Source of the DNA: Methylosinus sp. Sm6
GTDB lineage: Bacteria; Pseudomonadota; Alphaproteobacteria; Rhizobiales; Beijerinckiaceae
Assembly (NCBI RefSeq): GCF_019802345.1
Contig: NZ_JAINDZ010000041.1
Location: forward strand, 1 to 40,655
DNA: 40,655 nucleotides
Direction: 5' to 3'
The position numbers and the translations under genes are program-made. This document shows positions 1 through 40,655 of this stretch, piece after piece. Position 1 is the first letter of the stretch. Each line of letters starts with the position of its first letter. The notes under the pieces are model-generated. The model did not search any database, was not told the origin of the DNA, and saw only the letters and a list, made by a program, of their open reading frames with translations.

Positions 1-308
1 AACCCCCGCAACGCCCACCGAAACCCCTCGTTCGGCGAGCCGCAACCATTTCCGTACAAGGCCTCAATGACAATATCCAATAGGGTAGGAGAAAGTAATC
101 TATCGAGTAGCAGGAGCAATCCGCTCAGGCTGTTTATATGGCGCCGCAAACAGGCTCGTCCCTCCCCAGCCGACAAGGTCGGAGCGGCGCCCACACGCCC
201 GATAAAAGCTCAAAATAAACAACTTGCTTTGCCAGATTCCGGACCGCCGCTCCGCCCCTGCCCGAATGCCGACCCGATAGGGCGTGCGGACAGCGCCGTA
301 GCGGCAGT
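1..308. other. Non-coding stretch at window edge
   Basis: I find no convincing gene here. The open frames lack a credible ribosome binding site and their translations are arginine-rich shadow-like sequence. The stretch around 205-235 is locally AT-richer than the rest. It could hold the promoter or tail of a gene beyond the left edge, but nothing specific can be supported. Confidence 0.5.
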
Positions 309-342
309 GCGGCGCCGGGTTCACGCGGAGGACCGGCGCCGC
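309..342 (-). terminator. GC-rich hairpin downstream of the acid phosphatase gene
   Basis: A perfect 10-bp inverted repeat (GCGGCGCCGG at 309-318, CCGGCGCCGC at 333-342) with a 14-nt loop begins 8 nt after the stop codon of the minus-strand acid phosphatase gene. There is no T tract, so it may act as a transcript-end stabiliser or a Rho-linked stop rather than a classical intrinsic terminator. Confidence 0.4.
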
Positions 343-349
343 TCGGCGG

Positions 350-1801
350 TCAGCGGGCCGCGGCGCTGTCGGTCCGCGACGACGGGAGCAGCGCATTGCG
401 CAGATCCGCGGCGCGGGCGTCGCGGTCCGTCAGCGGCTCGAGACCGAAGCGCATTTCGATCGTGCGCAGGATGGACGTCGTGTCATAGGCCGTATGGTCG
501 ACGAAGCCCTTTTTGGCGAGGGGCGAGACGATTAAAGTCGGAACGCGGGAGCCCGGCCCGAATCGGTCGATCTTCGGCGGCGCCACATGGTCCCACGCGC
601 CGCCGTTCTCATCGGCGGTGATGATGATCAGCATGTCCTTCCAGTTCGGGCTGGCGCGCAGCCGCGCCACCACCTCGGCGATATGCGCATCGCCGCTCTT
701 CAGATCGGCGTAGTCGGGATGCTGATTCACGCGGCCGATCGGCTTGTAGAAGGAGACGGCCGGCAGGGTTCCGGCCGCCGCGGCGGCGAAGAAATCCTCG
801 GCGTCCTTCAGATGCCGCTCGCGCTCGGCGCTTCCCGGCGCATATTTCGCAAAATAGAGGAACGGCTGGTGATGCGTCTGGAAATAATCCGGCTTGTCCC
901 GCTGCCGGATGCGCCCGGCGCGCATATCGTTCCAGCCGCCCGCAAACCAAGCCCAGCCGACGCCTTTTTCGGTGAGGCGGTCGCCGATCGTCGGCGCCGC
1001 CTGCGGCGGCAGCGTCTGCTCGGCGGGAACCGGCAGGTCGATCGGCGAGAGCGGCGACGGCGGCTGCAGCGTGCTCACGGCGAAGCCGTCCGGCGTCACG
1101 CGACCGGTTTTGCGATAGCGCGGCGGACCGTCGAGCGCGCTCTTGGGCGAATTGTCGGCGCGCGCCAGAAAGCCGGTCTTCTCGTCGATCTCGGCGACGA
1201 GGCTCGGCGGCGGCGAGGGATAGACGGGCGCGCAGGCGCAGACCAGGAACACGTGATTGAGAAAGGAGCCTCCGAACGCCGCGTGAAAAAAATGGTCGGC
1301 GAGCGTGAACTCTTCGGCGAGACGCCATTGCGCGAGGCCGCGTCCGTCGTAATAGCCCATGACGAGGCCGCCGGCGCTGGAGACCGCGGCGAAGCGGTCC
1401 ATCCTGCCGCCGTTGATCTGCTCCTGCTCCTGATAGAAGTCATGGGTGAGATCGGCCGTCTTCTCGCCATTGGGCGCGAAAGCGTCGATCGGGAACGGCG
1501 CATTGGGCAGGCTCTGGGGAAAGCGCGGGTCGAGGCTCTTATGCGCCGGAATGGGCGGCAGCTTCGTCAAGACGGAGCCGTCGGCGTCCGCCTGGGCGAA
1601 GCGGTCGGCCGCGACGCCGAGGCCATCGGCCCCCGGAAACAGCCCGAACACATTATCGAAGCTGCGGTTTTCCGTGTAGATGACGACGATGTGCCCGATT
1701 TCGGCGAAGGGATTGGCGGCTTCTTGCGCCGAGCCCGGCGCGTTCGCGAGCGCGAGCAGAGCCGTCGCTGCGGCGAAGGAACGGAAAATCGACATTCTCA
1801 T
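350..1801 (-). CDS. Secreted acid phosphatase / phosphoesterase (AcpA and phospholipase C family)
   Basis: This 483-residue protein probably hydrolyses phosphomonoesters or phosphodiesters in the periplasm or outside the cell. It starts with a Sec signal peptide (residues 1 to about 25, ending GSA). The metal-binding ENRSFDN motif of the phosphoesterase superfamily (PF04185) is at 44-50. A GGSFLNH segment lies mid-protein where AcpA-like enzymes carry the catalytic serine region, and a C-terminal ITADENGGAWDH motif supplies the second set of acidic metal ligands. The open frame extends further upstream, but 1801 is chosen because the signal peptide begins there and the longer version would be encoded by a palindromic repeat. 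ATG at 1795 is an alternative. It lies downstream of, and on the same strand as, a di-heme peroxidase gene. Family assignment is firm; phosphatase versus phospholipase C specificity is inferred. Confidence 0.85.
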   Translation of the reverse strand: MRMSIFRSFAAATALLALANAPGSAQEAANPFAEIGHIVVIYTENRSFDNVFGLFPGADGLGVAADRFAQADADGSVLTKLPPIPAHKSLDPRFPQSLPNAPFPIDAFAPNGEKTADLTHDFYQEQEQINGGRMDRFAAVSSAGGLVMGYYDGRGLAQWRLAEEFTLADHFFHAAFGGSFLNHVFLVCACAPVYPSPPPSLVAEIDEKTGFLARADNSPKSALDGPPRYRKTGRVTPDGFAVSTLQPPSPLSPIDLPVPAEQTLPPQAAPTIGDRLTEKGVGWAWFAGGWNDMRAGRIRQRDKPDYFQTHHQPFLYFAKYAPGSAERERHLKDAEDFFAAAAAGTLPAVSFYKPIGRVNQHPDYADLKSGDAHIAEVVARLRASPNWKDMLIIITADENGGAWDHVAPPKIDRFGPGSRVPTLIVSPLAKKGFVDHTAYDTTSILRTIEMRFGLEPLTDRDARAADLRNALLPSSRTDSAAAR

Positions 1802-1842
1802 GGGCGATCCGGCTGCTGTCGTTTCGGGGAATGCGTCGAAAT

Positions 1843-1880
1843 GCGAGCCTGAAAGGCTCGCGGTCCGACATCCCCGGACC
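1843..1880. repeat. Two tandem hairpins (GCGAGCC/GGCTCGC family)
   Basis: GCGAGCC at 1843-1849 and GGCTCGC at 1855-1861 form a perfect 7-bp stem with a TGAAA loop. It is followed directly by GGTCCG...CGGACC at 1862-1880. The first hairpin recurs at 7388-7407 and 32005-32022, so it is a dispersed element. It lies between the peroxidase stop at 1994 and the acid phosphatase start at 1801. Confidence 0.65.
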
Positions 1881-1993
1881 ACGGGCCTAAAAGGCTCGCT
1901 CTCGACCAGAATGAGGAAACAAGCAGACGGAATCGTGACGGCCCCGCCTTCGCGCCGGCGGCGCGAAGGCGTTTCGTCACGCGCTCGCGCGCG

Positions 1994-3064
1994 TCAGTGT
2001 CCGCCGGCGGTCGCCGTGGTCGTGGTCTGCGCGGGACGCGGCGTGTCGTTGGTGCGCCCCGGCAGCACGGGATAGTCCACGCGCGGCTGCTCGCCCGTGA
2101 GGGAGCCGAGGAAGGCGACGATCGCCTTGGTCTCGTCTCCCGCGAGCTTCACGCCGAGCTGGTCGGCCGCCATGATCGACACGGCCTCCTCCAGCGTCCA
2201 CACGCTGCCCGTGTGGAAATAAGGCGCGCGCAGCGCCACATTGCGCAGCGGGGAGGCGCGGAACACATAATCGTCCGACGCGCTCTTGGTGACGGCGGCG
2301 CGGCCCTTGTCCGCGGCCGGCAGCACGTCTGCCGAGGGCTTCTGCGCGACGCCGAAGGGGAAATAGCCGGCGCCGCCGACATTGACGCCGCCGTGACAGG
2401 AGACGCAGCCCTTGTCCATGAACAGGCGAAGGCCTTGCTTCTCGGTCGCGTCGAGCGCGGCCTCGTCGCCGGCGAGGAATTTGTCGAAGCGCGAGCCGGG
2501 CGTGATCAGCGTCGCCTCGAAGGCTTCGATCGCCAGAGCGAAATTGTCGAAATTGGCCGGCTTGGCGTCGCTCGGGAACGCCTTCTTGAACTCGGCGACA
2601 TAGGCGGGAATCGAGTTCAGCGTCGCCTCGACATTGGCGGGCGTGTTGTTCATCTCGACGCCGGCCTGCACCGGGCCCTTCGCCTGCGTCTTGAGATCCG
2701 GCGCGCGGCCATCCCAGAACTGCGCGACGTTGAACACGGCGTTGAGCACGGTCGGCGCGCGGCGCGGGCCCTTCTGCCAGCCGTGGCCGATCGAGGTCGA
2801 GCCGGCGTCGACGCCGCCGAGGCTCAGATTGTGGCAGGAGTTGCAGCTGATGATCTGGCTCGACGACATGCGCGGATCGAAGAACAGCTTCTTGCCGAGC
2901 TCGATCTTGGCAGGCGTGATTTCATTGCTCTTCACGGCCTTGGCGGCCGCGGCCGACGTGATCGGCGCGAACAGGGCGTTGGCGTCCGCCCTCAGATCGC
3001 CCGCCATGGCGGCGGCGGGCAGCAACAGCATCGCGCTCAGCGACGCGACAAAGGAACGAGACAT
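1994..3064 (-). CDS. Periplasmic di-heme cytochrome c peroxidase (CCP/MauG family)
   Basis: This 356-residue exported protein is predicted to reduce hydrogen peroxide, or to oxidise a protein partner, using two covalently bound hemes. A Sec signal peptide ends near residue 21 (AMA). Heme-attachment motifs are CNSCH at 74-78 and CVSCH at 220-224, the two-domain arrangement of the bacterial CCP/MauG family (PF03150). The conserved NAVFN...WDGR segment between them is intact. The start at 3064 is preceded by GAGGGA about 12 nt upstream; the longer open frame lacks the signal peptide at its N-terminus. It is divergent from a second peroxidase gene and upstream of the acid phosphatase on the same strand. 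Classical peroxidase versus MauG-like protein-modifying activity cannot be told from sequence alone. Confidence 0.88.
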   Translation of the reverse strand: MSRSFVASLSAMLLLPAAAMAGDLRADANALFAPITSAAAAKAVKSNEITPAKIELGKKLFFDPRMSSSQIISCNSCHNLSLGGVDAGSTSIGHGWQKGPRRAPTVLNAVFNVAQFWDGRAPDLKTQAKGPVQAGVEMNNTPANVEATLNSIPAYVAEFKKAFPSDAKPANFDNFALAIEAFEATLITPGSRFDKFLAGDEAALDATEKQGLRLFMDKGCVSCHGGVNVGGAGYFPFGVAQKPSADVLPAADKGRAAVTKSASDDYVFRASPLRNVALRAPYFHTGSVWTLEEAVSIMAADQLGVKLAGDETKAIVAFLGSLTGEQPRVDYPVLPGRTNDTPRPAQTTTTATAGGH

Positions 3065-3464
3065 TTTTGGACGGGCTCCCTCGAATGTGTCGAGCGTGCG
3101 CTGCGAACAAGGCCGCTCGAGCCACGTCCGCCTAGCACAACCGCGGCCGCCGAGCAAAGGCGAACGACTGCAGCTAAATCCGAAATTTCAAGTATCTGTG
3201 ACGCTGCCATGACAGTCGCGGCGGTTCTCCGCCAAAGCTGAAGTCGTATTGCGTTTCTTGGCATGTCATCGCGGCGAATGCCTGAGCATTTACTGCGCCG
3301 CACAAGCCCGGATACTGCGCTGGCGATAATCGAGAAGAGACGAATGTGGACGGATTTGTCACGACGACGCCTTGCCGATCGGTCGGATTGGGGGCAAGAT
3401 CGCGGTGAATAGCGTCCAAAACAGAAGCGGCTCACGTCCGACAGGCGCACAAGGGGAGGAAAAC
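3065..3464. promoter_or_regulatory. Divergent control region between two peroxidase genes
   Basis: This 400-bp gene-free region separates two divergently transcribed di-heme peroxidase genes and must carry both promoters. A small hairpin (GGCGG/CCGCC) sits at 3220-3233. A Pho-box-like sequence sits at 3198-3215 and is listed separately. I could not assign clear -35/-10 boxes. The short open frames inside have no credible ribosome binding sites. Confidence 0.6.
3198..3215 (-). promoter_or_regulatory. Pho-box-like sequence
   Basis: Read on the minus strand, the sequence is CTGTCAT-GGCA-GCGTCAC. The alphaproteobacterial Pho box is CTGTCAT-N4-CTGTCAT. The first half-site matches 7 of 7 bases and the second 4 of 7. 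It lies about 134 bp upstream of the peroxidase start at 3064, next to two phosphatase-bearing units, which fits control by PhoB. One good half-site can arise by chance. Confidence 0.35.
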
Positions 3465-4586
3465 ATGGCCGTGCTCATGCGCGTCGCGACGGCGCTCGCG
3501 GCTTGCTTCAGCCTTTCGGGCGCGGCGAAGGCCGAGCCGCTCGGCCTTCCGCCCATTCCCATTCCCGCCGACAATCCGCAGAGCGCGGACAAGATCTCCC
3601 TCGGCAATCGGCTGTTTCACGATCTGCGCTTCTCCAGCGACGGAACAGTCGCCTGCGCGACCTGCCATGCGGACGACAAGGCCTTCACCGATGGTCCGCT
3701 GCGCACATCGGAGGGGATCGGCAAGAAGACCGGCACGCGCAATGCGCCGACGGTGATCAACTCCGCTTATTTCACCTCCTTCTTCTGGGACGGACGCTCT
3801 GCTTCGCTCGAGGATCAGTCGCAGCATCCCTTCGTCAATCCGGTCGAGATGGGCCTGCCGACGCATGAGCCGATCCTGAACATCGTCCGCTCCGACGACT
3901 TCTATGTCGATCTGTTCAAGCGCGCCTTCGGCAAGACTGGCGACGCCATCACCATGGAGGAGGTGAAGAAGGCCATCGCCTCCTATGAGCGCACCCTCGT
4001 CTCCGGCGATTCGCCCTTCGACCGCTGGCGCTTCCGCAAGGAGGAGAATGCGATCTCGGCGGACGCCAAGCGCGGCTTCGACCTCTTCGTCGGCCAGGGG
4101 CGCTGCGTCTCCTGCCATGTGATCGAGGAGACGCAGGCGCTGTTCACCGACAATCGCTTCCACAATATCGGCGTCGGCATCAATCGCGCGCAATTCGACG
4201 TGCCGCGGCTCGCGGCCGAGTTCCTGACCGCCAAGGCGAAAGGGGCCGATGTCGACAAGACGGTTCTTTCCGATCCGAAGACCTCGGAGCTCGGCCGCTT
4301 CGCCGTCACCGATCAGTTCGACGTGATCGGCGCCTTCAAGACGCCGACGCTGCGCAATGTCGCGGTCACCCCGCCCTATATGCACGACGGCTCGCTGAAG
4401 ACGCTGAAGGACGTCGTCAAGCATTACAACAATGGCGGGCGCAGCGACGGCGATCCGGCGCAGGTCAACGACTATCTCTCCGGCGGCATCAGGCCGCTCG
4501 GCCTCACCGAGCAGCAGATGGACGATCTCGTCGCCTTCATGGGGACGCTCACCACGCCCGCCTATTTCGGCGCGAAGACCAAATGA
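3465..4586 (+). CDS. Second periplasmic di-heme cytochrome c peroxidase (CCP/MauG family)
   Basis: This 373-residue exported protein belongs to the same family as the gene at 1994-3064 but is clearly diverged from it. The signal peptide runs to about residue 23 (AKA). Heme motifs are CATCH at 64-68 and CVSCH at 214-218, with the conserved RNAPT...FFWDGR region between them. A strong GGGGAGGA ribosome binding site precedes the ATG at 3465. The gene begins a plus-strand run with a metallophosphoesterase 37 nt downstream, then a cytochrome c and a small cysteine-rich protein. That spacing implies one transcript. The neighbouring cytochrome c could be its electron donor. Peroxide removal is the default role, and oxidative modification of a partner is an alternative. 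Confidence 0.9.
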   Translation: MAVLMRVATALAACFSLSGAAKAEPLGLPPIPIPADNPQSADKISLGNRLFHDLRFSSDGTVACATCHADDKAFTDGPLRTSEGIGKKTGTRNAPTVINSAYFTSFFWDGRSASLEDQSQHPFVNPVEMGLPTHEPILNIVRSDDFYVDLFKRAFGKTGDAITMEEVKKAIASYERTLVSGDSPFDRWRFRKEENAISADAKRGFDLFVGQGRCVSCHVIEETQALFTDNRFHNIGVGINRAQFDVPRLAAEFLTAKAKGADVDKTVLSDPKTSELGRFAVTDQFDVIGAFKTPTLRNVAVTPPYMHDGSLKTLKDVVKHYNNGGRSDGDPAQVNDYLSGGIRPLGLTEQQMDDLVAFMGTLTTPAYFGAKTK

Positions 4587-4623
4587 GACGCCGAAAGGCG
4601 CGAATGAAAAAGGGGAGCAGCCG

Positions 4624-5697
4624 ATGAGCGAATTGATCACGAGGCGCAGCGTGCTCGCCGGCGCGAGCGCCGGCGCGGCGATCGCGACCCTGCCGATCAG
4701 CATGGTCACTCTCGCCTTCGGCGGAACGCGCGAGGACTTCACCTTCACCTATATTTCCGACGCCCATATCCAGCAGATCAAGGGCGCGACCTTCGTGCGC
4801 AATTGGGACCAGGGATTGAAGCGCGCGGTGGCCGAGGCCAATCTGGTGAAGCCCGAATCCGACTTCGTGATGTTCGGCGGCGATCTCGCCCAGCTCGGCA
4901 AGCGCGAGGAGCTCGACCACGGCGCCGAGATGCTCTCCAAGCTCGAGGGCAAGCTCTATTGCGTGATGGGCGAGCACGACTATTACCTCGACCTCGGCGA
5001 TTATTGGAGCAAGCTCTATGGTCCGCATTATTACAGCTTCGACCATAAGGGCGTGCATTTCGTCGTGCTGAACTCGATCCTGACCAGCGAGCATTGGACC
5101 TTCCATCGCTGGCCGACGGCCGAGCAGCGCATGCTGGAAATGGCGGGATTGGACAATCCAAATGGCTCGCCCTTCATGGTCGGCGACAAGCAGCGCAAAT
5201 GGCTCGCGAACGATCTCGCCAAGGTCGACAGAGCGACGCCGCTCGTCGTCTTCTCACACTCGCCGCTGCAGAAGATCTACAAGGGCTGGAATTTCTGGAC
5301 CGACGACGCCGAGGACGTGCAGGCGCTGCTCGCGCCTTACGACAATGTCACCGTCGTCTACGGCCATGTGCATCAGATCCAATATAATCAGATCGGCAAC
5401 ATCAGCTTCAACTCGGTGATGTCGACGGCCTGGCCCTGGCCCTATCCGCAAACCTATTCGCAGGCCGAGAGCCATCTGCCGGTGCTCACCATTCCGATGA
5501 ATCGCGCCGATCCCTTCTTCGAGCGCGACGCCACCGGCTGGCAGCTGATCGATATCGGCTCGGGGCGCGTCGCTGCGCGCTATCAGCTCTGGGACAATGA
5601 GCCGCGCACCGTGGCCTATGACCGCAAGGCCGGGCGTCCGGTCGATGTCGCCTATCAGGAGCCGACGCAGCGCCGTCCGCCTCAGACCCATTATTGA
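4624..5697 (+). CDS. Tat-exported calcineurin-like metallophosphoesterase
   Basis: This 357-residue protein has a twin-arginine signal (TRRSVLAG at residues 6-13 followed by a hydrophobic stretch), so it is exported folded, probably with its metals already bound. The calcineurin-like motifs appear in order: D46-x-H48, GGD with D87, GEHD at 116-119, SH with H212, and GHVH with H248 and H250. The usual GNHD motif reads GEHD, so the asparagine that normally contacts metal and phosphate is glutamate (E117). The start at 4624 has a GGGGAG site just upstream; the longer open frame overlaps the peroxidase gene in another frame. It sits between a di-heme peroxidase and a cytochrome c gene, an unusual pairing of phosphoesterase and redox functions. 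The substrate is unknown. Confidence 0.88.
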   Translation: MSELITRRSVLAGASAGAAIATLPISMVTLAFGGTREDFTFTYISDAHIQQIKGATFVRNWDQGLKRAVAEANLVKPESDFVMFGGDLAQLGKREELDHGAEMLSKLEGKLYCVMGEHDYYLDLGDYWSKLYGPHYYSFDHKGVHFVVLNSILTSEHWTFHRWPTAEQRMLEMAGLDNPNGSPFMVGDKQRKWLANDLAKVDRATPLVVFSHSPLQKIYKGWNFWTDDAEDVQALLAPYDNVTVVYGHVHQIQYNQIGNISFNSVMSTAWPWPYPQTYSQAESHLPVLTIPMNRADPFFERDATGWQLIDIGSGRVAARYQLWDNEPRTVAYDRKAGRPVDVAYQEPTQRRPPQTHY

Positions 5698-5710
5698 TCG
5701 GGAGCTCGAC

Positions 5711-6109
5711 ATGCCTCGCTCGACATTGCTTCTCGCCATCGCGCTCACCGCCTTCGGCGCCTCGGCGCGGGCGGACGAGTTCACGCGCGCCGATGTGGAC
5801 CGCTATCTGAAGGAATTCGAGAGCGTGGCCGCGGAAGGCCGCAAGCTGTGGACCAATGGCTCCGTCGGGACCAATGGCGTCGCCTGCGCGCAATGCCATC
5901 CCAACGCCGCCAACACCCATCCGGAAACCTATCCGAAGTTCCAGAAGCAGCTCGGCAAGGTGGCGCAGCTGTTCGAGATGGTGAACTGGTGCATCCGCAA
6001 TCCGCTGCAGGGCCAGAACCTCGCGGCCGATGATCCGCGCATGACCGCGCTCGTCTCCTACATCACTTTCGAGCGGCGGGGCATGAAGCTCACGCCGGGC
6101 GTTCATTGA
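5711..6109 (+). CDS. Periplasmic mono-heme cytochrome c
   Basis: This 132-residue protein has a signal peptide of about 21 residues and one heme motif, CAQCH, at 59-63. Candidate distal ligands are M90, M111 and M125. The C-terminal half (NWCIRNP, then DDPRM) resembles the SoxA-type class of short cytochromes and contains an extra cysteine, C94. It starts 13 nt after the metallophosphoesterase stop, with GGGAG just upstream. Its placement suggests it shuttles electrons to the adjacent di-heme peroxidase. No soxXYZB genes are present, so a role in sulfur oxidation is not supported. Confidence 0.85.
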   Translation: MPRSTLLLAIALTAFGASARADEFTRADVDRYLKEFESVAAEGRKLWTNGSVGTNGVACAQCHPNAANTHPETYPKFQKQLGKVAQLFEMVNWCIRNPLQGQNLAADDPRMTALVSYITFERRGMKLTPGVH

Positions 6110-6120
6110 AGGAGCTTGTC

Positions 6121-6354
6121 ATGCGACGAGCATTGCTGATCGCTTTGCCGGCCGTCTTCCTCGCCTGCGCCGCAATGGCCGCGCCAAATCCGGAGGACGC
6201 GCCGGCGCAAGCGTGGCAGTCCGCCCCGGAGTCTGGGCAAGCGGTCGCGGCGCCGTCGCCCTGCAGCGGCTGCGCCGGCCATGATTGCGCGAATTGTCCG
6301 CTCGCGCGCGCCGCGCTGGCGCGGGCGGAAACGCTTCCGCCCTGCCCGCACTGA
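6121..6354 (+). CDS. Small exported cysteine-rich protein (CX2CX4CX2C)
   Basis: This 77-residue protein starts with a hydrophobic signal segment (to about residue 22). The mature part has five cysteines: a CX2CX4CX2C cluster (CSGCAGHDCANC) and a C-terminal CPH. The spacing suggests a bound metal ion or cluster, or paired disulfides. The ATG at 6121 follows an AAGGAG site; the upstream TTG at 6106 would place that site inside the coding region. It is the last gene of the peroxidase/phosphoesterase/cytochrome run, 11 nt after the cytochrome gene. I do not recognise the family. It may be a metal-binding accessory or a substrate of the di-heme enzyme. A lipoprotein is possible (FLAC in the signal) but the lipobox is poor. 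Confidence 0.75.
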   Translation: MRRALLIALPAVFLACAAMAAPNPEDAPAQAWQSAPESGQAVAAPSPCSGCAGHDCANCPLARAALARAETLPPCPH

Positions 6355-6358
6355 CCGC

Positions 6359-6631
6359 CTATTCCACGATGGCGGGCGCGGGCGCCGTCGCGATCAGCGG
6401 AATGCCGAAAAAGCTCTCGTCATCGGCGCCGGCGGCCTTGTGCAGTTCGAAGGCGTCCTTCCAGACCGCCGTCTCGGTCGCGTCGGCCGGCCGATAAGTG
6501 CATTTGCCCTCGGCATTGCCGGCCTGCAGCCATTTGCGGCTGTTGCGGACGAAGCGGTCGAGGGCTTTCTGATCGGTCGGGCGAATCACGCAGCGCGGAA
6601 CGCCATCGACCATCACGACTTGCGGAAGCAT
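6359..6631 (-). CDS. Hypothetical protein, 90 residues
   Basis: A short soluble protein without signal peptide or membrane segment that I do not recognise. It begins MLPQVVMVDG and contains two cysteines. The start at 6631 is chosen because GGAG lies 8 nt upstream on the minus strand; the longer open frame is arginine-rich and overlaps repeat-like DNA. It is convergent with the cysteine-rich protein gene, with 4 nt between their stop codons. Codon use is similar to its neighbours, which supports a real gene. Confidence 0.65.
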   Translation of the reverse strand: MLPQVVMVDGVPRCVIRPTDQKALDRFVRNSRKWLQAGNAEGKCTYRPADATETAVWKDAFELHKAAGADDESFFGIPLIATAPAPAIVE

Positions 6632-6791
6632 GTCCGATCTCCGACAAAGGGCCGCGGTCGTCTCGTCGGCGCGCTCCACCCTCCCCGAAAGGGGACGACG
6701 GAAACGCCGCGTCCGGGCTGAGATCGCCTTTCGGCCCGTCTGATTGCTCGTCTCATAATTTGAGAGCAATCACGGCGCCACCCGTCCGATC

Positions 6792-6899
6792 CCCTCACCC
6801 CGAGGAGCCCGCGCAGCGGGCGTCTCGAAGAGCGGGCCACAGCGCGCGCTCTGAAACATCCATCGACACGCGCGCTGCGGGCGCTCCTCAGGATGAGGC
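6792..6899. repeat. Inverted pair of REP-type palindromes
   Basis: The left element (6792-6833) contains CCCGAGGAGCCCGCGCAGCG followed by GGCGTCTCGAAGAG. The right element (about 6868-6899) reads CGCGCTGCGGGCG then CTCCTCAGGATGAGG and is the left element in the opposite orientation. The same family occurs at 40537-40655. Elements of this form are dispersed in many Hyphomicrobiales genomes and can fold into long hairpins. The stretch lies between two minus-strand genes. Confidence 0.75.
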
Positions 6900-6930
6900 G
6901 TTCGACTGCAGTGATCGAGCCGAAGCCGTC

Positions 6931-7311
6931 TCAGCCGATGAAATCCTGCACGACATCGCCCAGAATGCGGTTCACATCGTCGAGGGTCGAGAGGTCGTAA
7001 CGGGCGGTCTTCTCGCCGGCCTCGTTGTCGCGCTCGAATTTGGCGTGGCCGAGTGTGATCGAGGCGCCTTCGATCTCGAAGGGAACGCCAAGCGGCTCCT
7101 TCAGCGGCCGCGTGACATAGAGGAGCCCCCTCACCTTCTGCTCGACGGCGCTTCCCATGAGGGTGACGTCGACGCCGAATTTGGGCCCGATATCCTTCTT
7201 GATCATATCGTCCAGAAAGTCGATCCACCGGAAAAAGCTGGCGAAACTCCTGCGCACCTCGGCGATGAGCTGCTCTTCGGCCCTGACGAGGCTCTCGCTC
7301 GACTCGGTCAT
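6931..7311 (-). CDS. Hypothetical protein, 126 residues
   Basis: A soluble acidic protein of unknown function, beginning MTESSESLVRAEEQ. It has no signal peptide or membrane helix. An N-terminal helical region rich in E, R and F (residues 5-40) precedes an alternating hydrophobic stretch (45-95) that looks like beta structure, and it ends in a short helix (DVNRILGDVVQDFIG). A GGGGA site lies 6-10 nt upstream of the ATG at 7311. Codon use matches the surrounding genes. Nothing in the neighbourhood (REP pair downstream, panE upstream) indicates its job. Confidence 0.7.
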   Translation of the reverse strand: MTESSESLVRAEEQLIAEVRRSFASFFRWIDFLDDMIKKDIGPKFGVDVTLMGSAVEQKVRGLLYVTRPLKEPLGVPFEIEGASITLGHAKFERDNEAGEKTARYDLSTLDDVNRILGDVVQDFIG

Positions 7312-7387
7312 GATAAGTCCCCGCTCGCCGGCGCCTGTCGCCGGACTTGCGGCAAATTACGCGAAATTTGTGCCGTGAGGGCCTGAA

Positions 7388-7407
7388 GCGAGCCCGAAGA
7401 GGCTCGC
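7388..7407 (-). terminator. GCGAGCC/GGCTCGC hairpin just after panE
   Basis: A perfect 7-bp stem (7388-7394 and 7401-7407) with a 6-nt loop starts 3 nt after the panE stop codon at 7411-7413 (minus strand). It belongs to the same dispersed hairpin family as 1843-1861 and 32005-32022. The position suggests a transcript end, although no T tract follows. Confidence 0.45.
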
Positions 7408-7410
7408 GGA

Positions 7411-8346
7411 TCAGTGGGCGCCTTTGGACCGATGCGCCGACTGACGCCCTATCTCATAGGCGCGGACATGGGTGAGCGCGATCTCGAGAAACGGCGTCTC
7501 CACTCCGGCGCGCGTCGCGCGCGCGTGCATGTCGCCTAAAATGTGCTCGCCTTCTGTCGGCGCGCCGCGCTCGATGTCGCGCAGCATCGAGGCTTTGAGC
7601 GGCGAGTCGCGCTCTGTCAGAACCGCGAGCAACGCCTCCGCCTCGGGCGACGGACGCCAGCCCTCGGCGCGGGCGACACGCTCACATTCGTCGCGACAGC
7701 GCAGCGCGAGACGCTCGCCCGCAGGCGTCGCCAAAATATCTCCGACGCTCGCGCGCATCAGCGAGGTGACGCCCGCGAGCGCCGCGAGCAGCACGAATTT
7801 GTCCCACATCCAGCAATCGATGTCGTCGACATGGCGCGCATCGACCGGAGTCTTCGCAAAGGCTGCGTGAAGCACCGCGAGCCGTGCGTCCGCCACGCCG
7901 TCGCGCACGCCGAAAATCATGCGGTTGCGCTCGCCGAAATGACGGACGGAGCCGTTCTCGCCCAGTGTCGCGCTGATCTGCGCCACACCGCCGAACACTC
8001 TCGCCCGCGAAAAGCGCGCGGCGATGAGATCGAGATGAGCGAGTCCGTTCAGCAATGGCAGGATCGCCGTCCCCGGCCCCACGGCGCCGGCGATCGTCTC
8101 CAGCGCCGTGTCGAGGTCATAGGCCTTGCAGGTCAGGATCACGAGATCAAAGGCCGAATCGGCCCGGGTCTGCGTCGTCACGGCGAGCCGCGCATCGCCG
8201 AGCGGGCTCTCGATCACCAGCCCGCGCTCGGCGAGAAGGCGCGCCCGCGCCTCGCGCACGAGAAAGGTCACATCGGCCCCGGCCTCGACGAGCCGGCCGC
8301 CATAATAGCCGCCGACCCCGCCCGCTCCGAGAACCGCGATGCGCAT
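7411..8346 (-). CDS. panE: 2-dehydropantoate 2-reductase
   Basis: This 311-residue enzyme reduces 2-dehydropantoate to pantoate with NADPH, a cytoplasmic step of pantothenate and coenzyme A synthesis. The N-terminal Rossmann motif GAGGVGGYYG is at residues 7-16. A conserved LTCKAYD segment follows (the lysine belongs to the ApbA/PanE active site), and the helical C-terminal domain contains the WDKFVLLAALAGVTSLMR region. Length matches the family. The ATG at 8346 follows the guaB stop after a single nucleotide, so it is probably translated from the guaB message by coupling. PanE-like reductases include relatives with other 2-oxo acid substrates, so the exact substrate is inferred. Confidence 0.85.
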   Translation of the reverse strand: MRIAVLGAGGVGGYYGGRLVEAGADVTFLVREARARLLAERGLVIESPLGDARLAVTTQTRADSAFDLVILTCKAYDLDTALETIAGAVGPGTAILPLLNGLAHLDLIAARFSRARVFGGVAQISATLGENGSVRHFGERNRMIFGVRDGVADARLAVLHAAFAKTPVDARHVDDIDCWMWDKFVLLAALAGVTSLMRASVGDILATPAGERLALRCRDECERVARAEGWRPSPEAEALLAVLTERDSPLKASMLRDIERGAPTEGEHILGDMHARATRAGVETPFLEIALTHVRAYEIGRQSAHRSKGAH

Positions 8347-8347
8347 C

Positions 8348-11699
<3,352 letters not shown>

Positions 11700-11702
<3 letters not shown>

Positions 11703-11759
11703 ACAGCCCCTCCTTGGGGATCGATGCGTCAGCGAGGGAGGCTATAGGTCGGCTGTATG
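11700..11759 (-). promoter_or_regulatory. Leader hairpin covering the ribosome binding site and start codon
   Basis: On the minus strand, CATACAGCC (11759-11751) is perfectly complementary to GGCTGTATG (11708-11700), which contains the start codon of the PhoX-like gene. Inside this stem, CCTCC (11741-11737) can pair with GGAGG (11713-11709), the ribosome binding site. The two arms together would hide both signals, suggesting thermal, ligand or sRNA control of translation. The inner stem is offset by a 9-nt bulge on one side. Confidence 0.5.
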
Positions 11760-12018
11760 ACGCTTTTTTCACGCCGCGCGTCGATCGCCGGCTCCGCAGC
11801 GTCGCAAAACGTCTCGAACCGCGCCGCGGCCGCGCCGGACGACGAGCGAAAAAATGCGATGAGAGAAATCTGCTTTTCGCCGAATGGCCTACGCCTCGCG
11901 CTCCCCGCCTCCGGCCCATCGCCGAATCGTGAGCGCGGCCGCGAACGCGCTTGACGCCGCGGCGGCGGCCGGGGCATTTGTGCCCCTCTCATCCATCGCC
12001 GCGCTGTCCAAGGGCTCC
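11760..12018. other. Intergenic region between PhoX-like gene and suhB
   Basis: With the leader hairpin this makes a 316-bp gap carrying two divergent promoters. Apart from that hairpin I see no operator-like repeat or Pho box. The open frames crossing it are alanine/arginine-rich and lack ribosome binding sites. Confidence 0.5.
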
Positions 12019-12810
12019 ATGATCCGATCCGCACTGATGAATGTGATGACGGCCGCCGTCATCAAGGCCGGCCGCGGCTTGAAGCGCGATTTCGGCGAGG
12101 TCGAGAATCTGCAGGTGTCGGTCAAAGGGCCCGGCGATTTCGTCACCGCGGCCGACAAGCGCGCAGAAAAGACCTTGTTCGAGGAATTGTCGCGCGCGCG
12201 GCCGGGCTATGGATTCCTGATGGAGGAAGGCGGCGCGGTCGAAGGCTCGGACAAGAGCCACACCTGGCACATCGACCCGCTCGACGGCACGTCGAACTTT
12301 CTGCACGGCATCCCGATCTTTGCCGTGTCGGTGGGGCTCGAGCGCGAGGGACAGCTCGTCGCCGGCGTCGTCTATAATCCGGCGAGCGACGAGATGTTCG
12401 TGGCCGAGAAGGGCCAGGGGGCCTATTTCAACAATCGGCGCATGCGCGTCTCGGCGCGCAAGACGCTGCCCGAGTCGCTCGTGGCCTGCGGCATTCCGCC
12501 GCTCGCCGGAATCGAGCGGCATGCGCGCTTTCAGACCGAGCTCGCCGCGGTCATGGCGAAGACCGGAAACATCCGCCGCCTCGGCGCCGCCGCCCTCGAT
12601 CTCGCCTTCGTCGCGGCGGGGCGTTGCGACGGTTATTGGGAGCGCGGCATCAAACCCTGGGACATCGCCGCGGGCATTGTCCTGGTGCGCGAAGCGGGCG
12701 GCTTCGTCACCGATGTCGACGGCGGCTCCGACATGCTGTCCAGGAACGCCATCTGCGCGGGCAATGAGGCGATCCATCGCCAATTGCTCGAGACGCTGCG
12801 CAAGGCCTGA
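12019..12810 (+). CDS. suhB: Inositol monophosphatase family protein
   Basis: This 263-residue enzyme of the inositol monophosphatase / SuhB family hydrolyses sugar or inositol phosphates with magnesium. Metal-site motifs are present: E69/E70 in MEEGG, D86 and D89 in DPLDGTSNF, and a C-terminal WDIAAGIVL motif. The open frame extends to 11884, but the family start MIRSALMNVM at 12019 is chosen because the upstream 45 residues are low-complexity alanine-rich sequence. A GNAT acetyltransferase gene starts 5 nt after its stop. It may be a general phosphatase or an RNA-polymerase-associated factor, as SuhB is in E. coli. Confidence 0.9.
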   Translation: MIRSALMNVMTAAVIKAGRGLKRDFGEVENLQVSVKGPGDFVTAADKRAEKTLFEELSRARPGYGFLMEEGGAVEGSDKSHTWHIDPLDGTSNFLHGIPIFAVSVGLEREGQLVAGVVYNPASDEMFVAEKGQGAYFNNRRMRVSARKTLPESLVACGIPPLAGIERHARFQTELAAVMAKTGNIRRLGAAALDLAFVAAGRCDGYWERGIKPWDIAAGIVLVREAGGFVTDVDGGSDMLSRNAICAGNEAIHRQLLETLRKA

Positions 12811-12815
12811 AGACG

Positions 12816-13304
12816 ATGCCGCGGCCGGGCCTCGCCAGCCCCCGCATCTCCGCGCGCCGGACCGAGGACTGGCCGGCCCTGCTCGAGCTCTGGGTCGAGG
12901 CTTGGCGCGTGACCTATCCGGATATCGATTTTGGCGCGCGCTGCGACTGGCTGCGCGAACGGATCGCCGGCCTCGAGCGCAGCGGCTCGCGCACGCTGAT
13001 GCTGCGCGAAGGCGCGCCGCCGACCTCGATCGGATTTGTCGTGATCGATCCGACGACCCATTGGCTCGACCAGATCTGCGTCCATCCTTCGCGCTTCGGC
13101 TCGGGCGCGGCCGAGGCGTTGATCGAGGCGGCGCGCAGCATCTCGCCGGCGCGATTGCGGCTCGATGTGAACGCCGACAATCGGCGCGCGGTCGCCTTCT
13201 ACGAGCGCGAAGGCTTCGTATGTGTGGGCGACGGCGCGCCGAGCCTCTCGGGCCGGCCGACGCTCGTCATGGAATGGACGAGCGCCCTGCCCGCTCAGCC
13301 GTGA
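12816..13304 (+). CDS. GNAT-family N-acetyltransferase
   Basis: This 162-residue cytoplasmic enzyme transfers an acetyl group from acetyl-CoA to an unknown amine. The GNAT fold is visible as an N-terminal helical part (about residues 8-50), a beta strand ending GFVVID, the pyrophosphate-binding segment ICVHPSRFGSGAAEALIE, and a late LDVNADNRRAVAFYEREGF motif typical of RimI/YhbS-like members. It follows suhB after 5 nt and probably shares its transcript. Its last 10 nt overlap the end of pyk on the opposite strand. Confidence 0.88.
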   Translation: MPRPGLASPRISARRTEDWPALLELWVEAWRVTYPDIDFGARCDWLRERIAGLERSGSRTLMLREGAPPTSIGFVVIDPTTHWLDQICVHPSRFGSGAAEALIEAARSISPARLRLDVNADNRRAVAFYEREGFVCVGDGAPSLSGRPTLVMEWTSALPAQP

Positions 13305-14767
13305 TCGACGATGGCGATGCGCACCATATTGGTCGCGCCCGGCGAGCCGAACGGCATGCCCGCGACAATGATGACGCGATCGCCCGGCGCGGCGAAGCCC
13401 TCGCGCGCCGAATTCTCGCAGGCGCGCTCGGCCATGTCCTCGACGTCGCGCGCGTCCTGGGTCTCCAGCGCATGCACGCCCCAGACGAGCGCGAGGCGGC
13501 GAGCCGTGTCGCGGCTCGGCGTCAGCGCCAGAATGGGCGGACGCGGCCGCTCGCGCGCGATGCGCAGCGCCGTGGCGCCCGATGACGTCCAGGCGCAGAT
13601 CGCCACCGAATGCAGCGTTTCCGCCACATCGCGCGCAGCGACGGCGATGGCGTCGGCGGCGGTCGGATCGGGCGCGGCGGCGCGCTGGGCGTTGATGATC
13701 GAGCGATAGACGGCGTCGGTCTCCACCTCCTCGGCGATGCGGCTCATCGTCGCCACCGCCTCGATCGGATATTGACCGGCCGCGCTCTCGGCCGAAAGCA
13801 TCACGGCGTCGGCGCCCTCATAGACTGCGGTCGCGACGTCGGACACTTCCGCGCGCGTCGGCAAGGGAGCGAGAATCATCGATTCGAGCATCTGCGTCGC
13901 GACGACCACCGGCTTGCCGAGCCGGCGCGCGGCGCGGGTGATCCGCTTTTGCAGCCCCGGCACCTTCTCCAGCGGCACCTCGACGCCGAGATCGCCGCGC
14001 GCGACCATCAGCGCGTCGGCCACCTCGATCACCTCGTCGAGCCGCGCGATCGCCTGCGGCTTCTCGATCTTGGCCATGATCTGCGCGCGCTTGCCGGCGA
14101 TGCGCTTGACCTCGATCACATCCTCGGGCCGCTGCACGAAGGAGATCGCCACCCAGTCGACGCCCTCCGCCAGCGCCGCATCGAGGTCGGCGCGGTCCTT
14201 TGTCGTCATCGAGGTGATCGGAATCTCCGTGTCCGGCAGGCTGACGCCCTTGCGGTTGGAGATGCGGCCGCCGACGTCCACCATGGCGCGCGCCATCGCG
14301 CCCGATGTCTCGACGACATGCAGCCGCACCTTGCCGTCGTCGATCAGGATCGTGTCCTTCGCCTTGAGCGCGCTCAGGATTTCTGGATGCGGCAGCTGCA
14401 CGCGCGACACGTCGCCCGGCGCCGGATCGGCGTCGAGCACGAAATAATCGCCTTTGCGCAGATGCACCGCTCCTTCGGCGAAGGCGCCGATGCGCAGCTT
14501 CGGCCCCTGCAGATCGGCCAATATTCCGATGGCGCGGCCGGTCTCGGCCTCGATCTCGCGGATCATGCGGACATAAGCGGCGAGGCCGGCGTGATCCGTA
14601 TGACTCATATTTATCCGGAACACATCGGCGCCGGCCGTCGACAGGCCGGCGACGATCGATTTCTCGACGCTCGCCGGGCCGAGTGTCGCGATGATCTTGA
14701 CGCGCCGCAACCTTCTCATTTCTCCAGCCATCCCATTCTGCCGAGCCGTATCCGCCTGCGCCGTCAT
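13295..14767 (-). CDS. pyk: Pyruvate kinase
   Basis: This 490-residue enzyme converts phosphoenolpyruvate and ADP to pyruvate and ATP in glycolysis. Characteristic motifs are KIIATLGPAS near the N-terminus, RINMSH, the active-site MAKIEKPQAI, the metal and substrate segment MVARGDLGVEVPLEKVPGLQ, and VVATQMLESM with PTRAEVSDVATAVYEGADA. The start at 14767 overlaps the stop of the DUF1036 gene by 4 nt (ATGA), so coupling supports it over the internal ATG 12 codons later. The 3' end overlaps the convergent GNAT gene by 10 nt. Confidence 0.97.
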   Translation of the reverse strand: MTAQADTARQNGMAGEMRRLRRVKIIATLGPASVEKSIVAGLSTAGADVFRINMSHTDHAGLAAYVRMIREIEAETGRAIGILADLQGPKLRIGAFAEGAVHLRKGDYFVLDADPAPGDVSRVQLPHPEILSALKAKDTILIDDGKVRLHVVETSGAMARAMVDVGGRISNRKGVSLPDTEIPITSMTTKDRADLDAALAEGVDWVAISFVQRPEDVIEVKRIAGKRAQIMAKIEKPQAIARLDEVIEVADALMVARGDLGVEVPLEKVPGLQKRITRAARRLGKPVVVATQMLESMILAPLPTRAEVSDVATAVYEGADAVMLSAESAAGQYPIEAVATMSRIAEEVETDAVYRSIINAQRAAAPDPTAADAIAVAARDVAETLHSVAICAWTSSGATALRIARERPRPPILALTPSRDTARRLALVWGVHALETQDARDVEDMAERACENSAREGFAAPGDRVIIVAGMPFGSPGATNMVRIAIVDHG

Positions 14768-15189
14768 CTCGTGGTCGTCGGCGTCGGATCGGTGAGCTGC
14801 ACCGTCCAGTTCTTGGCGTCGCGCCCCGTGTCGATCTCGAAGAAGCCGGTGCGGTCGAAGCCGCGCGCGAAGCAGTCCTCGCGGCCGTCGACGCGGAATT
14901 CCCGATCACGCGTGCACATGAACGCTTTGCCTTTCCATTCGCCGCCGCGCTCGTCCATCGCGTAGATGTAGTAATATTGAGCCGCGAGCGGCCCGCGCAG
15001 CAGCGTTTCGCAGGCGGAGGAGCGCAGGTTCCACCACCCTTCCGACAACCAGCCGCGCCCGTCGGTGTAGGCGAGCGCGACGCTCACCCTATTGGCAGTG
15101 TTGTTGCACAACCGAAAATCCGCCTCGGCCGCTGTGGTAGCGCAGAGCCAACACGAAAAGATTACAATCGGGGCAAAACGTCCGGACAT
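14764..15189 (-). CDS. DUF1036 exported protein
   Basis: This 141-residue protein has an N-terminal signal sequence (about residues 1-23) and matches the DUF1036 family (PF06282). Conserved features include FRLCNNT, the tryptophan-rich segment DGRGWLSEGWW, and several cysteines (C27, C59 and others) likely to form disulfides in the periplasm. The function is unknown. It is translationally coupled to pyk through an ATGA overlap. To my knowledge this pairing is common in Hyphomicrobiales, which helps place the organism. Confidence 0.85.
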   Translation of the reverse strand: MSGRFAPIVIFSCWLCATTAAEADFRLCNNTANRVSVALAYTDGRGWLSEGWWNLRSSACETLLRGPLAAQYYYIYAMDERGGEWKGKAFMCTRDREFRVDGREDCFARGFDRTGFFEIDTGRDAKNWTVQLTDPTPTTTR

Positions 15190-15309
15190 GGGGGCTGCTG
15201 CGTGGAAGATCGGTCATCTTCGCGCCGCATCGCGGCGTGGCGCACAGCCAAACCACGGGACGGCCGCTTTGTCCACCCCAAGCGAGCGCTGCGCCCCGCA
15301 AAGCTCTCT

Positions 15310-16392
<1,083 letters not shown>

Positions 16393-16532
16393 CTAACACG
16401 ATGGCGCGGGAGTCGAAAGTCCGCGGCCCGCCCGCGTTGACGCCCGCCGTCGGTTCGGTCTAGAGCGGCCGAACGCATCGCTCGTGACAGAGCGCTTCGC
16501 CGCGCTTCGCGGCGCCGTCACAACGGAAGCGG

Positions 16533-16943
16533 ATGGCCATCCGACGCAACGCCCGCGCGGGCGACAGCTCCCGAAGCTCCGCGAGAAAATGCGCGGCGAT
16601 CGTCGGCGCGATATGGTGCTGCGTCGCCGCGGCCGTAGCGGCTCCCGATGTCGCGACGCCTGCGCGGCAGCGCAGCAGCCATGCCGCGCCCGCCGCAAAA
16701 CGCACGTTGCGCGCTCCCCTGCCCCCGCCTCGGCCCATCGCGCCGCCCCTCGCCGTCGAGCAGCCGCCTGCGCCGCCGCCCGAGCTGCCGCCGCTCGATA
16801 CGTCGACGCCGCCGCCGTCCCTGCCGCGAGCGCCGCGCGAGCGCATGAAGCTCTGCGCGACGCAATGGCTGAAGCTCAGGCAGGAACGGCAGACGGGCGG
16901 AACGACATGGCGGGAATTCGCGACCGAATGCCTCGCTCGCTAG
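16533..16943 (+). CDS. Proline-rich exported protein with CX-W-x-TGG-x-TW C-terminal motif
   Basis: This 136-residue protein has a hydrophobic signal-like segment (about 21-37, ending AVAA). A long proline/alanine-rich linker (about 38-100) leads to a compact C-terminal region beginning RMKLCATQWLKLRQE and ending TTWREFATECLAR. That C-terminal pattern, with two cysteines, occurs in small secreted Hyphomicrobiales proteins of unknown function. The proline-rich part may be a flexible periplasmic spacer. ATG at 16533 gives the signal peptide; a later start is possible. The gene is divergent from hemB. Confidence 0.65.
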   Translation: MAIRRNARAGDSSRSSARKCAAIVGAIWCCVAAAVAAPDVATPARQRSSHAAPAAKRTLRAPLPPPRPIAPPLAVEQPPAPPPELPPLDTSTPPPSLPRAPRERMKLCATQWLKLRQERQTGGTTWREFATECLAR

Positions 16944-17061
16944 CGACGCAGCGACGGGATCGAGCGATCGGGCGTCGCGAGCTCCTCTGACGGCTCGCTG
17001 CGCCGATCGGCGAAACGTCGCTCGCGAGCCGGCTGGACTGCGGGCTGCGGTGTGCCGCGCT

Positions 17062-17427
17062 TCACTCGGTCTCCGGGGTTTCCGGCGCCGCGATCGGCTC
17101 CTTGACCTTGCGCGGAGCGCGACGCTTGACGGGCGCCTTGCGCACGGCCTTCTTCGTGGCCTTCTTCGTCACGCCGCGCTTCTTCGTGGCCGTCTTGCGC
17201 GTGGTCTTGCGCGCAGCCTTCTTCGTCGCGGTCTTGCGCGTGGTCTTGCGCGCAGCCTTCTTCGTCGCGGTCTTGCGCGTCGCTTTCTTGACTGTCGTCC
17301 GCTTCTTCGTCGCCGCCTTCTTGGTCGCCGACTTCTTCGTCGCCGCCTTCTTCGTCGCCGACTTGCGGGCGCCCTTCTTCGCGGCGGCTTTCTTCGCCGG
17401 CTTACGCTTCGTCGTTGCTTTCGCCAT
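17062..17427 (-). CDS. Lysine/alanine-rich histone H1-like protein
   Basis: This 121-residue protein consists almost entirely of K, A, T and R in short repeats (KKAAT, KKSAT, ARKTTRKTAT) and ends in an acidic tail (PETPETE). It resembles bacterial histone H1-like DNA-binding proteins (Hc2/BpH1 type) that bind DNA through a disordered basic tail. The ATG at 17427 follows AAGGGGA; the longer frame to 17469 lacks such a site. Its DNA holds two perfect 39-bp tandem copies (13 residues each) and a near-perfect 30-bp pair, so copy number may vary between strains. Nucleoid compaction is inferred from composition. Confidence 0.8.
   Translation of the reverse strand: MAKATTKRKPAKKAAAKKGARKSATKKAATKKSATKKAATKKRTTVKKATRKTATKKAARKTTRKTATKKAARKTTRKTATKKRGVTKKATKKAVRKAPVKRRAPRKVKEPIAAPETPETE
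17192..17269. repeat. Perfect tandem 39-bp duplication inside the histone-like gene
   Basis: Positions 17192-17230 and 17231-17269 are identical 39-mers, each encoding a 13-residue KKAARKTTRKTAT-type unit, and a partial third copy starts at 17270. The reading frame is preserved. Confidence 0.9.
17303..17362. repeat. Tandem 30-bp pair inside the histone-like gene
   Basis: Two adjacent 30-bp units (17303-17332 and 17333-17362) differ at one base and encode KSATKKAATK-type decapeptides. Together with the 39-bp pair this shows growth of the gene by in-frame tandem duplication. Confidence 0.85.
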
Positions 17428-17602
17428 CGTCAGTCCCCTTGATCCCAAATCGCCGGAATGTCGCTTCACCGGACAATAGGCGCCAATAGCGTAACGTGGT
17501 TAATCATGGGTTCAAGTGGCGTGATTGCGAATTGTGCGCGCGATGATGCGCGACACGCATGAGCGCAACGCTTCGCGGCGCGACGAAGCGCAGCGCGCGC
17601 GT

Positions 17603-17634
17603 CGTTCTTGCGCGATGCGCGTCGCGCAAGAACG
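17603..17634. repeat. Perfect 13-bp inverted repeat
   Basis: CGTTCTTGCGCGA (17603-17615) and TCGCGCAAGAACG (17622-17634) are perfect complements around the 6-nt spacer TGCGCG. It is upstream of the histone-like gene (about 175 bp before its start) and could be an operator, a terminator or part of a structured RNA. There is no T tract on either side. Confidence 0.7.
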
Positions 17635-17966
17635 CCGCGTCGAGACGATCGCCGCCGCTCCGAACACATCGCATGCGCGGCGTCGCGCAGCGGCGCGACA
17701 CGAGCGACGACTCGCCCGTAGCTGAAGTTTAATCCCTTGTTTTATTGGGTGAATGCGCAATGCGCTCCGGTGTGCTCGACGCGCTTCTGCTTCAGCGCGC
17801 GCATGCGCGCCAACGGCTCGCGGCCTTCGCGGCGGAATGCGCCCGCCGTTTGTCGACACGCGCCAACGCATGACCGGCGGACGCGACGAGACATTCGCGC
17901 GCATGGCGAACACAGGTTCCGAGGACACAAAAAAATTTTGTGCGCAGCGCTTTCGATAGAGACGCG

Positions 17967-17996
17967 AATGGCGCCGACGCGGTCGTCGACGCCATT
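17967..17996 (-). terminator. Hairpin downstream of gatB
   Basis: AATGGCGCCGACG and CGTCGACGCCATT flank a CGGT loop and pair at 12 of 13 positions. The hairpin starts 44 nt after the gatB stop codon. A run of T on the minus strand comes only about 30 nt later (near 17930-17940), so intrinsic termination is plausible but not certain. Confidence 0.4.
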
Positions 17997-18039
17997 CCAA
18001 TTTCCGAATCGTGATCGTTGGCGATTCGCTTTCGAGGCC

Positions 18040-19512
18040 TCAGATGTCGAGACGGCTCTTCAACAGCTCGTTGACGGCCTGCGGATTGGCCTTGCCGCCC
18101 GTCGCCTTCATCACCTGGCCGACGAACCAGCCGAGCATGGTCGGCTTCGCTTTGGCTTGCGCGACCTTGTCGGGATTGGCGGCGATGATCTCGTCGATCG
18201 CCTTCTCGATCGCGCCTGTGTCCGTCACCTGCTTCAGCCCGCGCGTCTCGACGATCTCGCGCGGATCGCCGCCCTCCTGCCAGACGATCTCGAACAGGTC
18301 CTTGCCGATCTTGCCGGAGATCACGCCCTGCGAAATGAGATCGACGATGGCGCCGATCGCCTGCGCCGAGACCGGCGAGCGCGTGATGTCGAGTCCCTCC
18401 TTGTTGAGGCGGCCGAACAGCTCGTTGATTACCCAATTGGCGACGAGCTTGGCGTCGCGGCCTTTCGCCGCCTCCTCGAAGAAATCCGCGCTCGCGCGCT
18501 CGGCGACGAGCACGCCCGCGTCATAAGGCGGCAGGCCGTACTGCGCGATGAAGCGCGCGCGCTTGTCGTCGGGGAGCTCCGGCAGCTCCGCCTTCAGCGC
18601 ATCGACGAAAGGCTGATCGAATTCGAGCGGCAGCAGATCCGGGTCCGGGAAATAGCGGTAGTCGTGCGCCTCCTCCTTGGAGCGCATCGAGCGCGTCTCG
18701 CCTTTGCCCGGATCGAAGAGGCGCGTCTCCTGCGAGATCTTGCCGCCGTCCTCCAGGATGCCGATCTGGCGGCGCGCCTCGACCTCGATCGCCTGGCCGA
18801 TGAAGCGGATCGAATTGACGTTCTTGATCTCGCAGCGCGTGCCGAAGGGCGCGCCCGGCTTCCTCACCGAGACATTGACGTCGGCGCGCAGCGAGCCCTG
18901 CTCCATATTGCCGTCGCAGGAGCCGATGTAGCGCAGGATGGTGCGCAGCTTGGAGACATAGGCGCGGGCCTCCTCGGCCGAGCGGATATCGGGCTTGGAG
19001 ACGATCTCCATCAGCGCGACCCCCGAGCGGTTGAGGTCGACATGGCTCTCGGTGGCGGAGAGATCGTGCAGCGACTTGCCGGCGTCCTGCTCGAGATGCA
19101 GCCGTTCTATGCCGACGGTGATCCGCTCCGTCGGCGTCACATCGACGACCACCTCGCCCTCGCCGACGATCGGATGCTTGTACTGCGAGATCTGATAGCC
19201 CTGCGGCAAATCGGGATAGAAATAATTCTTCCGATCGAACACCGAGCGCAGATTGATCTTGGCCTGCAGGCCGAGACCGGTGCGGACGGCCTGGCGGACG
19301 CATTCCTCGTTGATGACCGGCAGCATGCCCGGCATGGCCGCGTCGACCAGCGACACATGGTCATTGGGCTCGCCCCCATATTCGGCGCTGGCGCCGGAGA
19401 ACAGCTTGGCCTTGCTGCTCACCTGGGCGTGGATCTCCATACCGACGACGACCTCCCAGTCGCCCGTCGCGCCTTTTATGAGCTTGGATGGAGAGGCGGT
19501 TGTGATCGTCAT
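18040..19512 (-). CDS. gatB: Aspartyl/glutamyl-tRNA(Asn/Gln) amidotransferase subunit B
   Basis: This 490-residue subunit B of the GatCAB complex binds misacylated Asp-tRNA(Asn)/Glu-tRNA(Gln) and activates its side chain with ATP so that GatA-derived ammonia can amidate it. The N-terminal [20 protein letters not shown] motif and the downstream [18 protein letters not shown] and RADVNVSV segments are characteristic, as is the C-terminal YqeY-like helical domain ending in the PQAVNELL region. The start at 19512 has GAGGGA about 9 nt upstream. It is separated from gatA by aroQ, an AAA ATPase gene and a DUF4276 gene, with a 108-bp gap upstream that may hold its own promoter. Confidence 0.97.
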
Positions 19513-19563
19513 CGTGGTCCCTCGACATTCGAAAGGCGCCGCGCGGGCGCTCCGGCGCTGGAG

Positions 19564-19569
19564 ACTATA
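19564..19569 (-). promoter_or_regulatory. Possible -10 box upstream of gatB
   Basis: In the 108-bp gap between the DUF4276 gene and gatB the minus strand reads TTATATAGT, containing a TATAGT -10-like hexamer about 52 nt before the gatB start. The -35 region at the right distance (TCGCAA) is weak. An independent promoter would let gatB be transcribed despite the inserted ATPase/DUF4276 pair. Confidence 0.25.
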
Positions 19570-19620
19570 TAAGCAAAAGCCATGCGTTGCGATAAGAGGG
19601 TCCGGAGGACACGGCGCGGG

Positions 19621-20184
19621 TCACGTCGGCAGGGACAGGGAAGAGATGCGCGCGATCCCCTCGACGAGCGCTCGAAAGCTGGCGGAGCGATTGCGCGTAT
19701 AGGACAAGCGATGCGCCATGCGGCGCGCGCCGTCGATCTTTTGAAAGGCGGGGCAGAGCTTGACCAGTTCCCTCGACGGCTTGGCGATCGCGTCGGGGTC
19801 ACGATACGCGGCCTTGGCAGAGAGATTGCGCAGGGACGGCTCGCCGAGGACGTTTGCAAGAGTATCGGGGTCGCCGAAATACCACGCTTCCAACTCCTGA
19901 CATACGATACGCACCAGCGTGTCATCCCGCCCCGCCTCCGCGCAAATCTCCGCGAGTGCGGCTTTCAGCGCCTTGCAGTCCTTGCCGTCGCTGTCTCGGA
20001 TCACGACGAAGCGATCGTCGGGGCGGTTCCACGCCTTGAGCTTTCGAGGCGGGCTCTTTTCCAGATCGCTCTTGCCTTCATGAGCTATGCAGAGGATGTC
20101 GAGAGCCGGAAACAGCCGCGGGAGAAGCGCTTCGAGCAGAACTTTGATCGACGGCTCTTCCAAGAGGAAGACGAGCCGGCTCAT
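19621..20184 (-). CDS. DUF4276 protein, TOPRIM-like partner of the adjacent ATPase
   Basis: This 187-residue protein matches the DUF4276 pattern (PF14103): FLLEEPS at residues 6-12, HEGKSDLEKS...RKLKAW at 35-51, VIRDSDGKDC at 61-70, and a conserved QELEAWYFGD at 96-105. An early glutamate (E9/E10) followed by D64-x-D66 is the arrangement of metal-binding residues in TOPRIM nuclease or primase domains, so a nuclease-type role is inferred. The ATG at 20184 overlaps the stop of the AAA ATPase gene by 4 nt (ATGA), giving coupled translation and implying a complex. It sits between aroQ/gatA and gatB, splitting the gatCAB genes. Defence against phage is a reasonable inference, not shown. Confidence 0.82.
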   Translation of the reverse strand: MSRLVFLLEEPSIKVLLEALLPRLFPALDILCIAHEGKSDLEKSPPRKLKAWNRPDDRFVVIRDSDGKDCKALKAALAEICAEAGRDDTLVRIVCQELEAWYFGDPDTLANVLGEPSLRNLSAKAAYRDPDAIAKPSRELVKLCPAFQKIDGARRMAHRLSYTRNRSASFRALVEGIARISSLSLPT

Positions 20185-21371
20185 CGAGGATGCGCTCCTT
20201 CGAACAACCCCTGCTTCCACAAGGCTCCCGGCAGATCGCCCTCCGCGAAGAGGCTTACCAGGAGCGGATCGTCCGACGCCCGCCGAACCTCAGTGAAGCC
20301 CTCGCGCTTCACGAGCCAAAAAATTTCTTCGAGGCGCGCGCCGTTCAAGAAATCGGGAGAATGGGTGGAAACGAAAACCTGCCCGCCGCGCTCGGCATAG
20401 GCTCTGAATTCTTCGATCAGTTCGATCATCAGCTCTGGGTAGAGCTGGTTCTCGGGCTCCTCGACCGCGAGCAGCGGAAACGGTTTCGGATCGTGGAGCA
20501 GCACGAGATAGGCGAACATCTTGATCGTGCCGTCGGACACGTAGCGCGCGATGAACGGGTCCTTGAAGCTGCCGACCTTGAAGCGCAGGACGAGGCGGCC
20601 GTCCTCGGTCGGGCGCGCCTCGACTCCGGCGACGCCCGGCACCCGCCGCTTCATGGCGTCGAGCACCTTGTCGAAGCGCTCGCGATGATGCTCGTAGAGA
20701 TATTGAGCGACCTGGGCGACATTCTCGCCACGTGTCGACAAGTGTTCGGACTCCCCTGCCTCGACGCTCGGACGCGCGTCGGCAATATGGAAGTCCGACA
20801 CGTACCAGCTTTCGATCAGGCTGCGGAACTCCGAGACCACCCGAAACGCCCGGAACTGGCCGAGGCCCTTTATGGCGAGCACGCTCGGGTCGTCGAGTTG
20901 ATAATCTTGCCGAAGCTCTTTCGCGCCCGCCTCGCCGTAATCGGCCTCGTTGGTGATCGCCGCCCCGCGGCCTCGGGAAAAATCGACGAAATGCCAAGGC
21001 TGGCCATAACGGCCACGTCGGAATTTCAAGATTTCCCGTTCGACGACCGCTCTCCCGCCATCCGCTGCGATCTGCAGGTCATAAGTCGCGAGCCGGCCGC
21101 CGCTCTCACGAAATTTCACCGTGATGCCGATAGGGCCTTTTTCACCACGGCTCACGAGCTCGTTGAACCCACCTCGTCGCGTGACGGCGGTCGCGACATT
21201 CTGCGTCAGCGCCTCCTTCAGGAAGCTGAACACATCGAACAGGGTCGACTTGCCGGAGCCGTTGGCGCCCACGACGACGGTTAGCCGAGCGAGATCCGAG
21301 AACTTCATATCATTGAAAAGACGGTAGTTTCTGATTTCGAGCGATTCGATCTGCATCGGCTGTGACATCAT
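20181..21371 (-). CDS. AAA/ABC-type ATPase of the OLD/RecF-like class (AAA_21)
   Basis: This 396-residue ATPase begins with the SMC/RecF-like lead IESLEIRNYRLFNDMKFSDL. Walker A GANGSGKST is at 35-43. A signature-like segment SDGTIKMFAYL is at 279-289, a Walker B with two glutamates (LLAVEEPENQLYPEL, E304/E305) follows, and a STHSPDFL switch histidine is at H337. There is no C-terminal TOPRIM domain, which OLD nucleases have. Instead a separate TOPRIM-like DUF4276 gene follows with a 4-nt overlap, so the pair looks like a split OLD/PARIS-like unit. The start at 21371 has GAGG 6-9 nt upstream; ATG at 21368 is an alternative. It lies 45 nt after aroQ on the same strand. Confidence 0.85.
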   Translation of the reverse strand: MMSQPMQIESLEIRNYRLFNDMKFSDLARLTVVVGANGSGKSTLFDVFSFLKEALTQNVATAVTRRGGFNELVSRGEKGPIGITVKFRESGGRLATYDLQIAADGGRAVVEREILKFRRGRYGQPWHFVDFSRGRGAAITNEADYGEAGAKELRQDYQLDDPSVLAIKGLGQFRAFRVVSEFRSLIESWYVSDFHIADARPSVEAGESEHLSTRGENVAQVAQYLYEHHRERFDKVLDAMKRRVPGVAGVEARPTEDGRLVLRFKVGSFKDPFIARYVSDGTIKMFAYLVLLHDPKPFPLLAVEEPENQLYPELMIELIEEFRAYAERGGQVFVSTHSPDFLNGARLEEIFWLVKREGFTEVRRASDDPLLVSLFAEGDLPGALWKQGLFEGAHPR

Positions 21372-21416
21372 GCGGTCCTCAGCGTGGGTACAGACAGCCG
21401 AACTCGAATGCACACG

Positions 21417-21761
21417 TCAGTCGGCGGACGGTCCCGTCCTTCCATGGTCCCGCTCGCCCATCAGCTGCTCCTCATGCGCGATCGACCATTCGATCAGCGC
21501 GCGCCACAGCGCTTGCGCCAGATCGGCCGACATTCCCTCGCGCCGCGCCGCCTCGGCGACGCGCGCCAAAACTTCGTCCACGCGCTCGGGCACGCGCGCG
21601 GAAATGCCGAGGCCGGGCTTCACCGCCGCGGCGCGCTCGATCTGGCGCTGGCGGCGGGCGAGCAGCGCGACGAGCTCGTCGTCGAGCGCGTCGATGGTCG
21701 CGCGCACATCCGCCATCTCGTCGCGCGGGTCGAGCTTTGCGGCCTCTGCTCTGCGCGTCAT
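21417..21761 (-). CDS. aroQ: Chorismate mutase (AroQ class)
   Basis: This 114-residue, all-helical protein is predicted to convert chorismate to prephenate on the path to phenylalanine and tyrosine. It has the AroQ layout: an N-terminal helix MADVRATIDALDDELVALLARR with the family's R..ID..D..L..LL..R pattern, a middle helix carrying the active-site lysine/arginine region (ERAAAVK), and a C-terminal helix ALWRALIEWSIAHEEQ. The start at 21761 overlaps the gatA stop (TGATG), so it is translationally coupled to gatA. It is a single-domain enzyme without a fused prephenate dehydratase. Confidence 0.85.
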   Translation of the reverse strand: MTRRAEAAKLDPRDEMADVRATIDALDDELVALLARRQRQIERAAAVKPGLGISARVPERVDEVLARVAEAARREGMSADLAQALWRALIEWSIAHEEQLMGERDHGRTGPSAD

Positions 21762-23266
21762 CACGCCTTCGTCCACCAGGGCTGCGGGAAGTCGATTTTC
21801 GGAGCCGCGCTCTCCAGCGCCGCGGCCAGCGAGAACAAGGTCGCCTCGTCGAAGGGGCGGCCGATCAGCTGCAGGCCGAGCGGCAGGCCGTCGGCGCCGA
21901 GCCCGCCCGGCACGGCGATGCCCGGCAGGCCGGCCATGTTCACCGTCACGGTGAACACATCGTTCAAATACATCTCGACCGGATCGGCCTTGCCCTTCTC
22001 GCCCTGCGCGAATGCGGTGGAGGGCGTCGCCGGCGTCAGCACGGCGTCGACGCCAGCCGCGAAGGCCTCGTCGAAATCGCGCTTGATCAGGCTGCGAATC
22101 TTTTGCGCGCGCACATAATAAGCGTCGTAATAGCCGTGCGAGAGCACATAGGTTCCGATCATCACGCGGCGGCGCACCTCCGGCCCGAAGCCGGCGGCGC
22201 GCGTCTTCTCGTACATATCGGAAATGTCGCGGCCCTTCTCGCGCAGGCCGTAGCGCACCCCGTCATAGCGCGCGAGATTGGAGGAGGCCTCCGCCGGCGC
22301 GATGATGTAATAGGCCGGCAGCGCATAGCGCGTATGCGGCAAGGAAATCTCGACGATCTCGGCGCCGGCGTCGCGCAGCCAAGCGGCGGCCTGATCCCAC
22401 AGCGCATTGATCTCGGCGCCGCCGCCGATCCGGTATTCTTTCGGAATGCCGATGCGCCGTCCCTTCACCGAGGCGCCGATCGCCGCCTCGTAATCGGGAA
22501 CCGGCGCATCGACGCTGGTCGTGTCCTTCGGATCATGGCCAGCCATCGAGCGCAGCATGATTGCCGCGTCGCGCACCGTGCGCGTGATCGGCCCGGCCTG
22601 GTCGAGCGAGGAGGCGAAGGCGACGATGCCCCAGCGCGAGCAGCGTCCATAGGTGGGCTTGACGCCGACCGTGCCGGTGAAGGCGGCCGGCTGGCGGATC
22701 GAGCCGCCCGTGTCGGTCGCCGTGGCGCCGAGCGCGAGACGCGCCGCCACCGCCGCCGAGGAGCCGCCCGACGAGCCGCCGGGAACGATCTTCGCCTCGT
22801 CGACGCCATCGCCCTTCTTGCGCCGCCATGGCGAGACCACCGGACCGAAAGCGCTGGTCTCATTCGATGAGCCCATGGCGAATTCGTCGAGATTGAGCTT
22901 GCCGAGCATCACCGCGCCGTCGCGCCAGAGATTGGCGGAGACGGTGGATTCATATGTGGGCGTGAAATCGTCGAGGATGCGGCTCCCCGCCGTCGTGCGC
23001 ACGCCCTTTGTGCAATAGAGATCCTTGATGCCGAGCGGCAGGCCTTCGAGCGGTCGCGCCTCGCCGCGCGAAAGGCGCGCGTCGCTCTCCTGCGCGGCGG
23101 CGAGCGCGAGCTCCGGCGTCTTTGTAATAAAGGCGTTCAAGGCGCCGGCCTTCTCGATCGCGTCGACATGGGCGTGCGTCAGCTCGACGGAGGAGAGCTT
23201 CTTGGCGACGAGCGCGTCGCGCGCCTCGGCGAGTGAGAGATGCGTGGGATCGGACATGAAGCTCAT
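21761..23266 (-). CDS. gatA: Aspartyl/glutamyl-tRNA(Asn/Gln) amidotransferase subunit A
   Basis: This 501-residue amidase subunit of GatCAB releases ammonia from glutamine for tRNA amidation. The amidase-signature catalytic triad is visible as K81 (PLGIKDLYC), cis-serine S165 (PGGSSGGSS) and S189 ([10 protein letters not shown]). Length and order fit the family. The start at 23266 has GAGAG just upstream; ATG at 23257 ([16 protein letters not shown]) aligns as well with relatives. The longer frame to 23416 overlaps gatC and is rejected. gatC lies 55 nt upstream and aroQ overlaps its stop. Confidence 0.97.
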
Positions 23267-23321
23267 GGCTCTCGGATGGAAGGGCGTCCCCGCTCTGCCG
23301 CGGGACGTTCGCTCGATGATC

Positions 23322-23609
23322 TTATTCGACGACCTTGGGGACCACGAAATAATGGTCCTCGCGCTCCGGCGCATTGGCGAGAACGTCGTCGGCGAAGCCG
23401 CCGTCGGTGACGACATCCTGCCGCTTCTTCATTTGCATCGGCAGGACGGAGGTCAGCGGCTCGACGCCCTCGACATCGACACTGCTCAGCTCCTCGACGA
23501 AGGCCAGAATGGCGTTGAGCTCTCCGCCGAGCCTCTCGACCTCGTCGTCCTCGACGGCGATGCGCGCGAGATGGGCGATGCGGCGAACGGTGGCCTGATC
23601 GACGGACAT
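23322..23609 (-). CDS. gatC: Aspartyl/glutamyl-tRNA(Asn/Gln) amidotransferase subunit C
   Basis: This 95-residue linker subunit wraps around GatA and GatB and stabilises the complex. The sequence shows the GatC pattern: [19 protein letters not shown] at the N-terminus, a central [11 protein letters not shown] helix, the [10 protein letters not shown] segment, and a C-terminal [19 protein letters not shown] that normally contacts GatB. A GGAG site lies about 9 nt upstream of the ATG at 23609. It is first in the gatC-gatA strand and divergent from ruvX. Confidence 0.95.
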
Positions 23610-23754
23610 TTTCTGAAAGCTCCGTTCCGGTGTCGTCTGCGCGCTATACCACTCGCGGCTTCGGCGGCGCAATGCGCGCGCCCCGGGGAAGCGCGCTCCA
23701 TGCAACGGCCGCGCCGCAATTTGCGCCGGCGCGCAGGCGTGCTAGGCGAGAGCG
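23610..23754. promoter_or_regulatory. Divergent promoter region gatC/ruvX
   Basis: 145 bp separate the divergent gatC and ruvX starts and must carry the promoter of the gatCA-aroQ strand and that of ruvX. It is GC-rich with no obvious operator. Confidence 0.5.
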
Positions 23755-24237
23755 ATGACAGGCGAAAAGATGACGATCGAGGAGCTGGCCGCGCTTCTGC
23801 CCGCCAAAGGCCGGCTGATGGGGCTCGATGTCGGAACCAAGACCATCGGGCTCGCGCTCTCCGACGTGGAGCGCCGCCTCGCTTCGCCTCTGGAGACGAT
23901 CCGCCGCGGCAAATTCACGGCTGACGCGGAGCGTCTCGACGCGCTCGCAACGCAATTCGACATCGCCGCGCTGATCGTCGGCCTGCCGCTCAACATGGAC
24001 GGGTCCGAAGGCCCGCGCGCGCAAGCGACGCGGGCCTTCATGCGCAATCTCGGCGCGCGCTTCGCGCTGCGCTACGCCTTCTGGGACGAGCGGCTTTCGA
24101 CCGCCGCCGTCACCAGAGAGCTGCTGGCGCAGGACGCCTCGCGCGCCAAGCGGGCGGCGGTCGTGGACCGCATGGCCGCCGCCTATATTCTGCAAGGCGC
24201 CCTCGACAGGCTCAGGCGCCTCGCCTCGCCGGCCTAG
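23755..24237 (+). CDS. ruvX: Pre-16S rRNA nuclease / Holliday junction resolvase-like protein YqgF
   Basis: This 160-residue cytoplasmic protein has an RNase H-like fold. The YqgF family processes the 5' end of 16S rRNA precursors and was first annotated as a Holliday junction resolvase. Motifs are GLDVGTKTIGLALSD with catalytic D25, IVGLPLNMDGSEGPRA, and WDERLST followed by VVDRMAAAYILQ, giving the acidic residues of the active site. ATG at 23770 is an alternative start. It is divergent from gatC and convergent, 10 nt apart, with the glycine-rich protein gene. Confidence 0.93.
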   Translation: MTGEKMTIEELAALLPAKGRLMGLDVGTKTIGLALSDVERRLASPLETIRRGKFTADAERLDALATQFDIAALIVGLPLNMDGSEGPRAQATRAFMRNLGARFALRYAFWDERLSTAAVTRELLAQDASRAKRAAVVDRMAAAYILQGALDRLRRLASPA

Positions 24238-24247
24238 GCCGGACAGC

Positions 24248-24760
24248 TCACCACCAGCCGCCGCGACGCCAGCCGCCGCCCCAGCCGGGACCGCCCCAGC
24301 CGCCGCCGCCGAAGCCGATGTTCAGCGCGCCGCCGATCAGCCCCGCGCCGGCGCCGAGCAGGCCGCCGCCGCCATAGCCGCCGCCATAGCCACCGCCATA
24401 GCCCGGATAGGCCACGGCGACGACCGGCACCGCGACCGCCGCCGCGACCGGCGCCGCCACATAGGCCGTGCGGCGCTCGATGATGTAGCGGGTGCGCGGA
24501 ATATACGCCGTGCGACGCTCGATGATGCGGTTCACATAGACTGTCCGATGCTCGACGCGGCGCGGCGGGCAGTAATGAGCCGAGCGGCCCATATAGGCCG
24601 AGCGGCCGGAACGATAATGCACCGACTCCGTCGCCGCGGGCGGAGCGACCTTCGCCGCATCGGCGAGACCCACGGGGCCCGCGTAAGCAGCGCCGCCGAC
24701 GGCGAGGAACATGACAGCGCTGGTCGCGCCGAGCATCGACAACTTCACAACCTTGGTCAT
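24248..24760 (-). CDS. Exported glycine-rich protein
   Basis: This 170-residue protein has a signal peptide (about residues 1-30, ending AYAG). A middle region contains repeated R-TAY and Y/R-rich motifs (ERRTAYIPRTRYIIERRTAYV), followed by a hydrophobic VAAPVAAAVAVPVVAVAYP stretch. The C-terminus is almost pure glycine with Y and W (GGYGGGYGGG, GGGWGGPGWGGG). The ATG at 24760 follows AAGGAGG, which decides the start over a much longer open frame to 25021. Function is unknown; such glycine-rich exported proteins may be surface or cell-wall associated. It is convergent with ruvX. Confidence 0.75.
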   Translation of the reverse strand: MTKVVKLSMLGATSAVMFLAVGGAAYAGPVGLADAAKVAPPAATESVHYRSGRSAYMGRSAHYCPPRRVEHRTVYVNRIIERRTAYIPRTRYIIERRTAYVAAPVAAAVAVPVVAVAYPGYGGGYGGGYGGGGLLGAGAGLIGGALNIGFGGGGWGGPGWGGGWRRGGWW

Positions 24761-25363
24761 GACTGAGGCCTCCTTGTGGTTGGCCAGGCTCTGCCCCCCG
24801 TTTCCCCGCCGCCCCGAAGGGCGACGAGACCGCTGCTCGCAGCGCGCGCTGAAGGCCGGCGGCGCCGGCCAGAGGCTCAGCGCCGCGAGTGATGATCCGA
24901 TTGTCGGCGGTGATGGTCGCGCCGGCGCGCGTCGGCCGCGATCCCGCGCCGGAATGGCGCGGCGCGCTCCTCCGAGAGCGGGGACCAGATGCGAAAGCGA
25001 AAGTCCATAGGAGACCTCCAAGTCGCAGCTCTAGAAAAATTCAAATCATCCCAGTCGCGTCCCGTGAACGATGTCGCGGGTCACCGGGAACTAACGCGCC
25101 GCTCTCGCGCGTCCAGTCCCACGGCCTAAAACAGCCGCGGCGGGCCTGCGCGAGCGGAGCAGAAATGCTACTTTAAGTTGTTACCAGGTCGAAGCCGTGC
25201 GAGCCGGGTGCGTGTCGCGCTGCTCGACACGGCCAAAATTCAGGCAGCCGAGCGCTGCCTCGGGCGCGTTGACAAGACGCTCCGCCGCTGGCAACCTACG
25301 ACCATAGGTTGAAATTCGGATTGGCGCGGCGCCGCCGCGGAAGCGCAACGAGCGCGGAGCGAC
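24761..25363. other. 603-bp gene-free region
   Basis: This region holds the upstream sequence of the glycine-rich gene and, on the right, that of the small plus-strand gene at 25364. I see two small inverted repeats: GTGTCG...CGACAC near 25216-25234, and a perfect 7-bp repeat CAACCTA-CGACCA-TAGGTTG at 25292-25311 that lies 53 nt before the next start and could be an operator. Open frames inside are proline/arginine-rich and have no ribosome binding sites. Confidence 0.5.
25292..25311. promoter_or_regulatory. Small inverted repeat, possible operator
   Basis: CAACCTA (25292-25298) and TAGGTTG (25305-25311) are perfect complements separated by 6 nt, 52 nt before the start at 25364. The size and position suit a dimeric repressor site. 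No regulator can be named. Confidence 0.3.
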
Positions 25364-25624
25364 ATGAGCAAGAACCCGGACCTTCATCCCGCCCGCGATG
25401 TCTCTTCGGACATCGACGACGAGGGCCCGCCGGCAGGCGAGACGACGGCGGCGGCGCTCGCCTCCTATATAGCGGAAATGGCGGCGGAGCTGGCGATCCT
25501 GGCGGAGCGCGCCGATTTCGAGATGCTCGGCTATTTTCTTCGCCTCGCGCGGGTCGAGGCCGAAGACAAGGCGCGGGCGCTCACCGCGCCCGCTCCGACG
25601 GTCGAAGGGTCCGGCCGCGCCTAG
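25364..25624 (+). CDS. Small conserved hypothetical protein, 86 residues
   Basis: A short, acidic, soluble protein. Residues 1-25 look disordered (PDLHPARDVSSDIDDEGPP). The rest forms a likely amphipathic helix pair, AALASYIAEMAAELAILAER then FEMLGYFLRLARVEAEDKAR. That helix pattern recurs in small Hyphomicrobiales proteins of unknown function. GGAGCGAC precedes the ATG at 25364. It stands alone between the gene-free region and dprA, which is on the opposite strand. Confidence 0.7.
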   Translation: MSKNPDLHPARDVSSDIDDEGPPAGETTAAALASYIAEMAAELAILAERADFEMLGYFLRLARVEAEDKARALTAPAPTVEGSGRA

Positions 25625-25741
25625 CGCCTTGCGTCAGCCGGTCCGAGGGGCTTCGAAGAGCGAGCCTGACGCGCGCCAGTCGTGTGCTCTGCGCTCCAGC
25701 GACTTCGAGCGATCGGAAGGCGCTCCCGACGGAAGACGGTT

Positions 25742-26974
25742 TTAGAGGAGCGAGACGAGATTGCCGCCGTGCCGCGCCACGCGGCCGGCGAGATCGAGCT
25801 CCAGCAAGGCGGCATGGACGTCGCGCGCCGGGAGCCCGGCCGCGCGGATCAGCTCGTCGATGGTCACGGGCGCGGGGCCGAGCAGCGCGACAACATGGGC
25901 AAGCGCGTCGGCCGGCGCCGCGACCGGCAGCTCCGCGGCGGGCGGCTCAGAGCGCGGCGGTCGCGGCGGCGCATCGGCGAAGCTCGGAGGCCGGCGCTCC
26001 TGAAAGGAGAACAGATCGACCTCGTCCCACAGCGGCTCCTCGTCGACGGCGGCGCCGTCGCCCTCGCCGAACAGGTCACGGCCCGGCGTGGGCGTCTGGG
26101 CGAGCGCGCGCGTCACATCGTCCGGCCCCGTGCAGATCGTCGCGCCTTGGCGCAGCAGATCATTTGTTCCTTCGGCGCGCGGATCGAGCGGCGAGCCCGG
26201 CACAGCGAACACCTCACGTCCCTGCTCCGCCGCAAAACGCGCGGTGATCAGCGAGCCCGAACGGCGCGCCGCCTCGACGACGATCACTGCTCGCGCAAGT
26301 CCCGAAACGATGCGGTTGCGGCGCGGGAAATCGCGGCCGCGCGGCTCCCATTCGAGCGGCATTTCCGACACCACCGCGCCGCCGCGCGCCGCGATCTCGT
26401 CGATGAGCGGCGCATGCTCGGCCGGATAGGGGCGCGCATGCCCCCCCGCCAGCACCGCGACCGTCCCGGTCTCGAGGCTCGCGCGATGCGCGGCGAGGTC
26501 GACGCCGCGCGCGAGGCCGGAGCCGATGACGTAATTCTCCCGCGCCAATCCGCGCGCCAGCCGCTCTGTGAAGGCGAGGCCGGCGGCCGAGGCGTTGCGC
26601 GAGCCGACAATGGCGACGCAGGGCCGCGCGAGAACCTCCGCCGAGCCGAGCAGCGCGAGCAGCGGCGGCGCCGATTCGATCTGCCGCAGCAGCGGCGGAT
26701 AATCGCCGTCGCCGCACGCGAGAAAGCGCACGCCGAGCGCCGCCGCTTTGTCCAGCTCGGCGCGGACGTCGTCCGGCTCGGCGATGCGGATCTTGCGTCC
26801 CTGCGCCGAGCGCGCGGCCAATTCGGGCAGCGCGTCGAGCGCCGCCTCGGCGCCGCCGAAGCGATTGACGAGCTGGCGAAAGGTGCGCGGGCCGACATTC
26901 TCGGACCGAATGAGCCGCAGCCAATGGAACAGCTGCTCCGGCGTCAATCGGACCGGCGACGACGGCTCGCTCAT
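25742..26974 (-). CDS. dprA: DNA processing protein DprA (DNA uptake, RecA loader)
   Basis: This 410-residue cytoplasmic protein protects incoming single-stranded DNA and loads RecA during transformation; it is also widespread in non-competent bacteria. The Rossmann-like core shows [46 protein letters not shown] and [20 protein letters not shown], all DprA hallmarks. The C-terminus (about 345-410, beginning [17 protein letters not shown]) is the winged-helix domain. The start at 26974 overlaps the plsY stop by 4 nt (ATGA), which decides it; the much longer open frame runs through plsY in another frame. No other competence genes are in the window. Confidence 0.95.
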
Positions 26975-27564
26975 GTCTTCTGTCCGATGCGGCTTTCGCG
27001 GCCGGCGATCAGTCGGCCGATATTGTCGCGGTGCTTCCACCACAGCAACGCCGCCATCACGATGAAGACCGCAGCCTCCGGAACGCGGCCCGCATAGGCG
27101 AGGACGAGCGGCGCCGCGACGCTCGCCGCGAGCGCGGACAAGGACGAGTAGCGGAAGAGGCCGGCGACGGCGAGCCACACCGCCGCGAATGCGAGTCCGG
27201 CCGGCCAATAGAGCCCGATGAGCGCGCCGAGAAAGGTGGCGACTCCCTTGCCGCCGCGAAAGCCGAGCCAGACAGGCGCGATATGGCCGACGAAGGCCGC
27301 CGCCGCGGCGACGACGCCGCCATCGGGCGCGATCTGCGCGCCGATCAGCGCGGCGGCGACGCCCTTCAGCGCGTCGAGCAGCAGAGTGGCTGCGGCGAGA
27401 TCCTTGCGCCCGGTGCGCAGCACATTGGTCGCGCCGATATTGCCGGAGCCGATCGTGCGAATATCCGTCGTCCCGGCGAGACGGGTCAGCAGCAGGCCGA
27501 AAGGGATCGAGCCGAGAACATAGCCGAGCGCGAGGGCGGCGAGATCTTGAGCCGAAAAGGACAC
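26971..27564 (-). CDS. plsY: Glycerol-3-phosphate acyltransferase
   Basis: This 197-residue inner-membrane enzyme transfers an acyl group from acyl-phosphate to glycerol-3-phosphate, the first step of phospholipid synthesis. Several hydrophobic segments and the conserved loops are present: [25 protein letters not shown], and [16 protein letters not shown]. No ATG lies at the right place; GTG at 27564 (reading VSFSAQDL) gives the family length. An upstream GTG at 27624 would add 20 residues. The stop overlaps the dprA start, so the two are coupled. Confidence 0.93.
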
Positions 27565-27671
27565 GACGCGTTTGTTCCAAGGGGTTGACGGCCTCGGAGC
27601 CGCACACGAAGACGTTAGTCGCACGCGCCGCTGCTCGCAAGCCGGATCGCCCGCTCGTCGCTACCGCCTGT

Positions 27672-28535
27672 TCAAATCGTCGTCGGCTTCATATTCGCCA
27701 TATAGCTTCGAGTAACGACCCCGGCCCAAAGATCCATGATGCTTCCGACGTCCAGAGCGAAGCCGCCTGCAGCGCGCACATCCTCGCAATAGACCTTGCC
27801 GCATGGGCCTGCTCCGACGAGGACGAGTTCGCAGAAATGGCCCGCTTTCAGCTTGGCTCGCACGTCATGATAGACGATCGGGAAATGTGGCTTCTTCAGG
27901 GACCAAAGTCTCCGACTGTCTGGCCCTTCGAATTTATATTCGCCCGGGACGGCTATGTGCTGCAGCGAGGTGTCGGGAAATTTTTCGCGCAACGCGGAGG
28001 CGACGTTCCTGCAACCGATTAGCGTCGCGCTTCGGCTACGCGACATCAGATCGGCCAGGACGCCCGCATGCTCGAGGTGGATATGTATGTTTGCATGAGT
28101 GACGATGCCACGTAGATCACCGAGCCGAGAAACGTGATAGTTCAGAAACAGGCGCTCAGCGGCGTTTTGGGCGGCGTTCTGCTCCGCGGTCCGGACGGCG
28201 ATCGCTCCCAAGGACAGCAATAGTTCACGGCCCGCTTCGGGATCGGTCAACCGCGCCCCGCCCGTGCCGACGACGTCGGCGCCCCGTATTGCGCGTTCGA
28301 GGTCGTCCTTCAGCGGCGCATAGACGGTATCCTCTCCGGACGACGGACCAAAAAAATTGCTCATCCAATTGCGATAGTGCGAAGGATGGCCGAATTCAGG
28401 ATAACCCAATATCGCCGACTCGCCATCGCCCAGGCGAATGAGAGACCACGGCCTGCGGTCTCGGTAAGCCGCTTGCAGCTCTTCGATTACTTTCTTGTAT
28501 GGAACGTGCTGAACGGGTTCGGACGGTAAGATCAC
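27672..28535 (-). CDS. GT-D-fold glycosyltransferase-like protein
   Basis: This 287-residue soluble protein carries the RLGDGES motif (about residues 34-40) of the GT-D/SP_1767-like glycosyltransferase group. Its C-terminal half has LVLVGAGPCGKVYCEDVRAAGG followed by ALDVGSIMDLWAG, also typical of that group. It probably transfers a sugar in surface-polysaccharide or glycoprotein synthesis, but donor and acceptor are unknown. The start is GTG at 28535, with GAGG about 9 nt upstream. To the eye its DNA is less GC-biased than neighbouring genes, with more A/T-ending codons, suggesting horizontal acquisition. No other glycosyltransferase or sugar-nucleotide genes are nearby. Confidence 0.75.
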   Translation of the reverse strand: MILPSEPVQHVPYKKVIEELQAAYRDRRPWSLIRLGDGESAILGYPEFGHPSHYRNWMSNFFGPSSGEDTVYAPLKDDLERAIRGADVVGTGGARLTDPEAGRELLLSLGAIAVRTAEQNAAQNAAERLFLNYHVSRLGDLRGIVTHANIHIHLEHAGVLADLMSRSRSATLIGCRNVASALREKFPDTSLQHIAVPGEYKFEGPDSRRLWSLKKPHFPIVYHDVRAKLKAGHFCELVLVGAGPCGKVYCEDVRAAGGFALDVGSIMDLWAGVVTRSYMANMKPTTI

Positions 28536-28611
28536 GAGCGCCTCGAAAAGTCATCGCGTTAAATTCCGATTCGCGACGCGGCCGACTCGTCGCGCATGCC
28601 TTATATGCGTC

Positions 28612-30432
28612 TCAGCCCATCCTCTCCTGCAAGCGCTCTTCCATCGCGTGGTCTGGCGCATCGAATTGCAGCCGCGCCAGCCGCGCATAGAGGCCGCCGG
28701 CGGCGACGAGACTGGCGTGCGTTCCCGTTTCGACGACGCGGCCCTGCTCCATCACCAGAATGCGCGTCGCCTCCAGCACGGTGGCGAGGCGATGGGCGAT
28801 GACGAGCGTGGTGCGTCCCGCCATCACATCATGCAGCGCTTCTTTCACCAGCGCCTCGTTCTCGGCGTCGAGCGCGGAGGTCGCTTCGTCCAGCAGCAGC
28901 ACCGGCGCGTCGGCGAGAATGGCGCGCGCGATGGCGAGCCGCTGGCGCTGGCCGCCCGACAGAGTGACGCCGCGCTCGCCGAGCTCGGCGTCATAGCCCT
29001 GCGGCAGCGCCTCGATGAAGGAGGCCGCCTGAGCGCGCCGCGCCGCCGCGACGATGTCCTCGCGCGACGCACCTTCCCGCCCATAGGCGATGTTCTCGGC
29101 GACCGTCGCGCCGAACACGATCGGGTCTTGCGGCGCCAGCGCGATGCGGCTGCGCAATTCGTCCGGATCGAGCCGGCGCAGATCGACGCCGTCGAGCGTG
29201 ATTGCGCCGCCGGTCACATCGTAGAAGCGCTCGATGAGCTGGAACACGGTCGATTTGCCGGCGCCCGATGGGCCGACGATGGCGACACGCTCGCCCGGCT
29301 CCACGACGAAGCTCAGATTCTCGACAGCCGCGCCGCCGGAGCCGGAGGGGTAGGAGAAGCTCACATCGTCGAAGACGATGCGTCCGCGCGTCGGCCGCGG
29401 CAGAGCGAGAGGCGCATCAGGCGCGGCGATCGCCGGACGGATCGACAAAATCTCGCCGATGCGGCCGGCGGCGCCTGCCGCCGCGGCCACCTCGCTCCAC
29501 ACTTGCGACAATTCTCCGAGCGAGGTCGCCGCGAGCACGGCGTAGAGCACGAATTGCGACAACAGGCCCGAGGTGATGCGCCCCGAGAGCACGTCATGCG
29601 CGCCGAGCCACAACATGGCGACGACGCTCGAGAAGACGAGGAAGATCGTCACCGCCGTCACCAGCGCCCGCGCGCTCGTCGCGTCGCGCGCGGCGTCATA
29701 AGCCTCCTCCGCCGCGGCGGCGAAGCGGCCGGTCGCGGCCGTCTGCGCGTTGCAAGCCTGCATGGTGCGAACCGCGGAGAGGTTCTCGGCCGCAAAGGCG
29801 CTGGCCTGCGCCAGCTTGTCCTGCGCATGGCGCGACCGCTTGCGAACGGCGCGGCCGGAGAGAATGAGCGGCAGAACGATCAGCGGAATGGCGGCGAGTG
29901 CGACGGCGGAGAGCTTGGCGCTGGAGAGCGCCATCATGATCGCCGCGCCGATAAAAAGGAACAGATTGCGCAGCGCCACCGAGGCGGAGGCGCCGAACAC
30001 CGCTTTCACCTGCGTCGTGTCGGCGGTGAGGCGCGACATCAGCTCGCCGGTCTTGTTGGCGTCGTAGAAGCCGGCGTCGAGGCGCGTCAGATGGCGGAAC
30101 AAATCGGCCCGCAGATCGGCGACGATCCGCTCGCCGAGCGTGGTCACGAGATAATAGCGGGAGGCCGAGGCGACGGCCAAAATGGCGACCACGGCGACGA
30201 TCGCGCCGAAATAGGCGTTGACCGCCGCCGGATCGTCGGTGGAGAAGCCATGGTCGATCATGCCGCGGACGGCGAGCGGCAGCGCGAGCGTCGCCAGCGA
30301 CGCGGCGGCGAGCGCGATGACGGCGAGGCCGATTCGTCCCCGATAGCGCAGCGCGAACGGCGCAATCCGACGTAGAGGGGTGACGATGCGGCGCCAGCGC
30401 GCGTCGGAGTCAGGAGAGGTTTCGCCGGTCAT
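28612..30432 (-). CDS. ABC exporter, fused permease and ATPase (half-transporter)
   Basis: This 606-residue inner-membrane half-transporter has a six-helix exporter domain (about residues 30-320). Its nucleotide-binding domain shows Walker A GPSGAGKST (387-395), Q-loop Q435, signature LSGGQ (491-495), Walker B VLLLDE (511-516) and the H-loop in VIAHR. It should act as a homodimer using ATP to export a lipid, drug or peptide; the substrate cannot be told. The single fused chain, without a partner half-transporter gene nearby, fits MsbA/BmrA-like homodimers. The glycosyltransferase-like gene lies downstream on the same strand (77 nt), so an envelope-related substrate is possible. Confidence 0.93.
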   Translation of the reverse strand: MTGETSPDSDARWRRIVTPLRRIAPFALRYRGRIGLAVIALAAASLATLALPLAVRGMIDHGFSTDDPAAVNAYFGAIVAVVAILAVASASRYYLVTTLGERIVADLRADLFRHLTRLDAGFYDANKTGELMSRLTADTTQVKAVFGASASVALRNLFLFIGAAIMMALSSAKLSAVALAAIPLIVLPLILSGRAVRKRSRHAQDKLAQASAFAAENLSAVRTMQACNAQTAATGRFAAAAEEAYDAARDATSARALVTAVTIFLVFSSVVAMLWLGAHDVLSGRITSGLLSQFVLYAVLAATSLGELSQVWSEVAAAAGAAGRIGEILSIRPAIAAPDAPLALPRPTRGRIVFDDVSFSYPSGSGGAAVENLSFVVEPGERVAIVGPSGAGKSTVFQLIERFYDVTGGAITLDGVDLRRLDPDELRSRIALAPQDPIVFGATVAENIAYGREGASREDIVAAARRAQAASFIEALPQGYDAELGERGVTLSGGQRQRLAIARAILADAPVLLLDEATSALDAENEALVKEALHDVMAGRTTLVIAHRLATVLEATRILVMEQGRVVETGTHASLVAAGGLYARLARLQFDAPDHAMEERLQERMG

Positions 30433-30546
30433 CGCGGCGATATAGCCCGCAAATCGGAGTCATTCCAACTTTTTTCCCGCCGCCGCCCGGGGAAGCCTCG
30501 TCGACGCCGCGACGTAGAGACTTGACTTCCTTGAATGTCGCCAAAA

Positions 30547-30649
30547 GCCCGCAATTCGCGGGCGCGATCCAGCGAGAGAGCGACTGGACAGTCGATAAGG
30601 TTATGTTAGGCTCTGCATGTCGAGAAGACACCCCCGCTGCAACGGGGGT
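30547..30649 (+). promoter_or_regulatory. Two hairpins upstream of the small membrane protein gene
   Basis: The intergenic region 30433-30717 contains GCCCGC-AATTC-GCGGGC (30547-30563) and ACCCCCG-CTGCAA-CGGGGGT (30630-30649), both perfect stems. The second lies 68 nt before the start at 30718, so it may be in the mRNA leader or mark a small RNA. No tail of T follows either hairpin. Confidence 0.4.
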
Positions 30650-30717
30650 CTATGCGCACCCGTCACCTCGAACAATGATAAGGCGGGACGCACTGGAAAC
30701 CGGAAGGAGTGACAGCA

Positions 30718-30894
30718 ATGGCCGAGAAAGAATTCGAACCCACGCTCTCCACCAACGTCTACCTCTTCGCCGGCATCGGCGCGCTTCTGCTCGGCGGCCT
30801 CGGCGCCGCCGGCCTCGGCGGCATCGCCAACACGGTCTCCGCCGCAGTCGTCGGCGGCCTCGCGGGCGGCATTCTGGGCTTTTATTTCAAATAA
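30718..30894 (+). CDS. Small glycine-zipper membrane protein, 58 residues
   Basis: The N-terminal 14 residues are polar (MAEKEFEPTLSTN) and the rest forms two hydrophobic, glycine-rich helices: VYLFAGIGALLLGGLGAAGLGG and AAVVGGLAGGILGFYFK. The GxxxG-type spacing suggests oligomerisation in the inner membrane. A strong AAGGAG lies 9 nt upstream of the ATG at 30718. Function is unknown. It is divergent from the ABC exporter and ends in a region with a bidirectional hairpin. Confidence 0.75.
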   Translation: MAEKEFEPTLSTNVYLFAGIGALLLGGLGAAGLGGIANTVSAAVVGGLAGGILGFYFK

Positions 30895-30984
30895 GCCCAG
30901 GTCTCTCGCGCGTCGGATACGTTTCGCACGCGAGTCTCTCGTCGTCCGCCCGACCGGCTCTCACCGCTGTGGCGCAGATCACCG

Positions 30985-31014
30985 TAACGCCGACGGTTGC
31001 CGCCGTCGGCGTTA
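30985..31014. terminator. Perfect 12-bp hairpin between convergent genes
   Basis: TAACGCCGACGG (30985-30996) and CCGTCGGCGTTA (31003-31014) pair perfectly around TTGCCG; flanking ATCA/TGAT could extend the stem past a bulge. It lies between the ends of the small membrane protein gene and trcR, which converge here, so it probably ends both transcripts. Neither side carries a long T run. Confidence 0.6.
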
Positions 31015-31110
31015 TGATTCGCCAGTCCGCCGTCGACCCCTGCACCAAACCATGAAGCACGGGCGTCGGTAAATGCGCCAGATTGTCGCGCCCCCTGCGC
31101 ACCCTGGCGC

Positions 31111-31827
31111 TCAGTCCTCGAAGTCGAGGTTTTTCAAGCGGCCGAACACGCGGTCGGCGTCGAACTGATCTTCTTCCTGCTCGACCGGGGCCGGCGTGCT
31201 CTTGCCGAACACGTCCTCGGTCGTCGTCGGCTCGTGATAAGGCCTGGTGGTCACCTCGGCCGGCTGCAGCGTCTGGCCCTGCTCCTCCAGCGCGGCCGGG
31301 CGGTCCTTGGCGGCGCGATTGACCTCGAAATCGAGATCGATCTGCGAGCAGAGGCCGAGAGTGACGGGGTCCATCGGCGCCAGCGCGGCGGAATTCCAAT
31401 GGGTGCGCTCGCGCACCGCCTTCAGCGTGCTCTTGGTCGTGCCGACGAGGCGCATGATCTGCGCGTCCTTCAGCTCCGGATGATTGCGCACCAGCCAGAG
31501 AATGGCGTTGGGCCGGTCCTGGCGGCGCGACAGCGGCGTGTAGCGCGGCCCGCGCGCGCGCTTGATCTCGGGCACCTTCACCTTGGAGACGGAGAGCGCC
31601 AGGCGATGAGCAGAATCGCGCTCGCCACGGGCGATCTCCTCGCGCGTCAGCTGGCCGGAGGTGATCGGATCGAGGCCGCGAATGCCTGCGGCGACCTCGC
31701 CGTCGGCGATGCCTTTGACCTCGAGCGGATGCAGCTTGCAGAAGTCGGCGATCTGATCGAAGCTCAGCGATGTGTTCTCGACGAGCCAGACGGCGGTCGC
31801 CTTGGGCATGAGCGGAGCGGTGCTCAT
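31111..31827 (-). CDS. trcR: Cell-cycle transcriptional regulator TrcR (DUF1013)
   Basis: This 238-residue protein belongs to DUF1013, named TrcR in the alphaproteobacterial cell-cycle network, where it acts with RNA polymerase as a regulator. The N-terminus (LMPKATAVWLVENTSLSFDQIADFC) is a predicted helix-turn-helix, and a second, similar motif follows in RPNAILWLVRNHPELKDAQIMRLVGTTKSTL. The C-terminus is acidic and probably flexible (EQEEDQFDADRVFG, LDFED). The ATG at 31827 follows GGAGAA; the longer open frame to 31899 is arginine/proline-rich and rejected. It is downstream of ligA on the same strand, with a dispersed hairpin in between. Confidence 0.92.
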   Translation of the reverse strand: MSTAPLMPKATAVWLVENTSLSFDQIADFCKLHPLEVKGIADGEVAAGIRGLDPITSGQLTREEIARGERDSAHRLALSVSKVKVPEIKRARGPRYTPLSRRQDRPNAILWLVRNHPELKDAQIMRLVGTTKSTLKAVRERTHWNSAALAPMDPVTLGLCSQIDLDFEVNRAAKDRPAALEEQGQTLQPAEVTTRPYHEPTTTEDVFGKSTPAPVEQEEDQFDADRVFGRLKNLDFED

Positions 31828-32004
31828 CTTCTGATTCTCCTTCACGTGCGATGGCCGCGGCGCGCGTGGCCGCGCGGCCCGAGGCATCCGCCTCGTCACT
31901 CGATCACCATGCTGGGGGATAGAAATGATATAGCGTGTGGCGCCGTAAAGCGCAATGCGCGTACGGAGCTCCGAATGGAACGCCTTGCTGCGCTTGCACG
32001 CACT

Positions 32005-32022
32005 GCGAGCCTGAAGGCTCGC
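32005..32022 (-). terminator. GCGAGCC/GGCTCGC hairpin after ligA
   Basis: GCGAGCC (32005-32011) and GGCTCGC (32016-32022) form a perfect 7-bp stem with a TGAA loop, starting 9 nt after the ligA stop codon. This is the third copy of the dispersed hairpin also found at 1843-1861 and 7388-7407. Confidence 0.5.
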
Positions 32023-32031
32023 GCTCGACGG

Positions 32032-34880
<2,849 letters not shown>

Positions 34881-34905
34881 ACGCGGCGGCACGCGCGTCT
34901 CCGCG

Positions 34906-37776
34906 CTACGCCGCCTCCGGCGCCGCGCCGACCAGCCGCCGCGCCTCCATCGGCGTGATCGGGCGGCCGAAGGCGTAGCCCTGCGCATAGGCGCATCCCA
35001 GCTGATAGAGCTCGATCGCGTCCGACTCCGTCTCCGCGCCCTCGGCGATCACATCCATGCCGAGATCATTGGCGAGCGCGATCAGCGAGCGCAAGATCAC
35101 CGCGCGCGAGCCCCTGCCCGTCTGCCGCACGAAGCCCCGGTCGATCTTGATCGCGTCGAAGGGAAAGCGCTGCAGATAGGCGAGCGAGGAATAGCCCGAG
35201 CCGAAATCATCGAGCGCCAATCCGGCGCCGAGCTCCTTCACCCGCGCCAGCATCTCGACCGCATATTCGGGGTTTTCCATCACCAGGCTCTCGGTCAGCC
35301 CGAGCTTGAGGCTGCCCTTGGCGATGTCGTTGCGCATCAGCACGCTCTTCACGTCGCGCAGGAGATCGTGGCGCAGCAGCTGCCGCGAGCCCACGCCGAC
35401 CGTGGCGAAGATCGGCGGATCGACGGCGAGCGCGCGCTGCCAGGCCGCGAGCTCGCGCGCCGTGCGCTCCAGCGCCAGCAGGCCGAAATCGACGACGAGG
35501 CCGGTCTGCTCGGCGACCTGGCCGAACTCGCGCGGATCGAGCTGGCCGAGACGCGGATGATCCCAGCGCAGCATGGCCTCGAAGCCTGCGATGGTGCGGT
35601 CCTCGAGCCGCACCACCGGCTGGAACAACACCTTCACCTCGCCGCGCTCCAGCGCGCGGCGCAGCTCGGCTTCGAGCGTCAGCCGATCGGAGCGCTGCGA
35701 GCGCATCGCCGGGCGGAACACCTCGATGCGGTTGCCGCCGTTGCGCTTGGCGTGGCGCAGCGCGATCTCGGCGTCCTCCAGCATGTCGTGGTCGTCCGGG
35801 TGCAGCTCCTTGTCGAACAGCGCGACGCCGATCGACACGGACAGCGAGATCTCCCGGTCGGTGAAGCGCACCGGCGTCGCCAGGGCGCGGCGCACGGAGT
35901 CGGCGAGCGCGATCACATGGTCGACATGGGTTTCGGAGACGAGAATAATGGCGAAGCGATCGCCGCCGAGCCGCGCCAGCGTGTCCTGCTTCTGCAGCAG
36001 GCGGGTCAGCCGATGAGCGATGGTCAGCAGCACGGAATCGCCGGTGGCGACGCCGACCTGCTCGTTGGTCTGGCGGAAACGGTCGACGTCGATGCTGAGC
36101 ACCGTCGGCCGCACGCCGGAATCGAGCCCGGCGAAAACGAGAGCGGCGGCGAGACGATCGGCGAACAGTTCGCGATTGGGCAGGCCGGTCAGATTGTCGT
36201 GAACGGCGTCGTGCAGCAGCCGCTCCTGCGCATTGCGCATATCGGTGACGTCGGTCAGCGTGCCGACGACGCGGATGACCTCGCCGTCCTGGCCGATCAC
36301 CGGGCGCGCCCGCAGCCGATAGCACATATAATGTCCATCGGCGCCGCGCAGACGGAACTCCTGATTGATGCGGCCGCGCCTCTGCTCGAGGATGGCGTCC
36401 AGAAAGGCGCGATAGCGGTCGTGCTCGAAAGGATGCAGCAGCGCCAGCCAGGACGAGGCCGCGCCCTCGAGCCCGCCGCGGTCGAGGCCGAGCTGCTCCT
36501 CCACCTCGGGGCTCACATAGATGTAGTCCCCGGGCACGTCCCAGTCGAAGACGATCTCATTGGCTCCGGTCAGGGCCAGCGCCTTGCGCTCCACCTCGGA
36601 GATCGCGCCTTGAGCGAGGCCGCCGCTGGCGAAGGCATTCTGCATAACGGTGAAGCCGATCAGCATCACGATCAGCACCAGACCGCCGACGAGAGCGGGC
36701 GAGACCAGATCATTGGTCAGCCAGCCGGCCACGGTGAAGCCCGCCGCGCACACCCACAGCAGCAGCAGGAACCAGGTGGGGATCAGCATGATCGCGCGGT
36801 CGAAGCCGTGCGTCGCCAGATACAGCACCAGCACGAAGCCGACCACCGCCACCGTGGCGAGCGAGATGCGCGCGACGCCCGCCGCGACCGGGGCGTCGAA
36901 CACGGCGAGGCCGACGAGATCGGCGAGGATCAGCAGCCAGAGCGCGGCCACATGCCAGGCCCGCACATGCCAGCGGTTGAGGTTGAGATAGGCGAAGAGA
37001 AACACCACGAGCGTCGCCGAGAGCACTGTCTCGGCGCCCGCGCGCCAGATGCGGTCGGCGTTGGGATCGGCGCCGAAAATTTTGGCCCAGAAGCCGAAAT
37101 CGATGCAGACATAGGCGAGCACGGTCCAGGCGAGCGCGGCCGCGGCCGGAAAGATCACCGCGCCCTTGACCACGAAGACGATGGTCAGGAACAGAGCCAG
37201 AAGGCCGGCGATGCCGATTACGATGCCCTTGTAGAGGGTGAGGCTCGTCACCTTGTCCTTGTAGGCGTCCGGCTCCCAGAGATAGAGTTGCGGCAAGTTG
37301 GGCGTGCGCAGCTCGGCGACGTAAGTGATGGTCGCGCCCGGATCGATGGTGAGGCGGAAGACGTCGGCGTCGGCGCTGTCCTCGCGCTCGGGCGCAAAAC
37401 CCTGGCTCGCGGTGACGGCCGAGATCCGCGTCGCGCCGAGATCGGGCCAGATGACGCCGGAGCCCTGCAGCCGGAAATGCGGCGCGACGATCAGCCGCTC
37501 CAATTGCTCATCCGTATCATTGGTGAGCGCGAACACGATCCAGCTCGGCCGCGTGCCCGGCTCCCTGGCCCCCACCTCGATGCGGCGGATGATTCCGTCG
37601 GAGCCCGGCGCGGTCGAGACCTGCAGCCGGTCGCCTTGCGACGAATAGGTCTCGACCGCATGAGTGAGGTCGATGGCGGACGCGTCCTGCGGCACGCGCA
37701 CCGAGTCGATGGCGAGGGCGCGAGACGCCCAGAAGACGACAAAAAGCAGAGCGATCAGATATCTGGTCGAGGGCAC
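34906..37776 (-). CDS. Membrane PAS-GGDEF-EAL protein with degenerate catalytic motifs
   Basis: This 956-residue protein has a signal-like N-terminus (1-22), a periplasmic region (about 23-175), seven or so membrane helices (about 181-380), a PAS domain (about 400-515, FDWDVPGDYIYVSPEVEEQLG), a GGDEF domain (about 525-690) and an EAL domain (about 700-945). The layout suggests sensing at the membrane linked to cyclic-di-GMP signalling. The GGDEF signature reads GGDRF (604-608), so diguanylate cyclase activity is doubtful. In the EAL domain E733, E829, D856/D857, K877, E912 and Q932 are kept, but the conserved asparagine of the VNxS motif is G794. Divergent from ptsP across a 304-bp gap. Confidence 0.9.
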   Translation of the reverse strand: MPSTRYLIALLFVVFWASRALAIDSVRVPQDASAIDLTHAVETYSSQGDRLQVSTAPGSDGIIRRIEVGAREPGTRPSWIVFALTNDTDEQLERLIVAPHFRLQGSGVIWPDLGATRISAVTASQGFAPEREDSADADVFRLTIDPGATITYVAELRTPNLPQLYLWEPDAYKDKVTSLTLYKGIVIGIAGLLALFLTIVFVVKGAVIFPAAAALAWTVLAYVCIDFGFWAKIFGADPNADRIWRAGAETVLSATLVVFLFAYLNLNRWHVRAWHVAALWLLILADLVGLAVFDAPVAAGVARISLATVAVVGFVLVLYLATHGFDRAIMLIPTWFLLLLWVCAAGFTVAGWLTNDLVSPALVGGLVLIVMLIGFTVMQNAFASGGLAQGAISEVERKALALTGANEIVFDWDVPGDYIYVSPEVEEQLGLDRGGLEGAASSWLALLHPFEHDRYRAFLDAILEQRRGRINQEFRLRGADGHYMCYRLRARPVIGQDGEVIRVVGTLTDVTDMRNAQERLLHDAVHDNLTGLPNRELFADRLAAALVFAGLDSGVRPTVLSIDVDRFRQTNEQVGVATGDSVLLTIAHRLTRLLQKQDTLARLGGDRFAIILVSETHVDHVIALADSVRRALATPVRFTDREISLSVSIGVALFDKELHPDDHDMLEDAEIALRHAKRNGGNRIEVFRPAMRSQRSDRLTLEAELRRALERGEVKVLFQPVVRLEDRTIAGFEAMLRWDHPRLGQLDPREFGQVAEQTGLVVDFGLLALERTARELAAWQRALAVDPPIFATVGVGSRQLLRHDLLRDVKSVLMRNDIAKGSLKLGLTESLVMENPEYAVEMLARVKELGAGLALDDFGSGYSSLAYLQRFPFDAIKIDRGFVRQTGRGSRAVILRSLIALANDLGMDVIAEGAETESDAIELYQLGCAYAQGYAFGRPITPMEARRLVGAAPEAA

Positions 37777-38024
37777 GAATCACGTCTCTGGCGCGATGGC
37801 CGATGGGCCCGGGGCGAAGCGGGAGGCGCCCCCGGGCTTTCGGATGACTTCTTGTCGGAACTTTGACTGGTATCGGCTGCGTCGCCGCTCCGCAAGGCGG
37901 TCGAAAACGGTATGGTCCTTGCGAGGGCGCCGCGGCCGCGCAGCCGCGCTTGCGGAGGCGGAAGGAGGCCAATATACGCTGGTAAGGCACGGCGCGCAGA
38001 TATTGGAACGGGTCTAAATCGTAG

Positions 38025-38051
38025 CGGGGGCGGCCCTTCGGCTCGCCCCCG
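38025..38051 (+). promoter_or_regulatory. Strong hairpin in the ptsP leader
   Basis: CGGGGGCG-GCC-CTTC-GGC-T-CGCCCCCG folds into a stem of 8 plus 3 bp with one bulged base and a stable CTTC loop. It ends 29 nt before the preferred ptsP start (38081) and 5 nt before the alternative ATG at 38057. It may modulate translation, and it makes initiation at 38057 unlikely. The rest of the 304-bp gap (37777-38080) shows no operator I can name. Confidence 0.5.
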
Positions 38052-38080
38052 AAGGCATGTCGTCGGAACAGGAACACTGG

Positions 38081-40348
38081 ATGCGTAGCGCTCTCGGCGG
38101 ACCCCGCTTGCTGCTCCGCCGGCTTCGCGAGGTGATGGCGGAGCCGGTGAGCGCCCAGGCGCGGCTCGACAAGATCGTCGTCCTGATCGCGTCCAACATG
38201 GTCGCGGAAGTTTGTTCCGTCTATGTCCAGCGCGCCGACCAGACGCTCGAGCTCTACGCCACCGAGGGCCTGAACCGCGAGGCGGTGCATCTCACCACCA
38301 TGCGCACGAGCGAGGGCCTCGTTGGCCTCATCGCCCGCAGCGCCGAGCCGCTCGCCCTCTCCGAGGCGCAGGACCATCCCGCCTTCTCCTACCGGCCGGA
38401 AACCGGCGAGGAAGTCTATCACTCCTTCCTCGGCGTGCCGATTCTGCGCGGCGGCAACACGCTCGGCGTGCTCGTCGTGCAGAACAAGGTGCGGCGCGTC
38501 TATTCGGACGAGGAGATCGAGGCGCTGCAGACCACGGCGATGCTCGTCGCCGAGATGATCGCCTCGGGCGAATTGCGCTCGATCGCCAAGGCGCCGGAGA
38601 GCTTCGCCCTCGACCGTCCGCTCGTGCTGAAGGGCGCGCCCATGTGCGAGGGCGTCGGATTAGGCTATGCGGTGCTGCATGAGCCGCGCGTGATCGTCAA
38701 GCAGCTCATCGCCGAGGATATCGCCGCCGAAGAGCGGCGTCTCGACGCGGCGATCGAGGCCATGCGCGTCTCGATCGACGAGCTCGTCGCCCATGGCGAC
38801 CGCATGGGCGCCGGCGAGCATCGCGAGGTGCTCGAGGCGGTGCGCATCTTCGCCAATGACCGCGGCTGGGTGCGCCGGCTGCACGAGGCGGTGCTCAGCG
38901 GCCTCACCGCGGAAGCGGCGGTGGAGCGCGTGCAGAACGACGCGCGCGCCAAGCTGCAGCGCCAGACCGACCCCTATCTGCGCGACCGGCTGCATGATCT
39001 CGACGATCTCGCCAATCGCCTGCTGCATCAGCTCACCGGCCAGAGCTATGTCGCCGACCGCGACCTCATCCCCGAGAACGCCATCGTCGTCGCCCGCAAC
39101 ATGGGCCCCGCCGCTTTGCTCGACTACGACCGCATGCGGCTGCGCGGCCTCGTGCTGGAGGAAGGCGGGCCGGCGAGCCATGTCGGCATCGTCGCGCGCG
39201 CGCTCGGCATCGCCACCGTCGGCCTCGCCCCCAATGTCTCCGATCTCGTCGAGGCGGGCGACGCGATCATCGTCGATGGCGTCACCGGCGACGTGCATAT
39301 TCGTCCGCCGCCGGACGTGCAGACCGCCTATGGCGAGAAGGCGCGGCTGCGCGCCCGCCGCATGGAGCAATACGCCAAGCTGCGCGACGTTCCCGCCGTC
39401 ACCAGGGACGGCGTCGAGATTGCGCTGCATATGAACGCCGGGCTCATCGTCGACGTGCCGCATCTGCACGAGACCGGCGCGCTCTCGATCGGCCTGTTCC
39501 GCACCGAGCTGCAATTCATGGTCGCGCCGCGCTTTCCGCGCATGAACGAGCAATATCTGCTCTACAAATCCGTGCTGGACGCGGCGCCCGGACGCCCGGT
39601 GACCTTCCGCACGCTCGACATCGGCAGCGACAAGATCCTGCCCTATATGGCGACGATCGAGGAGGAGAACCCCGCGCTCGGCTGGCGCGCGATCCGCATC
39701 GGGCTCGATCGGCCGGGCCTGTTGCGCATGCAGCTGCGCGCCATGCTGAAAGCGGCGGCGGGACGCGATCTGCGCATCATGTTCCCGATGATCGCCAATG
39801 TCGCCGAATTCGAAGCCGCCAAGGGAATCGCGCTGCGCGAGCTCGCCCATCTCGAGCGCCACGGCCATGCGACGCCCTCCGATCTCCGGCTCGGCGCTAT
39901 GGTCGAGGTGCCCTCGCTGCTGTGGGAGCTCGACTCGATCGCCGCGCGCGCGGATTTTCTCTCGGTCGGCTCCAATGATCTCGTGCAATACATGTATGCC
40001 GCCGACCGCGACAACACGCGCGTCGCCAAGCGCTATGACCCGCTGTCGACGCCGGTGCTGCGCGCGCTGGAGCGCATCGCCGACGCCGGCCGGCGCGCCG
40101 GCAAGACGGTCACTCTGTGCGGCGAGATGGGCGGGCGTCCGCTGGAGGCGCTGGCGCTGCTCGCCATCGGCTATCGCTCGCTATCGATGTCGCCCTCGTC
40201 GATCGGCCCGGTGAAGGCGATGATCCTCGCCGCCAATCTCGACGAGGCGCAGGTGTTCGTCGCCACGCTCCTTGCCGAGGAGGACGGCGCCCCGAGCCTG
40301 CGCGAGAAGCTGCGCGAGTTCGCGCTGTCACGGGAAATCCCGGTGTAG
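38081..40348 (+). CDS. ptsP: Nitrogen-PTS enzyme I (phosphoenolpyruvate-protein phosphotransferase, PtsP)
   Basis: This 755-residue cytoplasmic enzyme I of the nitrogen phosphotransferase system takes phosphate from phosphoenolpyruvate and passes it to NPr. An N-terminal GAF domain (about residues 22-170) is followed by the PEP-utilising domains. The phosphohistidine is H367 (GGPASHVGIVAR), and the C-terminal barrel ends with the active-site C680 (TLCGEMGG). The start at 38081 has AGGAAC upstream and matches the common MRSALGGPRLLLRRLREVM start; ATG at 38057 adds 8 residues. No lysC or npr gene is adjacent, although lysC is a frequent neighbour in alphaproteobacteria. It links carbon and nitrogen status to potassium and regulatory outputs. 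Confidence 0.95.
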   Translation: MRSALGGPRLLLRRLREVMAEPVSAQARLDKIVVLIASNMVAEVCSVYVQRADQTLELYATEGLNREAVHLTTMRTSEGLVGLIARSAEPLALSEAQDHPAFSYRPETGEEVYHSFLGVPILRGGNTLGVLVVQNKVRRVYSDEEIEALQTTAMLVAEMIASGELRSIAKAPESFALDRPLVLKGAPMCEGVGLGYAVLHEPRVIVKQLIAEDIAAEERRLDAAIEAMRVSIDELVAHGDRMGAGEHREVLEAVRIFANDRGWVRRLHEAVLSGLTAEAAVERVQNDARAKLQRQTDPYLRDRLHDLDDLANRLLHQLTGQSYVADRDLIPENAIVVARNMGPAALLDYDRMRLRGLVLEEGGPASHVGIVARALGIATVGLAPNVSDLVEAGDAIIVDGVTGDVHIRPPPDVQTAYGEKARLRARRMEQYAKLRDVPAVTRDGVEIALHMNAGLIVDVPHLHETGALSIGLFRTELQFMVAPRFPRMNEQYLLYKSVLDAAPGRPVTFRTLDIGSDKILPYMATIEEENPALGWRAIRIGLDRPGLLRMQLRAMLKAAAGRDLRIMFPMIANVAEFEAAKGIALRELAHLERHGHATPSDLRLGAMVEVPSLLWELDSIAARADFLSVGSNDLVQYMYAADRDNTRVAKRYDPLSTPVLRALERIADAGRRAGKTVTLCGEMGGRPLEALALLAIGYRSLSMSPSSIGPVKAMILAANLDEAQVFVATLLAEEDGAPSLREKLREFALSREIPV

Positions 40349-40385
40349 TCCGATCTCCAGCTCGCCGAGTCTCGCCGCCGCGCCC

Positions 40386-40425
40386 TTCTCCCGCGCGCGG
40401 GAGAAAGCAGCCCCGCGAAGCGGGG
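40386..40425 (+). repeat. Palindromic repeat after ptsP
   Basis: TTCTCCCGCGCGCGGGAGAA (40386-40405) is a full palindrome, followed by CCCCGCGAAGCGGGG (40411-40425). The pair is a common form of dispersed alphaproteobacterial repeat and could also act as a terminator for ptsP, which ends 37 nt upstream. Confidence 0.65.
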
Positions 40426-40536
40426 TCGGATGAGGGCCCGCGCCGAAAAGCCGTTTTGATGCAAAGCCGAGCGGCCGAGCGCCACACGACCGGCACCCTC
40501 ATCTAGGGCAATCGGGCGAAGGATAAAATCCCCAAC

Positions 40537-40655
40537 CCTCGTCCTGAGGAGCCGCCGCAGGCGGCGTCTCGGAGGACGGCCGCGGGGCACAACCAAAGGA
40601 TTCTTCCCATTGCCATCCTTCGAGACGCTCGCTTCGCGGGCTCCTCAGGATGAGG
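40537..40655. repeat. Inverted pair of REP-type palindromes at window edge
   Basis: The left element (40537-40577) reads CTCGTCCTGAGGAGCCGCCG followed by CAGGCGGCGTCTCGGAGGAC. The right element (40614-40655) reads CATCCTTCGAGACGCTCGCT then TCGCGGGCTCCTCAGGATGAGG, in the opposite orientation. It is the same family as 6792-6899. A 36-nt spacer with no gene separates them. The right element may continue beyond the window. Confidence 0.8.

Follow-up and report, generated by a model that had tools for sequence, protein, structure and literature searches.

A stand-alone HEC-01 gene pair between aroQ and gatB in Methylosinus sp. Sm6, a candidate split OLD-type anti-phage system

In the genome of Methylosinus sp. 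Sm6, an ABC ATPase gene and a DUF4276 gene lie together between aroQ and gatB and, since both encoded proteins match the models of HEC-01, the pair is a stand-alone member of this catalogued candidate system and not a new one. We consider it probable that the two genes form a candidate anti-phage system, in which the ATPase is the regulator and the DUF4276 protein, as a putative OLD-type TOPRIM nuclease, the effector. The whole stretch of DNA that was analysed, here called the window, comprises 40,655 nucleotides (assembly GCF_019802345.1, contig NZ_JAINDZ010000041.1, forward strand, positions 1 to 40,655).

What is new is the proposed placement of DUF4276, by its predicted fold and an invariant acidic site, among the OLD-type TOPRIM nucleases, which would link HEC-01 to OLD, Gabija and PARIS, together with the direct observation that relatives of the pair are embedded in Hma and type I restriction loci and that an orphan copy resides in an essential operon. 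Within the literature searched, to which preprints and most subscription journals do not belong, the word DUF4276 is absent and its assignment to TOPRIM was not found in print; the authors of PADLOC or Pfam may nevertheless have noted it.

The pair and its insertion between aroQ and gatB

All genes of this locus run on the minus strand, with gatC, placed by its position and by the earlier reading, first in gene order before gatA (21761-23266; Pfam Amidase, 4.4e-139), which has a match in 118 of the 119 genomes of the family sample. The type II chorismate mutase gene aroQ (21417-21776; CM_2, 1.2e-19) marks the upstream edge of the insertion and gatB (18040-19512; GatB_N, 4.8e-116), found in 10/10 genus genomes, the downstream edge. 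Between the two, 45 bases separate the chorismate mutase stop from the start of the ATPase gene (20181-21371, 396 aa by translation), and 108 bases separate the stop of the DUF4276 gene (19621-20184, 187 aa) from the start of gatB. The ATPase stop and the DUF4276 start share a 4-bp ATGA overlap (20181-20184), which suggests translational coupling. These gene positions, the coupling overlap and the residues E9/E10 and D64-x-D66 had all been correctly read in the initial annotation.

The same-strand position between aroQ and gatB may allow putative read-through transcription of the pair, in line with the constant transcription proposed in the initial annotation. A simple scan of positions 19400-23800, weak for such a genome, returned one sigma-70-like site, on the opposite strand (0.5 expected), and five terminator-like sites (3.2 expected), two of them on the coding strand; neither number exceeds chance, and the scan thus gave no evidence for a promoter of the pair's own or for read-through. 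By Pfam, none of the eight other window proteins examined is a defence protein, and they belong to housekeeping or signalling: pyruvate kinase, ALAD, DprA, an ABC transporter, an NAD-dependent ligase, a GGDEF-EAL protein, a PEP-utilising enzyme and one protein without a match.

Within the genus, the DUF4276 protein was found in one of ten genomes, namely that of strain Sm6 itself. A chorismate mutase homologue lies between gatA and gatB in all nine other genus genomes examined, and in eight of these the gap from it to gatB measures 112 to 245 bases and, by inspection, holds no gene, compared with 1904 bases in the window; in the ninth (G008, locus L115) the gap contains an unrelated ORF of 587 aa that matches nothing in Pfam or PADLOC. 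The pair had been described as splitting the gatC-gatA-gatB order and it does lie between aroQ and gatB, but the chorismate mutase gene already parts gatA from gatB throughout the genus genomes compared. Of the 119 genomes of the family sample, five hold an ATPase relative (E<=1e-20) and six hold PF14103 (E<=1e-5). The GC content of the cassette (0.59-0.64) differs little from that of gatB (0.63-0.67) and of the genes before the cassette (0.65-0.72). The window ATPase is 81% identical to that of an Hma locus in a gammaproteobacterial metagenome genome, a value that fits horizontal transfer. Taken together, the patchy presence, the gap comparison, this identity and the GC content fit a horizontal insertion after the origin of the genus.

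The gatA-gatB interval could be measured, with both genes on the same contig and strand and less than 20 kb apart, in 88 of the 119 family genomes, and its length is variable (7 to 9601 bp). Among 17 ORFs from nine such intervals, six lacked a Pfam match and 11 had one: a histidine-specific methyltransferase, an FGE-sulfatase/DinB protein, an ArsR-like regulator, an EamA transporter, two glycosyltransferases, a PGPGW protein, HlyD-type and AcrB-type efflux proteins, and two glycoside hydrolases with RTX repeats. PADLOC gave no match at E<=1e-10 for ten ORFs of four of these intervals. Consequently, the idea of the gatA-gatB interval as a defence hotspot is unsupported, no defence candidate besides the window pair having been seen in it, with nine of the 88 intervals scanned. 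The comparison of this interval in relatives, proposed with the original reading, yielded an absence of the pair from nine of ten genus genomes and no defence gene in the intervals scanned.

Pairing and genomic context of related loci

The ATPase and the DUF4276 protein are encoded by a near-obligate gene pair. In 68 related loci, obtained from one search with one protein and thus limited to close relatives, the ATPase gene lies directly upstream of the DUF4276 gene in 65; two of the exceptions (L053 and L063) are cut by a contig end, and the third (L070) is a DUF4276 fragment without an ATPase match. A 4-base overlap, judged by the start of the tblastn match, is present in 39 of the 65 paired loci. 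Furthermore, for 38 pairs, the distances among the ATPases and among the DUF4276 proteins are correlated (Spearman 0.82), with none of 2000 permutations as high.

A homologue of HmaB and/or HmaC was found beside the pair in 25 of the 68 loci, on both sides in 14 of them and as a fragment only in L006 and L038, where adjacency means an edge within 400 bases read from match positions and the 25 is a raw count. PADLOC confirmed HmaB and HmaC in all three Hma loci tested (L005, L018 and L059). Moreover, HsdS and HsdR of a type I restriction system flank the pair in L054 and L060. The remaining 41 loci, some of them on short contigs, have neither Hma nor type I restriction genes beside the pair.

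Neighbours away from Hma were sampled as 84 proteins from 22 non-Hma loci (L060 included) of the 33 loci longer than 15 kb, with ORFs called by a custom script rather than a gene finder and short ORFs omitted. Beyond the restriction genes of L060, PADLOC recognized few defence families among the best 25 of 63, namely three PDC-S03 (Uma2) matches and single matches to DpdE, ZorD and HEC-09, and the Pfam families are largely metabolic (best 25 of 97). The defence-gene association that the initial annotation proposed to survey is seen in the Hma (25/68) and type I restriction (2/68) loci. As a counterpoint to a defence reading, we observed that the window surroundings are housekeeping genes, that the genome of Sm6 lacks HmaC and that the non-Hma neighbours elsewhere are largely metabolic (families among the best 25).

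On a quick tree of 67 ATPases (eight of 74 searched loci were dropped as short or without match), the Hma context, assigned to 24 rows, needs 13 changes, and starred branches force five of these; with shuffled labels the average is 20 changes, and none of 500 shuffles needed as few as 13. This clustering indicates that the Hma context is partly inherited, so that the 25 Hma loci are not independent, and it has also changed repeatedly, a count to be taken with caution since some rows labelled 'other' come from short contigs.

These changes of context bear on the explanation that the pair is an accessory dependent on Hma or type I restriction systems as partners and that, in the gat operon, it is carried along without a function. 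The frequency of Hma genes beside the pair and the two type I restriction loci are in keeping with such a dependence, as is the genome of Sm6, in which a search for HmaC alone found none. We nevertheless judge it very unlikely, given that neither partner adjoins the pair in 41 of the 68 loci (some contigs being short), that the window copy retains the conserved residues, that the context has changed 13 times on the quick tree (five changes forced by starred branches, with some 'other' rows on short contigs), and that the genome of Sm6 carries a second, distinct HEC-01 pair which likewise stands alone. In the same genome, a remote DUF4276 protein retains the DxD and an E-x-E-A-W stretch in a profile alignment.

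A relative is also found on each of eight plasmid records, one of which, from Aeromonas caviae, is 4.9 Mb long. Another is plasmid pSYSM of Synechocystis sp. PCC 6803, where toxin-antitoxin genes and a phosphorothioation-associated methyltransferase are found close to the pair. Phage records gave no match.

The ATPase and the predicted fold of the DUF4276 protein

The ATPase, proposed as sensor and regulator, is an ABC ATPase of the OLD/AriA/PtuA/Rad50 type without a TOPRIM domain; an OLD/RecF-like ATPase without TOPRIM had been deduced at first from the sequence. In Pfam it matches AAA_21 (5e-33) and no TOPRIM model, and the wording 'putative AbiEii toxin' that Pfam attaches to AAA_21 was read as no more than a description of the family. 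Its best PADLOC match is the HEC-01 model PDLC04144 (HEC-01B; E 5.3e-176, residues 6-396 of 396), and it also matches the AriA models (2e-31). In an alignment of 39 sequences, taken from the window and from 38 of the paired loci (65 in all), G35, G38, G40, K41, S279, G281 and H337 do not vary, while D280, E304 and E305 are nearly invariant; we take these residues to be the Walker A, signature, Walker B and H-loop motifs. The protein should bind and hydrolyse ATP. In a Foldseek search, its predicted model (pLDDT 86.5) matched best the PtuA proteins of Septu and retrons and, at lower rank, OLD (6p74) and Rad50.

The match to Rad50 is a good one (3qku_B, TM 0.68 on the target) and is among the reasons to consider that the pair acts, like SbcCD or RecF, in DNA repair or under replication stress, serving the cell rather than aimed at phages. 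In the same direction, PMC12796447 describes a cell-cycle role, and apparently none in defence, for the class 5 OLD proteins of Sulfolobales, and the non-Hma loci lie largely among ordinary genes. A presence as patchy as one in ten genus genomes, with ATPase relatives in 5 of 119 family genomes, is, however, unlike that of repair genes, and Hma or type I restriction genes stand beside the pair in 27 of the 68 loci; we thus hold a repair role to be quite unlikely.

For the DUF4276 protein, the proposed effector, PF14103 is the sole Pfam match (E 2e-18), and the best PADLOC match is the HEC-01 model PDLC04143 (HEC-01A; E 6.1e-60, residues 1-182 of 187). An AlphaFold2 model built from 61 sequences (mean pLDDT 94.9, pTM 0.88) comprises four strands (3-8, 29-34, 58-64 and 90-94) with one helix in each gap between them (11-24, 38-51 and 70-83) and further helices after the last strand. 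Against the PDB, only five chains were matched by Foldseek at E<=0.001 among the best 50 of 1248, and all of them (6njv, 6nk8 A and B, 6njw and 6njx) represent the C-terminal region of one of two OLD proteins, of Xanthomonas campestris and Burkholderia pseudomallei. The quality of these matches is moderate (prob 1.00, TM 0.54-0.58 on the query, rmsd 5.4-6.3 A); the next matches among the same best 50 of 1248 begin at E 0.01 and have other folds. When the PDB was searched with the DUF4276 sequence, all matches were at chance level, OLD being found by the fold search alone. The matched OLD regions are of class 2 and comprise a TOPRIM and a helical domain (PMC6755086). The TOPRIM-like nature attributed earlier to DUF4276 is in this way supported by the comparison of a predicted structure with known folds.

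In the 61 sequences (the window and 60 of the 68 loci; L011 and L026 were left out for an internal stop, and L024, L053, L063, L064, L066 and L070 as near-copy, fragments or frame problems), six of the 26 acidic residues are identical throughout, namely E9, E10, D64, D66, E97 and E99, D131 being the next most conserved acidic residue (98%). In the model, E9/E10 follow strand 1, D64/D66 stand at the end of strand 3, and E97/E99 come after strand 4. The metal ligands reported for B. pseudomallei OLD are E400, E404, D455, D457, T506 and E508, with K562 nearby (PMC6755086). Judged by order and spacing rather than by residue-level superposition, E400 and D455 of OLD and E9 and D64 of DUF4276 are both 55 apart, and T506xE508 corresponds to E97xE99, each pair being 2 apart; the stretch between them is shorter in DUF4276, with 31 residues from D66 to E97 against 49 from D457 to T506. 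E404 and K562 lack an invariant acidic or lysine counterpart, position 14 of DUF4276 being variable and R92 its sole invariant basic residue. With the E, the DxD and the xE matched and no invariant acidic or lysine counterpart of E404 and K562, the DUF4276 site would resemble the two-metal site of OLD and differ from it in part. Hence, we predict an OLD-type TOPRIM fold for DUF4276 and regard the protein as a nuclease candidate with an E, DxD, ExE site.

Relation to known systems and proposed mechanism

The matches of both proteins to the HEC-01 profiles lie far beyond chance, and the window pair has the same two genes, order and overlap, with nearly full-length model matches and relatives beside HmaB/HmaC. 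It differs in its position, between the chorismate mutase gene and gatB and not in an Hma operon, the trait for which the system is named. HEC-01 reportedly goes back to a 2024 preprint by Payne et al. The acronym denotes an Hma-embedded candidate, and activity is reported for some HECs, among them HEC-06 (PMC12988326, PMC11411939); HEC-01 is listed among the systems found in Desulfovibrio piger (PMC12724379). No phage-protection test of HEC-01 was found in the literature searched, including the available parts of these three papers.

Among split systems, the nearest parallel is PARIS (class 4 OLD), in which an ATPase and a TOPRIM effector are likewise encoded by separate adjacent genes, the TOPRIM fold being a predicted one in our case. 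The AriB effector belongs to DUF4435. The effector is here DUF4276, with no AriB model among 13 PADLOC matches and no AriB chain among the best 50 of 1248 fold matches of its model. In class 2 OLD and Gabija GajA, the ATPase and TOPRIM parts are fused, whereas here they are split and no UvrD-like helicase gene adjoins the pair; the OLD C-terminal region (TOPRIM and helical) is still the closest solved fold of DUF4276 among the best 50 of 1248, and the metal-site E, DxD and xE can be aligned by order and spacing, unlike E404 and K562, for which no invariant acidic or lysine equivalent is seen. A survey of GajA in 60 family genomes gave no match, but its control genomes were empty too and it is thus uninformative. 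Septu and retrons share with the pair the PtuA-type ATPase, their PtuA proteins being the best Foldseek matches, and differ in the partner, by entry titles an HNH nuclease instead of DUF4276. This HNH partner of PtuA is PtuB. Matches to MADS stay far below the NCBIfam cut-offs, both for MAD3 with the ATPase (1e-34, 120.3 of 420 bits) and for MAD4 with the DUF4276 protein (0.0035, 17.5 of 160 bits).

If DUF4276 is an OLD-type TOPRIM nuclease, HEC-01 would work like a split OLD or PARIS system. In PARIS, AriB is kept bound by AriA, and the binding of a phage protein, for example Ocr, frees it to dimerise and cut tRNA (PMC12409363, PMC10568477, PMC12796447). By analogy with AriA and GajA, the ATPase may hold or gate DUF4276, presumably in a complex, and sense infection, upon which the released or activated DUF4276 would cut nucleic acid through its E, DxD, ExE metal site. 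The substrate might be DNA, as for the closest fold, or tRNA, as for AriB, and protection would then come through abortive infection or direct degradation. As a two-gene cassette, the pair would travel and settle inside operons, such as those of Hma and type I restriction and, in the window, gatA-aroQ-gatB. In this context, dyads of an OLD ATPase and a nuclease have been described in BREX loci as backup effectors, besides earlier descriptions of TOPRIM-linked OLD-ABC operons (PMC12839542).

An ATPase that restrains a toxic nuclease could instead be part of a selfish toxin-antitoxin pair, the loss of which harms the cell, with phage defence at most a by-product. The overlap of the two genes and their fixed order agree with this, as do an effector that diverges faster than the ATPase (mean distance 0.49 vs 0.37) and a stop within the DUF4276 frame of L011 and L026, although both are metagenome assemblies. 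Yet an ATPase of 396 aa with conserved ATP-binding residues exceeds the needs of an antitoxin, and the repeated siting in restriction and Hma operons points to defence, for which reasons we find a purely selfish pair unlikely; since PARIS behaves as both, AriA having been deposited as an antitoxin, this explanation overlaps with the split OLD-type defence system that we prefer.

A further, more speculative extension of the split OLD-type system, for which we see a small chance, is that HEC-01 represents a further class of split OLD and a mobile guard cassette. The ATPase would then watch the enzyme complex or operon around the cassette (Hma, type I restriction or, at orphan sites, a housekeeping operon such as gatCAB), and its disturbance by phage anti-restriction or host takeover would release DUF4276, with tRNA or DNA cutting that stops the infection.

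The central idea of the initial annotation, a two-gene split-OLD system, was right in kind: the predicted fold is of the TOPRIM type, the pair is absent from nine of ten genus genomes, and pairing in 65 of 68 loci and the Hma and restriction context argue for it, although the system is not new, being catalogued as HEC-01. For this candidate in PADLOC, the six invariant acidic residues and the OLD-type assignment would provide a testable mechanism. Furthermore, a copy located in an essential translation operon without defence neighbours shows how modules of this kind can be missed when searches rely on defence islands. Relatives are found in cultured strains, among them Synechocystis sp. PCC 6803 (pSYSM) and Tepidimonas fonticaldi (L059), which makes bench tests feasible.

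The gatA-gatB interval and the spacer before gatB

The gatA-gatB interval is a variable site within a core operon, its length ranging from 7 to 9601 bp across the 88 family genomes in which it could be measured. Different ordinary genes are taken up by the interval in these genomes, and in another genome of the genus (G008) a 587-aa ORF (L115:2006-3769), with no match in Pfam or PADLOC, occupies the space between aroQ and gatB where the window pair stands.

In the window, a spacer of 108 bases (19513-19620) precedes gatB. By eye, it lacks the inverted-repeat-like stretch that several relatives have in their aroQ-gatB gap; it contains an AT-rich run that, on the same visual inspection, might be a gatB promoter.

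A second HEC-01 pair in the same genome

Besides the window pair, the Methylosinus sp. Sm6 genome carries another, distinct pair of the candidate defence system HEC-01 (locus L165:6493-8254, corresponding to 86492-88253 of contig C140); a gene read as asd lies directly upstream of this pair. It comprises an ATPase of 389 aa (PDLC04180, E 2.5e-142) and a DUF4276-like protein of 195 aa (PDLC04194, E 4.1e-60), and its identity to the window pair is 27% (88 aa) and 25% (419 columns). This second pair was detected in two of the ten genus genomes, the other being G009, and at an identical location in both.

Relatives on a plasmid and in metagenome genomes

Synechocystis sp. PCC 6803, a model cyanobacterium, has a relative of the window pair on its plasmid pSYSM (NC_005229.1; L166:6808-8549), where one RelE/HigA and one nucleotidyltransferase/DUF86 pair lie nearby. 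In two metagenome genomes, the DUF4276 frame adjoining an ATPase homologue is interrupted by an internal stop (L011:1697-2278 and L026:542-1114), reflecting either effector decay or assembly error.
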